Shown: positions 1-64,000 of the stretch, in pieces
How the letters are laid out: every line of letters starts with the position of its first letter
Position numbering within the stretch: position 1 is the stretch's first letter
Assembly: GCA_944390735.1 (NCBI GenBank)
Contig: CALXRL010000001.1
Location: 1-64,000, forward strand
DNA from: an uncultured Victivallales bacterium
GTDB taxonomy: Bacteria > Verrucomicrobiota > Lentisphaeria > Victivallales > UBA1829
Length of the DNA: 64,000 nt
Reading direction: 5' to 3'
The notes under the pieces: model-generated
Told to the model about the DNA's origin: nothing
Database searches by the model: none
What the model saw: only the letters and a program-made list of their open reading frames with translations
Program-made: the position numbers and the translations under genes

Positions 1-1903
1 CGGCATGAATCGTCAGAGTGTTGTACTTGCCGAACCGGAGAAGTTCCTGCGGAAGCGGAAGTTCAAAAAATTTGCCGTAATCCAGTTTTGCAATCTCTCT
101 GCCGTTGAGATAGACGGTTCCTTTCTGCGAGCGGCTCAGTTCGTCGAGAAGAAGGACGATCTGCCGCCCCTTCCAGCTTTCCGGGACAACGAAGGCCCGC
201 TCGAACCAGCCATTGGTGAAGGTGTAGGGATTTTTCCCCCGGTACCACGCATTGCGGGGAAGTTTTTTCAGATTGGCGTCGCGCATATAGAATTCGCAGT
301 CGGTCATGCCGTTGCCCTGACCGCTGTACCGTCCGGGGACGGCAAGATAGATCCATGAGGCGGGATCAAAAGGAAGATCCCTGTCGGTCAGCTGCATGCG
401 CCAGAGCGCGTTGAGGGTGATCTTTTCGCGGGTGGGGGTGGTGATGCGTTCCGCGCCCTTCAGGTCCCAGAGGGCTTTTTCCTGTTCCTTGACGGGGGTG
501 ATTGCAATGGTGCCCTTGCGCAGTTTTCCCGATTTTTTCGATGCCGCCTCCTGGCGTTTTGCCAGCTCTTCCGGCGTGTGGAGGCCTGCGACGGCAAGAA
601 GTTCGTCGATCACGCCTTCCGACTGCGTTTTGGAATAGGTGTCATTTCCGGGAACGTCGCCGACAATCATGGACCCTGTCGGCTGCGCATTGGTGAACGT
701 CAGCGCCAGAGCCCCTTCCTTTTTCTGACCGTCAACGGACAGAAACAGTTTTTTCCGTTCGAAATCGAATCCGGCTGCGATGCGTGCCGCTTTTCCCTTT
801 TTCAGAAGAGCGGCCGGAAGAGTGATCTCCTGCGTCTTTCCGTCGGACTGAATGGAAAAGAGGAGCTGTTTCCCCTGTTTGGCAAGACCGTACTTCAAAG
901 TTCCGGCCGTGACATGAAAGAGTCCGTGAACGGCGGAATCCTCCGCTCCGTTCCAGTCCGGCAGAAAGTAAAAAACGATCGAGACGGCCTTTTCTCCGAT
1001 TCCGGAGATTCCGTTCAGGACCAGCGATCCTTTCCGATCGTATCCGTGGCGGACCACCTTGACTCCTTCGCCGTTTTTGCCTTGGGTGAAGAGCAGCTGC
1101 GCTGCGCTGAATCCGGAGATCCCGGAGGCATCGATTTCCCCCTCAAACGGCGCAAAGAGAAGCTGTTTGACCTGCTCCTTTCCCGGAGTCGATTCCATGA
1201 TCTGCTTTGCCTCGTCCGGAGTCAGGAGCCTGTTGAAGATCTTGAGTTCGTCAATGATGCCGCCGAACAGGTCGCGGCTGCGGAAATCCATGCTTCCGAT
1301 TCGGAGAACCGTCTGATTCGGTCCCGGTTTCCGGACATCGTTGTTTCTGGTATAGGATGCTTCAATCCCGTTCAGGTAGATCACATGTTTCCCCTCCTTG
1401 TATCCGAAGAGGAGATGGGTCCATTCCCGAAAAGGAATGGCGGATGCGGAAATTGCCGCTCCGCGATATTTTTTCTCCGCATCAAAATGGTTCAGAATGA
1501 AACGGCCCCAGTTGTCGAATCCGGCAAAGACATTTCCGGTTTCCCAGCCGAGATTGGTCCGGAAGAGGTTGCGTCCGGGGGCCTTGGCATTTTTCTCCCG
1601 CTCTTCCTCCGGGTATACCCACATTGCGACCGACCACTCCCTGCCGTTCATGGTGCTCCCGAGATTGTACAGCAGATCGCCGACGTCGCTTTTGCGGGAG
1701 AAGCGCACTCCTTTTCCCGATTTCCCCTCAGTGAAATAGAGTTTTCCCGCGCTTCGCAGTCCGCTGCCGTCCAGCGCGATTTCCGGTTTCGCGGAGTTGT
1801 CAAACGAGGCATAGAGTTTCAGATGATTTTTTTCCACGTCGTCGCCGCACGTCAGAAGAGCGGAACAGAACGACAGCGCCAGAAACGAATAAAATGTTTT
1901 CAT
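1..1903 (-). CDS. Secreted LamG-domain protein with GH2-like jelly-roll domain (3' end outside window)
   Basis: An uninterrupted minus-strand frame starts with ATG at 1901-1903 and is still open at base 1, so the C terminus is missing (about 634 codons visible). AAGGAA lies just upstream of the start. The first 20 or so residues (MKTFYSFLALSFCSALLTCG) look like a secretion signal. Residues of about 28-230 form a concanavalin A/LamG-like domain (LYASFDNS, WSVAMWVYP, WTHLLFGY, IDELKIFNRLLTPDEAKQI), and a second LamG-like unit follows to about residue 440 (SVDGQKKEGALAL, GVIDELLAV). The visible end (ITLNALWRMQLTD, WYRGKNPY, GWFERAFVVPESWKGRQIVLLLDEL) resembles the sugar-binding jelly roll of GH2-type glycosidases. 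I infer a surface or secreted glycan-binding or glycan-cleaving protein. No catalytic residues can be judged because the end is cut. It lies 48 bases downstream of the pseudopilin gene and is probably its operon partner. Confidence 0.75.
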   Translation of the reverse strand, partial: MKTFYSFLALSFCSALLTCGDDVEKNHLKLYASFDNSAKPEIALDGSGLRSAGKLYFTEGKSGKGVRFSRKSDVGDLLYNLGSTMNGREWSVAMWVYPEEEREKNAKAPGRNLFRTNLGWETGNVFAGFDNWGRFILNHFDAEKKYRGAAISASAIPFREWTHLLFGYKEGKHVIYLNGIEASYTRNNDVRKPGPNQTVLRIGSMDFRSRDLFGGIIDELKIFNRLLTPDEAKQIMESTPGKEQVKQLLFAPFEGEIDASGISGFSAAQLLFTQGKNGEGVKVVRHGYDRKGSLVLNGISGIGEKAVSIVFYFLPDWNGAEDSAVHGLFHVTAGTLKYGLAKQGKQLLFSIQSDGKTQEITLPAALLKKGKAARIAAGFDFERKKLFLSVDGQKKEGALALTFTNAQPTGSMIVGDVPGNDTYSKTQSEGVIDELLAVAGLHTPEELAKRQEAASKKSGKLRKGTIAITPVKEQEKALWDLKGAERITTPTREKITLNALWRMQLTDRDLPFDPASWIYLAVPGRYSGQGNGMTDCEFYMRDANLKKLPRNAWYRGKNPYTFTNGWFERAFVVPESWKGRQIVLLLDELSRSQKGTVYLNGREIAKLDYGKFFELPLPQELLRFGKYNTLTIHA

Positions 1904-1951
1904 GCAGGTTCCTTTTCAATCAGAAATTTCATGTGATGCAAAGGGAAATGG

Positions 1952-2647
1952 TCAAAACCATTCCTTGTATTTTCCAAGAGCCGGGGAACCTTCCACCCAG
2001 GTGGAGAACTCTCCGTAGCTGACGGTGGAGACGTGTCCGTCGACATAGGTGAAAACCGCGTTCATTCCATGGCGAACCGCGACTTTGCTGGCACTTGAAA
2101 CATCCTCACCCAGCGGAGGAGTCGTGAACGAGTATTTCCCAAGGGCATATGAAGTCGAGTTTACTCCGTTGCGGCCTTCTCCGGCAAGAAACACCACGGA
2201 AGGGGTTTTGATTTTTGTCCGTCTGCGATGCACGTTCTCCGTCATATCCCATTGTTTGGCTCCGATGAATCCATTCATCATGTAGGTTGCCAGATTGGCC
2301 CATCCCCAGACCTTTTTCGTGGAAGGACAATAAAAGCCGGGATAATTCCCGAAATCATTGAGCTCCGTTGTTGTGGTGAATTTGGAATTGACATAAGGAT
2401 AGACAATCACATAATAGGAAAACTCTTTTCCCAGGGCAGCGACGGGCCCATAACTGAGGGGATAAAAATCATCGGAATCTGCACAATACTGTTCGAATCC
2501 CAGTGAAATCTGCTTCTGGTTCCCTGCACATTGAATTGACCGTGCCTTTTCTCTGGCGTTGTTCAGCGCCGGAAGCAGAAGTCCGGCAAGAATTGCAATA
2601 ATTGCAATCACAACCAGGAGTTCTATTAATGTGAAATTTCTCTTCAT
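1952..2647 (-). CDS. Type II/IV pseudopilin-like protein, H-X9-DG class
   Basis: The protein has 231 residues. Its N terminus [20 protein letters not shown] is a prepilin-type cleavage and methylation segment with a Glu at +5 and a hydrophobic helix. Near the C terminus [15 protein letters not shown] contains the H-X9-DG signature seen in the DUF1559-like pseudopilins that are heavily expanded in Lentisphaerae and Planctomycetes. The residue before the predicted cleavage site is Asn, not the usual Gly. I place the start at 2647 rather than at the ATG at 2656, because AGGAAAGG abuts the upstream ATG but is 9 bases from this one. The start overlaps the stop of the LacI gene as ATGA, so the two are likely translationally coupled. 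The likely role is an exported substrate-specific pseudopilin of a type II-like secretion or surface apparatus. The exact function is unknown. Confidence 0.85.
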
Positions 2648-3693
2648 CTGCCGCATCCTTTCCTGTTTAAGACATAACCTCTTTCTTCGATAATTGTTTT
2701 ATAATAGGGATCCTCCGCCTGTTCCCGGTAATAGTCGCGGAGCTCCTCACGATTCAGAAAACGAGTGGGAATGGTCAGGTGCCGTATCCCCGTTTCCGGG
2801 TGTTCGATCATTTCGATGATTCTGGCCATCCTCTCTTTGACCTGGGGCTTGAAGGGATTGACAATCACGCCGAAGACCGAATCATGATCGATGAAGTCAT
2901 TCGGCAGCGTATAACTGTAGACGAAGCGGGGCAGCTCCCGGATTCCGTTCTCCTGACAGAACAGAATCAGCTTGTTCGGGAAGGTGCTGGAACCGCAGAG
3001 GGCGAAATCCGGTCCGATGGAGACCAGCTGCCGGTAGATCTCCTCCGCCGATTTCTGATAATACTGAATGGAGGAAAATTCCATCCCAAGTTCCCTGCAG
3101 ATTTCCTCTGAGAAGCTGTTCCAGTGATCCGAGGAAGTCATAAAGAGTCCGCAGAGGCGTCTGCATCCGGCGTTTTTCATTTGGAGAAGCGCCTGATACA
3201 GGGCTGAATCCTGTTCAAGAGTGTACGTGTTGTATTCCGGAAGAATAATGTTGGAGAGAAGAACCGGATATCCGGAAAGAAGAGTCCGGATCCGGTCGTC
3301 GGGGATCAGGTAGGGAGAGTAGATGGTGCCGTCGGTCTGACGGTTGATGAGATTCGCCAGACATTTTTTCTCCTCCTCCTGATTGAACCGTGTCAGAGAA
3401 ATCAGCAGCTGATAGTTGTAGTTCAGCGCCTCATACATCAGCGACTGCGTGTAAAAGCTGGTGTAAATCCCGGAAATCTCCGCAATGACCAGTCCGATGG
3501 TTTTGCTTTTGCCGTTTTTGAGGGCGCGCGCAGTCTGAGACGGCTGATAGTTCATCTCCTGAACCGCCTCCCTGATTCGCTTTTTCGTCTTCTCCGCGAT
3601 TCTGGCGGAAAGCGGATGGTTGTTCAAATACATCGAAACCAGTGATTTCGATACTCCGACCCGTTCCGCTATGTCTTTGATTGTTGCGCGCAT
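2644..3693 (-). CDS. LacI-family transcriptional regulator
   Basis: The protein has 349 residues, a normal length for LacI/GalR regulators. Residues 4-25 ([22 protein letters not shown]) are the helix-turn-helix, followed by a hinge helix ([22 protein letters not shown]) and a periplasmic-binding-protein-like effector domain. The Met-Tyr pair in place of the common Arg-Val in the recognition/hinge area (SMYLNN) is a family variant also seen in Lentisphaerae-type regulators. It is the first gene of a likely operon with the pseudopilin and LamG protein. A palindrome between the promoter and the start fits autoregulation. The effector is probably a sugar, but cannot be named. No strong Shine-Dalgarno sequence precedes the ATG. 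Confidence 0.9.
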
Positions 3694-3711
3694 CTTTTTT
3701 ACTCAATTTCT

Positions 3712-3727
3712 GTTGAATCGTTTCAAC
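3712..3727. promoter_or_regulatory. Putative LacI-family operator
   Basis: GTTGAATCGTTTCAAC is a near-perfect palindrome (7 of 8 base pairs match) with a central CG, the shape typical of LacI/GalR operators. It sits just downstream of the predicted transcription start of the LacI regulator gene, where binding would block transcription. Autoregulation is inferred. Confidence 0.55.
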
Positions 3728-3736
3728 CATTGACAC

Positions 3737-3765
3737 ATTATACTCTATTTCGAGTTTTTTGTCAA
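3737..3765 (-). promoter_or_regulatory. Sigma-70-type promoter of the LacI-pseudopilin-LamG operon
   Basis: On the minus strand, TTGACA (3765-3760) and TATAAT (3742-3737) are separated by exactly 17 bases. Both hexamers match consensus. The predicted start is near 3730, giving a leader of about 37 bases to the regulator ATG, with the palindrome at 3712-3727 inside it. Confidence 0.8.
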
Positions 3766-4010
3766 GAGGGTGGAGCAGGAAAAAAACTGGAAAATCAAAA
3801 AAAAAGCGTCGGGGTCTCTTCATGAAAAATGGAAAAAGGGGGATGGATACGTTTTCTCCGCTGCATCGATGCTTTTTCTCTGTGTTTGCCTGGAGGGGGA
3901 GGAAGAGGCTTCTGCTTCCGGTTCCCGGAGGAAGATCCGGAAGATTCGGCTTCCCGGGGCAATCCGGTTCGGAGGGGGAGCGTTTTTCTTTTTCCGAAGT
4001 TTTTTTTCCT

Positions 4011-4820
4011 TCAGCGGACCCGGTTTCTCCGTCGGAACTCCGAGGGGGAAAGTCCTTTGTGGCGTTTGAAGAAACGCGAGAAGTAAAACGGACTGCTGAA
4101 CTGGAAACGATCCGCGATCTCCTGGATGGAGAGCTCGCCTGTCAGCAGATGACGCTCCGTCGCCGAGACCAGTTCCCGCATCAGAAAGGTTTTCAGCGGG
4201 AGTCCGAAATCGCGGGAGAAGCGCCGGGAGAGGGTGTCACGGCTCATTCCGCTGATTGCCGCCAGCTGATCGAGATCCAGTTGCGCGCTCGGAGAATCCC
4301 GTACAAAGGCGAGGAGTTTCCCGTACCGCTTCCGCAGAAGGGCAAGACGGGTGGGATCGTTGTCTTCGGGAAAGTCGAGGTGTCGGAGAAGCATCCAGAG
4401 GGAACACTCAAATTCGCAGAGTCTTTTCCAGTTGAAGTTCGTTGACAGGAGGGCGCGGTACTGTTCCGTTTCCGCCGTCGGCACGGGGAAGCTGGAACAT
4501 TTCCGCACTCCCCGGAACGCGTCAATCCCGGGGAGCAGCTCCAGCTTGAAGTGCCAGCAGAGAAAACGCAGGCCGGGAGGAAAATCGAATTCCAGATCCA
4601 GATATTCCGGCATGAAGAACGCGGAACCGGGCTGCATGTCGAACGACTCGTTTCCGGTATGGTTGAGGATTCGTCCGGTTCCCTCCAGCACCAGAAAACA
4701 GCGGTTCCAGGTATAGGTGTTTCTGCCGTGCCAGACAAAATCGGCCAGCGAGAGCTCCAGCAGATTCAGTTTCAGCATATTATGGCTGGCGCGCCATGTT
4801 TCAAATTTATCCAATCCCAT
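4011..4820 (-). CDS. AraC-family transcriptional regulator
   Basis: The protein has 269 residues. The N-terminal 150 or so are a cupin-type sensing domain (FLVLEGTGRILNHTG, MQPGSAFFMPEYL). The C-terminal 100 carry the two AraC helix-turn-helix units: LDLDQLAAISGMSRDTLSRRF and LSIQEIADRFQFSSPFYFSRFFKRHKG, ending SPSEFRRRN. AAGGA lies 9 bases before the ATG. The gene is divergent from the GH116 gene with 97 bases between them, so it most likely senses a sugar and controls that glycosidase. This is inferred from position. The 245 bases downstream to the LacI promoter (3766-4010) hold no gene that I can support. Confidence 0.9.
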   Translation of the reverse strand: MGLDKFETWRASHNMLKLNLLELSLADFVWHGRNTYTWNRCFLVLEGTGRILNHTGNESFDMQPGSAFFMPEYLDLEFDFPPGLRFLCWHFKLELLPGIDAFRGVRKCSSFPVPTAETEQYRALLSTNFNWKRLCEFECSLWMLLRHLDFPEDNDPTRLALLRKRYGKLLAFVRDSPSAQLDLDQLAAISGMSRDTLSRRFSRDFGLPLKTFLMRELVSATERHLLTGELSIQEIADRFQFSSPFYFSRFFKRHKGLSPSEFRRRNRVR

Positions 4821-4850
4821 AAAAAGACATCCTTTTCCCCTGTTTTTGCA

Positions 4851-4879
4851 TTCACAAAAGAAGCGTCCTGCTGTATAAT
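4851..4879 (+). promoter_or_regulatory. Promoter of the GH116 gene
   Basis: TTCACA (4851-4856) and TATAAT (4874-4879) are 17 bases apart. A strong AGGAGG at 4904-4909 precedes the ATG at 4918. The one-base departure in the -35 box leaves room for activation by the divergent AraC protein. Confidence 0.65.
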
Positions 4880-4917
4880 AACATAAGAAATCCGGAAATC
4901 AACAGGAGGAGTTCATT

Positions 4918-7542
4918 ATGATTCTGGAAGGCGAACATCTGACACAGGTATCGTTTCCTCTGGGAGGAATCGGAGCCGGCTGCATCGGACTGGCCGGCAA
5001 CGGACGGCTGGTGGACTGGGAGATTTTCCATCAGAACGCGGGCAAGGGAACCATGAACGGCATGACGCATTTTGCCGTTCGCGCGGAACGGAACGGCAGT
5101 CTGGTCGACGCCCGTGTTCTGAACAGTGATCTGACCGGATCCTATCAGGGCGAGTTTGTGAAGAGGGATCTTGCCTATCAGGGCTGGGGCTGGGGGCCGA
5201 TTCCCGGAACTCTTGCCGGAATGCCTCATTTCCGGGATGCTGTTTTCAAAGGGGAGTTTCCGGTGGCGGAAATGGAATTCCGGGATGCGGCGTTTCCCGG
5301 CGAGGTTCGTCTGACGGCATGGAGTGTCTTTGTTCCCGGCGACTCCCTGCACTCCGGACTTCCCGCCGCCTGCTTTGAAATCACGATTCGGAATACGACA
5401 TCGGAGCGTCTGGACTACGCCTGTTCCGGCGCTCTTTCCAATCCGTGGCCAGCGAATCCGGAATCGCGGCAGGAGCTTGTCCGGGAGAATGGGATCTCCA
5501 CGCTGTTTCTGCAGAACGGTCTTCCCGCCGATGATTACGAGACCGGCAGCATGGCGCTTTCCACCGATGCTCCCGAGATTTCGTATCAGCAGTACTGGTT
5601 CCGGGGGGGCTGGTGCGATCCGCTGGAGATCTTCTGGCACGACTTCACCACGCCGGGAAAACTCAAAAACCGGGTCTATCCTCCCGATTCCACCGTCAGA
5701 AGCAGAGGCGGCAGGGACACGGGGTGCATCGCGGCACATGCCTCGATTGCTCCCGGAGAGGAGAGCTGCTTCCGTTTTGTCATCTCCTGGTACTCTCCCT
5801 GGGCGAAGAACACCTGGGATCCCCAGGTGGAGGAACGCATGAGAAAGCAGAACTATCCGGGAAAAAATCTCTGGCGAAGCTACTATGCCACGATCTGGAA
5901 GGATGCAAAGGACGCGGGAGAGGCGCTCTGGAAGGAGTATCGGGAACTTCGCAAGGGAACCTTCGCTTTCCATGACGCGCTTTTTTCCTCGACCATTCCG
6001 CGTGCGGCGCTGGAAGGAATCTCGGCAAATCTTTCGATACTGAAGACGCCCACGCTTCTGCGTCTGGAGGAGGGAACGGTCTGGGGATGGGAGGGGCTCG
6101 GCTGGGATTACGGTTCCTGCCCCGGTTCCTGCTCCCATGTCTGGAACTACGCGCAGGCGCTGGCTCTGCTGTTCCCCGATCTGGAGCGGACGATCCGGGA
6201 GTCGCAGTTCGCGAATAATTTTGATCCGAACGGCGGTCTTCATTTCCGGTTGTTGCTTCCGCTGGGACTGAATCCCGGACTCCGGAAGAACGGGCGCCCC
6301 GCGGTGGATGGATCGTTCGGCGAGGTGCTGAAGACGTATCGGGAGTGGAAGGTCTCCGGAGACGGCGCCTGGCTGAAAAAGGTCTGGCCCTCCGTCCGGC
6401 GCGTCATGGAATACACCTGGAGCGACCGGAATCCGGACCGCTGGGATCCGGAGCGTTCCGGCGTCATCACCGGCCGGCAGCACCATACGCTGGATATGGA
6501 GCTCTTCGGGCCGAACGCATGGCTGACCGGTCACTATCTCGCCGCCCTGAAGGCCGCGGCCGGGATGGCGGATGCCTGCGGCGAACCGGAGTTTTCCGCC
6601 GACTGTCTCGCCCTCTTTGAAAAAGGACGGCGCTGGGTCGAGTCCCATCTCTTCAACGGCGAATACTATGAGCAGAAAATTGATCTCAGGGACCGCGCCC
6701 TTCTCCGGAAGTTCCAATATTTCTGCAGCGAAACCAATTCCATGGATGATCCGGAAGCCGCCTACTGGGACGAAGAGCACGGCGAGATCAAATACCAGAT
6801 CGGAAACGGCTGCGAAATCGACATGCACCTTCCCCAGTGGTACGCCTCGCTGTACGGTCTCGGCGACATTCTGGACCGGGACCATGTCCATTCCACGCTG
6901 AATGCGGTTTACCGGCATAATTTTGTGCCTCACATGCGCGACATTGTCAACTCCTGGCGCAAGTTCTCCCTGAATGATGAGGGCGGAACCCTGATCTGCA
7001 CCTGGCCGCACTCGGAGGGAAAGCCGACGATTCCTCTTCCGTATCATCAGGAGACCATGACCGGATTCGAATGGGCCGCCGCCGCGCATCTGGTCATGCA
7101 CGGGGAACTCGAAAAGGGACTGGAAATGATCGAAGCGATCCGCGGCCGTTACGACGGCTACCGCCGCAATCCGTGGAACGAGATCGAGTGCGGAAGCAAT
7201 TACGCCCGCGCGATGGCATCCTACGGACTGCTTCAGGCATACAGCGGATTCCATTATGATATGACGCGCGGAATGATCGGGTTTGCTCCGAAGCTCTCCG
7301 GCCGTTTCCGGTCGTTCTGGAGTCTGGGAACGGTTTGGGGAACCTATGACGAAACGGAGACGGGGGCGGAAGTGCGGATCCTGCGGGGAGGCATGGAGCT
7401 GCAATCTCTGGAACTGGGATTTGAAGCAGCCGAATGTTTCCTCGGGGAACGGAAGATTGCATTCCGCCGGTCGGGTACGACGCTCTTCCCCGATCTCCCG
7501 GTTTCGCTGAAGGAAGGAGATGAAATCCGGATCCGGAAGTGA
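4918..7542 (+). CDS. GH116-family glycoside hydrolase (GBA2/DUF608-like)
   Basis: The protein has 874 residues and no signal peptide, so it is probably cytoplasmic. The N-terminal motif FPLGGIGAGCIGLAGNGRLVDWEI (residues about 16-40) is the hallmark of the GBA2-type N-terminal beta domain. From about residue 360 the (alpha/alpha)6 catalytic domain shows GSCPGSCSHVWNYAQALALLFPDLER (near 400), TLDMELFGPNAWLTGHYLAAL (near 524; the Asp is in the position of the GH116 acid/base), ETMTGFEWAAAAHLV and NPWNEIECGSNYARAMASYGLL. GH116 enzymes cleave beta-glucosides, beta-xylosides or N-acetyl-beta-glucosaminides; which one applies here cannot be told. It is preceded by its own promoter and a divergent AraC regulator, which argues for substrate induction. 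Confidence 0.88.
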   Translation: MILEGEHLTQVSFPLGGIGAGCIGLAGNGRLVDWEIFHQNAGKGTMNGMTHFAVRAERNGSLVDARVLNSDLTGSYQGEFVKRDLAYQGWGWGPIPGTLAGMPHFRDAVFKGEFPVAEMEFRDAAFPGEVRLTAWSVFVPGDSLHSGLPAACFEITIRNTTSERLDYACSGALSNPWPANPESRQELVRENGISTLFLQNGLPADDYETGSMALSTDAPEISYQQYWFRGGWCDPLEIFWHDFTTPGKLKNRVYPPDSTVRSRGGRDTGCIAAHASIAPGEESCFRFVISWYSPWAKNTWDPQVEERMRKQNYPGKNLWRSYYATIWKDAKDAGEALWKEYRELRKGTFAFHDALFSSTIPRAALEGISANLSILKTPTLLRLEEGTVWGWEGLGWDYGSCPGSCSHVWNYAQALALLFPDLERTIRESQFANNFDPNGGLHFRLLLPLGLNPGLRKNGRPAVDGSFGEVLKTYREWKVSGDGAWLKKVWPSVRRVMEYTWSDRNPDRWDPERSGVITGRQHHTLDMELFGPNAWLTGHYLAALKAAAGMADACGEPEFSADCLALFEKGRRWVESHLFNGEYYEQKIDLRDRALLRKFQYFCSETNSMDDPEAAYWDEEHGEIKYQIGNGCEIDMHLPQWYASLYGLGDILDRDHVHSTLNAVYRHNFVPHMRDIVNSWRKFSLNDEGGTLICTWPHSEGKPTIPLPYHQETMTGFEWAAAAHLVMHGELEKGLEMIEAIRGRYDGYRRNPWNEIECGSNYARAMASYGLLQAYSGFHYDMTRGMIGFAPKLSGRFRSFWSLGTVWGTYDETETGAEVRILRGGMELQSLELGFEAAECFLGERKIAFRRSGTTLFPDLPVSLKEGDEIRIRK

Positions 7543-7593
7543 CGGTCGCGGACGTGGCCGGAAAGAAAATGTTCAGCTTCGCCGGAAGAGGGG

Positions 7594-7621
7594 TTGTCTC
7601 TTTCCGAATCTGTGCTAGAGT
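7594..7621 (+). promoter_or_regulatory. Putative promoter of the DNA glycosylase gene
   Basis: TTGTCT (7594-7599) and TAGAGT (7616-7621) are 16 bases apart. TG at 7613-7614 makes an extended -10 (TGCTAGAGT). It lies 38 bases before the ATG at 7660. Confidence 0.45.
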
Positions 7622-7659
7622 AAGCCGGGGGAACAAAGACGATTCAACGGAAGGCGAAG

Positions 7660-8274
7660 ATGAAATTTTCGGTCTCGGATCAGGAAAAAAAAGCGCTGTG
7701 CAGACAGGTTCCGGAATTCCGGAGCTTTCTGCATTCCGCCGCGGCGGAAGAGTTTGAGTGTTTCGGGGATCTGTTTCATGCTCTGGTGCAGAGCATCATT
7801 TCGCAGCAGCTTTCGGTGCGGGTGGCGGATGTGATTTACGGCAGGGTGAAAGCGCTGCTCGGCGAGATAACGGCGGAGACGCTTGCCGCCGCCGATTCCG
7901 GAGCGCTGCGCGCCTGCGGACTGTCAACGAAAAAAATCGAATATCTCAAGAGGATCGCGGAGGCGGAACTTTCCGGGGAAGTGGATTTCGAATCCCTTGC
8001 GCATCTGGAGGATGCCGAGGTGATCGGCCGTCTTGTGAAATTGAAGGGGGTGGGAATCTGGACGGCGGAGATGCTGCTGATTTTTGCGCTCGGGAGACGG
8101 GATGTGCTGAGTTTCCGGGATCTCGGCATCCGGCGCGGAATCATGATGCTTTTGAAGAAGGATTCCCTTTCCGAAGAGGAGTTTGAAGAGTTCCGGAAGC
8201 GCTGTTCGCCCTACGGGACGCTTGCGTCGCTCTGGTTATGGAAACTCAAGGACGGCGGATTGACCGTCTCCTGA
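7660..8274 (+). CDS. DNA-3-methyladenine glycosylase II-like protein (HhH-GPD family)
   Basis: The protein has 204 residues, the compact AlkA/MAG-type size without the AlkA N-terminal domain. Residues 42-56 (ALVQSIISQQLSVRV) are the conserved QQ-containing helix. The helix-hairpin-helix is LVKLKGVGIWTAEMLLIF (about 126-143), and the catalytic Asp is in DVLSFRDLGIRRG. The predicted job is excision of alkylated purines, starting base-excision repair. GGAAGG sits 5 bases before the ATG. It appears to be monocistronic with the following small open frame and radical SAM gene close downstream. Confidence 0.9.
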   Translation: MKFSVSDQEKKALCRQVPEFRSFLHSAAAEEFECFGDLFHALVQSIISQQLSVRVADVIYGRVKALLGEITAETLAAADSGALRACGLSTKKIEYLKRIAEAELSGEVDFESLAHLEDAEVIGRLVKLKGVGIWTAEMLLIFALGRRDVLSFRDLGIRRGIMMLLKKDSLSEEEFEEFRKRCSPYGTLASLWLWKLKDGGLTVS

Positions 8275-8287
8275 GGGGGGAGGAAAA

Positions 8288-8503
8288 ATGGACGCGCATG
8301 ATCGAACTTTTTTCCTTGTTTCCAGTCCGGACGTTCTGCCGATGAGCTCGGATAAGTTCCGGTGTTCCCCGGGAAAGCGGGTCTGCCGCCTGTTCTGGGA
8401 CGAAGGGGGGGGGCTTCCGGAGTTGTTTATGAAAAATTCCAGAGCGGATTCTCCGATTCCGGTCTTTCGCTCCGGGGAAGGATGGAAAAGGAATGAGATA
8501 TGA
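8288..8503 (+). CDS. Possible small hypothetical protein
   Basis: A 71-residue frame follows the glycosylase stop by 13 bases and has an excellent ribosome binding site (GGGGGGAGGAAAAATG). It overlaps the first 11 bases of the radical SAM gene. The product (MDAHDRTFFLVSSPDVLP...) has no motif that I recognise. The strong binding site and spacing are the only support. It could be a leader peptide or chance. Confidence 0.3.
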   Translation: MDAHDRTFFLVSSPDVLPMSSDKFRCSPGKRVCRLFWDEGGGLPELFMKNSRADSPIPVFRSGEGWKRNEI

Positions 8504-9356
8504 AGAACCGTTGTTTCGTCCTCCGGCGGAGGCGGAGAGCCTGATTTTTCAGGTGGCATTCGGCTGTCCGCACAACCGCTGCAGATTCTGCGGGATGTAC
8601 AAGACGGTGAAGTACCGTCTGCGTCCGGAAGCGGAGGTGCTTGCGGAGATCGCCGAAGCCGAAGAGGAATATCCGGAGACAAGGCGGATCTTCCTGGCGG
8701 ATGGCGATGTCATGGCGCTTCCGTTTGACCGGCTCAAAACTTATCTGGAAGCGCTGAATGCGGCATTCCCGCGTCTCTGCCGGATCAATGTGTATGCGAA
8801 CGGAAGTTCCATTGGCGGGAAACGTGTTGCCCAGCTGGAGATGCTGCGGAAACTCAAACTTCATACGCTGTACATGGGGCTGGAAAGCGGATCGCAGGAG
8901 GTGCTGGACCTGTTCGGAAAAACGGAACGGGTGGATGAGATGATCGCCGCTTCTGTGACTGCGCAGAAACTCGGATTCCGCTGTTCTGTCATGATTCTGA
9001 TCGGACTCGGCGGAAAGACCTTGCGGGAGGAGCACATCCGGCAGACGGCGTCCGCCCTGAACCGCATGCAGCCGGCGCTGCTTTCGGCGCTTCGTTTTAT
9101 TCCGGTTCCCGGACTTGCCCTGCCGGAGGGCTTCTCTCCCGTGACGGAGTATCAGGCGGTCGAGGAATTGCGGGAGATCATCAGCCGTCTGGAATTGAAT
9201 CATACGGTGTTCCGGGCGAATCATACCTCCAATCCGGTTCCGCTTGCCGGTCGTCTGCCGCAGGATCGGGAAGCGCTCTGCGGGGAGCTCTCCCGGCAGC
9301 TGGCATCCGGAGCGCTGGACAGGCGGGGGCCCGGAGACGTTCCGCTTTTCCTGTAA
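8493..9356 (+). CDS. Radical SAM protein
   Basis: The protein has 287 residues. The cluster motif is C-X4-C-X2-C (FGCPHNRCRFCGMYKTVKY, residues about 23-41), one residue longer than the usual CX3CX2C but typical of a COG1032-like clade that shares the N-x-C-x-F-C-x-MY pattern. Further support comes from LADGDVMALPFDRL and from LHTLYMGLESGSQEVLDLFGKT, the SAM-barrel strand with the GLESG element. The reaction catalysed is unknown. AAGGAA lies 7 bases before the ATG. Confidence 0.85.
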   Translation: MRYEEPLFRPPAEAESLIFQVAFGCPHNRCRFCGMYKTVKYRLRPEAEVLAEIAEAEEEYPETRRIFLADGDVMALPFDRLKTYLEALNAAFPRLCRINVYANGSSIGGKRVAQLEMLRKLKLHTLYMGLESGSQEVLDLFGKTERVDEMIAASVTAQKLGFRCSVMILIGLGGKTLREEHIRQTASALNRMQPALLSALRFIPVPGLALPEGFSPVTEYQAVEELREIISRLELNHTVFRANHTSNPVPLAGRLPQDREALCGELSRQLASGALDRRGPGDVPLFL

Positions 9357-9406
9357 GGGGTTGGAAGGATTCCCTCTCTTCCTCTCCTTTCCTTCAGCGG
9401 AGGCAT

Positions 9407-9435
9407 TTGACAAAACCGCTGTGCCGCTGTATGTT
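9407..9435 (+). promoter_or_regulatory. Promoter of the methyltransferase gene
   Basis: TTGACA (9407-9412) and TATGTT (9430-9435) are 17 bases apart. The predicted start near 9442 lies inside the longest possible reading frame, which supports translation from the ATG at 9469 rather than any earlier codon. Confidence 0.65.
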
Positions 9436-9468
9436 TCCCGGACAGGTTGGAAACACGGAGTCGGAACC

Positions 9469-10110
9469 ATGTATTGGGAATGGAAACAGAATTTTGCCTG
9501 TCCGGGAGTGTATCCGGGCAGTTTTCTTGTGTTCTGGAAAATGAATCGTCACCATCGGCCGCTTCAGGATTTTTCGATGCCGTTTCTGAAATTTCCGGAG
9601 AAGGGGCGTGTACTGGATATCGGATGCGGAGGCGGATTTTTCATCGCCTCCATGCGGAAGCGCGCTCCGGAATCGCATTTCTACGGAGTGGACGTTTCGC
9701 CGCTTTCCGTAAGGAAATCCCGATCGTTCAACCGCCGCGCGGTGAAACGCGGTCAGGTGGAGATTGTGGAGGGATCGGTCTCTGCGCTTCCGTTTCCCGA
9801 TACGTTTTTCGATCTGGCGACGGCGTCGGAGACCATCTATTTCTGGCCGGATCCGGCGTCGGATCTCCGTGAGGTCGCGCGCGTCCTGAAGCCCGGCGGA
9901 ATGTTCGCCGTCTGCTGCGATTCGGCCGATAAGGAGGCCGCCAGAAAATATACCGATCACATCCGCGGCATGACCGTCTACTCCGCGGAGGAGCTTTCCG
10001 CCTTTTTCTCCGGAGCGGGATTCGTCCATATCGAGTGTCATTCCGATTCCGCGACCGGCATGCTCTGCGTGACCGGAACCCTTCCGGAAAGCGTCGGACC
10101 GGAACCTTAA
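9469..10110 (+). CDS. Class I SAM-dependent methyltransferase (Methyltransf_11 type)
   Basis: The protein has 213 residues from the ATG at 9469, chosen because GGAG lies 8 bases upstream and because a promoter falls between it and earlier ATGs. Motif I is VLDIGCGGGFFIASM (residues about 48-62), followed by FYGVDVSPLSV (motif II), VSALPFPDTFFDLATASETIYFWPD (motif III region) and LREVARVLKPGGMFAV. The short N-terminal part is hydrophobic and aromatic (WEWKQNFACPGVYPGSFLVFWKMN). The substrate is unknown; a small molecule is more likely than a nucleic acid given the Methyltransf_11 type. Its stop overlaps the stop of the convergent maf gene by 3 bases. Confidence 0.85.
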   Translation: MYWEWKQNFACPGVYPGSFLVFWKMNRHHRPLQDFSMPFLKFPEKGRVLDIGCGGGFFIASMRKRAPESHFYGVDVSPLSVRKSRSFNRRAVKRGQVEIVEGSVSALPFPDTFFDLATASETIYFWPDPASDLREVARVLKPGGMFAVCCDSADKEAARKYTDHIRGMTVYSAEELSAFFSGAGFVHIECHSDSATGMLCVTGTLPESVGPEP

Positions 10111-10664
10111 TTCAAAAGAAAATTCAGCGGAAGACGGAACCGTTCCGCGGGGAAGCCGATCACATTGTCAAGGCTCCCCTCCAGCGATTTGACCAGCATC
10201 TCTCCATGATCCTGAATGGCGTAGGCTCCGGCCTTGTCGAGAACCGGAACCAGCGAGAGATAACGCCGGATGGTTTCCGGATTCAGCCGATGAAACGTGA
10301 CTTGCGACGTTTCCGCAAAACGGATCCGGATGCTGCGCGACAGACAGCGGATCGCACATCCGGTGGTCACCGAATGCGTTCTTCCCGAAAACAGCGAGAG
10401 CATCCGGAAGGCGTCCTCCAAATCTTTCGGTTTGCCGAGAATGCGGTCCTCGAACTCAATGACCGTATCCGCTCCGATGACCAGATCGTCCGGGAAGCGG
10501 GCGGCGACCTCTTCGGCTTTCCGAAGCGCGTTCTCCAGAGCCAGCATCATCCACGGCCCCTCCTGGAGCTCTTCCGCCGCCGAACTCCTGACCGTGAACG
10601 GAAAGCCCAGCGTGCCGAGCAGTTCCCTGCGCCGGGGCGATGCGGATGCCAGAATCAGATTCAT
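10107..10664 (-). CDS. maf: Maf-like nucleotide pyrophosphatase
   Basis: The protein has 185 residues. The N-terminal MNLILASASPRRRELLGTLG is the Maf signature, and the conserved VIGADTVIEFEDRILGKPKDLEDA follows near residue 75. The late GAYAIQDHGEMLVKSLEGSLDNVIGFP is also diagnostic. The family hydrolyses dTTP/UTP or modified nucleotides to monophosphates. The start is at 10664 because homology begins there and its ATG overlaps the upstream stop as ATGA. An in-frame ATG at 10781 would lie inside the lipoprotein gene. It is translationally coupled to the BamE-like lipoprotein gene. Confidence 0.93.
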   Translation of the reverse strand: MNLILASASPRRRELLGTLGFPFTVRSSAAEELQEGPWMMLALENALRKAEEVAARFPDDLVIGADTVIEFEDRILGKPKDLEDAFRMLSLFSGRTHSVTTGCAIRCLSRSIRIRFAETSQVTFHRLNPETIRRYLSLVPVLDKAGAYAIQDHGEMLVKSLEGSLDNVIGFPAERFRLPLNFLLN

Positions 10665-11071
10665 TCCAGAACCTTTTCCACGGATCGTTCCGACCAGGAG
10701 GTGAGGGTGTAGTTGTCCTTGTAGAAGCGCATTCCCCAGCCGCGCAGAACGCCGAATTCGTCGAAGACCAGCGGGGTGCACTCATCGCGTGTCGCCATGC
10801 CGTCGCTCCAGCGGGTCCGGGTATAGTAGAACCAGTGGTTCGAGGTGTTGTAGACCTCTTCGCTCATCGGTTCGCCCATGATCTTCCGCACTTCCTCTTT
10901 GGTCATGCCGACCCGGAGCCTGGCAAGATTCGTCCGATTGGTGTCGATCACGCTCCACATGGAGGGCGAAAGAATCGACTTGTCCCGGTCCACCAGCGCG
11001 CACGAGGCGAGAAGCGGCAGAAGCGCCGCCGCGGAGACCATCATAAATGTTTTACTGAGTGATTTTTTCAT
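10661..11071 (-). CDS. BamE/SmpA-like lipoprotein
   Basis: The protein has 136 residues. The signal sequence ends in the lipobox LLASC (Cys about residue 24), so it should be lipid-anchored. The mature part contains LARLRVGMTKEEVRKIMGEPMSE, the SmpA/OmlA/BamE-type motif, followed by WFYYTRTRW and TPLVFDEFGVLRGWGMRFY. BamE stabilises the outer-membrane beta-barrel assembly machine; whether this one does so or is a general SmpA-fold lipoprotein is not decided. No Shine-Dalgarno sequence is visible, and the predicted transcription start lies 2 or so bases before the ATG. Confidence 0.78.
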   Translation of the reverse strand: MKKSLSKTFMMVSAAALLPLLASCALVDRDKSILSPSMWSVIDTNRTNLARLRVGMTKEEVRKIMGEPMSEEVYNTSNHWFYYTRTRWSDGMATRDECTPLVFDEFGVLRGWGMRFYKDNYTLTSWSERSVEKVLE

Positions 11072-11079
11072 GATGTCAT

Positions 11080-11108
11080 ATTATACATCCGCAAACTCTT
11101 TTCGGCAA
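11080..11108 (-). promoter_or_regulatory. Promoter of the BamE-like/maf operon
   Basis: On the minus strand, TTGCCG (11108-11103) and a consensus TATAAT (11085-11080) are 17 bases apart. Transcription would start at about 11073, only 2 bases before the lipoprotein ATG at 11071. Confidence 0.6.
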
Positions 11109-11243
11109 GTCGGGAATGGAATTTCTTCCCGAAAAAGCTCCGGAGGCTCCCGGTTCTGCGCGCATTCGTCCTTTTGTGCCCCTGTGCCCGGGAAAGGGGA
11201 CCGGAACATCGGCAGAGTCCGGAAGCCCCGGGGGTGGGGCGGT

Positions 11244-11569
11244 TCAGAGCCGGAGCATATTCCAGCCGAATTTCTTCCGGAATTCCTGCGAAGAGATGCC
11301 CGTCATGCGTTGGAAGAAACCGGATCAGCGGAATTCCGAACAGAAGCGGTATTTTCCCGCGATCTCCCTGATGGAGAGCTCCGTTGAGACGATCTTTTCC
11401 ACGACTTTCGGGCCGGTTGCTCTTCCGGAAAACGTTTCGGCGAAATCTCCATGTCCTGTTTGAATTTCCGGGAGAAGACTTTGGAACGCATGCCGTGAAG
11501 TTCTGCAAGTTTCTTCCCAGCGAGTCCCGCGTGCAGTTTCCGGGGCATGAGCCGGATTCCCGGGAACAT
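11244..11569 (-). pseudogene. Broken AraC-family regulator (C-terminal DNA-binding part)
   Basis: Read on the minus strand, the first helix-turn-helix is KKLAELHGMRSKVFSRKFKQ followed by ISPKRF in one frame. The reading then shifts by one base near 11420 to give VVEKIVSTELSIREIAGKYR and FCSEF. An in-frame TGA follows, then SGFFQRMTGISSQEFRKKFG to a stop at 11244. Aligned with the intact AraC protein at 4011 (LSIQEIADRFQFSSPFYFSRFFKRHKG), the TGA falls exactly on a conserved Phe. So there is one frameshift and one nonsense codon in a recognisable AraC DNA-binding domain. The N-terminal sensing domain cannot be traced with confidence. Confidence 0.75.
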
Positions 11570-12049
11570 CGCGGCATTTGCCCGCGACAGATCTTTTCGG
11601 GATTCCGATTCTGTTCGGCAAGCCGGGCGGATGTCATTCGAACCACGCCTGGTTCGGCAAGCTCACGGGGTCGCCCCCGGACGGGCGTCATGCCGGAGAG
11701 AGGCGGCACTTCGGTTTTACGCCGATCGGCGGGCATGATCGCAGCGGCATGACCGCAGTGCTGGCTTCCGTGGCGAAAATGCCGCCGCCGGGGATGAGGA
11801 CAGGCAGTCATGTTTTCAATCTGACGCCGGATCCGAACCTGAAGGAGGATCCGGGGTTCGGCAAAACCATCCGCCTGATCGAAACCTGTTTCCGCCTGGG
11901 GGACCCCCTCTTCCGCTGAAGAATGTCGGGCGTCCGAAGCGTTAGGAGGCGCAGAGGGAGCCGGAGACGCATGGAAATCTCCGGATCTTTCCCCTGTTCT
12001 CCCGACCGGAGAAGAGGGGAGCCCCTCCTCCGCTCCGCCGGGAGGTGCG
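11570..12049. other. Gene-free stretch, possibly eroded coding DNA
   Basis: About 480 bases between the AraC remnant and the stop of the next gene. No frame has both a credible start and family similarity. Short open frames exist on both strands, and base composition resembles coding DNA. It may include the decayed N-terminal half of the AraC gene. Confidence 0.4.
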
Positions 12050-14326
12050 TTATTCCGGAATGAGTTCGACCACCGGATGTGGAACGCCTCCGTGCGGATG
12101 GAACTCGGAAAGCCAGCTGTTTCCATCCGATTCAAAGCATTTTGTTCCGAACATCGGGCCGCAGGAGGTGCTGCGGACGATTTTCACTTCGACGGTGCGC
12201 CCCGCAAAATGTCCGGGAATCCGCCAGGCAAAGGGTGCCCATGCCCGTTCGCCGAGAGATTCGCCGTCCAGAAACAGTTCCGTATCGAGATCATCGGCTT
12301 CGATGCGCAAAAGCGAGGCGTCGACGGGAACGGCAAACGATCCGGACTGAATGAGTTTTCCAATGTATTCCTCCAGACCGTTTCCATCTTCCTCATACCG
12401 GGACAGCACGGCGTCGGACACGGCGAAGTCTCCCGCCAGGAACGCAGTCGGAAGATAGGGATAATCCGGAACATCCGAGAGCAGTTCGAACACATGTTCC
12501 CCTGCTTCGAGATCGAATATCTCCGTTTCGCGGCAGAGCTCCCGGAATCCCTGCGGAAGCGAGGAGCATTTCTGCTGCGCCGCGACGGGTTTGCCGTCCA
12601 TGCGCAGTTCCGCGCTTCCGCCATAGGTGCGGAGAATGAGAGTCAGACCGGTCAGCGAGTCGTTCACGCGGAGACGGCAGATTCCGTTTTCAAACCGGAG
12701 GCGCTTCAGGTTCGGCCGATCCGTTTTCACGCTCCATCCGGGGAAGGAGCGGGTGCCTTCCGCCTCCAGAACGAACGGAATTTTCTGTCCGTTCCGGTGC
12801 AGGAGAAGAGCTCTGCGTTCGGGAGAAGCGGAGAAATTCACGATCTCGGTGGAATGATCCGCATAAGTCCGCAGGAAAACATCCTTGACGGGAGCTCCGT
12901 TTTTTTCGGTGACGAAGGTTTGCAGAGGGACGGTTCTGTCCAGATCGCGGAGGAACTGTTCCTGACAGTTCCAAATTCTTCCCGAGTTTTCCTCAAGGAT
13001 ACCGACGGGTTCCAGACGCAGAACGAAAGGAGCGCCGGCCGTTTCCTCCTTTCCGATGAGGGACCATTGTCTCTGCGCGGCGGTCAGATGGATCAGCAGT
13101 TCGTTGAGGGGACATTCCCGGTCGGGATAGCGGATCTGAATCTCGGGATGGAAGGCTTTTCCCGCGGTTTCCGCGGCGGCTGCCGCATCCTCTCCGAGAA
13201 GTTTCAGGGCATGGAACCAGGGCTGTGTCCGGGAATAGGGGTTGAAATACTGGCTTTTTTCCACATTTCCGCGCATGTCGAGCTGAGCGACGGCAAGGAC
13301 ATAATGATTGATGCCGAACATGGAAGCGGTCCGGATCATTTTTTTCATCTGTCCGAGCGGCATGTCGCAGGGGCCGAGCGCGAAGAGCTCCGCGAGTCCT
13401 CCGTTTCCGTTTTTCCGGATTCCGTGTTCCACCGTTCCCAGGGTGAGCCACTCGGTGTTGTCCATGCGCCGCCGGGTGAAGATCTCATCCATTCCGGGCA
13501 GGGAGAAGGTGTCGGTGACAGCCAGAGGGCGACCGCTGGCGCGCAGGGCTCCGGCGGGAGAGCTTTCGTCCATGAGATGCCCGGTCAGAAGGAGATTATG
13601 CGCGGTGCACCAGTCGCGGATCGGCTGCATGAATGCTTTCTGAAACCGCGAGCCCAGAAGCTCCCGGACGACCGGCTGCCAGAAGGGATCGCAGTGATTT
13701 TTCAGACAGTAAACAAGATCCGCATCGAGCTGTCGCCCTGTCCGTTCCGCATACTCTTCCCTCATGCCCGGATAGCAGGCGATGCGGAGTCGTTCCTCGT
13801 TTGGCGTTTCGCCGTGCCAGACATACAGAAACGAGGGTTCGTCGCTGAAAATTCCTTTGATGAGAGTGCCGAAGAACTCTCCGAGCTTTTCCGCATATCT
13901 TTCATGCGTGGAGCGGACGAAGGCGCGCATAGCTTCCGGATTGAGCACATCCGGACGGGCGGGATTTTTCCCTTCGCGGATCGTCCAGGTTCCGTTTTGT
14001 TCCAGAACCTGAAGATAGTGCAGGGCGTATTCGGGATTTTCCCTCATGATTTTTCCGCCGCACTGACCGCTGGGCCAGTTGAATTCGTCGTAGAGCCAGA
14101 AGGAGGTGAAGTTGAGCCGTTTTCCCTCCTCCAGAAAGATGCGGCAGGTGTCGAACCACTCCTCGCTGAGGTATTCCAGTTCGCAGCCGGAGCGGGGATA
14201 GAGCAAATACTGTGTGATGCCGACCTCCTTGAAAGCGGTCAGGGTTTCCGAGATCATGTTCCGATCGGGTTTTCCGGTCAGCGCGCCCATCGGGATCAGG
14301 GGATTTTCCTTTTCTGCACTCATCAT
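12050..14326 (-). CDS. Large putative glycoside hydrolase (TIM barrel plus jelly roll, GH106-like)
   Basis: The protein has 758 residues and no signal peptide, so it is probably cytoplasmic. The N-terminal half looks like a TIM barrel: YPRSGCELEYLSEEWFDTCR, then FWLYDEFNWPSGQCGGKIMR (about 75-95), IKGIFSDEPSFLYVWHG with acidic residues, LLTGHLMDES, and INHYVLAVAQLDMRGN. The C-terminal 250 residues look like a beta-sandwich sugar-binding domain (LTLILRTYGGSAELRMDGKPV, DTELFLDGESLGERAWAPFAWRIPG). The SDEP and YDEFN strands are the likely catalytic neighbourhood. The same layout recurs in the protein at 36491. The nearest named family I can suggest is GH106 (alpha-L-rhamnosidase), with low certainty. 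GGAG precedes the ATGATG start, and a promoter with a perfect inverted repeat lies upstream. Confidence 0.7.
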   Translation of the reverse strand: MMSAEKENPLIPMGALTGKPDRNMISETLTAFKEVGITQYLLYPRSGCELEYLSEEWFDTCRIFLEEGKRLNFTSFWLYDEFNWPSGQCGGKIMRENPEYALHYLQVLEQNGTWTIREGKNPARPDVLNPEAMRAFVRSTHERYAEKLGEFFGTLIKGIFSDEPSFLYVWHGETPNEERLRIACYPGMREEYAERTGRQLDADLVYCLKNHCDPFWQPVVRELLGSRFQKAFMQPIRDWCTAHNLLLTGHLMDESSPAGALRASGRPLAVTDTFSLPGMDEIFTRRRMDNTEWLTLGTVEHGIRKNGNGGLAELFALGPCDMPLGQMKKMIRTASMFGINHYVLAVAQLDMRGNVEKSQYFNPYSRTQPWFHALKLLGEDAAAAAETAGKAFHPEIQIRYPDRECPLNELLIHLTAAQRQWSLIGKEETAGAPFVLRLEPVGILEENSGRIWNCQEQFLRDLDRTVPLQTFVTEKNGAPVKDVFLRTYADHSTEIVNFSASPERRALLLHRNGQKIPFVLEAEGTRSFPGWSVKTDRPNLKRLRFENGICRLRVNDSLTGLTLILRTYGGSAELRMDGKPVAAQQKCSSLPQGFRELCRETEIFDLEAGEHVFELLSDVPDYPYLPTAFLAGDFAVSDAVLSRYEEDGNGLEEYIGKLIQSGSFAVPVDASLLRIEADDLDTELFLDGESLGERAWAPFAWRIPGHFAGRTVEVKIVRSTSCGPMFGTKCFESDGNSWLSEFHPHGGVPHPVVELIPE

Positions 14327-14368
14327 TTGATATTCTCCAGATAGAGGTTGTTGGATGTCTCTTTTTTA

Positions 14369-14396
14369 ATTATACAATATTATTGTATTTTATCAA
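14369..14396 (-). promoter_or_regulatory. Promoter of the large hydrolase gene
   Basis: On the minus strand, TTGATA (14396-14391) and TATAAT (14374-14369) are 16 bases apart. The predicted start is near 14362, giving a leader of about 36 bases. The inverted repeat at 14372-14388 fills the spacer and overlaps the -10 box. Confidence 0.65.
14372..14388. promoter_or_regulatory. Perfect inverted repeat, putative repressor operator
   Basis: ATACAATATTATTGTAT is a perfect palindrome of two 8-base arms around one central base. It occupies the promoter spacer and part of the -10 box, so a bound dimeric repressor would exclude RNA polymerase. Short, AT-rich operators with a single central base are common for GntR-type regulators, but no such gene is in this window. 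The roughly 290 bases from here to the next gene hold nothing else that I can support. Confidence 0.6.
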
Positions 14397-14689
14397 CAGG
14401 GAATTCTGTTTTTTTCCTGTATTTTTCTTTCTGGGAACGAAAGAATGGTTCATGATGTTTCCTGGCGGGCGGATCGGAGGCCCCTTCCGTCGGGAGCTCG
14501 ATTCGGAAGAAAGCGGATTTCCTGTTTTGTCCGGGTTCCGGAATCGGAAATCCGTCAGAGTGTCTGGACGCGCGGAAGAACGTTTCGGGAAAAAGAAGAG
14601 CGGCAGCCGTTGAAATTTTCCGGGAGGAAAGATAGATTAACACGGATTCTTATTTCAGAAAATCGTCAGGAAAACAGGGGAGTTCAGTT

Positions 14690-15961
14690 ATGGAGTGTAT
14701 GGAATGGAAGGAATCGATTCCGGTGAAGGGATACCGGGATGTGATCGTGGCGGGAGGCGGAGTCGCGGGAGTCGCGGCGGCACTTTCCGTTGCAAGAGCT
14801 GGAAAAAAAGTCCTGCTGCTGGAAAAGGCAAATCTGCTCGGCGGTCTTGCAACCATCGGACTGATTAATCTTTTTGTCCCCATGTGCAACGGACGCGGAA
14901 AACAGATCATCTTCGGCATGGCCGAGGAGCTGCTCCGCCTTTCCGTGAAATACGGGTACGATTTCATCCCGGAAGAGTGGAAAAACGGAGAACCGGAACA
15001 GCCGACCAATGTCCGGTACATTGCCCGCTATTCGCCTCAGATTTTCGCTCTCGCCCTCACGGAGCTGCTTCAGCAGGAGGGCGTGGAGATCCTTTTCGAC
15101 TGTCTGGCGACGCGTCCCGTGATGAACGCCGGTCACTGCGAGGGCCTCCTGCTGGAAAGCAAGTCCGGTCGCGAATTCTATCCGGCCGGCATCGTCATCG
15201 ACACCACCGGCGACGCCGATCTCCTTTTCCGCGCCGGAATCCCCACCGTTCAGGGGAAAAACTATTTTACCTACGTCGGTCATACCATCACGCTGGAAAA
15301 CTGCAGAAAGGCCGTTGAGGCAAACGACATCCGTCTTGCGCTCGGCTCCTGCGCAGGCGGAAACGCCGATCTTTACGGACACAATCATCCGGAGGGCATG
15401 AAGTTCTTCTCCGGGACCACGGTCGAGGATGTCTCCGATTTTCTGATCCGCAATCAGCGTCTCCTTCTGGACCGCATCAGAAACGAGAACCGCACCTCGC
15501 GCGATATTGTCACGCTGCCCACCATGCCGCAGCTTCGCACAACCCGCCGGATCGACGGCGACTACACTCTCCTGGAAAGCGATAAATACCGCCATTTCGA
15601 GGACTCCATCGGCGCCATCTGCGATTTCGAACGGCGCGATTTCCTCTATGAAATTCCCTTCCGGACACTGGTCCGCACCGGCTATGACAATCTGATTACC
15701 GCGGGGCGGTCCGCTTCCGCCGACGGGTACGCGTGGGATGTCGTGCGCGTGATCCCGCCGGCGATTCTTACCGGACAGGCCGCCGGAGCCGCCGCGGCGC
15801 AGGCGCTGGAAACGGGATGTCCGATTTATTCTGTGGATCTCCCCCGCCTTCAGTCTTCGCTGGAAAAAGCCAGAGTCATGATCCACTTCGATGACGCGCT
15901 CGTGCCCGGAGCCGACCGCAGGGATGCGGGCAGTCGCGGCGAGGATTTCGGGCACATCTGA
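14690..15961 (+). CDS. FAD-dependent oxidoreductase (FAD_oxidored family)
   Basis: The protein has 423 residues. The dinucleotide-binding fold is DVIVAGGGVAGVAAALSVARAGKKVLLLEK (residues about 17-46), followed by LLGGLATIGLINLFVPMCNG, the segment that marks the FAD_oxidored (PF12831) family. IVIDTTGDADLLFRAGIP is the second FAD contact, and NLITAGRSASADGYAWDVVRVIPPAILTGQAAGAAAAQA is the C-terminal FAD loop. The family is common beside glycan-use genes in PVC bacteria and Bacteroidetes, but the substrate is unknown. GGGGAG lies 9 bases before the ATG. It is divergent from the hydrolase at 12050 and may share regulation with it. Confidence 0.85.
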   Translation: MECMEWKESIPVKGYRDVIVAGGGVAGVAAALSVARAGKKVLLLEKANLLGGLATIGLINLFVPMCNGRGKQIIFGMAEELLRLSVKYGYDFIPEEWKNGEPEQPTNVRYIARYSPQIFALALTELLQQEGVEILFDCLATRPVMNAGHCEGLLLESKSGREFYPAGIVIDTTGDADLLFRAGIPTVQGKNYFTYVGHTITLENCRKAVEANDIRLALGSCAGGNADLYGHNHPEGMKFFSGTTVEDVSDFLIRNQRLLLDRIRNENRTSRDIVTLPTMPQLRTTRRIDGDYTLLESDKYRHFEDSIGAICDFERRDFLYEIPFRTLVRTGYDNLITAGRSASADGYAWDVVRVIPPAILTGQAAGAAAAQALETGCPIYSVDLPRLQSSLEKARVMIHFDDALVPGADRRDAGSRGEDFGHI

Positions 15962-16081
15962 CTCCTGCGGAGAATTTTCCCTTCCCCGGAAAGATTCCCC
16001 GCGGATCGTTTTTCCCGGAGGTCCCCGAATCTTCCGGATTGCCGGATTGTAATCTTTTCAGACTCGAAAACGTGGAAAAAA

Positions 16082-16141
16082 TCCCGGAACACCCGTTTTC
16101 CTTTTTGGAAATCGGGTGTATAGTACCGGGATGTTTTTTTT
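16082..16141 (+). terminator. Two-part hairpin with T-tract upstream of glmS
   Basis: An inner stem of 13 pairs with one mismatch (16089-16101 with 16107-16119, loop TTTTT) is extended by an outer perfect stem TCCCGG/CCGGGA (16082-16087 with 16126-16131). Eight T residues follow at 16134-16141. This has the form of a Rho-independent terminator for the FAD oxidoreductase gene. A -10-like TATAGT (16119-16124) lies inside it, so the same bases may also carry the glmS promoter. Confidence 0.5.
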
Positions 16142-16168
16142 ATGGTCAAAGAACAGGAGCTTCTATTT

Positions 16169-17991
<1,823 letters not shown>

Positions 17992-17995
<4 letters not shown>

Positions 17996-20900
17996 TGAAT
18001 GTTCCGGAATTGAAAAAGCGTCTGGCGGAACTCCGCGCCCTGTTTCCGGAGCTTCTCCGAAGGGATTGCGTCCGTCTGAAACGGGAGTTCGACCGTGCCG
18101 TTTCCGCGCTCGAGGGGAAGCCGGAGACCGCGGAGCATCTGATCAACGCTCTTTCGTTTCAGGTGCAGCGGGCGCGGAAGCGTTCGATCGCCGGAATTGC
18201 CGAGGATTTGCGTTATGAGTTTCCGGAAGATCTGCCGATCTCTTCGCATGTTCCGGCCATCTGCGAGAAGCTGAAGAGTCATCCGGTGGTGATTGTCTGC
18301 GGCTCGACGGGGTCGGGCAAGACGACTCAGCTGCCGAAGATCGCGCTGTCCGCCGGACTGGGACGGGTCGGGCGGATCGGCTGTACGCAGCCCCGCAGGA
18401 TTGCCGCCTCCTCTCTTGCCCGGCGGGTCGCGGGGGAGCTCGCCTGCGAATGCGGGGCGCAGGTGGGATACAAGGTGCGCTTCGACGACCGCACGGCGGA
18501 AAACACCGTCGTCAAATTCATGACCGACGGCATTCTGCTGGCTGAAACGCGGGACGATCCCATGCTCGATCAGTACGACTGCATCATTCTTGACGAGGTT
18601 CACGAGCGGTCGCTGAACATTGATTTTCTGCTGGGATATCTGAAACTTCTTTTGAAGAAACGGCCGGATCTCAAGCTGGTCATTTCGTCCGCCACGCTGG
18701 AATCGGAGCGGATCTCCGCGTTTTTCGATCACGCGCCGGTGGAAGAGGTCGAGGGGCGTCTTTTTCCGATTGAGGACTGCTATCTGGAACCGGAGGAGGA
18801 TGAGGAGCTTGCTGAAAGCGTCGCGCGCGGCGTGACCTTTCTGGATGAAATCGACCGTCGCGGCGACATTCTGGTGTTTCTTCCCGGCGAACGGGAGATC
18901 CGGGACTGTGCGGAACTGCTGAAGGGACGGAATTTCCCCAATACGGAAATTCTGCCGCTGTTCGGCCGGCTCTCCGCGGGCGATCAGCAGCGGGTGTTCA
19001 GCGCGTCGCGCTTTCGGAGGATTGTTCTGGCGACCAACGTGGCGGAGACCTCACTGACCATTCCCGGAATCCGGTATGTGGTGGATTCGGGACTGGTGCG
19101 TCTGAGCCGGTACAATCCGCGCACGCGGATTCAGGAGCTGCGGGTGGAGACGATTTCCCAGGCAAGCGCCCGGCAGAGACGGGGCCGCTGCGGTCGTCTC
19201 CGCGACGGCATATGCGTGCATCTTTATTCGGAGGAGACGCTGAAGGAGAGCGCCGAATTCACGCCGCCGGAGATTCAGCGTTCGTCGCTGGCCGGAGTGA
19301 TTCTGCAGATGGCGTCGCTGAATCTGCCGCCGCTGGGAGAGTTCCCGCTGGTGGATGAGCCGTCGCCGGCGCTTGTGCGGGAGGGGATGCGGGCGTTGAA
19401 CGATCTGCGCGCCCTCAACGGAACGCGTCTGACGCCGCTCGGACGCAAACTGGCGGCGATGCCCCTGGATCCTCATCTCGGAAAGATGCTTCTGGAGGCG
19501 GATCGGCATCGGCTGCTTTCCGAACTGCTTGTGATTGTTGCGTTTCTGAGCATTCCGGACCCGCGGGAGCGTCCGTTTGACAAGGCGGGCGAAGCCGATG
19601 CCGCCCATCGGAAATTCGCATCCGACAAATCCGATTATCTGGGGATTCTGAATCTCTGGCTGGCGCTTGAGGAGGAGTATCGGAACAACCGGAACTCCAA
19701 TCAGGCACTGCGGCGTTTTGCGCAGAAGAACTATCTGAACTATCGGCGCATCCGGGAGTGGCGCAATCTGGCGGATGATCTGCGGGAGCTCTGCGCGGAG
19801 GCCGGATGCCGTTCGAAAAACGAGATCAATTTGGAGCGTCTTCCGTATGATGTTCTGCACAAGGTTCTGCTGAGCGGACTGCCGCGCCAGCTGGGGTGCT
19901 ACAACCGGGAGACGCGTCTGTATTCGGACATGGGGGGAAAAAAATTCCTGCTGTTTCCCGGTTCCGGACTGGCCAGACGGAAATCTCCGCCGGACTGCGT
20001 GCTTTCCTTCGCTCTGGTGGAGACGACGCGAGTGTTTGCCCGCTGCAATGCGGAGGCGCGTGCGGAGTGGCTGGAACAGATTGCGCCGCATCTCTGCGCT
20101 TATGTCTACGACAATGTCTACTGGGATGAGCGTTCGGGATTTGTCTATGCCAGAGAACGGGTGACGGCCGGACAGCTGGTGATTCATCCGGGACGGCGCT
20201 GTCATTACGCCAAGACGCATCCGAAGGAGGCCCGGGAGGTTTTTCTCCGGGAAGGGCTGGTCACGGGGGCGGCGAATCTGCGCGGAACCTGGCTGGAGGA
20301 GAGCAGCTACCTGATCCGGGAACTGCGGCTGCTGGAACTCAAGATCCGCCGGGTGGATTCCCTGATCGACGAGGTCGCGCTGTATGACTGGTTTGACCGC
20401 ATGCTTCCGCCGGAGGTCTGCTCCGTCGATGCCGTGAAGCGTCTCTGGAACGCGGAGAAGAAGAGTTATGCTCCTCCGCCGGAAGAGTTTACAACGGAAG
20501 CCTATTCCGAACTGCGCGAAAGCGATTATCCGGACTTTCTCATGTTTGCCGGACAGCGTTTTCCGCTTTCCTACCGCTACGATCCCGGAGAGAAGTTCGA
20601 CGGGGTCACGCTTCTTGCGCGCGAGGATTCTCTGAATCTGCTCAATCCCCATGTTCTGGACTATCTGGTGCCGGGGTATCTGCCGCAGAAGCTGGAACGG
20701 ATGATTCGCTCCCTGCCGAAGAATCTCCGGGTGGAGCTGATGCCGATCGGGAATGCGGTCGATGCCTTCATGCGGCGCTATCGGGCCGGAGAGATTTTCA
20801 CGGAACAGCCGCTGGCGGCGGCTCTGGCGGATTTCCTGGGGGAGGAGTATGGCGTCGAACTGGAGCAGGAGGCGTTTGACCGCGCGGATTTTCCGGAGTA

Positions 20901-21873
20901 TCTTCAGATGAAACTTGCGATTCTGAACGGACAGGGGAAGATCCGGAAGATCACACGGACATTCCCGGATGTGCACCGGATGGATTCCTGTTTGAGTTCC
21001 AACATTCCTGCGGTGAAGCAATGGAATCTGGAGCATTGTCACTGCTGGCCGGGGCTCTCCGGGAGTCTGCCGTATTCGATCACGGTGTCGAAGGAGGCGG
21101 GGACGCCCGGCTATCCGGCGGTGGTCGCGGAGGAGGAGAGCGTCGGGCGGAAAGTGTTTCTGAAGGAGGCGGAGGCGAAACTTCAGCATGAACGCGGACT
21201 TCAGAAGCTTTATCGTCTCGAGATGCCGGTTCTGGTCAAGCACATGAGATCGGCGCTGAAGGTGCCGCACGATCTGGAACTGAGTTTTTTTCTGAACGAT
21301 CCGCAGTGGCGGGAGGAGCTGATCGACGCCACCATCCTGGAGTCGTTTCCGATGGACAGCTGGGACATCCGTTCCGCGGCGGATTTTGCCCGCTGCCTGG
21401 AGGCCTCCCGGGACACTGCGGCGGAACTGCTGGCGAAAAATCTTGCGGAATTGAAGAGTATATTTCAGCTTTATGAGCAGGTGATGTCGCTGAAGCGCCG
21501 TCTGCCGCGCGATTCGGACTGTGCGGCGGCGATGGATGAGCGTCTGAATCTGCTGTTCCGGAAAGGGTTTCTCCGCTGCCGCAAAGCGTTCAGCCGCTAC
21601 GACCGGTATTTGAAAGCGCTGAAAATCCGTGTGGAGCGTGCGTTGACGGCTCCGGGAAAGGATGCGCAGAAGGGGGCGGATTTGGAAGCGTATGCTTCGA
21701 AACTGAAACTGGCTTTGGAGCTTGAGCCGGATCTGGAGCGGCGGGAGGATCTCTATGCGTTCTACCTGCTGTTCGAGGAGGCCAATATCAACCGGTATGC
21801 GCCCGAGATCCGGACGCTGGAGAAATGCGGTCCCGAGGTCCTGAAACGCAGCTGGGACGCTTTGAAACTCTGA
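17992..21873 (+). CDS. hrpA: ATP-dependent RNA helicase HrpA
   Basis: The protein has 1293 residues, matching full-length HrpA (about 1300 in E. coli). Walker A is GSTGSGKTTQLPK (residues 104-116). Motif II reads DEVH (201-204) where the DEAH subfamily is named for Ala. SAT motif VISSATLES, motif V FRRIVLATNVAETSLTIPGI and motif VI ASARQRRGRCGR follow. The OB-fold and DUF3418 C-terminal region is present (FPLSYRYDPGEKFDGVTL, LSGSLPYSITVSKEAG). The family unwinds RNA and acts on messenger RNA and on stalled translation. The ATG overlaps the glmS stop as ATGATGA, so the genes are likely cotranscribed. Confidence 0.95.
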
Positions 21874-22707
21874 GCCGTGTCCCGCGGTCCCGGAAACGCT
21901 GCAGCAGAACAGGGATCTCCCTGTTGAATCCCACTGGAGGAACCGACCGGGAAGAGAGCTTCAGAAATGACTGGCAGTCAGGAGGATGGCAGACTGTTTC
22001 CGGAATGAAAAGGACGTTCCCACAATCCCATTCGGGGATTGAAGTCTGACGGTTTCCTTATCATTCCGGAATCCTGTCCGGGAAGCTGCTGTTTCCCTCA
22101 TGGGGGGAAGAGATCAGAACTTCTTTGTTTTCAAGCTGTCAGAGCAGCAGGAGAGGGGGGCGGTTCCCCGATCGGCCGGGAATTGTCATGGCTCGTCGGA
22201 GATGTCCGGGGACGACGATATTTCCGATATGGATTGTTTTCTGTGAAATTGAAAAAATAGGATGACCATTTTCAATTTGTCCGATGTAGGATGGCATGTC
22301 CCTTTTCCATTTTTCCGACACTCGACTTGCCGGTTGTTCTTTGAATTTCCATGTTTAGCGTCAGAATCCTTTCGGAGAGGATCCATACTCTTCGGTTTTA
22401 CTTCTCTGATTCTGTCGGAGAGCTGTCCGGTCCGCCACTGGGAGGAGAGCCCTTCCGGATTTCCTGTTTCGTGCGCCATTTTGCGGATTCTGTATTTCCC
22501 CGTCGGTTTCCAGACCTGATCGAACGCTCTCCTCATCCCGGAACGGAACGTTTCCGGAATGCCTGCGGAAAATCCCGGAAAAGGAGCGTTTCCATCCATG
22601 GTTTTTACCGGAATAAACCAATCCCGTCGAACATTTCCCGATTCGCCTTGTCTGTAGAGGCATACGAACCCATGCTTTTTCAAGGAACTCAACAGGAGGA
22701 AACGATT
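21874..22707. other. 834-base gene-free stretch
   Basis: No frame here combines a good start, a ribosome binding site and recognisable similarity. It contains one perfect 10-base inverted repeat (22246-22278) and no clear promoter hexamers. A longer in-frame extension of the MoxR gene runs through part of it, but lacks family similarity before 22708. Confidence 0.5.
22246..22278. repeat. Inverted repeat, 10-base arms
   Basis: AAATTGAAAA (22246-22255) and TTTTCAATTT (22269-22278) are exact inverted copies around a 13-base loop. The stem is AT-rich without a T-tract, so it is a weak terminator candidate or a protein-binding site. Confidence 0.5.
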
Positions 22708-23730
22708 ATGAGTCAGGAAGAATTACAGAAACTTCAAAGAGATATTGTAGAGGCTTCGGCGTTCATTCGTCCTCTGAAGACCGAGATGAGCCGTATTGTC
22801 GCGGGTCAGAACATTCTGATCGACCGGCTGATCGCCGCTATGCTTTCCGATGGGCACGTTCTGCTGGAAGGTCTGCCGGGACTGGCCAAGACTCTGGCCG
22901 TCAAGACCCTGGCACAATCGCTGGACGGCGAATTCTCCCGTATCCAGTTTACGCCGGATCTTCTTCCCGCCGATGTGGTCGGTACCAACATCTACAATCC
23001 CGTCGAACACAGCTTTTCCGTGAAGAAGGGCCCCGTGTTCGCCAATATTGTCCTCGCCGATGAAATCAACCGCGCACCCGCGAAGGTCCAGAGCGCCCTT
23101 CTGGAGTGCATGCAGGAAAAGCAGGCGACCGTTGCCGGAACCACCTTTCAGATGCCGGAACCGTTCCTGGTCCTTGCCACGCAGAACCCGATCGAACAGG
23201 AAGGAACCTATCCTCTGCCCGAGGCCCAGATCGACCGTTTCCTCTTCAAACTCCGCATCGATTATCCGAATCGCGAGGAAGAGCGTCTCGTCGCGGAACG
23301 CATGGGCCATCCCGAGTGCTTCCCGAAGGCCATGCCCGTGGCAAAACTTTCCGACATCAGCAATGCCAGGAAGTGGGTGGACAAGATCTATATGGACGAA
23401 AAGATTCTGGATTACATCCTCGATATCGTCTGGGCGACCCGTCCGAAACACCGGCAGGAGCTTTCGCAGAGACAGTCCGGCGCGAAACTGGATGACATTG
23501 ACACCATGGTGGAAGTCGGCGCCTCTCCGCGTGCGACCATCGCCCTGGTGATCGCCGCCAAAGCCATGGCGTTCATGGAGGGCCGCGCCTATGTGATCCC
23601 GCAGGATGTGAAGAATATCGCTCATGATGTCCTGCGCCACAGAGTGATTCTCTCCTACGAGGCGGAAGCCGAAAACCGCACGCAGGACGACATCATCACC
23701 GGAATTCTCGACGAACTCAAAACCCCCTGA
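22708..23730 (+). CDS. MoxR-family AAA+ ATPase
   Basis: The protein has 340 residues. AGGAGG lies 8 bases before the ATG at 22708, which fixes this start. Walker A is GLPGLAKT (about residues 56-63), Walker B VLADEINRAPAKVQSALLECMQE, and sensor LATQNPIEQEGTYPLPEAQIDRFLFKL. MoxR ATPases are thought to act as chaperones that mature partner proteins with von Willebrand A domains. That fits the DUF58 and VWA genes immediately downstream, and the four genes form one operon. Confidence 0.93.
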   Translation: MSQEELQKLQRDIVEASAFIRPLKTEMSRIVAGQNILIDRLIAAMLSDGHVLLEGLPGLAKTLAVKTLAQSLDGEFSRIQFTPDLLPADVVGTNIYNPVEHSFSVKKGPVFANIVLADEINRAPAKVQSALLECMQEKQATVAGTTFQMPEPFLVLATQNPIEQEGTYPLPEAQIDRFLFKLRIDYPNREEERLVAERMGHPECFPKAMPVAKLSDISNARKWVDKIYMDEKILDYILDIVWATRPKHRQELSQRQSGAKLDDIDTMVEVGASPRATIALVIAAKAMAFMEGRAYVIPQDVKNIAHDVLRHRVILSYEAEAENRTQDDIITGILDELKTP

Positions 23731-23776
23731 TGCCGCCCGCGAAATTCCCCGAATCTTCGAACGAAAGGAATAGAAA

Positions 23777-24658
23777 ATGCTGGCAAGGGATCTGATAGCC
23801 AAAGTCAGAAAAATCGAGATCAAGACCCGGAAGCTCGTGGAGGAACTTACCGGAGGCGCTTATCACAGCGTCTTCAAAGGGCGCGGAATCGAATTCAGCG
23901 AGGTGCGTGAATACACCCCGGAGGACGATGTGCGCGATATCGACTGGAATGTCACCGCGCGCATGGGCGTGCCGTATATCAAAAAATATGCGGAGGAACG
24001 GGAACTGACCGTCATTATCGCCATCGACGCATCCGCCTCGGTGTTTTTCGGTTCCGGCGCGGAGACCAAGCATGACCGGATCGCTGAAACCGCCGCGCTT
24101 CTCGCGTTCAGTGCGATCCGCAACAACGACAAGGTCGGACTGCTGGTGTTCACCGACAAAACCGAGCTCTGGCTTCCGCCGCGCTCCGGTCGTTCGCATG
24201 TCCTGCGGCTGATCCGCGAACTGCTTGCGTTCCAGCCGCGCTCTCCGCGCACCGACATCGGTTCCGCCATGGATTCCCTGATCCGGAACCTCAAAAAGCG
24301 CGCCGTGGTCTTTCTGATCAGCGATTTTCTGGATACGCATTCGTATGAAAAGCCGATGAAGATTCTCAATTCCAGACACGATCTCGTCGCGGTCCGGGTC
24401 CTGGACAAAACCGAACTGGAACTGCCCCCGATGCCCATGCTGGAATTCGAAGACTCCGAAAGCGGCGAAACACTCTTCTTCGACGCCTCTTCCCCCTTCC
24501 TGCGGGATCAGTATGCGAAAGCCGCGGAGCAGCAGATGGAAGAAGAGTGCGAAACATTCCACCGGGCCAAAGTCGATCTGGTCGATCTTCGCTGCGACGG
24601 GGATATGGTCAGGCCTCTGATGGCGTTCTTCCGGAACCGGAAACGAAAGAGAGGATAA
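23777..24658 (+). CDS. DUF58 domain protein
   Basis: The protein has 293 residues with the DUF58 hallmark GRGIEFSEVREYTPEDDVRDIDWNVTARMG (about residues 36-65). A VWA-like fold follows with IAIDASASVFFG in the metal-site position. AAGGAA lies 7 bases before the ATG. It is the standard partner of MoxR ATPases and lies 46 bases downstream of that gene. The molecular role of the family is not established. Confidence 0.9.
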   Translation: MLARDLIAKVRKIEIKTRKLVEELTGGAYHSVFKGRGIEFSEVREYTPEDDVRDIDWNVTARMGVPYIKKYAEERELTVIIAIDASASVFFGSGAETKHDRIAETAALLAFSAIRNNDKVGLLVFTDKTELWLPPRSGRSHVLRLIRELLAFQPRSPRTDIGSAMDSLIRNLKKRAVVFLISDFLDTHSYEKPMKILNSRHDLVAVRVLDKTELELPPMPMLEFEDSESGETLFFDASSPFLRDQYAKAAEQQMEEECETFHRAKVDLVDLRCDGDMVRPLMAFFRNRKRKRG

Positions 24659-24665
24659 ATCCGAA

Positions 24666-25667
24666 ATGAGAAGACATACATCGAAAAAAAACGGATTTCT
24701 CCGGGCGCTTCTGATTACGGCTCTTGTTCTGATCGCCGCGGCTGCGGCGTTCGGAGTCGCAACCGCCGTGAAATACCGCGCCTCCGCGAAATCCGCCGGG
24801 AAGGCGGTCATTGAACAGCCGCCGGTCCTGTCGGCCGACAAGGAAGTCCCGATCGGAGAGAATATCCGTGTGACCGCCACGATCCGGATCCCCTGGGGTC
24901 GCCGTCCGGTCGCCTTCGACGCGCTCCCCGGCAAGGGGGCGCAGCTGGCCGGAGCTCCGGAATTTGTCCGCGAGTCCATCAACTGGGGATCGACCCTCTG
25001 GCGATTCAGCGCGGTGATCCACGCCTATCGCTCCGGACTCATCGAGCCGGGAACCATGACCGCGGTGCTCGAAGGCGGAGCGGAGAGAAAGCAGGAGCTT
25101 TCCATGTCGCTGCCCGGCTTTACCGCAAAGGCGCTTCCCGTTTCCGACCGCGAGGAACTGGTGACCGCGGGAAAAATCGAGGAATCCGGGGGAACGGCAG
25201 GTCGATCGAAACTCCTGATCGCCCTGATCGCTGTGATTGCCGCAGCCGGAATTCTCTTTGTTCTGCTTCGCAGCAGAAAAGCTCGGAAACAGGCGCCGCC
25301 TCCGTGGACGGTTGCGCTTGATACCATCGGGCACATCCGCAGCGATCTGCACAACGGAAGAGCGAACGCCGCTTCCGCGATTGTGTCGCTGACCGATGTG
25401 ATCCGCGCGTATCTGGAGAGCCGTTTCCATCTTCGCGTCGAACATCAGACAACGCGCGAATTTCTGGATGACATCCGCCGCGGCGGGCCCCTGGATGCCA
25501 AACAGAGCAGTTTTCTGAAAGAGTTTCTCAATTCCGCCGACATGGTGAAGTTCGCCAGAGCACCCGCCGACGTCATGCTCTTTGACGAAGCCGCCACCCG
25601 TGCGGAAACCCTGGTCCGCGAAACGGCGGTCCCCGAAGCGGAACAAGGAAAGGAGGTTTCAAAATGA
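24666..25667 (+). CDS. Membrane protein of the Bat operon (DUF4381/BatD-like C terminus)
   Basis: The protein has 333 residues with two membrane segments (about 12-34 and 180-203). The region between them is probably outside the membrane and about 145 residues long. The cytoplasmic C-terminal part (residues about 215-330: VSLTDVIRAYLESRFHLRVE, TTREFLDDIRRGG, FLNSADMVKFARAP) resembles DUF4381 and the end of BatD proteins. It lies 7 bases after the DUF58 gene, and its stop overlaps the next start. Function is inferred from the operon only. Confidence 0.65.
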   Translation: MRRHTSKKNGFLRALLITALVLIAAAAAFGVATAVKYRASAKSAGKAVIEQPPVLSADKEVPIGENIRVTATIRIPWGRRPVAFDALPGKGAQLAGAPEFVRESINWGSTLWRFSAVIHAYRSGLIEPGTMTAVLEGGAERKQELSMSLPGFTAKALPVSDREELVTAGKIEESGGTAGRSKLLIALIAVIAAAGILFVLLRSRKARKQAPPPWTVALDTIGHIRSDLHNGRANAASAIVSLTDVIRAYLESRFHLRVEHQTTREFLDDIRRGGPLDAKQSSFLKEFLNSADMVKFARAPADVMLFDEAATRAETLVRETAVPEAEQGKEVSK

Positions 25668-26701
25668 TGACGGTTTTTGCCCATCCGTGGTTCCTGACGG
25701 CGGCGCTGCCGGTGCTGCTGATCGCGTTCTATGTCTGGCGCAGGAAACGGCCCGGCATCCGGATTCCGTCGCTGAGCGCGGCGAAGCAGGCGGCGTCGAA
25801 GTCGCGGAGGATTCACTGGAAGCGTCTGGTTCCGTTTGTGCTGTATACGGTGTCGATGCTGCTGCTGGTCGTTGCGCTGGCGCGTCCCAGAGAGGGGCTC
25901 GAACAGATCAACCGCAGAGCCGAAGGCATTGACATCATTGTCGCCCTGGACCTTTCCGGAAGCATGAAGGCGATCGACATTCCCCGCGGAATGGCGCGGA
26001 ACCGGATCGAGAGCTCCCTGAACAACGGAACGCTCCGCAGCCGGATTGAAACGGCGAAAAAGGAGATTGCAAAATTCATTGAGGCTCGTCCAAACGACCG
26101 GATCGGGCTGATCGCCTTTGCGCCTCTTCCGTATATGGCCTGTCCGCCGACTCTGGATCATGCATGGCTGCTGACCAATCTGGACAATCTGGATGCCGGT
26201 GTGATCGGCGATATGACGAATATTGCCGGTCCCATGGCCTCCGCGGTTCAGCGGTTGAAGGATTCAGAGGCGAAACGCAAGATCATCGTCCTTTTCACCG
26301 ACGGCAGCAACAATGTCGATGCGAAAGTGACGCCCCGTCAGGCGGCGAAACTGGCGAACACCTTTGACATCACCGTCTACACGGTCGGAATTGGCTCCGG
26401 CTTCTCGGTGGTGCCGCAGGATACGTTTGCCGGACGGACCTTTGTTCCGGTTCAGAACGATTTTGACGAACCGCTTCTGAAGGACATCGCCTCCACCTCC
26501 GGCGGAAAATACTACCGCGCCGAGGATGCCGAAAGCATGGCCGCCGCCATGAAGGAGATCGATTCTCTGGAAAAGACCTCGTTTGAGCAGCAGACGCTGG
26601 TCAACTGGCGGGAGCTGGCTCCCGGCTTCATCGCGGGAGCTTTGGTGTGCATGCTGCTTGCATTCCTGCTGGAGAACAGTGTGATGAAGCGAATTCCATA
26701 A
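25664..26701 (+). CDS. VWA domain membrane protein (BatA-like)
   Basis: The protein has 345 residues. There are two N-terminal membrane segments (about 5-23 and 53-72), a von Willebrand A domain with an intact MIDAS start IDIIVALDLSGSMKAIDI (about residues 88-105) and VLFTDGSNNVDAKVTPRQAAKLA, and a C-terminal membrane helix (FIAGALVCMLLAFLLE). AGGAGG lies 7 bases before the ATG, which overlaps the previous stop. Bat proteins are linked to aerotolerance or envelope integrity in other bacteria. Only one VWA gene follows here, where batA-batB pairs are common. Confidence 0.88.
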   Translation: MMTVFAHPWFLTAALPVLLIAFYVWRRKRPGIRIPSLSAAKQAASKSRRIHWKRLVPFVLYTVSMLLLVVALARPREGLEQINRRAEGIDIIVALDLSGSMKAIDIPRGMARNRIESSLNNGTLRSRIETAKKEIAKFIEARPNDRIGLIAFAPLPYMACPPTLDHAWLLTNLDNLDAGVIGDMTNIAGPMASAVQRLKDSEAKRKIIVLFTDGSNNVDAKVTPRQAAKLANTFDITVYTVGIGSGFSVVPQDTFAGRTFVPVQNDFDEPLLKDIASTSGGKYYRAEDAESMAAAMKEIDSLEKTSFEQQTLVNWRELAPGFIAGALVCMLLAFLLENSVMKRIP

Positions 26702-26730
26702 AAAAATCCGTTCCACGCATTCGCTTCATC

Positions 26731-26768
26731 CCCGTCTGGTTTCTCTCCTTTCCCCGGACGGGTTTTTT
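26731..26768 (+). terminator. Rho-independent terminator of the MoxR-VWA operon
   Basis: CCCGTCTGG (26731-26739) pairs with CCGGACGGG (26754-26762), with one G-T wobble, and six T residues follow (26763-26768). It lies 30 bases after the VWA gene stop. Confidence 0.85.
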
Positions 26769-26819
26769 GTATTCCGGCGCGCCGGAATCTTTTTTTTCCC
26801 TTTTTTTCGGATTCCCCCC

Positions 26820-26848
26820 TTGACAGAAATTCTTTTTTCGATTATAAT
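26820..26848 (+). promoter_or_regulatory. Consensus promoter of the glycan-use operon
   Basis: TTGACA (26820-26825) and TATAAT (26843-26848) are exactly 17 bases apart, a full sigma-70 consensus. The predicted start near 26855 is followed at once by an inverted repeat. Confidence 0.85.
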
Positions 26849-26858
26849 GAAAATACGC

Positions 26859-26877
26859 AACGAAAACAGATTTCGTT
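26859..26877. promoter_or_regulatory. Putative operator downstream of the transcription start
   Basis: AACGAAAACAGATTTCGTT has perfect 7-base arms (AACGAAA/TTTCGTT) around a 5-base centre. It lies about 4-22 bases downstream of the predicted start of the 26914 gene. The LacI-type regulator encoded at 30994 in the same operon is the natural candidate to bind it. It differs in sequence from the 3712 palindrome, consistent with a separate regulator. Confidence 0.6.
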
Positions 26878-26913
26878 AATGAGAAAAAAGCGAGAAAGTC
26901 GAGGAGTCCCCGG

Positions 26914-29900
26914 ATGGAGCGATGGAGAATTTTGATGGTGTTGATGTTGCTTGCGGCGGTTTGCGGGAAAGCGGAAATCCGTCGTACGGAGCATGGGGTG
27001 TTTCAGGTGGAAAAACAGAAATTCGGTGTCGCATACTGGAGTCTGGACTGGAAGGTGAGTGCGGGGCAGGTTCTGAATCCGGAGAGCGTCTCATTTCCCG
27101 GGGAGGGAGGAGACGAGACGCCGCAGGGAATCCGGCGCCATGGCGTCTGGCGGATTTCCGCAGATCGTCAATTCCAGTATGTGGAAACTGTTCGGACGCT
27201 CTCGCCAAACGAAAATGATCTTCAGCTGGATTTGAAATCCGATCCCGGAATTCCGACTTCCATTCTGGCGTGGTGCACGCGGATTCCGGATGCGGAGTAT
27301 TCGGCGGCTCCGGCGGTCTTCAACGGGAAAGTTCTCCCCCCTCCGGCAAAACAGCAGGAATTCGAGTCGGATCGTGAGAACGAACTCATTCTGAATCTGC
27401 GGAAAGGACGTCTCATGATCCGCGGCCGGTTTTCGTTGACTCTGCTCCCCTCCTCCGGGGGAATCGAGATCCGTCTCCGCTTTCCGAAGAGCTGGGGAAA
27501 GATCCATGCCGCACAGCTGAAGCTGCATCTGCGGTACGAGCCTTATGTTTCCCGGACGATCGACCTGCGCTCCGCGGCAAACATGGGGTTTCAGGATGAG
27601 AACGCGGGCGACCGCATCGGCGGATGGACCGATCAGGGGGCCGACAATGATCTGCGCGCGATGGTTCCGGGAGTCCGGGAGTTTGCCGGCGTCTCCTTCG
27701 ATATCATCGATCCCGGGAAAAACCGTGGAAAATCGTGTCTGGCGATGCGCGGCGGAGCGCGCCCCTACTTTCCGGCACACGCAAAGGTCAAAGTGCCGGA
27801 ATGTTCCGGAAACTTCCTTTTCCTTCTGAACGCGCTTGCCTGGGCTCCGGAGAAGGGAAAACCCTCCGGAAAAGTGACCGTTCTCTATTCGGACGGGTCC
27901 CGGATGGAATCGGTGCTGAAATGCGGAATCCATACCGGAAATTTCTGGGGGGCGTCCGATCTTCCGGAAGCGCCTGTTGTCTGGAAGAGCAGAAACGATT
28001 CCTCGGTGATCGGGCTTTACGCGACTCGGATTGCGCTGGATCCGAAGAAGAAGGTCACAGGACTGGAGTTCTCTTCGCTGGATCAGGTCTGGATGATTCT
28101 GGCGGCGACGGTGACCAACCGCGAGCTGGAAAACAAGACCTCCGAAGCCGTTGTCATCCGTCCCGGCCGGGATTGGACTCCGCTGAATGCCGGATTTCGG
28201 ACTCTCCGCGGAAGCGTGGCCGATCTCTCCTTTCTGCTGGACGCACCCGCTGGAAAATACGGTTTCGTGAAAACGGACGGAGATCATTTTGTATTTGAAA
28301 ACCGACCCGGGATTCCGGTCCGGTTCTGGGGGGCGAACCTCTGCATGGAGGCGATCTTCATGGAGAAAAAGGCGATCAGCGGAATGCTCGACGATTTCGC
28401 TTCCATGGGCTGCAATTCGATCCGTCTGCATCATTTCGACTACCTCCTGACCCGGAATGAAAATCGGACGGGGGTGTTTGATCCGGAGAAAGCGGATCGT
28501 CTGGACTTCCTCGTCGCAGAGGCCAAAAAACGGGGGATCTATGTGACACTCGATCTGCTGACCATCGCTCAGCTGGGGAGCATGGAGAAGGTCTCGCTGG
28601 CGTGGAAGACTCGGGACTATAAAACCCTCTGCTATTTTGATCCGGCGGTGCGGAAGGTGTTTCTGGAGTTTGCGGAAAAACTCTTCGGGCATGTCAATGC
28701 CTATACGGGAATCGCCTGGAAGGAGGATCCCGTGTTCGTCAGTGTCAATCTGATCAATGAGGGAACGCTTCCGGTGCTGGTGAACCGGATGAGCGACCGG
28801 GTTCGTCCGGTGGTGGAATCGGCGTTCCGGCAGTATCTGGAACGGCACGGACTCTCCGGAAAAGATGCGTGGGTGAAGCATCGGGAGGCGTTTCTGGAAG
28901 AGACCGGAAAAGAATTCTTCTCGGACGTGAAACAGCGTCTTCGCGCCTTCGGGGTCCGGATCCCCCTTTCGGATCAGAACTTTGCCGAAGCTGCCGGGGA
29001 TACGCGTGCATGTTTTGATTATGTCGATACGCATTTGTACTGGGGACATCCGGTGTTCATCGGGAAGAATTCATGGAAACTGCCGTACTACACAAATCCG
29101 GTTTCCGCGATTGCGGCCAATGCCGGGGGAATCGGGGATGTGTTCCATGTCCGGGTGTTCGGACGCCCGATGACCATCACCGAGTGGGGATACTGTTATC
29201 CGAATCCCCGGAATTTTGAAGGTCCCTTTCTGGTTGCGGCCTATTCCGCGCTTCAGGATTTCAGCGGACTCTGGCAGTTCTGTTACTCGCATGCGGCCAA
29301 TCCCGAGATTCCGAAACCCTTCGGATCGTTTGATTTCCATGCGCATCCGGTGATGAAGGCCGCCGTCCGGGCGGGAGCGCTGATGTTCCTGCGCGGCGAT
29401 GTCCGGACGGCTCCTTCCTCCGTTTCCGGAACCCCGGAAGGAATCCGCGCCGCCGGAAGAACAATTGCCCTCGTTACGAAAATCGGACGATCCATTCCGG
29501 GAAGAAAGGCTCCCGGTGTCTTCCTGGCTCTGCCGGGGGAGAAGACGGAAAACACCGCCTCCTCCGTGATCCGGGTGAAAAACACTTCGGACGCTCTGCG
29601 GAAACTCACGGAGACCGGGACGATTCCCAAACATTGCGTCGATCTCCGCAACGGAATCAGCAGAAGCGAGACCGGGGAACTGATTCTGAACCGCAAACAG
29701 GGAAATTTCCGGGTTGTCGCTCCGTTGTGCGAAGCTCTGCTGATGAAGGCCGGACAGACCCTTTCCGGGGATTTCCTTTCCGTACGGAACGGCGGAGTTT
29801 TCGCGGCGTTCTTCGCCGCCTCGCTTGACCGCCGTCCCCTGAAGGAGAGCGGACGGATCCTGCTCATGCATCTGACGGATCTGAAAAGCGACGGCGCCGT

Positions 29901-30174
29901 TTTCCGCGATTCCACCCTTTCCATTCTCGAAGATGAGGGAACGGCAAAGCGGCTGCTTCGCAGGAACCGGGCGGAGATTGAACTCCGGACGGGAAAGGCG
30001 TATCGTCTGTTCGCCTGCGCGCCGGATGGATCCCGTCTGTCCGAGGTCCCCTTCCAGCGGAAGGCGGATCGGATCACGTTTATCGCGGACAACGCTTCGG
30101 AAAAAGGAGGCGTTCTGATTTATGAACTGCTCGGAAATCATTCAGAAAAAACCAAAACAGAGAGGGAGAAATAA
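26914..30174 (+). CDS. Secreted GH-A clan glycoside hydrolase (GH5-like), multidomain
   Basis: The protein has 1086 residues with a signal peptide of about 20 residues (MERWRILMVLMLLAAVCGKA). Residues of about 21-450 are beta-rich with no family that I recognise. A TIM barrel follows from about 455: FVFENRPGIPVRFWGANLCM, CNSIRLHHFDYLL, RLDFLVAEAKKRGIYVTLDL. The acid/base is the NE pair in VSVNLINEGT (Glu616) and the nucleophile is in MTITEWGY (Glu757), the standard clan GH-A arrangement. The last 200 residues form a further beta domain. It probably cleaves a beta-linked polysaccharide outside the cytoplasm. It is the first gene of the operon, with a consensus promoter and operator. Confidence 0.82.
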   Translation: MERWRILMVLMLLAAVCGKAEIRRTEHGVFQVEKQKFGVAYWSLDWKVSAGQVLNPESVSFPGEGGDETPQGIRRHGVWRISADRQFQYVETVRTLSPNENDLQLDLKSDPGIPTSILAWCTRIPDAEYSAAPAVFNGKVLPPPAKQQEFESDRENELILNLRKGRLMIRGRFSLTLLPSSGGIEIRLRFPKSWGKIHAAQLKLHLRYEPYVSRTIDLRSAANMGFQDENAGDRIGGWTDQGADNDLRAMVPGVREFAGVSFDIIDPGKNRGKSCLAMRGGARPYFPAHAKVKVPECSGNFLFLLNALAWAPEKGKPSGKVTVLYSDGSRMESVLKCGIHTGNFWGASDLPEAPVVWKSRNDSSVIGLYATRIALDPKKKVTGLEFSSLDQVWMILAATVTNRELENKTSEAVVIRPGRDWTPLNAGFRTLRGSVADLSFLLDAPAGKYGFVKTDGDHFVFENRPGIPVRFWGANLCMEAIFMEKKAISGMLDDFASMGCNSIRLHHFDYLLTRNENRTGVFDPEKADRLDFLVAEAKKRGIYVTLDLLTIAQLGSMEKVSLAWKTRDYKTLCYFDPAVRKVFLEFAEKLFGHVNAYTGIAWKEDPVFVSVNLINEGTLPVLVNRMSDRVRPVVESAFRQYLERHGLSGKDAWVKHREAFLEETGKEFFSDVKQRLRAFGVRIPLSDQNFAEAAGDTRACFDYVDTHLYWGHPVFIGKNSWKLPYYTNPVSAIAANAGGIGDVFHVRVFGRPMTITEWGYCYPNPRNFEGPFLVAAYSALQDFSGLWQFCYSHAANPEIPKPFGSFDFHAHPVMKAAVRAGALMFLRGDVRTAPSSVSGTPEGIRAAGRTIALVTKIGRSIPGRKAPGVFLALPGEKTENTASSVIRVKNTSDALRKLTETGTIPKHCVDLRNGISRSETGELILNRKQGNFRVVAPLCEALLMKAGQTLSGDFLSVRNGGVFAAFFAASLDRRPLKESGRILLMHLTDLKSDGAVFRDSTLSILEDEGTAKRLLRRNRAEIELRTGKAYRLFACAPDGSRLSEVPFQRKADRITFIADNASEKGGVLIYELLGNHSEKTKTEREK

Positions 30175-30180
30175 GATAAA

Positions 30181-30924
30181 ATGAGAAAACAAGCGAATTT
30201 CACTCTGATCGAACTTCTGATAACGATTGCCATCATTGCGATTCTGGCTTCCCTGCTTCTTCCGGCGTTGAGTTCCGCAAGAACAAAGGCGATGACCATT
30301 TCCTGTTCCGGGAATCAAAGGCAGCTGGCGCTCTTCGTCATCACCTATACCGCGGACAACAATGAATTCCTGATGACGGAGCTGAAATATTACAAGCAGC
30401 TCATGCCGTACAGCAATCCGGGAATTGCGATCAACGATGAATGCATATTCGATTATCGGAAAATGCGTCCGCGCGGCGCATACGACTGTCCGGGGGAGCC
30501 GTACACGCTGAAGGCCCGCTGGGGGCAGGCCAGTTCCGATGGATCGGAATCCGCCTGGGAAAAGATGGGTTTCTGGCAGGGGATCTCCGTTTCCGCCCTC
30601 AGCCGCGGCAACTGGAACGGATATGACTCCGCCTGGAACCCCACCATTCAGCCGCGGAAAATTTCCCGGATCCTCTCTCCGAGCACCCGCGCCATGTTTA
30701 CGGACATCTACAAGAAAACATCGATTCCGTTCTTCTGGGGAGCAGAGTGGAACCGCAACAACATTTACAACGGGGCGGTTTTTCCCCGGCACGGCAACGG
30801 TGTGAACACGGTGTATATCGCAGGCAATGCCGGATTCCTCAAATGGAATCAGGTTCCGCTGTACAAGGATATGGAGCCCAACCGGAATTTCTACCAGTAT
30901 GGAAATACCGACGACGGCCGATGA
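30181..30924 (+). CDS. Type II/IV pseudopilin-like protein
   Basis: The protein has 247 residues. It begins [20 protein letters not shown], with the prepilin helix and Glu+5, and again Asn instead of Gly before the predicted cleavage site. Near the C terminus RHGNGVNTVYIAGNAG keeps the H-X9 spacing, but has Ala-Gly where H-X9-DG members have Asp-Gly. It starts 7 bases after the hydrolase stop, and its ribosome binding site (AGGGAG) lies inside the end of that gene. It is paired with a LacI gene 70 bases downstream, echoing the pair at 2644-3693. Confidence 0.85.
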   Translation: MRKQANFTLIELLITIAIIAILASLLLPALSSARTKAMTISCSGNQRQLALFVITYTADNNEFLMTELKYYKQLMPYSNPGIAINDECIFDYRKMRPRGAYDCPGEPYTLKARWGQASSDGSESAWEKMGFWQGISVSALSRGNWNGYDSAWNPTIQPRKISRILSPSTRAMFTDIYKKTSIPFFWGAEWNRNNIYNGAVFPRHGNGVNTVYIAGNAGFLKWNQVPLYKDMEPNRNFYQYGNTDDGR

Positions 30925-30993
30925 GGAGAGATTCGTCAAAGACGGTTGAAAAAATGGTTTCCCGGGATATATTTGCGGAAAACGGGGAGATTT

Positions 30994-32091
30994 ATGACTC
31001 TGAAGGATCTGGCGCGGGAACTGGGAGTCGCGCCCTCCACCATCAGCCGTGTTCTGAACGGTTGCAGCAAGAATTTCACCATTCCGGAGGAATTGCGCAA
31101 GCGGATCCTGGATCATGTTGAAAAACGCGGCTATCGTGCGAATCCCGTGTTTCAGTCGATGAAGCTGCGGAAGAACAAGCATGTCGCGGTTCTGTTTTAC
31201 AGCCGAACAAGCATGAGCACCGGATTCACGGTCGAGCAGATGGTGGACAAGGCCACGCTGTTTCTGCGCGATCAGGGATACGAGGTTCACTACACCTTCT
31301 GCCGTGTCATGCCCCCGCTCCAGAACTATACGATGCCTCCCTGGAAGGTCGCGGGACTGCTGATCCCGGATGTGCATAATCCCGAGACGCTTGCGGAGAT
31401 TGAAAAATCCGGCGTTCCGTATGTCTGCATGAATGGAATTGCCGGTCCGGGAGGCACTTCCGTCCTTGTGGATGAACGGGCCGGGATCTGTGAAATCCTG
31501 GAACATCTGCACTCCCTCGGCCATCGCAGAATTGCCATGCTTTCCCCCCGGTATGAACAGACGCATTTCTACAGCATTGCGCGGGAGCGCTGCGAAGGAT
31601 TCCTGGAAAATGCGCACCGGATGGGAATCCGGCCCCTGACCGTTCACATTCATTCCAGACTTTTTTATCAGGACTCCCTGCTGGGAGCCGATTTCGATCT
31701 GCACAACGGCAGTGCGCCGTTTTTCATAGAGGGACCCGACTTCACCATCGAACTGTTCCGTCAGAACATCACGGCCGTAATCTGCTATGATGATTTCATT
31801 ATGGAGCTTTTCTACAAGGCCCATCAATGCGGAATTGAGATTCCCGGCCGGCTTTCCGTGGTTGCGTACAATGATCTTCCGTTTCTGAAACGGACCATTC
31901 CTCCCACGTCGTCGTTCCGGATCCCCGCCGGGGAAATGGGGGAACTGGCCGCCCGCATTCTTGTGGAAAAGCTGCAGGGAAATCCGGATGAGGAGCGGGG
32001 AAAAGTCCATTTGCTGAAGGGGTCTCTGATCCGGCGGGAATCGACGGCGGAACCGCACGGAAATCCATCCTTTTCGGGATTCCGAACTTGA
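30994..32091 (+). CDS. LacI-family transcriptional regulator
   Basis: The protein has 365 residues from the ATG at 30994, chosen for its GGGGAG 4-6 bases upstream and because the helix-turn-helix begins at once (MTLKDLARELGVAPSTISRV). The hinge is KRGYRANPVFQSMKLRKNKH, and the effector-binding domain covers the remainder (VAVLFYS, VAGLLIPDVHNPETL, AVICYDDFIMELFYKAHQCG, LSVVAYND). It lies inside the operon it probably controls through the inverted repeat at 26859. Confidence 0.92.
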   Translation: MTLKDLARELGVAPSTISRVLNGCSKNFTIPEELRKRILDHVEKRGYRANPVFQSMKLRKNKHVAVLFYSRTSMSTGFTVEQMVDKATLFLRDQGYEVHYTFCRVMPPLQNYTMPPWKVAGLLIPDVHNPETLAEIEKSGVPYVCMNGIAGPGGTSVLVDERAGICEILEHLHSLGHRRIAMLSPRYEQTHFYSIARERCEGFLENAHRMGIRPLTVHIHSRLFYQDSLLGADFDLHNGSAPFFIEGPDFTIELFRQNITAVICYDDFIMELFYKAHQCGIEIPGRLSVVAYNDLPFLKRTIPPTSSFRIPAGEMGELAARILVEKLQGNPDEERGKVHLLKGSLIRRESTAEPHGNPSFSGFRT

Positions 32092-32149
32092 AAAAACGCT
32101 GTTCCCATGCTCTCTTTACCGGAGAAAACTCAAGGAAAGGATCGACTGT

Positions 32150-34114
32150 ATGAAACCATGGTATCTCTCCATTCTGCTTTCTCTGACCGCATGGGGCCTT
32201 GCTGCGGAGAACCCCCTGGGGATGCCCGAATACCGGCAGACTCTTGAACTGGATTTCCGCACCGGGGAAGAGGCCCGGAACGCCTCCCTGGAGAAACTGG
32301 AACTTCCCGATGGAAAAAAACTTGCCTTTTCGACCCGCTGGGACGATACCAACAACCGGCATCTGAAAATGGCCCGGACTCTTGCCGGACGCGGATTCAA
32401 AGGAAATTTCTTCCTGTATCATTTTCAGGACCGCTGGGTGGACCGCAGCGTTCCGGAACAGATTCTGAAACTCGGGTCCGCGCTCGGGTCGCATACGGTG
32501 GATCATCCGAATCTTCCGGGACTTCTGCCGTCGGGGATTTTCCGGCAGATTCTGGATCTCCGGGTTCAGGAGGAGTCCGTCTACCAGACCTGCGTGACGG
32601 CATTTGTTCTGCCGTACTGTTCCTATTCGACGCGTTTTCCGGATCATGTGCCCCATCTGATCGGCGAGATTCTGAAGCGCAGCGGCCATTTCGGAGGTCC
32701 GGAGCCCTGGGGGGATGTCGCATCCCGTTTCGGCCTGGATCCCTCCTTCTGGTACGGATCGTTCCTGTTCGGAATCAACGATCGCGATCCTTCGCCCGAA
32801 CTGTTCGAAAAAAATCTTGCGCGCGGATTGAAAACCATCGCCGGAAAGAACTGGAAAACAGGTCCTCATTTGACGCTGGGACTGCATACATGGCAGAGCG
32901 ACGAGGGTTTCCGGGTGCTGGACGGCATTTTCCAGAAACACGCCGCCAGGCCCGACTGGTGGTATTGCAATGAAAACGAATATCTTGCCTATCGCTATCA
33001 GTTTTTCCATACGGGAATCCGGAAGACCGGCGTTCGCGGGACGACCGCCGTTTTTGAGATCACCCGCATTGCCGCGCCCGAACTGGGGCACAACATTCCG
33101 CTGACGGTCCGGACAGGGAAGACGGTTCCCGTTTCCGCCCGTTTGGATTCCCGGGCGCTGCGCATCACGAACGGAATGGTTTCTCTGCCGCATGATCCGA
33201 AGCATCTGGTGCCAAGGGAGGTGGAGCTGGTCCGTTTTTCCGGAGCGTCTCCCGCCGCGGCAAAGCTCTCCGGAATTCCCGGAACAATTCGCATGAGCTT
33301 CCGGGAGGCGGAAAACAGACTGGATTTCTCCCTTCTTCCGGAGAAGGGGGCAGCGATGGAGAATGTCTCTCTGATTCTTCGGCTTCCGCCTGCGTGGAAG
33401 GAGGGGGTCAGACGGTCGTTTCTGCCGGTTCTGAAGAAGGATCATGTGGTTTCGTTTCCGCTCGGAGAACGGGAAGCGCGTCCGGATTTCAGCGAAGGCG
33501 ATTACGACTTCTATCTTCAGGCCGATCTGCTCTGCGCGGGGACCCCGAAGCGTCTTCACGCGGTGATGAACGTGCCGCGGAAGAGGATCAGAAACGACTC
33601 CCCGCGTGACAACGCACTGGCGGTCGGACCTCTTCCTGCCGGGGCTTTTTCGAAGACGCTGCTGGAGACGCTCTCCCGGCCTTCCGCGAAGCTGACGGAT
33701 TTCGGCTCGAAAGCCATCGAGAAATGGCATCCGCTGTCCGCGGGGAAGGAGGAGGCAGCTCCCTCGCTGAACCCGACGCTGCCGGATCGGAACTGGTCGC
33801 GCGAAGCGGCGGAGTTCCGGAAAAAACAGAACGGAGAGTTTGCCTTCGTCATGGAGTTTGAAACGCCGGCGGCGAAACCGTGCCGTCTGCTGCTGAATGT
33901 GTGGAACGCGAAACAGTGTTCCGCGATTGCCGTCAACGGCACGATTCTGGAGTTCCGGCAGACGCTTCCCTTTGTTTCGCGTGCGGGACGGAACCGGGTG
34001 GTGCTGGTGTTCCCTGTGGATCGGAACCGGGCGCCGTCCATTCAGATGGCCACGGTGACGGAGGGACGGAATCTGTTCGATCATGTGAAATTCGTTCCCG
34101 TGGCGGGACGCTGA
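32150..34114 (+). CDS. Secreted polysaccharide deacetylase-like protein
   Basis: The protein has 654 residues with a signal peptide of about 19 residues (MKPWYLSILLSLTAWGLA). Residues of about 55-280 resemble a NodB-type deacetylase: LAFSTRWDDTNNRHLKMART carries the paired Asp of motif 1, and GSHTVDHPNL (about 113-122) is the H-x3-H metal motif 2. LGLHTWQSDEGF may supply the late His. The C-terminal 300 residues are beta-rich with a jelly-roll-like end (FAFVMEFETPAAKPCRLLLNVWNA, AIAVNGTILEFRQ). The family removes acetyl groups from chitin, peptidoglycan or xylan. Its place beside a GH-A hydrolase suggests work on a decorated plant or host glycan. Confidence 0.7.
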   Translation: MKPWYLSILLSLTAWGLAAENPLGMPEYRQTLELDFRTGEEARNASLEKLELPDGKKLAFSTRWDDTNNRHLKMARTLAGRGFKGNFFLYHFQDRWVDRSVPEQILKLGSALGSHTVDHPNLPGLLPSGIFRQILDLRVQEESVYQTCVTAFVLPYCSYSTRFPDHVPHLIGEILKRSGHFGGPEPWGDVASRFGLDPSFWYGSFLFGINDRDPSPELFEKNLARGLKTIAGKNWKTGPHLTLGLHTWQSDEGFRVLDGIFQKHAARPDWWYCNENEYLAYRYQFFHTGIRKTGVRGTTAVFEITRIAAPELGHNIPLTVRTGKTVPVSARLDSRALRITNGMVSLPHDPKHLVPREVELVRFSGASPAAAKLSGIPGTIRMSFREAENRLDFSLLPEKGAAMENVSLILRLPPAWKEGVRRSFLPVLKKDHVVSFPLGEREARPDFSEGDYDFYLQADLLCAGTPKRLHAVMNVPRKRIRNDSPRDNALAVGPLPAGAFSKTLLETLSRPSAKLTDFGSKAIEKWHPLSAGKEEAAPSLNPTLPDRNWSREAAEFRKKQNGEFAFVMEFETPAAKPCRLLLNVWNAKQCSAIAVNGTILEFRQTLPFVSRAGRNRVVLVFPVDRNRAPSIQMATVTEGRNLFDHVKFVPVAGR

Positions 34115-34136
34115 AACACTCGGAAGGAGAGTTGAA

Positions 34137-35279
34137 ATGGAGTATCGGAGAATCGGAAGAACGGAGATGTCCGCCAGCGTGATCGGGCTTGGGACCGAAC
34201 ATCTGGACCGGAAGCCTCCGGCCGTGGTGGAGGAGACCATTCATGCGGCGCTGGACATGGGAATCAATATGATGGATCTCTTCATGCCCGGAGAGGAGGT
34301 CCGGCGAAACATCGGACGCGCTCTCGCGGGGCGCCGGGAAAAAATGCTCATTCAGGGCCATATCGGTTCCGTCGATCTGAATCAGCAGTACGACATCAGC
34401 CGTGATGTGACGGTCTGCCGGCGCTATTTCGAGAATCTTCTGAAGGCCCTCGGGACCGACTACCTGGATTTCGGCATGCTGTTCTTTGTCGACACACCGG
34501 AGGATTATTCCGCGGTGTTTGACGGTCCGGTTCTGGAGTATGCGCAGTCGTTGAAGGAGAAGGGGGTGATCCGCGCGATCGGGGCAAGCTCCCACAATCC
34601 GGTGACCGCGCGCCGGATCGTGGAAAGCGGCGTTGTGGATCTGCTGATGTTCAGCATCAATCCCGCGTTTGATCTGATGCCGTCGGATGCGGATCTGATG
34701 TCGATGATTGAAAATCCTTCCGGGAATGTGACCGGAAGGGATCCGAAACGCGCGGAGCTGTATCGTGTCTGCGAACAGCGCGGAGTGGGAATCACGGTGA
34801 TGAAGACGCTGGGAGCGGGGAAACTGCTCTCGCCGGAACATACGCCGTTTGTGAAGCCGCTGACGGTGGGGCAGTGCATCCATTATGCGCTGACCCGGCC
34901 CGCGGTGGTCAGTACGCTGATCGGCTGCCGTTCGCGGCAGCAGGTGGAGGAGGCAGTCGGTTATCTTTCCCTTTCCGCGGCGGAACGCGATTATGCGCCG
35001 GTGGTCGGCAGCCGCAGGAATGATTTTCACGGGTCCTGTGTCTACTGCGGGCACTGTCAGCCCTGTCCGGCGGGGATTGATGTGGCGTCGGTCAGCAAAT
35101 ATCTGGATATTGCTCTTCTGGATCCGTCGGACATTCCTCCCGGGACGGCGCATCACTACCGGGCCCTGAAACATCATGCTTCCGAATGTGTCGGCTGCCG
35201 GAAATGCGAGGAGCGCTGTCCCTTCGGAGTTCCGGTGATCCGGAACATGAAGCGGGCGGCTGAGCTTTTCGGCGAATAG
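34137..35279 (+). CDS. Aldo/keto reductase-like protein fused to a 4Fe-4S ferredoxin domain
   Basis: The protein has 380 residues. Residues 1-290 follow the aldo/keto reductase barrel (MEYRRIGRTEMSASVIGLGT, SLKEKGVIRAIGASSHNP, VVSTLIGCRS). Residues of about 300-370 carry two cluster motifs, CVYCGHCQPCP and CVGCRKCEERCP, enough for two 4Fe-4S clusters. Of the Asp-Tyr-Lys-His tetrad only Asp47 is clear. The Tyr stretch is shortened to MDLFMPGEE, the Lys position reads His75, and the His position in DYLDFGMLF reads Phe116. A classical reductase reaction is therefore doubtful. AAGGAGAG precedes the start. It lies 22 bases after the deacetylase gene. Confidence 0.8.
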   Translation: MEYRRIGRTEMSASVIGLGTEHLDRKPPAVVEETIHAALDMGINMMDLFMPGEEVRRNIGRALAGRREKMLIQGHIGSVDLNQQYDISRDVTVCRRYFENLLKALGTDYLDFGMLFFVDTPEDYSAVFDGPVLEYAQSLKEKGVIRAIGASSHNPVTARRIVESGVVDLLMFSINPAFDLMPSDADLMSMIENPSGNVTGRDPKRAELYRVCEQRGVGITVMKTLGAGKLLSPEHTPFVKPLTVGQCIHYALTRPAVVSTLIGCRSRQQVEEAVGYLSLSAAERDYAPVVGSRRNDFHGSCVYCGHCQPCPAGIDVASVSKYLDIALLDPSDIPPGTAHHYRALKHHASECVGCRKCEERCPFGVPVIRNMKRAAELFGE

Positions 35280-35357
35280 GGAAAAACCGCGGGGAAGACC
35301 GTCGGAAAATGGTTGGATCTTCCCCGAAACAGTTGCAACGAACAACAAGGATGGAAA

Positions 35358-36251
35358 ATGAAAAACATCAGAATTGGAACCATGGTCCGTGCCGGAGCAA
35401 ATTCCGGCAGCTACATCCGGGAGATCATTCCGTACGGCTTTGAATGCTTTGCTCTGACCTATCCTTCGGGCAGCTATCAGGGAGTCTCCCCCGAGGAGGT
35501 CGCGGAGAAGGTCATGCCGGAACTGGAGGGAAAGGATATTGAAATTTCCAGCATCTCCGTATTCGGCAATCCGCTGATGGACACGGAGCTGGCGGAGGAG
35601 ACGAGAAAATGTTTCCGTCACGCCATTGAGACGGCGCATCTGTTCGGAACCTCTCTGGTGACGGGGTTCACCGGTTCTCTTGTCGGCAGAAAACTGCCGG
35701 AATCCCTTGAGCGTTTCAAGGAAGTCTGGGCCCCGATGACCGAATTTGCCGCTTCCCGGGGAGTCCGGATCGCGTTTGAAAACTGCAGCATGGGCGGAAA
35801 CTGGAACAGCACAACCTACAACATGGCGTTGAATCCGGACGCATGGGAGCTTCTTTTTGAAGCGGTTCCCGCGGAGAACATCGGTCTTGAATGGGAACCC
35901 TGCCATCAGATGTGCCAGTTCATTGATCCGATGCCGCAGATCGGGGAGTGGAGCAAGCGCATCTTCCACATTCATGGAAAGGATCTCACGTTCCGGAAGG
36001 ATCTTCTTGCGAAACACGGCAATCTGGGGAAGGTTCCCTTCATGTGGCACCGCACGCCGGGCTTCGGTGACAGCAACTGGGCGGACATCATTTCCGAACT
36101 CAGAAAATATGGTTATGAAGGCAATATCGACATTGAGGGCTGGCACGACCCGGTCTATCGCGGCGAACTGGAGATGACCGGTCAGGTCGCCGGACTCCGC
36201 TATCTGAAGCGCTGCCGCGGAGGGGATTACGTGCCGAATCCGGCGGAGTAA
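35358..36251 (+). CDS. Sugar phosphate isomerase/epimerase family protein
   Basis: The protein has 297 residues with the xylose-isomerase-like TIM barrel. GVRIAFENCSMGGNW and NIGLEWEPCHQMCQFID provide Glu and His ligands, IFHIHGKDLTF is the third metal strand, and GYEGNIDIEGWHDPVY the last. These fit a divalent-metal isomerase or epimerase. The start at 35358 is chosen because AAGGATGG lies just upstream and homology begins at MKNIRIGTMV. It is the last gene of the likely operon from 26914. The substrate is unknown but probably a sugar released by the hydrolases. The 239 bases that follow hold no gene. Confidence 0.85.
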   Translation: MKNIRIGTMVRAGANSGSYIREIIPYGFECFALTYPSGSYQGVSPEEVAEKVMPELEGKDIEISSISVFGNPLMDTELAEETRKCFRHAIETAHLFGTSLVTGFTGSLVGRKLPESLERFKEVWAPMTEFAASRGVRIAFENCSMGGNWNSTTYNMALNPDAWELLFEAVPAENIGLEWEPCHQMCQFIDPMPQIGEWSKRIFHIHGKDLTFRKDLLAKHGNLGKVPFMWHRTPGFGDSNWADIISELRKYGYEGNIDIEGWHDPVYRGELEMTGQVAGLRYLKRCRGGDYVPNPAE

Positions 36252-36490
36252 GGGTCCGGAGAGAGAGCCGGCAGTCGGTTCCGCTCCCGAAGGGGGCTTC
36301 CGGGGGGGACTTCCCGAATGAGGAGGGAATGGGGTATGAAACCTCCCATGCGGGGGCGGACCGGAACAGCATCTTGAGAAACCGGTTGTCAGAACCGGAA
36401 TTTGTCAGATAATGCTTGTTTTTTGAAAAATAGTGAAGGCACTCCTGCACAGACGCCTTTATAGTATGTACAAAACAAGGAGAGTTGCAG

Positions 36491-39118
36491 ATGAGTGCTG
36501 AGCGAAGACCTGAACCCGGCCTCTATCCGTTCTGGTTCTGGAACGGAGTGGAGGAGGAACGTGAGATTGAACGACAGCTGGAATGGATGGCGCGGATCGG
36601 CTGCAAAGGCGCGGCGCTGCATTCCAGAACCGGAAACCGCATTGCGTATCTTTCCGACCGCTGGTTTGACCTGGTGCGCTGCGCCTGCCGGTGCGCACGG
36701 CGCCTGGGACTGAAAATCTGGCTTTATGACGAGGATGGCTATCCGAGCGGGAACGCCGGAGGCGCGGTTCAGCGTCTCCGTCCCGACCTGGTGCAGAAAA
36801 ATCTCCGGTATGAGTATTCGGGAACGGACCCGGAACATCCGGCGTTTGCCGCCTACGATCCGGTCACTTATCGGAAGATCTCCGAATGTTCGCTTCCGAA
36901 GGGAACGCCGGCGCTCCGCTTTTTCAAGGTTCTTGCGGAGATTCATGTGGATACCCTGAATCCGGAGAGCGCGGAGACCTTTCTGCAGTTGACGCATGAA
37001 AGATATTTTGCGGAACTGAAGGAGTTTTTCGGCGATCCGATCGAGGCGGTCTATACCGATGATGAGAGTTCGATGCTCTGTGCGAATTCCGGTCTGATCT
37101 GGTCGGAGGTGCTGGAGCGGGAGTATTCGGCGCGGTACGGCCGGCCGCTGGAGGAGATTCTTCCGCTTCTGGTCGAGAATCTGCCGGGCAGCGGCGAGGC
37201 GAGACGGGACTTTTTCTCGCTGGTTCAGGAGCTTTTCCTGAAAAATTTCATAGCTCCGCAGTGGTCCTGGTGCAGGGAACACGGGGTGGCGTATCTCGGG
37301 CACCTTGCCGGCGATGAGGGCAATTTCAACATCTATGTGAAGAACTTCGGCTCCGCCATGCCCTACTACATGCAGGAGGACATTCCCTCCATCGACGACT
37401 TCCTCTGCGACCGGAAGGATGCCGCGTATCTCCGCTTTGCCTACAATGACGCTTCCAGCCGCTGGATGGATCACGGATCGCGGAAGTTTCCGATTCTTCT
37501 GCCGTACAAGAATGCGTCCTCCATTTCGCATCAGTTCAAAGGGGATCTGTTTTCCTCCGAAACGCTGACCTTTCTGACCTGGGAATGTTCCCCCGACTTT
37601 CAGGATCTCCAGACGATGTTTGAAGTCGGACTTGGCGTGAATCTGATGACGCCCCACGCCTTCTACTACACCGTGGGGGGCGGAACGAAGAAGGATTGTC
37701 CCCCGAGCTATTTCTTCCAGCAGCCCTGTTTTCCGGACTCCGGTTCGATGATCCGGAAGTGGACGCGTTCCGCCGCTCTGCTTTTGCGCGGACGCTTTCA
37801 CGCGGACACTCTGCTGATCTTTCCCGCCGGCATCTGGCGAATTTGCGACGGAGCCGATCTGGATCCCGAATTCAAACGGAAAACCGCCGGAAATTCTTTC
37901 ACGCTGGACCGGGTGGAACATGAGGTTTCCGAAGCGATGCTGGCTCTTCTGCGCCGTCACGTCGGTTTTGATCTCGGCGACGAATTTCTGATGCGGGAGC
38001 GCGGCGTGGTCGAAGGGGGATGCCTGAGGCTCGGAGCCATGCGCTATTCCACCGTTGTCCTGGCGACGGATCTTCCGCTGGAAATCGAAACGCAGACTCT
38101 TCTGGACTCCTTCCGCGCATCGGGGGGACGGATTCTCTCCGCATCGCCGGAAGAGCTGGACACGCTTGTTCCGGATGTCCGGATATCCGGCGAAGGAACG
38201 GAGGAAATCCTGGTTCAGGCCCGCGACTGCGACTCCTTCCGGGAGCTGTTTTTGCTCAATCTTTCCGGACGCGATCTGGCGCCGCGCTTTGCCGTTGACT
38301 CCGCCTTTTCCCTGTATGATCCCGAGTGCGGCAAGGTTGTTTTCCGCGGGAGGGAGCTGCCGGAGGGATTCCTGCTCCGGGAGGGCGCGTCTCTCTTTGT
38401 TCTGCCGGAATCGTTTGAGGGCGAGGGGGAAATCGCGTTTGAAGAGAGCATTTATTCCTCTTTCCACGGGGAGTCCGAACCGCTTCTGCGTTCTGTTCGT
38501 CCTCTGAACGACAACATTCTGGCGTTCCGCCATGCTTCCGATGTGACGTTCGAGCTTCCCGAGGGCGTGCGCATTACGGCGCTTTACGGAGAAAATCTCC
38601 GGGACAGCGGGATGTGTGTGAACGGTGTTCGTGTAACTCCGGAGGCGCTTCCCTCCCATCCCGCCGATCCGTGCTACACAGGAGTTTCCGGCGAAGGGCT
38701 CTTCCGCCCCGGAACCAACCGGATCACCTTCGACCGGGAGGTGGAGACGCTTTATCTGGCCGGACCTTTCCAGCTGGCCGCTTCCTCTCCGGTTTTCCGT
38801 TCCGGGGAAATTCCCCTGACATACGGCAATCTTGCCGCCCAGGGCTATCCCTTCTACTGGGGCGCCATGGAGTATGCGTTCGAATTTGAAGGATCCTTCC
38901 GCTTCCTGCAACTGGAACTGGACGGTTCCGCGGAGGTCTTCCTGAACGGGAAATGCGTCGGAACGATCACGAACCGTCCCTCGCTGCTCTCCCTTTCCGG
39001 ATTCTGTTCCTCCGGGACAAACACCATGAAGGTTGTGCTGCGGAATCTGGCGCAGAACTTCATCTGTGCGGATCATCCGGCTCCGTTCGGCATCCGCCGT
39101 GCGGCGCTCCGGAGCTAG
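36491..39118 (+). CDS. Large putative glycoside hydrolase, related to the 12050 gene
   Basis: The protein has 875 residues and no signal peptide. The opening RRPEPGLYPFWFWNGVEEE and IGCKGAALHSRTGNRIAYLSDRWFDLV, then IWLYDEDGYPSGNAGGAVQR, match segment by segment the protein at 12050-14326 (YLSEEWF, FWLYDEFNWPSGQCGGKI). PIEAVYTDDESSMLC corresponds to its KGIFSDEPSF. The C-terminal 120 residues are a jelly roll (FQLAASSPVFRSG, LELDGSAEVFLNGKCVGTITNRPSLLSL). A GH106-like or unclassified family is likely. The ATG at 36491 has AAGGAG 8 bases upstream. A TATAGT (36460-36465) is the only -10-like box and has no good -35, suggesting activator dependence. Confidence 0.68.
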   Translation: MSAERRPEPGLYPFWFWNGVEEEREIERQLEWMARIGCKGAALHSRTGNRIAYLSDRWFDLVRCACRCARRLGLKIWLYDEDGYPSGNAGGAVQRLRPDLVQKNLRYEYSGTDPEHPAFAAYDPVTYRKISECSLPKGTPALRFFKVLAEIHVDTLNPESAETFLQLTHERYFAELKEFFGDPIEAVYTDDESSMLCANSGLIWSEVLEREYSARYGRPLEEILPLLVENLPGSGEARRDFFSLVQELFLKNFIAPQWSWCREHGVAYLGHLAGDEGNFNIYVKNFGSAMPYYMQEDIPSIDDFLCDRKDAAYLRFAYNDASSRWMDHGSRKFPILLPYKNASSISHQFKGDLFSSETLTFLTWECSPDFQDLQTMFEVGLGVNLMTPHAFYYTVGGGTKKDCPPSYFFQQPCFPDSGSMIRKWTRSAALLLRGRFHADTLLIFPAGIWRICDGADLDPEFKRKTAGNSFTLDRVEHEVSEAMLALLRRHVGFDLGDEFLMRERGVVEGGCLRLGAMRYSTVVLATDLPLEIETQTLLDSFRASGGRILSASPEELDTLVPDVRISGEGTEEILVQARDCDSFRELFLLNLSGRDLAPRFAVDSAFSLYDPECGKVVFRGRELPEGFLLREGASLFVLPESFEGEGEIAFEESIYSSFHGESEPLLRSVRPLNDNILAFRHASDVTFELPEGVRITALYGENLRDSGMCVNGVRVTPEALPSHPADPCYTGVSGEGLFRPGTNRITFDREVETLYLAGPFQLAASSPVFRSGEIPLTYGNLAAQGYPFYWGAMEYAFEFEGSFRFLQLELDGSAEVFLNGKCVGTITNRPSLLSLSGFCSSGTNTMKVVLRNLAQNFICADHPAPFGIRRAALRS

Positions 39119-39270
39119 GAACGGCCTCTTTCTCTGCGATCAGGATACCGGACGGAAGAGAGTTCCGGAAATCCGGGGAGGAATGCGTCTGTCTCCCCGG
39201 AACAGAACGGCGTGGACAACTCCGGGGTCGAAGGAAAAAGCACCGTGCGGTCCGGTCTTTTTCTAAAGTG

Positions 39271-39491
39271 GTTTCGATCGGTTTGACGCGGTTTCCCTGA
39301 TGCTGCTTTTTATCGCCGGTTTCAGGGAATTTCCGGATCGCGGGGAATCGGTTTCGATCGGTCGTGACGTGGTTTCCCTGATGCTGCTTTTTATCGCCGG
39401 TTTCAGGGGATTTCCGGATCGCGGGGAATCGGTTTCGATCGGTCGTGACGCGGCCCCCCCTCCCGGTGCGAATTTTTATCGCCGGCTCAGG
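39271..39491. repeat. 81-base tandem repeat with internal hairpins
   Basis: Copy 1 (39271-39350, 80 bases) and copy 2 (39351-39431, 81 bases) are nearly identical. A third, decayed copy runs to about 39491 and keeps TTTTTATCGCCGG. Each full copy contains TTCCCTGA and its inverse TCAGGGAA (39293-39300 and 39322-39329 in copy 1) enclosing a 21-base loop with TTTTTATCGCC. It lies between two convergent genes. The unit is a multiple of three, and one frame is open through both copies, but no ribosome binding site or start context supports a gene. Confidence 0.85.
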
Positions 39492-40665
39492 CGGACTTCC
39501 GGATCACGCCGAAATAGCTGTATGCCAGGAAGGCGAGGGTCGGTCCGAGTCCTCCGATGATCGGAGGAATGTATCCCTGCTTGCCGAGAACCAGAAAGAT
39601 CTCCGTCATCATCTGGAAGATCACAATGGCCGCGACCGCGGTGACGATGGAAAGGAAGATGCCCGCCCGTTCATTTTTGGCCGCCAGCGGCAGTCCGAGA
39701 AAAACACACAGGAAACAGACCCAGGGGAAGGCCAGACGGTAATACAAAATCGTGGAATAGATGTTTTTCAGCGACTTCACCATGTTCTGATTGTCCTTCA
39801 GAATGGAGTAGATCGCATAGGAGGAGAGCTCATCGGGGGGACGGACCGCATTTTTAATGTTGTCCGGAGTCTCCGAGATCTCCTTCGGGGAGAAGGTCAG
39901 CTCCCGGAAACGCTGTTCGCCGCCGGGAATGTGAATGACTTCGCTGTAAGGCGTTTTCTTGACCCCTTTGAAGGTCCAGCCTTTGACGGGATCGAAGAAT
40001 CCCTCTTCGGCGCTCATGTCCCAGGCGAGGAACCGCTTTCCGTTCTTGTCAATGCGGTACTGTTTCAGGATGATGTCGCGCTGATGACCGTCTTCGTCGA
40101 AATTTTTGAAGAGCCAGTCGCGCGTCTTGTCCGGACTGCGGTACTGGAGCATGCTGTACATCTGCGCCTTGTAGTTCTTGTTGCCAAGGGATTCAATGAC
40201 GATTTTTGCCTGCATGTCGCAGTCGGGAACCAGTTTCTCATTGAACCAGAAATTCAGAAACGTGACGCAGAGCGCCGCCACATAGATCGCCCCGCCGCAG
40301 CGGAGCAGCGAGATTCCGGATGCCCGCATCGCCGTGATCTCCCGCGTCCTTCCGAGATTCGCAATGGAGTACATGCAGGAAAGAAGAACCGAAATCGGAA
40401 GCACAAAGCGGATGTTTCCGGGCATTTTCAGCAGGAAGTATTTTGCCGCGACCAGCGGTGATGCCTTGTATTCCAGAAAGTCGGAAAGATCGTTGAAAAT
40501 ATCTCCGATCAGGAAGAGCAGCGTGAACGTGAACGCCAGAACGGAAAACGGAATCAGAAATTCCCGGAGAATGTAAAAATCAAGAATGGGAAGCCACTTG
40601 AAGGTTCTTCCGGTATTGATGGTATGTAATAAACTCCTGTCGCTCTTCATCATGTCTGCATTCAA
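39487..40665 (-). CDS. LptF/LptG family lipopolysaccharide export permease
   Basis: The protein has 392 residues. Three N-terminal membrane segments (about 32-55, 75-100, 120-140) and three C-terminal segments (about 305-325, 330-350, 360-385) flank a beta-jellyroll periplasmic domain of about 160 residues, the YjgP/YjgQ layout. LKMPGNIRFVLPISVLLSCMYSIANLGRTREITAMRASGISLLR is the conserved coupling region. With LptB it would pull lipopolysaccharide out of the inner membrane. The start is uncertain (ATG at 40665, 40653 or 40650), with no clear ribosome binding site. The 3' end reaches the hairpin repeat. Confidence 0.9.
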   Translation of the reverse strand: MNADMMKSDRSLLHTINTGRTFKWLPILDFYILREFLIPFSVLAFTFTLLFLIGDIFNDLSDFLEYKASPLVAAKYFLLKMPGNIRFVLPISVLLSCMYSIANLGRTREITAMRASGISLLRCGGAIYVAALCVTFLNFWFNEKLVPDCDMQAKIVIESLGNKNYKAQMYSMLQYRSPDKTRDWLFKNFDEDGHQRDIILKQYRIDKNGKRFLAWDMSAEEGFFDPVKGWTFKGVKKTPYSEVIHIPGGEQRFRELTFSPKEISETPDNIKNAVRPPDELSSYAIYSILKDNQNMVKSLKNIYSTILYYRLAFPWVCFLCVFLGLPLAAKNERAGIFLSIVTAVAAIVIFQMMTEIFLVLGKQGYIPPIIGGLGPTLAFLAYSYFGVIRKSA

Positions 40666-40738
40666 AGGTTCTGTGTTGAAATTTCATGCGGCCGGCGGGA
40701 GCATGGAACTTTTCCGCCGCATCCGGTTGAAATAAGAT

Positions 40739-40766
40739 AACATACAGCGGAAATGAAAAGAAACAA
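40739..40766 (-). promoter_or_regulatory. Possible promoter of the LptF/LptG-like gene
   Basis: On the minus strand, TTGTTT (40766-40761) and TATGTT (40744-40739) are 16 bases apart, 75 bases before the ATG. The -35 box is the T-tract of the rpsU terminator. Confidence 0.4.
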
Positions 40767-40810
40767 GCCGCAAAGGTGGTAAAATTCAGGAGAATTCCCA
40801 TCTTTGCGGC
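40755..40810 (-). terminator. Terminator of the rpoD-rpsU unit
   Basis: On the minus strand, GCCGCAAAG (40810-40802) pairs perfectly with CTTTGCGGC (40775-40767). The stem extends by TGG/CCA past a mismatch, and TTGTTTCTTTT follows. It lies 18 bases after the rpsU stop. The loop is long (about 20 bases). Confidence 0.6.
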
Positions 40811-40827
40811 CCGCGACAAGCCGTATC

Positions 40828-40995
40828 TCAGCCTCTGCGGCGCTGGGTCCGGCGTTTTTTCTCACTCGGTTTTTCGAAGTGTCTTCTGTTGCGAAGTTCC
40901 TTGAGGGTGCCTTCTTTGTCGAGTTTCTTCTTGAGTCTGCGGAGCGCGCGGTCGATCGGCTCGCCTTTCTTCAGTCTGACTTCGGTTGCTTCCAT
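40828..40995 (-). CDS. rpsU: 30S ribosomal protein S21
   Basis: A 55-residue basic protein reading [20 protein letters not shown] at the N terminus, then [20 protein letters not shown] and [10 protein letters not shown] at the end. This is the S21 pattern of a small helical, Arg/Lys-rich protein of the small ribosomal subunit that helps initiation. A strong GGAAGGGGGGTG ribosome binding site precedes the ATG at 40995. It lies 48 bases downstream of rpoD and is probably in the same transcript. In E. coli the order is rpsU-dnaG-rpoD; here rpoD comes first and dnaG is absent from the window. Confidence 0.93.
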
Positions 40996-41043
40996 TTTTT
41001 TCACCCCCCTTCCTTACTGAGTTGGTAACGTTTTCATGGTTTA

Positions 41044-42672
41044 TTAATCGCTTGTGAAATCGGCCTCGTCCGCAAGCATGGCCTTGAGCTTGCTGAGCGC
41101 CTGGTTCTGAATCTGTCTGACGCGTTCACGCGTTCTGCCGATCTCCTGACTGACCTCTTCCAGCGTGCGCGGACGGTTGTTGTCCAGTCCGAAACGCATC
41201 TTGAGAATCATGCGTTCGCGCTCGTCCAGATCGCGAAGGAGATCCATGAGTCGTCCGATGGATTCGACATCGCCGAGAATGCGGTCCGGCGTCATTGCTC
41301 CGCGGTCCGGGATGATATCCTGGAATTCGCCGTCCTCTCCCTGCTGAATCGGATCGTGAAGGGAGAAGGTTTTGAGATCCGCCAGACGCAGTCCCGCAAC
41401 GGTTCGTTCGCTGAAATCCAGATTGGCCGCGATTTCCGCATCGGTCGGTTCTCTGCCCAGTTTTTCCGCCAGTTTCATGCGGACCGATTTGATCTTGTTG
41501 ATCTTGCCCGCCGACTGAACCGGAATCCGGATCGTCCGGCTCTGATTGGCAAGCGCCCGGCGCATGGACTGCTTGATCCACCATGCCGCATAGGAGCTGA
41601 ATTTTGCTCCCTTGGCCGGATCAAATTTTTCCACGGCGCGCATGAGGCCGATGTTGCCTTCGGAGATCAGATCGAGCAGCGGCAGTCCGAGTCCCTTGAA
41701 GTCATGGGCGATCTTCACCACCAGACGCAGATTCGCCTGGATCAGCGTGGATCGTGCCACGTCGTGAGCTCCGGTGTCGCCGCCGTGAATTTTCGCCGCC
41801 AGTTCCACCTCCTCGTTTTTCGTGACGAGAGAGATCTGACCGATGTCCTGCATGTACACTTTCATCGTGTCGTTCTTGGATGCGGAAATCGGCGCCAGTT
41901 TGGCGGATTCTTTTTTCTTGTCGGCGGATTCGTCCTTTTTCTCATCCTCGAGTTCGGTGAGATCTTCATCCTCCTGAACCTTGTAGGCCTCCTGATCGTC
42001 GATCTCCTCGGTCAGAACGTCATCGGTGGTCGGTTCGGGATCGTCCTCGTAAGGAGGAAGATCGGCGAATTCGTCATCGGGTTTCGGAGGCGGAATGACG
42101 AAATCGTCGTCATCGTCGTCCTGTTTCTTTCCGGAGTTTCCGGCCGGAGGAGTCGTTTTTCCCGGAACGGGGAGTGCGGAATTTTTCTTCTCTTTTTCCT
42201 TCTTCTCCGTTTTTTTCGCGGAGACGACTTCCTTCTTCTTTTCCTGCACCGGTTCCGCCTTCGGCGTTTTTTCCGTTTTCTGGGACTTCTTCTTTTCCTG
42301 CACCGGTTCCGCCTTCGGCGTTTTTTCCGTCTTTTCGATCTTCTTTTTTTCCTGCACCGGTTCCGCCTTCAGGGGTTTTTCCGTGCTTTTTGCCGGTTTC
42401 TCCGCGGCGGTTTTCTTTTTCGAATCTTTCGCAGGGGCCGCGGGAACGGGAGCCGGGACTTTCTTGACCGTCAATTTTTTTTCCGTCGGTGACGATTTCT
42501 TTTCCGCACGATCATCTTTTTTTTCGCTCTTCTTTGCAGCGGAAGAGACCTCAGAAGCGACTTTTGCGCTCTTTTTTGCTTGGGAAACAGATTTTTCAGC
42601 AATTTTTACTGAAGACTTTTCGTCTTTGCCCTTGACATTTGGGCTTTTATCTTTTCTATTTTTCCCTGACAT
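41044..42672 (-). CDS. rpoD: RNA polymerase primary sigma factor with repetitive charged N terminus
   Basis: The protein has 542 residues from the ATG at 42672, chosen since upstream codons (to 42969) lie in mfd and lack similarity. Region 1.2 is VYMQDIGQISLVTKNEEVELAAKI. Region 2 contains ANLRLVVKIAHDFKGLGLPL and LDLISEGNIGLMRAVEKFDP, then FSSYAAWWIKQSMRRALANQ. Region 4 is RERMILKMRFGLDNNRPRTL and IGRTRERVRQIQNQALSKLK. Regions 2 and 4.2 match primary sigma factors, so -10 and -35 recognition should be standard, as the promoters here suggest. The first 260 or so residues are not a normal region 1.1: a Lys/Ala/Glu/Pro stretch with three 18-residue repeats, then an acidic run (DDDDDDFV ... DLTELEDE). 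Confidence 0.94.
   Translation of the reverse strand: MSGKNRKDKSPNVKGKDEKSSVKIAEKSVSQAKKSAKVASEVSSAAKKSEKKDDRAEKKSSPTEKKLTVKKVPAPVPAAPAKDSKKKTAAEKPAKSTEKPLKAEPVQEKKKIEKTEKTPKAEPVQEKKKSQKTEKTPKAEPVQEKKKEVVSAKKTEKKEKEKKNSALPVPGKTTPPAGNSGKKQDDDDDDFVIPPPKPDDEFADLPPYEDDPEPTTDDVLTEEIDDQEAYKVQEDEDLTELEDEKKDESADKKKESAKLAPISASKNDTMKVYMQDIGQISLVTKNEEVELAAKIHGGDTGAHDVARSTLIQANLRLVVKIAHDFKGLGLPLLDLISEGNIGLMRAVEKFDPAKGAKFSSYAAWWIKQSMRRALANQSRTIRIPVQSAGKINKIKSVRMKLAEKLGREPTDAEIAANLDFSERTVAGLRLADLKTFSLHDPIQQGEDGEFQDIIPDRGAMTPDRILGDVESIGRLMDLLRDLDERERMILKMRFGLDNNRPRTLEEVSQEIGRTRERVRQIQNQALSKLKAMLADEADFTSD
42234..42371 (-). repeat. 54-base tandem repeat within rpoD
   Basis: The string CCTGCACCGG recurs at 42243, 42297 and 42351 on the plus strand, exactly 54 bases apart. 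The encoded unit is KAEPVQEKKK plus 8 residues (KIEKTEKTP, KSQKTEKTP and KEVVSAKKT follow QEKK). The conservation at base level suggests recent copying. Confidence 0.85.
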
Positions 42673-42745
42673 GATTTCGCTTTTGTTGTTGGGTTTACCG
42701 GAATGTGAAAATTCCGGTGGTTTCTTCAAACAAATACAGTTGGAT

Positions 42746-42774
42746 ACTATACACGAAAGATGCAGAAAAGTAAA
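42746..42774 (-). promoter_or_regulatory. Possible rpoD promoter inside the mfd start
   Basis: On the minus strand, TTTACT (42774-42769) and TATAGT (42751-42746) are 17 bases apart, with a 67-base leader to the rpoD ATG. The -35 box lies within the first codons of mfd (ATG at 42760), so the two divergent transcription units overlap. Confidence 0.45.
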
Positions 42775-45700
42775 GAGGAAAACGAAAAATTTTTGAAAAA
42801 TATTTTTCTGAGACATCTTGGAGAGCTTCCGGACGCCTCGAAAAAAATTTTTCCGGTTGATGAAGACACCGCCGCACTGGAGGCCCTGAGAGTCTATCGA
42901 TCTTTCTCCGGCGGGCGGCGGGCGCTTCTTGCCGCGCCCTCCTATGGCATTGCGGAGCAGCTGCACCATGAAATCGGGATCTGGGCGGCCGCGGCGGGCT
43001 TGAAACTTTCAAGCTGTCTGCTGCCGGAGGGCTCCTGGCGGGATACCGTCACGCTCGATGACGAGGCGGAACGCGCCGAAGCACTGGCGCTGGCGGCCGG
43101 GGAGAATCCGCCGGATCTCTTCATCGGTTCCGTGCTGGCGTTTCTGTCGCCGGCCCCCAATCCCCGCGAGTTCTGCGGGTCGGAGATGATTCTTCACCGC
43201 GATGCTGTCGTCCCGATGGGCGCTCTGATTGAAAAACTCGTCGCCCTCGGATACGATGACGAACCGGAGGCAGTGGCGATGGGGGAATTCTCCCGGCGCG
43301 GCGGCATTCTGGACATCTACTCCCCGGGGATGCGCTATCCGGTCCGGCTGGAGTTCTTCGGCGATCAGATTGAATCCATGCGGGAGTATTCGCCGGATTC
43401 GGGACGTTCGCTGCGCGAAATCGACGTCTGCCGGGTCATTGCGCGGTCGGGATGCGAATCCGTCGAGGGGGGGGAGTACTTCGACTTCTCCGATTACGCC
43501 GGAGAGCGGTTCACCATTCTCTATTCGCCGGAAGCGTGTCTGGATGCTCTCCGCAAATACGGCGGAATCCATGCCGAGGAGCACTGGAAATCGTTTCTGG
43601 AGAAACAGGGGCCCGTCTATGAGCTGGCGTCCGAGATCGAATGTGCCGAACGGGGAATCCCGGTGGAACGCGACTGCATCGGAGTCTCTCCGGCGCTCCG
43701 GGCGTCCGCGGAGGAGAGCGCGGAGGCGGTGACGGAACTTTCCCGGCGTCTTTCCGTGGATTTCGTCTCCCGCTCCCTGGATTCGGGCATGCACGTGGTG
43801 CTCGCCGCGGCAAAGGAGTCCGATGCCGAACATATTGCCGAATGGCTTCGGGAGAACCGGCTTGCGGGGCGTGCGCATCTGTCGGTCCGGAAGCTGTTCA
43901 TTCCCTGCGGGATCCTTCTTCCGAAGCAGAAAATGGTTTTTCTGACCGAACGGGAGCTGTTTCCCGCCGTGCTGCGCGGAAAGGAGAGGGTCCGGCCGGA
44001 GAGCTCGCCGGAGGAGGATGTCGCCAGAGCGTCCGCCGGAGAACTCGAAAACATGGCGGATATCGAGGTGGGCGATCTGACCGTGCATCTCAACTACGGT
44101 CTCTGCCGCTACCGGGGACTGAAAAACATCCGCAGCGGCGGAAGCTCCATCGAGTCCCTGGTGCTGGAATTCGATGATGACGCCATGCTCTATGTGCCGG
44201 TCTGGCAGGCTCATCTGGTTTCCCGGTATGTGGGATCGCATGTGAAGGGGGCGCAGCTTTCGAAGCTGGGGTCTTCCCGATGGGCCAAGGCCCGCGAGGA
44301 GGCGGCCTCTTCCGCGCGGAATCTCGCCTGTGAAATGCTTCGGATGCAGGCGATCCGGAAGTCCGCGCCGGGTCTCCCGTTCCCCAGGGACGGATACGAT
44401 CAGAAGCTCTTTGAGGACTCCTTCCCCTTCGATGAGACCGACGGACAGCGGAAGGCCATTGAAGAGATCAAACATGACATGGAGTCGGATCGTCCGATGG
44501 ACCGTCTGCTCTGCGGCGATGTCGGCTACGGCAAGACGGAGGTCGCAATGCGCGCCGCGTTCAAATGCGCGGTGTCCGGCAAGCAGGTCGCGATTCTCGT
44601 TCCGACAACCGTTCTCGCCCAGCAGCACTATCTGAGTTTCACGGAACGCTTTGCCGAATATCCGATCGTGATTGAAACCCTGACCCGGCTGAAAATGGGG
44701 AAGGCGAGAAGTCAGCTTCTGGCCCGTCTCGCGGAGGGCTCGGTCGACATCATCATCGGAACCCACTCCCTGATCGGAGCGGATGTGAAGTTCCACGATC
44801 TCGGGCTGGTCATCATCGACGAGGAACAGCGCTTCGGCGTGGAACACAAGGAGAAGCTCAAGGCGGTCCGCACCACCGTGGATGTGCTGACCATGACGGC
44901 AACGCCGATTCCCAGAACCCTGCACATGGCGATGTCCGGACTGCGGGACCTGAGCGCGATCACAACGGCTCCGGTGAAGCGTCTGCCGGTTCATACCGTG
45001 GTCGCCCAGCAGGAGGATGCTCTTGTCGCGGCCGCGCTTGCCCGGGAGCTCGGACGCGGCGGACAGGTCTTTTACATTCACAACCGCGTGAATTCCATTG
45101 AAAAGTGTGCCGATCGAGTCCGGTGTCTGGCTCCGGACGCCCGTGTCGCCGTGGCGCACGGACAGATGCGGGGGGTGCAGCTGGAGAACATCATGCAGCA
45201 GTTCATCGAGGGCGGAATCGACATTCTCGTCTGCACCACCATCATCGAGTCGGGAATCGACATTCCCAACGCGAACACCATGATTATCGAGCGCGCGGAC
45301 ACCTTCGGTCTGGCGGAACTGCATCAGCTTCGCGGCCGGGTCGGCCGCTGGAACCGCCAGGCCTACGCCTATCTTCTTCTGCCGCCGACCGGGGTCATGA
45401 CCACCGATGCCCGCAGAAGAATGGCGGCCATCCGGCGGTATACGCATCTGGGGTCGGGATTCCAGCTGGCGATTCGCGATCTGGAGATCCGCGGTGCCGG
45501 AAACATCATCGGCGCGGAACAGAGCGGACATGTGGATGCCATCGGTTTTCACCTCTACTGTCAGCTTCTGAAGGAGGCGGCGAATTCCCTGCGGGGAGTC
45601 AAGTCGCCGAAACTGGTCGAGTGCGATTTGAATCTTGATTTCCTGGAGTTCGCGCTGAAGGCGAAGGAGCCGCGCATTTCCGCCGGCATTCCGCCCTCCT

Positions 45701-46044
45701 ATATCGAGGACGACCGGCTCCGTCTGTCCGCCTACCGGAGACTCGCCTATCTTTCCGATCTGGAATCGCTCGACGATTATGCCGCGGAACTGGTCGACAA
45801 ATACGGACCGATGCCTCCCGGCGTGGTGAATTTTCTGAAAACGGTCCGTCTCCGCATCCTCGGGAGCCGGGCCGGATTCCACGCCATCTCCTGTCGCGAC
45901 GGGAAAATCTTTCTGGAGAAAAACAATGAACTCTACCGTCAGGATGGAAAACTGCCGAAGGTGCCCGCCAATTATCCTCCCGACGAGACGCTGGACGCCC
46001 TGATCCGTCTTCTGACACTGATTCTGGAGGGGCGCCGCTGGTAG
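42760..46044 (+). CDS. mfd: Transcription-repair coupling factor Mfd
   Basis: The protein has 1094 residues, close to the usual 1100-1150. The UvrB-like N-terminal part includes [29 protein letters not shown]. The RNA-polymerase-binding domain starts at [18 protein letters not shown]. The RecG-like motor has Walker A [9 protein letters not shown] (about 586), [15 protein letters not shown] (about 687), [14 protein letters not shown] and the TRG-like end [20 protein letters not shown]. It removes RNA polymerase stalled at DNA damage and recruits UvrA. No Shine-Dalgarno sequence is evident before the ATG, and the intergenic region shared with rpoD is 87 bases. Confidence 0.95.
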   Translation: [1094 protein letters not shown]

Positions 46045-46189
46045 GTTCCGCTCTTCGATGCGGCCGTCCCGAACCGGAGAGGGACCGCAGCCGCGGGAAA
46101 TGCGCCGTTGTTCCGCAGAGAACCGCCGGAAAGGAACGGTTCCGGCAGCGGGGAAATTCCGGTCCGGAATTCGCCGGAGCGGAAAAAAC

Positions 46190-46780
46190 TTACTCCTTGT
46201 CCGCTGTCAGAGTGATCCTGCCGATATAAAGTTCCCCCTTTCCGCGCGTGCGGACAAAGTCGATGCAGAAACCGAAGAATTTTGCCGGATAGTTGATCTT
46301 CCCATTGGCGTTTCTTCCCCAGGTCCGGATATCCGGATCGTTGCTCAGATCCTCGGCATTGATGGGGAACTGGAAGGTCTGCCAGCCCATGGGGAGGTCA
46401 TCGAACCGCAGGATCCGACGGAACTGGAAGATCTCCACCTGACGGTCGATCAGACGGATGTGAAAATTGCCGGAGAACGAATTCCTCGTCAGATAGACTT
46501 CCACATTGACCACGGCTTTTTTGAATTCCGGAATGTCGATTCCGGGATCGAAGAAGAATTCCAGCTTGTTGGCGTCGGAATTGTTCCAGGTCAGTTTCAG
46601 GGCGGGTTTTCCATCCGGAGCGGTTGTGATGTCGGCCGCCTGTTTCCGCAGGGCGCTGGCGACAAGGGAGATCGCCGGAACTGGCTTCGCCGGATTGAGA
46701 ATTTCCAGCGCCGCCGCCGTGATGGAATGAAAACCGAGCAGAAACGACAGAAAAAACACAATCCCGGATTTGGAACGCAT
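46190..46780 (-). CDS. Secreted protein of unknown function, carbohydrate-binding-like
   Basis: The protein has 196 residues. The signal peptide is MRSKSGIVFFLSFLLGFHS with a likely cut after ITAAA. The start at 46780 is preferred to the ATG at 46789 because AGAAAGG touches the earlier ATG but is 9 bases from this one. The mature part has an alternating beta pattern (PALKLTWNNSDANKLEFFFD, AVVNVEVYLTRNSF, NFHIRLIDRQVEIFQF, WQTFQFPINAEDL, GELYIGRITLT), as in jelly-roll carbohydrate-binding modules. No catalytic residues were identified. It lies downstream of the membrane sensor on the same strand, 125 bases away. The region 46045-46189 after mfd holds a 7-base inverted repeat without a T-tract and nothing else. 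Confidence 0.65.
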   Translation of the reverse strand: MRSKSGIVFFLSFLLGFHSITAAALEILNPAKPVPAISLVASALRKQAADITTAPDGKPALKLTWNNSDANKLEFFFDPGIDIPEFKKAVVNVEVYLTRNSFSGNFHIRLIDRQVEIFQFRRILRFDDLPMGWQTFQFPINAEDLSNDPDIRTWGRNANGKINYPAKFFGFCIDFVRTRGKGELYIGRITLTADKE

Positions 46781-46905
46781 ACGGCACATCCTTTCTGGTG
46801 AGTTTTGAGATAACTTACATTCCCCGTGGAGAAATTACAAAAGGGAAAGGCCGCTTTTTTTTGGATTTTTGCGGAATTTTTCCGGAAGGAGGCGCTGCGC
46901 GTTTC

Positions 46906-49233
46906 TTATCCCAGGGAGCTTCCCTGCACACGGAAGGTGGTGATGTCGCGGGCGATGCCGCCTGCGGCATAGAGGATGCCGTCCTTGCGGATCGGATAGA
47001 GCGCAACCATAATCAGACTGGTCCCGTCGGCTTTTTTGAGGGTGTGCTGGAACGAGAGCTGATGGCTGCCGGCAAACAGGTTCCCGAGCATCTGCATGTA
47101 CAGTGCCGTGACAGCCGGATCGTAGACGTCGCGAAGGTGAACGGGCGGCGTGTTTTCCCGGCTTCCCCAGGGAATGCGGCTGCTGTTGGAGTAGAGGAAG
47201 AAGCCGTGGACATCGAGCATGAAGATATGCTCGGTGGTGCTTTCGACGAGTGCGCGGTACATCCGTTCGCGTTCCTTGAGCGCATTGATTTCAAGGAGTT
47301 CACGGGTCTGGTCGGTGATGGTCCAGACGACTCCGCTGTCGGGCAGTCCGGGAGCCGCCCCGCGATTCTGGAAACAGCGGCCGGCGATTTTGAACACGGC
47401 CTGCGAACCGTTTTTGCGTCTCAGGCGGATCTCGGGATTTTCATAGATGCGTCCCTCGGAGAAGGTGCGGGAGAGCTGATCGAGAAACGCCTGCTCGACT
47501 CCGCCCGCAGGGTAGATGGCGTCGATTCCGAGTTTCCGGAGATCATCGAGAGTGTACCAGAGCATCCGGGTGATGGTTGCGTTGGCGTCGACCACGTTGC
47601 GGTTCATGTCCGCGACGATGATTCCCGCCGTGTTGTTGTGAAAGACCGTGTCCCGCCAGGAGGTCTGGCGCAGCAGCTGAATCTGCAGCTTCTTCTGCAG
47701 CAGATAGATCCCGATGGCGCAGAGGGTCAGCGCCCAGAGCAGCAGCAGGAAGAATTGTCCGATCAGGTGGAAAAAGACCGGCTGGAGCGTGGGAATTCCG
47801 AGCACCAGCCGCCAGCCCGGCGTCGTGAGGAAATCGCAGGAGCGTTCCGTGAAGATGAGACCGTTGGTATAGCGATCCCGTTCGAGTTCCCCTTCCATGC
47901 AGAACCAGCGCAGTCCGTGTTCCCATTGGATGCGTTTGGAGGTGATCCGGTCGGTATTGGTGAAGAATACGGTGTTTTCCGGAGAGATGAGTGCCGCGTA
48001 GCTGTTGTTGAATTTATCCAGGGCGAACCGGATGTTTCTCCGGGCGACCGCGACGCCGACGGGGGTCCCGTCGGCATTGTCCACCCGGACGGCCGCAAAG
48101 ATTCCGGGAAGACCGGAGATGGTGTCGGGTGCGATGGTCCGGGAGGAACCGCTGCGCATCGCCTGATGGAAGTATTCGGCAAACGAGATGTCCTGTCCGG
48201 TGGGATTGTAGATCATTGACGACTTGTTGGAGGAATCCACGCAGATGCCTTTGGTATTCAGAAGGAAACAGACAATCTGGAGTTTGGAGGTGATGAAATT
48301 TTCCAGAACGGTTTCCTCTCCGGGGCGCGCCGCATTGATCTCCCCCTCTTCAAGAATTTTGCGGACGGCGGGATTTCGGGCCATCTCCTCCGCATACTGT
48401 TCCACCCGGTTGATGCTCACAATCAGATCCTTCATCAGCAGTTCCGCGTTGTTCCGGACCCGGAGGTACGCCACCTCCTCGCCGTAGAGCTGGAACCAGC
48501 CGGGAAGAACGGCTCCGAGAACGGCGAAAAGCAGAAATGCCGCTGGAATCAGCGAGCAGATGAAAATCCGGGTTCTCCGGGAGGGAAAGGGAATGGTCCG
48601 GATCGTCTGGAAGAAACAGGCGGAGCATGCCAGAGTGCAGAACAGCGAAAAGGACAGAAGAATGATTCCCGTCTCCTGGTTGAACTGGAAATCCTGCGGC
48701 AGTCCGCGGAGACGCAGCAGATAGGTGAAAAGAATCGCCGCTCCGTTGCCGACATGAAAGACCGAGGCGATCTTGAATGCCGCCTCCAAATTCGCATACC
48801 GGTTGCCCGTGCGCCAGAGCATGACCGCCGAAAAGGGCAGAAACGGCAGGGCGATGAGTCCCAGCGAGAGAATTTCCCCTCCGTTCCGTCCCCTTGTCAG
48901 AAAGAGCGTCAGGAGAAAGAGGATCAGGAGCACCGCGTGCCAGAAGAGCTTGACCTTCCTTCGGCAGTCCAGCGCGCTGAACGTGAACTCCGCCAGGAAG
49001 AAGAAGGCCGCCACCTGCGCGGAAAAGCGGGTCAGGCCCGCCCAGAAGGCCAGCTGCGGAATCGCCGAAAAAAGTCCTGCGAGAAAGGAAAGTCCCAGCA
49101 GTCCCGAATAGCAGAGAAAAGGCGTAAAGCGTTTCCGGTCGACGTTGATTGCCGCAAGGAACAGCGTCCCTCCCTGAAGAAACAGGGCCATTGCCAGAAG
49201 CAGATAGAGATAACTGGAGAGCTGATTGTTCAT
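46906..49233 (-). CDS. Membrane sensor: multi-TM, Cache-like and two PAS domains, no output domain
   Basis: The protein has 775 residues. Seven hydrophobic segments fill residues 1-240 (SYLYLLLAMALFLQGGTLFL, LLGLSFLAGLFSAI, LLILFLLTLFL, ILLSFSLFCTLACSACFF, FICSLIPAAFLLFAVLGAVL among them). Residues of about 245-500 look like an extracytoplasmic dCache sensor (VRNNAELLMKDLIVSINRVE, FITSKLQIVCFLLNTKGICVD). A further membrane helix is at about 505-530. Two PAS domains follow: FHNNTAGIIVADMNRNVVDA and VESTTEHIFMLDVHGFFLYS with IMVALYPIRKDGILYAAGGI. The protein ends right after the second PAS, with no kinase, GGDEF or methyl-accepting part. No truncated output domain is visible in the 116 bases beyond. 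Confidence 0.8.
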   Translation of the reverse strand: MNNQLSSYLYLLLAMALFLQGGTLFLAAINVDRKRFTPFLCYSGLLGLSFLAGLFSAIPQLAFWAGLTRFSAQVAAFFFLAEFTFSALDCRRKVKLFWHAVLLILFLLTLFLTRGRNGGEILSLGLIALPFLPFSAVMLWRTGNRYANLEAAFKIASVFHVGNGAAILFTYLLRLRGLPQDFQFNQETGIILLSFSLFCTLACSACFFQTIRTIPFPSRRTRIFICSLIPAAFLLFAVLGAVLPGWFQLYGEEVAYLRVRNNAELLMKDLIVSINRVEQYAEEMARNPAVRKILEEGEINAARPGEETVLENFITSKLQIVCFLLNTKGICVDSSNKSSMIYNPTGQDISFAEYFHQAMRSGSSRTIAPDTISGLPGIFAAVRVDNADGTPVGVAVARRNIRFALDKFNNSYAALISPENTVFFTNTDRITSKRIQWEHGLRWFCMEGELERDRYTNGLIFTERSCDFLTTPGWRLVLGIPTLQPVFFHLIGQFFLLLLWALTLCAIGIYLLQKKLQIQLLRQTSWRDTVFHNNTAGIIVADMNRNVVDANATITRMLWYTLDDLRKLGIDAIYPAGGVEQAFLDQLSRTFSEGRIYENPEIRLRRKNGSQAVFKIAGRCFQNRGAAPGLPDSGVVWTITDQTRELLEINALKERERMYRALVESTTEHIFMLDVHGFFLYSNSSRIPWGSRENTPPVHLRDVYDPAVTALYMQMLGNLFAGSHQLSFQHTLKKADGTSLIMVALYPIRKDGILYAAGGIARDITTFRVQGSSLG

Positions 49234-49365
49234 GGCCCCTTGTTCCTTATGTTGTCCGACGATTCCCCTTTCAATTTACTGGCAAATGGGGAAATGTTCC
49301 ACAAAAAAAAGGAAAAAAAACAGGAAAAAAAATTCAAACATCCCCTTTTTTCCGTGTTTTTGCAT

Positions 49366-49394
49366 TTGTAATTCGATGGAATCCGGTATATGAT
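49366..49394 (+). promoter_or_regulatory. Promoter of the SPFH-ATPase-ABC operon
   Basis: TTGTAA (49366-49371) and TATGAT (49389-49394) are 17 bases apart. The predicted start near 49400 leaves a leader of about 145 bases to the ATG at 49545. Confidence 0.55.
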
Positions 49395-49544
49395 TACTGT
49401 ATTGCCGCCGGAAGAATCGCTCGGGAAATCCGGACCCTGCGGCCGACAGAACTGAAAAAAGAAAAGAAATCAGATAGAAAAATGGTCCGCTCCGGAGGAG
49501 TTTCCACCGGATCGGGACAAAACAACAAAAAGGACCGTTTTGGA

Positions 49545-51476
49545 ATGACAGGTGAAAAATCAAACCATTCGTTGAGCTGTGAGCGTTCTCGTCTTGCGAT
49601 GAAACTTTCGGTGTTCGCCGGAGTGTATTCCCTGCTGATGGCTCTGCTGGGGGGCATCGCCGGCGGGGTCTATGACTGGGCGGGAAACGGAGCGTTCGGA
49701 CTGGGGGCCATCCCGTTTGCGCTGAGTGCGCTGTTTGCACTGGCCTCCGCGGTTTACAGCATGCTGGCGGGAAGCGCGGCCGAGGAGGAACTGGAAAAAG
49801 AGCTTCTCCGGAAGCGGAAGGAATCGGCGTCCAGCATTTTGGATGTGTCGGAGGATGTTCGCTTTACGGCGGGAAGAACCTTCCGGAATTACAGCAAATA
49901 TGCTCCCGCGGTGTTTTCTCTTCTGGCGGTGGTGATCACGGTGCTGGGACTGTGGGCTGCGTGGCGGATCGCTTCCGGATTCGGCAAGGCGGGACCCGCG
50001 CTTCCGAAGGAGCCGATGACGCTGGCGGTGGTCAGTGCGTTCGGTGCGGCGGCGTCGCTGTTCATCGGAGCGTTTCTTGCGGGGCAGTCCCGGGTGCGGG
50101 AGTTCCGCTGGCTCCGTCCGGTGGCGGCGTGGCTGGTGGCGGGCGCCGGAGTCTGGATTCTTGCGCTGATTCCCGCCATTGCGCTGCATTATGAAAACGC
50201 GGGGCTGGAGCTGCCGGTGGCGAAAATCGTTTTTGTGGTTCTGGCGATTCTGGCGGCGGAGCAGATCTTCAACTTCATCACGGAATTCTACCGGCCCCGG
50301 ACGCAGCTGGAGGAGAGACCGCTGCATGAAAGCCGTCTCCTGGCGCTGTTTGTCGAGCCGGGAAGCGTGGCGAAAAACATTACCGATGCGCTGGATTATC
50401 AGTTCGGGTTCAAAATCTCCGGGACCTCGCTTTACGGCGCGTTCTGCCGGGTGGCGCTTCCTGCGATCAGCGCGTGGCTTCTGGTGCTCTGGCTGTCGAC
50501 AGGTATCGCGGAGGTGGGGCCCGGCGAGCTGGGAATTCTGACCCGGTTCGGAAAAATTGTGGAGTCCTCCTCGTCGCTGAAGCCCGGGGTTTATCTGAAA
50601 CTGCCGTGGCCGTGCGAAGAGATTGTGCTGGTGCCTGTGGACCAGCCCAGAGAATTCACCATCGGCGCGGTTCTGAAAACCAATGCGGAAGCCGGAAAAA
50701 AAGGAAAAAACATGAACGTGATTCTCTGGACCGAGGAGCACAGCTCCGGAGAGAATCCGTTTCTCGTGGCCAATGACAGTTCCAGTGCGGATATCAGCGC
50801 GGCGGTCTCCCTGCTGAACGCCTCGCTGCCGGTCACGTACCGGGTGAAACCGGAGAAGATTGCACAGTTCGCCTTCGGATTCGAGAACGTGGAGCGCTAC
50901 CTGATCGATCTTGGAACCCGGGAGGCGACGATCTATTTTGCCAGCACGGACTTCATCAAGGATATGTCCACCGGACGGCTGGAGGTCTCCCGGAACCTGC
51001 GCTCCCGGATTCAGGCCGCGGTCGACAAGGCGGGGATCGGAGTGGAGATCTATTCTGTGAATCTGCTGGATACCCATCCGCCGCTGAAAGAGGTGGCCCC
51101 TGCGTTTGAAGAGGTCTTCTGTGCGCAGGAGGAGATGGGAACCGAGATCGAAAAGGCCGAGGCCTACAAGACCGAAGTCCTTGCGGACGCCCGGATCAGC
51201 GTGATGGAAATCACCTCGCAGGCCGAAACCTATAAATACAATGTGGAGAAGGTTTCCGGAGCGGATGCCTTCCGGTTCAGAAGTCAGCTGGAGGCCTACC
51301 GCAAAATGCCGGAGATGTACAAGCTCAGAGCGTATCTGACCTTCCTGGAAACGGATTGCGAGCCGTTGAGAAAATACGTCATCGCGGCCTCGATTCCCTA
51401 TCAGATCCTGGAACTCAACGCGGAGGAAAAGCCGCGGATGGATCTGACCGACACCAATCTCGGAGAATTAAAGTAA
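49545..51476 (+). CDS. Polytopic SPFH (HflK-like) membrane protein
   Basis: The protein has 643 residues from the ATG at 49545. An in-frame ATG at 49482 is an alternative; the frame is open further upstream but crosses the promoter. Seven or so membrane segments fill residues 1-325 (for example LSVFAGVYSLLMALLGGIAG, VFSLLAVVITVLGLWAAWRI, VFVVLAILAAEQIF, ISAWLLVLWLSTGIAEV). The SPFH/band-7 domain starts at GPGELGILTRFGKIVESSSS and LKPGVYLKLPWPCEEIVLVP. A helical region near the C terminus (EEMGTEIEKAEAYKTEVLAD) is typical of HflK. Classical HflK has a single N-terminal helix, so the polytopic front is unusual. It likely forms a membrane scaffold with the two SPFH proteins downstream. Confidence 0.82.
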   Translation: MTGEKSNHSLSCERSRLAMKLSVFAGVYSLLMALLGGIAGGVYDWAGNGAFGLGAIPFALSALFALASAVYSMLAGSAAEEELEKELLRKRKESASSILDVSEDVRFTAGRTFRNYSKYAPAVFSLLAVVITVLGLWAAWRIASGFGKAGPALPKEPMTLAVVSAFGAAASLFIGAFLAGQSRVREFRWLRPVAAWLVAGAGVWILALIPAIALHYENAGLELPVAKIVFVVLAILAAEQIFNFITEFYRPRTQLEERPLHESRLLALFVEPGSVAKNITDALDYQFGFKISGTSLYGAFCRVALPAISAWLLVLWLSTGIAEVGPGELGILTRFGKIVESSSSLKPGVYLKLPWPCEEIVLVPVDQPREFTIGAVLKTNAEAGKKGKNMNVILWTEEHSSGENPFLVANDSSSADISAAVSLLNASLPVTYRVKPEKIAQFAFGFENVERYLIDLGTREATIYFASTDFIKDMSTGRLEVSRNLRSRIQAAVDKAGIGVEIYSVNLLDTHPPLKEVAPAFEEVFCAQEEMGTEIEKAEAYKTEVLADARISVMEITSQAETYKYNVEKVSGADAFRFRSQLEAYRKMPEMYKLRAYLTFLETDCEPLRKYVIAASIPYQILELNAEEKPRMDLTDTNLGELK

Positions 51477-51505
51477 AATTTCTATAAAACAGGAGACTCA
51501 ATCAA

Positions 51506-52459
51506 ATGGCAGAGACAAGTAACGGTCACGTGGCAAACCTCGGAAGGAGAATTCTGATTTCCCTTCTCGGAATCGCGGTTGTGGCGATTTTCGGAACGGC
51601 CATATTTTCGTATCAGGTGCAGTCGACGGAAAAAGCCGTCGTTCTGACGTTCGGTTCCATCAGCGGCGTCCGGGACCCCGGACTTCATTTCCGCTGGCCG
51701 CTGCCCATTCAGAAAATTGTGAAGTATGACGTCCGTCTCAGATGTTTCGACGGCAACATCGGCAAGCTGGAAGAGACCACCACCGCCGATGGAAAAAACA
51801 TTACCGTTTCCATCTATACGGTCTACCGCCTCAAGAATCTGGAGCGCTTCCAGAGCGCGGGCGGCAATGTCATCTCCGCCGAGGAGCTGCTCGGCAGCCT
51901 GATGAGAACGGCGAAGGGCGCGGTCGTGGGCCGCTTCCGTTTCGATGAAATGGTCAACTCCGATCCGAAGAAGATCAAAATCCCGGAAATGGAGAAGCAG
52001 ATGCTTTCCGAAATCGCTCCGAAGATGGCCGAACAGTATGGCATTGAGGTGGTTTCCGCGAGCATCAAGGCGATCGGCGTTCCGGAAAAACCGGCCAAGG
52101 CCATTGCGGACCGCATGATCAGTGAACGGAAAAAAGCCGCCGCGGTCTACAAACAGCAGGGCAACGTGCTCTCCAAGGAGATCAAAACCCGCGCCGATGC
52201 GCAGAAGCGCGATGCGCTGACCATGGCCGAGGCCAAAGCCACCAAACTGCGTGCGGAAGGCGATGCCGCCGCCGCCGCGAATTATGCGGTCTTCAGCCAG
52301 GATCCCGAACTTGCCGTGTTCCTCCGGAAACTGGAATCCATGAAACGGCTGATGGGCAAGCGGACCACGCTGGTTCTCGACACCAATTCCGCACCGTTCG
52401 ACATCCTGAAAGACGGCGGTGCCTCGCTGGAACGTCCCGCCGCTGGAAAATCCAAATAA
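51506..52459 (+). CDS. SPFH protein, HflC-like
   Basis: The protein has 317 residues with one membrane helix (about 15-36) and the prohibitin-type domain YQVQSTEKAVVLTFGSISGV, RDPGLHFRWPLPIQKIVKYD, and a coiled-coil end ERKKAAAVYKQQGNVLSKEI rich in Ala/Lys/Glu. HflC-like proteins pair with HflK to build large rings around membrane proteases or other membrane proteins. AGGAG lies 11 bases before the ATG. It is the second SPFH gene, 29 bases after the first and 16 before the third. Confidence 0.88.
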   Translation: MAETSNGHVANLGRRILISLLGIAVVAIFGTAIFSYQVQSTEKAVVLTFGSISGVRDPGLHFRWPLPIQKIVKYDVRLRCFDGNIGKLEETTTADGKNITVSIYTVYRLKNLERFQSAGGNVISAEELLGSLMRTAKGAVVGRFRFDEMVNSDPKKIKIPEMEKQMLSEIAPKMAEQYGIEVVSASIKAIGVPEKPAKAIADRMISERKKAAAVYKQQGNVLSKEIKTRADAQKRDALTMAEAKATKLRAEGDAAAAANYAVFSQDPELAVFLRKLESMKRLMGKRTTLVLDTNSAPFDILKDGGASLERPAAGKSK

Positions 52460-52475
52460 CAGCCGGAGTTGAATC

Positions 52476-53645
52476 ATGCGGGAACTTGAAACAAAAGACA
52501 AGGCGGAACGGGTGGCGGAAGGGAGTGTCTTCTCCTCCGGACTCGATACGCTGAGCAAATACCTGCGGGCGGTTTTCATGCTGCTCGTCGTGGTGATCGC
52601 CCTGCTGCTGATCTGGTTCTTCACGTTCAGCGGATTTTTCACGGTGAAACCCGATACCGCGGTCATTACGCTGCGGTTCGGCAAATTCCAGAACATCTAT
52701 ACGGAAAGCTGGCACTGGGTTTTCCCCTATCCGGTGAGCCGGATCATCAAGGTGCCGACGAATCCGCAGTCCATCGTCTCCTCGTCGTTCATGCCGGCGA
52801 ACAAGGCGCTGATTACCAATCGCAAGGCCGCGATGCAGAACGGTTCGCCCGAGGCGCTGAAGCCGGGGGTGGACGGTTATCTGCTGACCGCCGACGCCTG
52901 CATCATCCATACGGAGTGGAGAATGTCCTACCGGATCGTCGCTCCGAAGGCCTACTATGAAAACTGTCTGACGCCGGAATCGCCCGACAAGCCCGATGAT
53001 TCGTTCCGCGGACCGGTCGGCGAGGACCTCGGAACCCGCGGACCCCAGACGCTTCTGAAGGCGATTCTCGACGACTGCGTTCTCCGGGTGACCGCCCGGT
53101 GGAAGGTCAATGACATTCTTTACAACAAGACCGCGCAGTACATCGACGATGTGCAGGCCATGGTGGCAAAACGCGTCGGGGACATGAACATCGGGATCAA
53201 CATTGTGACGGTCGGACTGGATATCAAGAGTCCACCGCCGCAGACCATTGACGCGTTCGACGAGGTTCTCCAGGCTCAGATGGATCTGGACACCGCGCGG
53301 AAGAATGCCGAAGCGTATGCGCTGGAACAGAACGCGCTGGCCCAGTCGGAAAGCGCGAACATCATCGCGGAGGCGGAAACCTACAAGAAACGCATCGTTG
53401 CCGAAGTGGAGGCCGACGGCATCTATTTCAAGAGCATTCTGCAGGAGTATAAGAAGAGTCCTTCCTCCGTGATCGCCACGCTCTTCACACAGGTGATGGC
53501 GGACTCCATGTCCAACGTGAAGGACAAATTCATTCTCAATTCGCTGGGACAGGGACGCCAGGAGCTCAGGCTCAAACTGAATCCGGAACCGTTGACTCCG
53601 GAGGAAAAGAAGGAAGACAACAAGGACAAGGAGGCTGGCAAATGA
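52476..53645 (+). CDS. SPFH protein, HflK-like
   Basis: The protein has 389 residues with one membrane helix (about 33-58), the band-7 domain TVKPDTAVITLRFGKFQNIY and WHWVFPYPVSRIIKVPTNPQ, then NIGINIVTVGLDIKSPPPQT, and a coiled coil ARKNAEAYALEQNALAQSES that ends in a charged tail rich in Lys/Glu/Asp. The P1B-ATPase start overlaps its stop as ATGA, so the two are translated together. No FtsH gene is in the operon, so the partner is more likely the metal ATPase or the ABC permease than FtsH. This is inferred from context. Confidence 0.87.
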   Translation: MRELETKDKAERVAEGSVFSSGLDTLSKYLRAVFMLLVVVIALLLIWFFTFSGFFTVKPDTAVITLRFGKFQNIYTESWHWVFPYPVSRIIKVPTNPQSIVSSSFMPANKALITNRKAAMQNGSPEALKPGVDGYLLTADACIIHTEWRMSYRIVAPKAYYENCLTPESPDKPDDSFRGPVGEDLGTRGPQTLLKAILDDCVLRVTARWKVNDILYNKTAQYIDDVQAMVAKRVGDMNIGINIVTVGLDIKSPPPQTIDAFDEVLQAQMDLDTARKNAEAYALEQNALAQSESANIIAEAETYKKRIVAEVEADGIYFKSILQEYKKSPSSVIATLFTQVMADSMSNVKDKFILNSLGQGRQELRLKLNPEPLTPEEKKEDNKDKEAGK

Positions 53646-55609
53646 GCTGCTGCTGCGGACATGACCATGAACATGAACACCACCACGAGGATGCCACGCT
53701 CTGCGTCTGCGGTCAGCCGATGACCGAGGGCGCCGGCCATGGCAGATCCATGGGGCGCACCTCGTTCGCGGTTGCCGGTGGGTTCCTGATTTTGAATTCG
53801 TTCCTTCTGGAATGGCTGTTCCCGAGACAGGAATTCGCCTCCGAGATCAGTGCGATGCTCGGAGCCGTGATTCTGGCGCTTCCGATCATCTGGGTGGCAA
53901 TCAAGGACCTGCGGGTGGGACGCGTCTATATGAACGAGCTGGTGGCGATGGCGCTGCTTGCGGCGTTTGCCGGAGGTGTTTTCCGGGAGGCGGGCATCAT
54001 TGCGTTTTTCCTTCTGATCACCATCATCATTGAGTCGCGGACCGCATCGGGCGCGCAGCGCTCGATTGAAGAGCTGATCCGTCTGACGCCGCATACCGCG
54101 CGCCGTCTCGTGGACGGACAGTATGTGGAAGGCGAAGTGCTGGATCTGAAACTCGGCGACATCATCAATGTCCGTCCGGGCGAAAACTTCCCGATTGACG
54201 GCGAGATCGTATCCGGTCAGAGCGCGGTCAATCAGGCGTCCATCACCGGCGAATCGCTTCCGGTGGACAAGGGAGTCGGCGATGAGGTCTACGCCGGAAC
54301 CATGAACCTTTCCGGTTCCATCGACGTCAAAGTGACGAAGGTGGGCAACGATACCACCCTCGGCAAAGTCAAGGAGATGATTCTCGCGGCGGAAACCAGC
54401 AAGACGCCGATGGTCCGCATCATCGACAAATACGCCGGATTCTACACGCCGACGATTCTGATGCTCGCCACTCTCACCTGGTGGTTTTCCAATGGCGATA
54501 TGAACCGCGTCATCACACTGATGGTCATTGCCTGCCCGTGCGCGGTGGTGCTTGCCACGCCGACGGCGATTGTTGCGGCGATTGCCGCTGCGGCCCGTCT
54601 CGGGATTCTCATCAAGAATGTTGCGCATCTGGAGCTGGCCGCCAAGGTCAAGTGCTTTATTTTCGACAAGACCGGAACCCTGACGAAAGGGGAACTGGAA
54701 GTGGCCCGTCTGAAGCCGGTGGACGGCATCGAGCCGGCGGAGCTGCTGCTTGCGGCGGTTTCGGTGGAGACCGCCAGCAACCATCCGACGGCGCTTGCGC
54801 TTCAGCGTCTGGCCAAGGAGGTCGGCGTTTCTCCGGTCAGGGGAGAGGAATATCGCGAACTGCCCGGCAAAGGTGTGGAAGCAAAGATTCAGGGCGTGGA
54901 ATGTCTTGTGGGACGTCCCGCATGGCTGAGTTCGATGGGAATTGCGCTGCCGCATGATGAGAAAGAGGTCGAGGGCATGAGCGTTGTCGTGGTGGCCCGC
55001 GGAGGAAAATCCATCGGCTGGATCGGATTCCGGGATCAGATCCGTCCGGAGGCCGCCGAAATGGTGCGCAGTCTGAAGGCCGAAGGCATCCGCCAGTGCT
55101 CGATGGTGACCGGCGACAGAACGGCGGTTGCCGCCATGGTGGCCAGCCGGATCGGCATCGACGATTTCCGCGGCGACTGTCTGCCTCAGGGCAAAGTGGA
55201 ATATGTGGAACATGTCAAGGAACACAATATCGTGGCGTTTGTCGGTGACGGCGTGAACGATGCGCCTGCGCTTGCGGCTTCGGATCTCAGCATTGCGATG
55301 GGAGCCATCGGAAGCGACATCGCGATCAACAGCGCCTCGATTGCTCTGATGACGAACGATCTGCGCCGGATTCCGCTGCTGATCACGCTGTCCCGGAAAT
55401 CCGCGTCGGTGATCAATCAGAATCTTGCGTTCGGAATGATCTTTGTGATCTGCGGCATTGTGCTCTCGGTGTTCGGACAGATGACGCCGATTTTCGCCGC
55501 GATTCTGCATACGCTCAGTACGCTGATTGTGATATTCAACAGTGCGCGTCTTGTCCGGACGGGGGAGGAGATCACCCGGGCGGAGAACACGGCGGCGCTG
55601 AACCGCTGA
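53642..55609 (+). CDS. P1B-type heavy-metal translocating ATPase
   Basis: The protein has 655 residues. The N terminus is Cys- and His-rich (MSCCCGHDHEHEHHHED, then CVCGQP), a likely metal-binding tail. The catalytic core has TGES, CPC in the transmembrane metal site (residues 298-300, MVIACPCAVVLATP), the phosphorylation motif DKTGTLT (Asp342), and GDGVNDAPALAASDLSIAMG. SNHPTAL supplies the HP site. The CPC motif marks export of Cu+, Zn2+, Cd2+ or similar; which is not certain, though the His-rich tail favours Zn/Cd/Co. It is cotranslated with the HflK-like gene. No heavy-metal-associated (GMTCxxC) domain is present. Confidence 0.93.
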   Translation: MSCCCGHDHEHEHHHEDATLCVCGQPMTEGAGHGRSMGRTSFAVAGGFLILNSFLLEWLFPRQEFASEISAMLGAVILALPIIWVAIKDLRVGRVYMNELVAMALLAAFAGGVFREAGIIAFFLLITIIIESRTASGAQRSIEELIRLTPHTARRLVDGQYVEGEVLDLKLGDIINVRPGENFPIDGEIVSGQSAVNQASITGESLPVDKGVGDEVYAGTMNLSGSIDVKVTKVGNDTTLGKVKEMILAAETSKTPMVRIIDKYAGFYTPTILMLATLTWWFSNGDMNRVITLMVIACPCAVVLATPTAIVAAIAAAARLGILIKNVAHLELAAKVKCFIFDKTGTLTKGELEVARLKPVDGIEPAELLLAAVSVETASNHPTALALQRLAKEVGVSPVRGEEYRELPGKGVEAKIQGVECLVGRPAWLSSMGIALPHDEKEVEGMSVVVVARGGKSIGWIGFRDQIRPEAAEMVRSLKAEGIRQCSMVTGDRTAVAAMVASRIGIDDFRGDCLPQGKVEYVEHVKEHNIVAFVGDGVNDAPALAASDLSIAMGAIGSDIAINSASIALMTNDLRRIPLLITLSRKSASVINQNLAFGMIFVICGIVLSVFGQMTPIFAAILHTLSTLIVIFNSARLVRTGEEITRAENTAALNR

Positions 55610-55633
55610 ACTTAATCCGGGAGAGTTTCGAGA

Positions 55634-56791
55634 ATGGGAAACATAGTGGAAGCAGTCGGGCTTGTCAAGGAGTTCAGAGATTTCTGGAACCGGCCCAAGG
55701 CGAAGGCGGTCAACGATATCGACTTTGAAGTGCGGGAAGGAGAGGTGCTCGGCTTTCTGGGACCCAACGGATCCGGAAAGTCGACCACGATCAAAATGCT
55801 TCTCGGGCTCCTGTATCCGACGGGTGGACGGCTGACCGTGTTCGGCAAATCCCCGCGCGACGTCGACACCAAGCGCATGATCGGATATCTTCCGGAAGAG
55901 ACCTATCTCTACAAATACCTGACGGCGGCGGAGACGCTGGATTTCTTCGCCTCTCTCTTCAACCTTTCCGCGAAGGAGCGCCAGCTGCGGACGGAACAGC
56001 TGCTTGACATGGTCGGACTGGCTCATGCAAGAAACCGTCAGGTGGGAGAGTTCTCCAAGGGAATGGCGCGCCGTATCGGGCTTGCCCAGGCGATGATAAA
56101 CGACCCGTCGTTCCTGATCCTGGACGAGCCGACTTCCGGACTCGACCCGATCGGCTGCCGCGAGGTCAAGGACCTGATCCGTCTGCTGAAACGAAGAGGA
56201 AAAACCGTGATCGTGACCAGTCATCTGCTCGGCGATGTGGAAGATGTCTGCGACCGCGTCATCATTCTGTACGGCGGAAAGATCCGCGCAACGGGCTCTC
56301 TCTCGGAACTTCTCACGGTCAAGGGCTCCAGCCGCATCACGACGCCGGATCTGCCGGACGAGGCGATGGCGCAGATTACGGAGATCCTGAAACGGAACCT
56401 GAACGGACGTCCGTTCACAATCGATCATCCGCGCATGAGTCTGGAGGACTTCTTCCTGGATGTGGTGAACAAGGCAAAGCGGGAGAGCGTCGAAACTTCC
56501 GGCGCCACTTCCGGCGGCGAGATCGCGGAGTATCTTTCCGAGTCGGCTCCGCAGGTCTCCGCGGAGGAGAAACTCCATGTGCTTGCCGGAATCAGGTCCG
56601 AAGAGCCGCCGAAGCCGGAAGAGGAGAAAAAGCCGCTTCCGAAGATCGACACGGCAAAACTCACCAGCCTGGAGGAAGAGGACAAACCCGCGGAACCGGC
56701 TCCCCTCCCGCAGGACGCCGAGGCAAAACAGAAGCTCGAGGAAGCCAATAAGAAATTGATGGACATCCTTTCTTCCGGAAAAGAAAAATAA
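55634..56791 (+). CDS. ABC transporter ATP-binding protein (ABC-2 type) with long C-terminal tail
   Basis: The protein has 385 residues. Walker A is GPNGSGKST (about 48-56). The signature is EFSKGMARRIGLAQA, Walker B FLILDEPTSGLDPIG and the switch His TSHLLGDVEDV. The nucleotide-binding domain ends near residue 230. The last 110 residues are acidic and Pro/Glu-rich (EEPPKPEEEKKPLPKIDTAK, EEEDKPAEPAPLPQDAEAKQ), with no known domain. It would power the permease encoded 15 bases downstream. The closest general family is the NatA/CcmA export group. Confidence 0.9.
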   Translation: MGNIVEAVGLVKEFRDFWNRPKAKAVNDIDFEVREGEVLGFLGPNGSGKSTTIKMLLGLLYPTGGRLTVFGKSPRDVDTKRMIGYLPEETYLYKYLTAAETLDFFASLFNLSAKERQLRTEQLLDMVGLAHARNRQVGEFSKGMARRIGLAQAMINDPSFLILDEPTSGLDPIGCREVKDLIRLLKRRGKTVIVTSHLLGDVEDVCDRVIILYGGKIRATGSLSELLTVKGSSRITTPDLPDEAMAQITEILKRNLNGRPFTIDHPRMSLEDFFLDVVNKAKRESVETSGATSGGEIAEYLSESAPQVSAEEKLHVLAGIRSEEPPKPEEEKKPLPKIDTAKLTSLEEEDKPAEPAPLPQDAEAKQKLEEANKKLMDILSSGKEK

Positions 56792-56806
56792 GACGGGAAA
56801 CTGAAT

Positions 56807-58258
56807 ATGACATCCTTTCTGGCCATCGTGAAACTGACCTGCCGGAGCGCTGTCCGCTCGCATGTGTTCCAGTTTCTGCTGTTTCTTCTTCTGCTGGGGG
56901 TGTTCCTGGTGCCGAACACCATCAAGGGCGACGGAACGCCGTACAGTTACATTCAGGTCTCTCTGGAATACAGTTTGACCTTCATTACGGTCATGCTGAT
57001 GCTCTCGGGCGTCTGGCTCGGCTGTCAGACCATGACCGCCGATGTGGAGGACTGCCGGCTGCATCTGATTGTTGCGAAGCCGATCTCCCGTTATCTGGTC
57101 TGGCTCGGCAAGCTGACGGGGGTTCTGGTGGTGCTGACGACTCTGCTGATTATCGCATCGGCGGTGGTCTACGGATTCATCCTTTACCAGTATTCCCGTC
57201 AGGACTTCTCGAAGGAGGAGCGCGCACGCATGGAGAACGAGGTGCTGACCGGACGCCGGGCGTATCGTCCGGTTCTGCCGGACCTGCGGGAGATTACCAT
57301 GCGGGTGTTTCAGTCGAAGAAAAACGCATCCGGACAGCTGATCGCCAATACGCTGACCGGAAACGAGCGGGCCAAGGCGATTGATTCCGTCTACCGGGAG
57401 GTGGTCGCTTCCCTGGCGGAGATCCGTCCGGGACAGACCCGCATCTGGAACTATGAGAATCTGCCGGAGAATCTTGCGGAGAACAGTCGGTTCTATGTCC
57501 GCTACAAGGCCTACTCGGGATCGATTGAAGCCAATCAGAATCAGGAGCACGGCTACGGGTCCTGGGGGGCGCTCTTCACCTGGATCGAGCAGCCGGATAC
57601 CGCCGCTCTGAAGCCGGGGCAGAAACCGCCCGAACCGCAGAAACGGCAGGCTTTCCTGATGAAACCGCCGGAACAGATTCTCTGTTCCGCTGTCAATGAA
57701 TTTGAAATGCCGGCGGCGCGCGTGATTGTCGACGGAAAGGCCACGATCGGGTTCCAGAATCTCTCCCGCAACGGGAAGAATCTGTTCATCCAGGTCGCGG
57801 ACGGACCGGTGATCTATGTCAAGTATACGAGTTTTGCCGACAATTATGCGCGAGCGGTCTTCATGATGTTCCTCGGAATTGCCGCGGTGGTGATGATTGC
57901 CGTGTCGGTCTCCTCGTTCCTTTCGTTCCCGACGGCGATCTTCTTTGCGATTGCGTATATGCTGATCGGAATGTTCACGTCGTTCCTGATCGGTGCGGAA
58001 GCCGCTTACGGCAGTGTTGCCGCGATGCCCGCGATGGATCAGTACGGCTACTATATGAGCCGCATCATTGAGATGACGATCATTCCGGTTCAGAAATTCG
58101 GAATCTCGGGGCTGGTGGCCACCGGAGAGCTGATCGAGCTTTCGACGATCGGTTCCATTCTGCTGTTCCAGGTGATTTTGAAAGGCGTTCCGCTGGCTCT
58201 GCTCGGAGCCTGGCTGTACAACCGGCGCGAGCTGGCGCTCGCCGCAATCAAGAGGTAG
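56807..58258 (+). CDS. ABC-2 type permease with large extracytoplasmic domain
   Basis: The protein has 483 residues. Membrane segments lie at about 18-40, 47-70, 100-125, 350-375, 378-405 and 450-470. The region 130-345 is a large soluble insertion with many charged residues (QPDTAALKPGQKPPEPQKRQ), carried outside the membrane. FPTAIFFAIAYMLIGMFTSF and LSTIGSILLFQVILKGVPLA are typical permease segments. It pairs with the ATPase at 55634. The cargo is unknown. Only 3 bases separate it from the next gene. Confidence 0.82.
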   Translation: MTSFLAIVKLTCRSAVRSHVFQFLLFLLLLGVFLVPNTIKGDGTPYSYIQVSLEYSLTFITVMLMLSGVWLGCQTMTADVEDCRLHLIVAKPISRYLVWLGKLTGVLVVLTTLLIIASAVVYGFILYQYSRQDFSKEERARMENEVLTGRRAYRPVLPDLREITMRVFQSKKNASGQLIANTLTGNERAKAIDSVYREVVASLAEIRPGQTRIWNYENLPENLAENSRFYVRYKAYSGSIEANQNQEHGYGSWGALFTWIEQPDTAALKPGQKPPEPQKRQAFLMKPPEQILCSAVNEFEMPAARVIVDGKATIGFQNLSRNGKNLFIQVADGPVIYVKYTSFADNYARAVFMMFLGIAAVVMIAVSVSSFLSFPTAIFFAIAYMLIGMFTSFLIGAEAAYGSVAAMPAMDQYGYYMSRIIEMTIIPVQKFGISGLVATGELIELSTIGSILLFQVILKGVPLALLGAWLYNRRELALAAIKR

Positions 58259-58261
58259 AAA

Positions 58262-59887
58262 ATGGTTTTCAGACAATTGAAAATATGGGTTCCGGCGCTG
58301 GCGGCGCTCGCGCTTCTGATGGCGGCGACAGTCTTTGTCCAGGGGCGTCTGGACACCATCGTGAAGGAGGACAAACTTGTGGACGAGGCCAGCATCGAGG
58401 GACTGCCGCCGATGGTGGCGTTCACCACGGTGGCGCTGGGAGGATTCCGCGGCGTGCTCGCCGACCTGCTCTGGCTGAGAACAACAGGACTCCAGTCGCA
58501 GGGCAAGTATTTCGAAATGGTGCAGCTGGCCTCCTGGATCACCAAACTTCAGCCGAAATTCACCGGAGCCACCGCGTATCTGGCATGGAACATGGCGTAC
58601 AATATTTCCGTCACATTCACCTCTCCGGTGGACCGCTGGCGCTGGGTTCAGCGCGGAATTGAACTCATCCGCGACGAGGCTCTCAACTACAATGCCAACG
58701 ATCCCCTGCTTTACCGCGAACTCGGATGGATCTATCAGCATAAAATCGGCAATATGCTCGACGATGCGCAGAAGTATTATAAGTACATGATTGCCAAGGA
58801 GATGATGAAGGCTTACGGCGGGGTCGCCTCTCCCGACTGGGCCGCGCTCGCCGCCGCTCCGAAGACCAATGCCGAGTTCCGCCGGGCGCACGCGGACGAC
58901 CCCGCGCTCTGGGAGGAGATCCGCAAGGCCGGATTCGATGGACTGGATTCCCTTTCCAGAAAATTCCGTGAAATCGGATTTCTCCCGGACAATCTGATTC
59001 AGGTTCTGAAACCGGAGACCAAAGACGCGCTCGACACTTTCCTGCGAGCCAAATGGCTCCGCGAATACTACAAACTCCGTCCCGAGATCGTGATTCAGAT
59101 CAACAAGGATTACGGGGAGCTCGACTGGCGGCTTTCCGACTCCTTTGCCATTTACTGGGCGACTCTCGGAATCATGTACAGTCCGAAACGGGCGAGCATC
59201 GACTGCGACCGCATGATTACGCAGTCGCTCAAGGAGTCCTTTATTGCCGGGCGCATTCTCATTCCGGGCAAGGAGGTCACCATGAATTATATGCTTGTCC
59301 CGAATCTCGGGCTCGCGGATGCGGTGCGCAAAACCTATCTGGAAGCCTATGAGCGCAATCAGACCTCCACGTTCAAAAGCGCTCTGGACAATTTCATGAA
59401 AGATGCCATTGTCACATTGTACAGCTACGGACAGTACGGCAAATCCCGCGAATATTTCAACATCATGCGCAAGGAGCGCCGCGGCGATCCCGCTTACGCC
59501 GATTTCGACCGCTTCATCCTCAGGGAGTGGACCGAGGACATCAAGGACGGCAACTACAAGCAGGCCCATGATCTCATCAACGGACTGCTGTTCACCAGCT
59601 GTCTGCTGCTCGGCTATGACGATCCCGGCGGAGCCAACGCGCATCTTCAGCTGGCGAAGATGGCCTATGCAAAGTATTCCCATGAGTACAAGGATTCCAA
59701 GGACCGGGTGGGGCTTCCTCCGTTCGAAGTCATGAAATCCGAGATCGCCACCGCCTTCATCCGGAATTTCCCGACCCTTGCCGATCGCGTCAAGGCCTAT
59801 ATTACCGTGAATCGGGCGGAAGCTCAGGCCGAGGCTGCGGAAAACAAATCTTCCGACGGAGCCTCCGGGGAATCTTCCCGTCCGTAA
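58262..59887 (+). CDS. Membrane-anchored helical protein, TPR-like, unknown function
   Basis: The protein has 541 residues. One N-terminal membrane helix (about 9-28) is followed by the unusual block GLPPMVAFTTVALGGFRGVL and ADLLWLRTTGLQSQGKYFEM near residues 48-87, then VQLASWITKLQPKFTGATAY. The remaining part is mostly helical with repeat-like spacing (RELGWIYQHKIGNMLDDAQK), resembling tetratricopeptide folds, and ends in a charged tail. The family appears in PVC genomes beside ABC-2 permeases, but I cannot name a function. It is the last gene of the operon, 3 bases after the permease. Confidence 0.7.
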   Translation: MVFRQLKIWVPALAALALLMAATVFVQGRLDTIVKEDKLVDEASIEGLPPMVAFTTVALGGFRGVLADLLWLRTTGLQSQGKYFEMVQLASWITKLQPKFTGATAYLAWNMAYNISVTFTSPVDRWRWVQRGIELIRDEALNYNANDPLLYRELGWIYQHKIGNMLDDAQKYYKYMIAKEMMKAYGGVASPDWAALAAAPKTNAEFRRAHADDPALWEEIRKAGFDGLDSLSRKFREIGFLPDNLIQVLKPETKDALDTFLRAKWLREYYKLRPEIVIQINKDYGELDWRLSDSFAIYWATLGIMYSPKRASIDCDRMITQSLKESFIAGRILIPGKEVTMNYMLVPNLGLADAVRKTYLEAYERNQTSTFKSALDNFMKDAIVTLYSYGQYGKSREYFNIMRKERRGDPAYADFDRFILREWTEDIKDGNYKQAHDLINGLLFTSCLLLGYDDPGGANAHLQLAKMAYAKYSHEYKDSKDRVGLPPFEVMKSEIATAFIRNFPTLADRVKAYITVNRAEAQAEAAENKSSDGASGESSRP

Positions 59888-59952
59888 AAATTTCCGCTTT
59901 GAACCATTCACCATCGCCGCCGGAAGCGGTGGAACGCATCGTGTTCCGACGG

Positions 59953-61083
59953 TCAGCGGGATGCGGCGCGGAGTTCCTCCGCAAGTTCGCGTGCGGCGTT
60001 GGAAAGAAATCTTCCCGCATTGAGGCGAATTTCTTCAAAGGGGAGTCCGGCAGGGGTGGCGGCTTTTGTTTTCCAGAAGAGCGGGGCCGGCGATTCGCGG
60101 GAACCCTGCACCGCTCCGGAAAGCAGAATGCACTTGACGCGGTGCTTCCGGCAGACCTCCGCGATTTCCGCACACAGTTTTCCGTGTTCCGTCTGCGGAT
60201 CGGTACAGCCTTCCCCGGTGATGACATAATCCGTTCCGGGAAGAAGCGATTCAAAACGGGTGGTCTCCATGGCGAGACGTGCGCCCGATTCGGTTCGGGC
60301 GGAGCAGAACGCGCGCAGTCCCATGCCGAGTCCGCCGGCGGCTCCGTCACCGGGCTGATCGGCCCGGTCGATCATTCCCTGACGGATCAGAACGGAGGAG
60401 AGATTCCGCAACCCCTCCTCCAGAAGAGGAATCATTTCGGGTGTGGCGCCCTTCTGCGGAGCAAATACCGCGGCGGCGCCCTCTTCGCCCAGCAGAGGAT
60501 TGGTGACATCCGAGGCAATGCGGATGTCACAGCGGAACAGGGAGCGGTCGACGGCGCTTCCGTCAATGTGCGCAATCTTCCTCAGCGACTCCCCGCGGAG
60601 GGCGTGCAGTGGACGATTCTGGGCATCGTAGAAGCGATAGCCGAGCGCTTCCGCCATTCCGGCTCCGCCATCGACCGTGGCGCTTCCACCGATTCCTATG
60701 AGCATGTTTTCCGCTCCCTGTTTCAGAGCTTCGAGGATCAATTCTCCGGTTCCGTACGTGGATGTGCGCATCGGATTTCGTTCTTCTGGCGTCAGGAGGG
60801 TCATGCCGGATGCCGCCGCCATTTCCAGAATGGCGGTCCTCCCAGCCATGCCGTAGAACGCGGAGACGGGCCGTCCGAGCGGGTCGTGGACACGGACGCT
60901 TTCGCGTCTTCCGTTCAGGGCGCGAGTGAGAGCATCCACGGTGCCTTCCCCGCCGTCCGCGAGCGGAAGAGAGAGAATTTCCGCCTCCGGAAGAACCGAG
61001 GCAATGGCTTTCGATTCGATTTCGGCCGCCTGTTCCGCCGTCAGAGTGCCTTTGAATTTATCGGGTGCGATCAGAAGTCTCAT
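59953..61083 (-). CDS. Glycerate kinase (GlxK/GarK type)
   Basis: The protein has 376 residues. The opening MRLLIAPDKFKGTLTAEQAA and SLPLADGGEGTVDALTRALN are the type signature of glycerate kinase I. MLIGIGGSATVDGGAGMAEA and DRADQPGDGAAGGLGMGLRA follow. It phosphorylates glycerate to 2- or 3-phosphoglycerate. The start at 61083 is the one that overlaps the upstream stop as ATGA and where similarity begins. Translationally coupled to the iron-type dehydrogenase, suggesting a shared route, for instance hydroxy-acid or aldehyde breakdown into glycolysis. Confidence 0.92.
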   Translation of the reverse strand: MRLLIAPDKFKGTLTAEQAAEIESKAIASVLPEAEILSLPLADGGEGTVDALTRALNGRRESVRVHDPLGRPVSAFYGMAGRTAILEMAAASGMTLLTPEERNPMRTSTYGTGELILEALKQGAENMLIGIGGSATVDGGAGMAEALGYRFYDAQNRPLHALRGESLRKIAHIDGSAVDRSLFRCDIRIASDVTNPLLGEEGAAAVFAPQKGATPEMIPLLEEGLRNLSSVLIRQGMIDRADQPGDGAAGGLGMGLRAFCSARTESGARLAMETTRFESLLPGTDYVITGEGCTDPQTEHGKLCAEIAEVCRKHRVKCILLSGAVQGSRESPAPLFWKTKAATPAGLPFEEIRLNAGRFLSNAARELAEELRAASR

Positions 61084-62300
61084 TTTGTCCAGACATGATC
61101 CAGAACGTCGTGAAAAACGGTTCTGCACTCGTCCGCCCGGATTTTCCGAGGGGCGCTTTCCAGTTTGACCGGATTCTGTGCCGCATCCTCCGCCAGTTTG
61201 TCGATCCATTCCGTTCCGGTGCCGGTCAGTTCTCCCGGATGCACGGTTCCTCCGCAGGATTCGATCCATTTTTCATAGGAGCCAATCACCTCTTCGGGCG
61301 TGCTTCCGGGAAAGACTCCGGAGAGGAGCATGGTCTGTTTGCGCACCGGTTCCTCCCGCAGATAGAACTTCCAGAAGTGCGGAAGAAGCGCCGCGACCGC
61401 CGCGCCGTGCGGTGCCTTCCCGCAGAAGGAGAAACTCAGAAGATGCGGAAGAGAAGTCGGAGAAAAGCGGATCGCCATTCCCGCCAGCGTCGCCGCCGCC
61501 GAGAGTTCCGCCCGCTCCTCCTGATCCTCCGGCACCCGCAGAACTTTCGGAAGCGCGGACACGATCATCCGCGTCGCCTGCAACGCCCATTGCACAACCG
61601 CGGGATGAGCTTCGCAGCCGCGGAAGTTCAGCAGACTTTCCACGGCATGAACCAGTGCGTCGAATGCTGTCACGCGCGTCAGATTCTGCGGCGCGCTGAC
61701 CGTGAACATCGGTTCCACCGCGGCGAGTTCCGGAATGATCGCCGGATCGGCAATCAGTTTTTTCACTCCGGTTCCGGCATCAATGATGTTGGCGTAGCAT
61801 GTGACTTCCGATCCGGTCCCGGCGGTGGTCGGAACCGCCAGAATGCGCCGGAACGTCCGGCCGGGAAAGGCGGAGGTGGCCGCTTCCCTGCCGAAGAGCC
61901 TGTCGATGTCCATGCCTGTCTGCCAGGAGAGATAGGCGGCTTTTGCCGCATCCATGACGCTGCCTCCGCCGACGGCAATGACCGCATCCGGCTTTTCCGT
62001 GTCCAGACAGGCCACAATCCGCCGGACACAGTCGGTATCGGGTTCCGGAGGCACGTTCTCAAAGCGCGGCATGTTCAGATCCAGCTTCCCGAAAAGCGGC
62101 GACTGAAGAAAAGCGTGAAACGCTCCGCACCGGTGGACGGATTCTCCCCCCATGACCAGAAGAATGGTTTGATACTCCTTGAGCATGATGTGCGCGGAAA
62201 GCTGATCCAGCGCGTCGTAGCCGAAGGCAATGAGCGTTTCCTGACAGGTGTCCATCATGGTTTGGGCGTTGAAGAGTGTCTCTGTGATTCCGGTACTCAT
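61080..62300 (-). CDS. Iron-containing alcohol dehydrogenase family protein
   Basis: The protein has 406 residues. The NAD-binding GGGS is in DAVIAVGGGSVMDAAKAAYL. TTAGTGSEVTCYANIID is the second conserved stretch, and the metal-site His/Asp residues lie in VTAFDALVHAVESLL and LPHLLSFSFCGKAPHGAAVA. The start at 62300 has GGAAAGGAA 6 bases upstream; an earlier in-frame ATG overlaps the promoter. The substrate is unknown; hydroxy-acid, lactaldehyde and sugar-alcohol enzymes occur in the family. Forms an operon with the glycerate kinase. Confidence 0.88.
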   Translation of the reverse strand: MSTGITETLFNAQTMMDTCQETLIAFGYDALDQLSAHIMLKEYQTILLVMGGESVHRCGAFHAFLQSPLFGKLDLNMPRFENVPPEPDTDCVRRIVACLDTEKPDAVIAVGGGSVMDAAKAAYLSWQTGMDIDRLFGREAATSAFPGRTFRRILAVPTTAGTGSEVTCYANIIDAGTGVKKLIADPAIIPELAAVEPMFTVSAPQNLTRVTAFDALVHAVESLLNFRGCEAHPAVVQWALQATRMIVSALPKVLRVPEDQEERAELSAAATLAGMAIRFSPTSLPHLLSFSFCGKAPHGAAVAALLPHFWKFYLREEPVRKQTMLLSGVFPGSTPEEVIGSYEKWIESCGGTVHPGELTGTGTEWIDKLAEDAAQNPVKLESAPRKIRADECRTVFHDVLDHVWTK

Positions 62301-62334
62301 GGCAATTTCCTTTCCGTTCAGATTCCTGGAAATA

Positions 62335-62363
62335 AAGGTACAGTAAGATTCCGTTTTTTTCAA
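62335..62363 (-). promoter_or_regulatory. Promoter of the dehydrogenase-glycerate kinase operon
   Basis: On the minus strand, TTGAAA (62363-62358) and TACCTT (62340-62335) are 17 bases apart, with a leader of about 28 bases to the ATG at 62300. It lies back to back with the promoter at 62383. Confidence 0.5.
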
Positions 62364-62382
62364 CCGGGAGAGCGGAATTTTC

Positions 62383-62412
62383 TTGATTTCATCCGGCGCG
62401 GGCATATATTAT
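62383..62412 (+). promoter_or_regulatory. Promoter of the phosphohexomutase pair
   Basis: TTGATT (62383-62388) is followed after 16 bases by TATATT (62405-62410) or after 18 by TATTAT (62407-62412). The predicted start near 62418 lies past the ATG at 62411 and so supports the ATG at 62438. Confidence 0.5.
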
Positions 62413-62437
62413 GATTCAAAAAAAGGATTGGGGCACC

Positions 62438-63802
62438 ATGAGATTTCTTCGACTCGGTCCGTCGGGCATTCGCGGAGCCGTCGGAACCGCGCTGACCTGT
62501 CAGCTGGCCATCCGCTATGCCTCGGCGTTCGGAACCTGGCTGGGGGGCGGAACGGTCGGCGTGGCCATCGACTCGCGAACCTCGTCCCCGATGTTCAAGG
62601 CGGCGTGTCTTTCGGGATTGCTCTCCTGCGGGTGCGATGTGATGGATTTCGGAATCTGTCCCGCGCCGGTGCTGCATTTCGGCGTCCGGAAACTGGGGCT
62701 CGACGGGGGGCTTCTGATCGGGCCCGGTCACCATCAGGCCGGATGGAATGCCATTGTTCCGTTCTCCTCGCGCGGCTCCTGTCTTTCCCCCATTCAGAGC
62801 CAGGAGATGCTGGATATCTATCACGGCGGAATCTTCTCCTCGGCAAAATGGAACCGGATCGGCAGGATTCTTCCGGCGCCGGTCTCCATTCTGGACGACT
62901 ATGTGGAGGATCTCGCCGGGCTGGTCGACGGAAACGCAATCGCCGCACGGCGCTTCCGCGTGGTCATGGATTTCTGCAACGGATCCGGATCCGTTCTTCG
63001 GGAGCGTCTCGCGGAGCGCTTCGGAATCGATTCCGTGCCGATCAACGACATCCTTTCCGGATCCCTTCCGCATGATCCGGAGCCCAGACCGAGAAGTTCG
63101 GCCCAGGTGAAATCCATCATGCTGCCGCTGCGCGCCGACGCCGGATTTGTCTTCAGCAGCGATGCGGGGCGCGTCGCCATTGTCACGGATACGGGGGAGA
63201 CCCTCTCCGAAGAATACACCGTTCCGATTGTCGCGGACAATCTTCTTGCCAAGTCTCCGAAAGGCTCCGTGGTGGTGACCAACTGGTGCTCCACCAAAAC
63301 CCTGGACATGGTCGTTGCCGGACATGGCGGCGTGATCTGCAAAGGACAGACCGGAGAGGCGTATACCATTGACCTGATGCTGGAAAAAAATGCAATTCTC
63401 GCGGGGGAAGGCAGCGGAAGCGTGGCCGTCGCATCAAGCGGAACGTGCGGGTTCGATGCGTTCGCCGCCATGATCCTGACTCTGGAATCCATGGCGATGA
63501 AACGCAAGCGCTCCTCCGATATTGCAAGCGAGCTGCCGCGCTGGCACATTACCAAACTGTCGCTTCCGTGCCAGTCGTTCAAGGCGTACTCCGCGCTGCG
63601 CTCGCTCAAGGGACTCTTTCCGGACGCCGTCATGACCGAGTGCGACGGCCTCCGGTTCGACTGGCCCGACGGATGGGTCCATGTGCGAATGTCTATGACC
63701 GAACCCATTCTCCGGATGATTTTTGAATGGCGCGATCCGAACGAGGCCGTCAACAAGGTCACACACATCCGCGCCGCGGTGGAAAGGCTGATTGCAAAAT
63801 GA
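62438..63802 (+). CDS. Phosphohexomutase-family protein lacking the catalytic serine
   Basis: The protein has 454 residues, close to bacterial phosphoglucosamine mutases (about 445). The opening FLRLGPSGIRGAVGTALTCQ and the phosphate loop HVRMSMTEPILRM at the end place it in the alpha-D-phosphohexomutase superfamily. The active loop that normally reads TASHNP is here GPGHHQ (residues 95-100), with Gly97 in place of the phosphorylated Ser. The metal loop DGDGDR is SSDAGR (240-245), with two of three Asp lost. The sugar loop is GEGSG. It is probably not an active mutase. Its stop overlaps the start of a second, canonical copy. Confidence 0.82.
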   Translation: MRFLRLGPSGIRGAVGTALTCQLAIRYASAFGTWLGGGTVGVAIDSRTSSPMFKAACLSGLLSCGCDVMDFGICPAPVLHFGVRKLGLDGGLLIGPGHHQAGWNAIVPFSSRGSCLSPIQSQEMLDIYHGGIFSSAKWNRIGRILPAPVSILDDYVEDLAGLVDGNAIAARRFRVVMDFCNGSGSVLRERLAERFGIDSVPINDILSGSLPHDPEPRPRSSAQVKSIMLPLRADAGFVFSSDAGRVAIVTDTGETLSEEYTVPIVADNLLAKSPKGSVVVTNWCSTKTLDMVVAGHGGVICKGQTGEAYTIDLMLEKNAILAGEGSGSVAVASSGTCGFDAFAAMILTLESMAMKRKRSSDIASELPRWHITKLSLPCQSFKAYSALRSLKGLFPDAVMTECDGLRFDWPDGWVHVRMSMTEPILRMIFEWRDPNEAVNKVTHIRAAVERLIAK

Positions 63803-64000
63803 GTGTTCGACGGAAAAATTTGAAAATCGGAGTGAGCGGCGTCCGCGGCATCGTGGGCGAGACGCTTTCTCCGGCCCTGGCCGCCGATTTCGCCGCCTCG
63901 TTCGGCGGCTACACCGGTCACGGAATCGTGATCGTCGGCCGCGATACCCGTCCCAGCGGGGAGATGATTGAAAATGCGGTCGTTTCCGGACTTCTCGCTT
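63799..64000 (+). CDS. Phosphohexomutase (GlmM/ManB family), 5' part
   Basis: Only the first 67 codons lie in the window. KIGVSGVRGIVGETLSPALA and IVIVGRDTRPSGEM are the standard N-terminal motifs of phosphoglucosamine/phosphomannomutases, and the conserved GRDTRPSG is intact, unlike the upstream copy (AIDSRTSS). The ATG overlaps the previous stop as ATGA. The catalytic serine loop lies beyond the window edge. Confidence 0.85.
   Translation, partial: MSVRRKNLKIGVSGVRGIVGETLSPALAADFAASFGGYTGHGIVIVGRDTRPSGEMIENAVVSGLLA

Follow-up and report, generated by a model that had tools for sequence, protein, structure and literature searches.

Phosphohexomutases are textbook single-polypeptide enzymes. 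The described system closest to the tandem gene pair presented here is the archaeal-type GlmM or PMM/PGM (TIGR03990), represented by the T. kodakarensis PGM (9du5) and the P. horikoshii PMM/PGM (1wqa), with which the upstream gene of the pair (P1) shares the four-domain fold at a TM score of 0.89-0.90 and 28-29% identity. In contrast to these enzymes, P1 falls below the 439-bit curated cutoff of the family and lacks the phosphoserine and two of the metal-binding Asp residues, while the downstream gene (P2), at 438.2 bits, has its active site intact. Vertebrate PGM5 (aciculin) is another inactive member of the superfamily, as P1 appears to be, and the herring protein binds substrate normally even though it is inactive (PMC7761743), so the phosphohexomutase fold can lose its activity and keep substrate binding. 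Unlike P1, however, PGM5 retains the Ser and the metal loop, is not paired with an active twin in a two-gene unit, and is related to PGM1 without being orthologous to P1. In two other systems, the AdoMetDC prozyme of trypanosomes (PMC5201418) and deoxyhypusine synthase (PMC3663545), a dead paralogue is known to activate the working enzyme. Both paralogues are catalytically dead, as P1 appears to be, and conserved with a live twin, but they have other folds and come from other organisms, and the complex and its activation, demonstrated there, are only proposed here for P1 and P2. Lastly, the Slr1334-type glucose-1,6-bisphosphate synthase (cd05800; PMC9426568) is related to the phosphohexomutases and provides mutases with their bisphosphate activator; it has been shown to be an active phosphotransferase, whereas P1 is without the residues for such a transfer. 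No description of a P1-P2-like pair was found in the literature searched, and wider searching turned up PGM5 and some unrelated cases.

The window, a 64,000-nucleotide stretch of a contig from an uncultured Victivallales bacterium, holds P1 on its + strand at 62438..63802, a span that counts the stop codon and encodes 454 amino acids. The frame runs uninterrupted from the ATG at 62438 to the TGA at 63800-63802; a second possible start lies at an in-frame ATG at 62411, and the orthologues start at the 62438 site (MRFLRL). Pfam PGM_PMM domains I-III score above cutoff and domain IV slightly under it (19.7 bits vs 23.1), and the top NCBIfam match is TIGR03990 (archaeal GlmM) at 329.7 bits. AlphaFold2 predicts the standard four-domain fold (pLDDT 90.6), for which the top PDB match in Foldseek is the Thermococcus PGM 9du5 (TM 0.90). 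P1 thus has the alpha-D-phosphohexomutase superfamily fold, and the full-length frame with a mutase fold reported by the initial annotation is confirmed by Pfam, AlphaFold2 and Foldseek alike.

The active-site loops tell which part of this enzyme has been lost. In P1, GPGHHQ (residues 95-100; 62720..62737, +) replaces the TASHNP motif, and alignment to PDB relatives places Gly97 at the phosphoserine position, so that the phosphorylatable Ser of T/S-x-S-H-N-P is absent. Instead of the DxDxDR metal loop (DGDADR), P1 has SSDAGR (residues 240-245; 63155..63172, +), from which the first and third Asp are gone and in which the middle Asp and the Arg are retained. The sugar-binding loop AGEGSGS (residues 322-328; 63401..63421, +) and the phosphate-binding loop RMSMTEPILR (residues 417-426; 63686..63715, +) both still conform to their motifs, GExSG (as GEGSGS) and RxSxTEP (as RMSMTEP). 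GPGHHQ, SSDAGR and RMSMTEPILR are therefore as the initial annotation had read them, with GEGSGS retained as well, and its description of the first copy as apparently dead agrees with the loss of the phosphoserine and of two of the three metal-ligand Asp. To judge by these residues, ordinary mutase activity is very probably absent from P1.

The start codon of P2 overlaps the P1 stop codon in an ATGA (63799..63802, +). The window covers about 67 codons of this archaeal-GlmM-type mutase (63799..64000, +), and the whole gene, which had been singled out for retrieval, was recovered from the contig at C1:63799-65181 (L005:7800-9182). Its catalytic loops are complete (TASHNP, DPDGDR, GAEGGSGG and RQSNTEP), so both the overlap and the intact second mutase hold, and its predicted fold is confident (pLDDT 89.4). 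Another downstream copy scores 479.7 bits against TIGR03990. Among 87 tandem loci, the downstream start lies within -30 to +60 bases in 65, and a four-base overlap is possible in 36. Since the same genome also encodes an ordinary PMM/PGM and a bacterial GlmM, both with intact motifs, P1 and P2 constitute an extra pair.

When the catalytic residues were surveyed across the upstream (U) and downstream (D) copies, the complete set of phosphoserine and three Asp was found in none of 103 upstream proteins, and the full set including the metal-loop Arg in 89 of 94 downstream proteins. The domain III general-base Lys was left out of this survey, its column not being reliably alignable. At the Ser site, 90 of the upstream proteins have Gly, 10 have Ser, and Thr, Ile and Ala occur once each; all 10 Ser-carrying copies have Asn or Thr at the first metal Asp (Asp1). 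Loss of the Ser is not universal, because the upstream copies of one Armatimonadota subclade retain it, with Asn at Asp1, and these copies might be active. Among the Armatimonadota, some upstream copies lack the Ser alone (TAGHND with DADGDR) and others Asp1 alone; the Verrucomicrobiota copies have lost the Ser and two Asp; these differing losses indicate that the same function was disabled through different residues in different lineages. The metal loop has eroded differently by subclade, to NDS, SDG, DDD or NDD.

P1 could still be an active isozyme, a mutase working through another phosphorylated residue or by direct transfer from a bisphosphate. The S108A mutant of PaPMM/PGM, as cited in PMC6096347, is reported to keep some activity, so that loss of the Ser alone need not abolish mutase activity, and Asp2, the Arg and the sugar and phosphate loops are all retained in P1. 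However, three of the four elements (phosphoserine, Asp1, Asp2, Asp3) are missing from 68 of the 103 upstream copies, the S69A mutant of AGM1 is fully inactive (PMC6096347), and 40 of 68 Verrucomicrobiota upstream copies have Gly two positions before the phosphoserine, where the Thr/Ser is reported as never missing among 20,000 relatives searched (PMC7761743). We consider an active isozyme very improbable.

What the upstream copies keep is what would contact a ligand. All 103 have the His that follows the Ser site, the Arg of the metal loop and the acidic residue of the sugar loop; the loop-0 Arg is present in 99/103, the P-loop Arg in every covered sequence and Asp2 in nearly all, and the P-loop Thr is kept too. 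The inactive AGM1 S69A protein still holds Glc-1,6-bisphosphate in the absence of metal, with R33 (the loop-0 Arg), H70 and R289 binding the 1-phosphate (PMC6096347), and by motif these three residues appear to correspond to the loop-0 Arg, the His and the metal-loop Arg retained in U.

The exceptions to the full set among the downstream copies are one genus (g8) with three genomes and two Armatimonadota. In g8 (L011, L012 and L013, from G017, G023 and G010) P2 is also degenerate, with TASQHP, DPDGDS and a damaged P-loop, RKSYSES; both frames are intact at an NG86 dN/dS of 0.03-0.1, and U is retained, which there cannot simply assist a normal mutase. In the two Armatimonadota, relatives of a Chthonomonadales MAG (L187 and L188), the situation is reversed: D is without the Ser (TSGHQP and TGGSQP), and U still has the Ser, its first metal position being Asn. 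A role swap between U and D is possible in these two.

Orthologues of P1 were found in about 28 of 61 related genomes, at 41-94% identity and almost all adjoining P2. Within the class, P1 is present at E<=1e-45 in 59 of 198 genomes, with one further fragment in G047 (about 60 in total), and P2 accompanies it in all but two of them (G043 and G124); in both the contig ends at the locus, G124 showing the P2 start at the contig edge, and in G002 P2 is fragmentary. Only one of the 198 genomes, the MAG G067, has D with no detectable U. In other classes of the phylum, 14 sampled genomes carry P1 with P2 adjoining. Carriers with names include Victivallis vadensis DSM 14823, Lentisphaerae bacterium WC36 and Lentisphaerota strain zth2. 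The tandem pair also occurs in the Chthonomonadales MAG (L103) and in many of its relatives (many Armatimonadota), in some of which unrelated genes sit between U and D. Conservation of the Ser-less copy as a neighbour across Lentisphaerae, which the initial annotation had proposed to look for, is thus what we observe, and it extends far beyond that group. By contrast, the pair was not seen in the sampled Planctomycetota, where 27 of 149 genomes have a single strong match, and genomes from the phyla of the Fibrobacteria record (57/61) and of the Eisenbacteria record (7/7) have one strong match each. The genome-wide peptide scan used two U-type patterns only and may have overlooked distant members in other phyla. 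An assembly chimera was ruled out: the pair is found again in assemblies made independently, two complete chromosomes (CP085689 and CP071032) carry it, and P1 is present in the isolate genome of V. vadensis DSM 14823 (L094).

Across the relatives no conserved gene flanks the pair, and the pathway cannot be read from operon context. In the window, genes for a glycerate kinase and an iron-containing alcohol dehydrogenase (59953-62405, -) diverge from the pair, beside which they are not conserved in relatives. Farther away, a 2163-codon open frame (53423-59914, -) lies antisense to at least two plausible + strand genes (56807-58258 and 58262-59887) and is probably a base-composition artefact. A gene for a HAD-family phosphatase directly follows P2 in some Victivallis-type loci whose P2 is separated, as it does in G045 (L037, L038, L039 and L048).

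In a careful tree of 74 rows, from which both active-site loops had been removed, the upstream copies all form one clade (support 100/99); in a quick tree of 103 rows the support is 98. Single copies branch outside the pair lineage, except for the G067 protein (L157), which falls among the downstream copies. Because the upstream copies form one clade, the pairs go back to one ancient duplication and not to repeated local ones, and the tree shows P1 and P2 to be products of a single tandem duplication of an archaeal-GlmM-type mutase. In G360 there are two pairs (L155 and L156): one is of the genome's own type, and the other groups with the Armatimonadota type in both the U and the D parts of the 103-row tree. 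Either the pair was transferred as a unit, or the MAG is contaminated.

Between species of the same genus, the NG86 dN/dS of P1 is 0.03-0.13. Its dN is lower than that of P2 in 9/9 within-genus pairs, although these pairs are not independent and dS is near or above 1 in most. No interrupted copy of P1 was found among those examined, other than across a run of N in G048, where an apparent frameshift is that run and not a broken gene. We therefore give next to no credence to P1 as a decaying duplicate retained by chance: the lost catalytic residues and the apparent frameshift would speak for decay, but a single clade kept over two phyla and evolving at such rates rules it out. This bears out the initial annotation, which had favoured a function over decay on the strength of the intact frame and had named nonsense mutations in relatives as the sign of drift. 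P1 and P2 share with the prozymes one feature, an apparently dead paralogue kept with its active twin under purifying selection.

Eight sites (S50, Y155, R217, R219, C284, K302, F339 and Y384) are fixed in 85-100% of U and nearly absent in D, so P1 gained constraints of its own. These constraints could reflect a changed reaction, in which the P1-specific residues Y155, R217, R219, K302 and F339, together with the invariant His, build a different active site in the same substrate pocket, for example that of a sugar-phosphate epimerase, a lyase or a bisphosphate phosphatase acting in sequence with P2. The retained sugar loop, P-loop and His fit such an enzyme, as does a dN below that of the active copy, and two consecutive pathway steps would equally account for co-translation. 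On the other hand, P1 has no recognisable alternative catalytic set, a metal loop that varies by subclade is unlike a conserved new metal site, and pathway genes are not conserved next to the pair. A changed reaction is in our view unlikely, if the most serious of the alternatives.

The slow evolution of P1 and its retention beside its twin over two phyla instead suggest a non-catalytic partner or regulator. A partnership is likely given that the pair recurs although its flanking genes change, that genomes in which U and D sit on separate contigs (Victivallis G038, G052 and G057, and also G450) still retain both, and that where one is absent from a lineage, so is the other. The U and D distance matrices are also correlated (r=0.75, reached in 0/2000 permutations), a value to which shared species history contributes. 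Counting against it, co-inheritance is partly that shared history, and G067 has D without U. All in all, it is fairly probable that P1 acts together with P2. P1 might also moonlight outside sugar metabolism, in a structural or signalling role such as those of PGM5/aciculin or of GlmM bound to CdaA, and merely be co-expressed with P2. PGM5 offers a precedent of an inactive relative that still binds substrate, and GlmM-CdaA complexes are among the Foldseek matches of P1, but such a role would not require ligand-contact residues to remain fixed, and P2 goes with P1 even at separated loci. We regard moonlighting as improbable.

Thus we hypothesize, with moderate confidence, that P1 is a selectively kept ancient pseudoenzyme, a non-catalytic partner of P2 that binds a sugar phosphate or bisphosphate. 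P1 has lost the residues for phosphoserine transfer and would be inactive, but its retained pocket residues could still accommodate a sugar phosphate or bisphosphate, and it would work with the co-translated, active P2, in all likelihood within a hetero-oligomer. Hexose 1,6-bisphosphate primes phosphohexomutases (PMC9426568), and a protein that binds the bisphosphate but does not transfer it is therefore a plausible partner; having bound hexose (1,6-bis)phosphate, P1 might tune, stabilise or prime P2. That the ligand is a hexose bisphosphate is a tentative suggestion. Of the roles put forward by the initial annotation in place of decay, namely a regulatory subunit, a hetero-oligomer or a changed reaction, the conserved pair and its low dN/dS support the set as a whole. 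Somewhat more doubtful is a hetero-oligomeric, two-subunit phosphohexomutase whose own intermediate would gate mutase flux: a conserved Ser-less subunit would bind hexose 1,6-bisphosphate and either pass it on to the catalytic subunit or sense it on that subunit's behalf. The origin of such an enzyme would lie in an ancestor common to the Armatimonadota and Verrucomicrobiota that carry the pair, unless it spread from one phylum to the other.

P1 and P2 make up a probable pseudoenzyme-enzyme pair, and the literature searched yielded no description of one in bacteria for this family. For annotation the pair carries a warning, as homologues of P1 match the Pfam mutase families and would be named mutases, and none examined has a complete active site. 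If our reading of P1 is correct, the pair would represent pseudoenzyme control in bacterial central sugar metabolism, and would provide a clean system for what persists in an enzyme when selection acts only on ligand binding.
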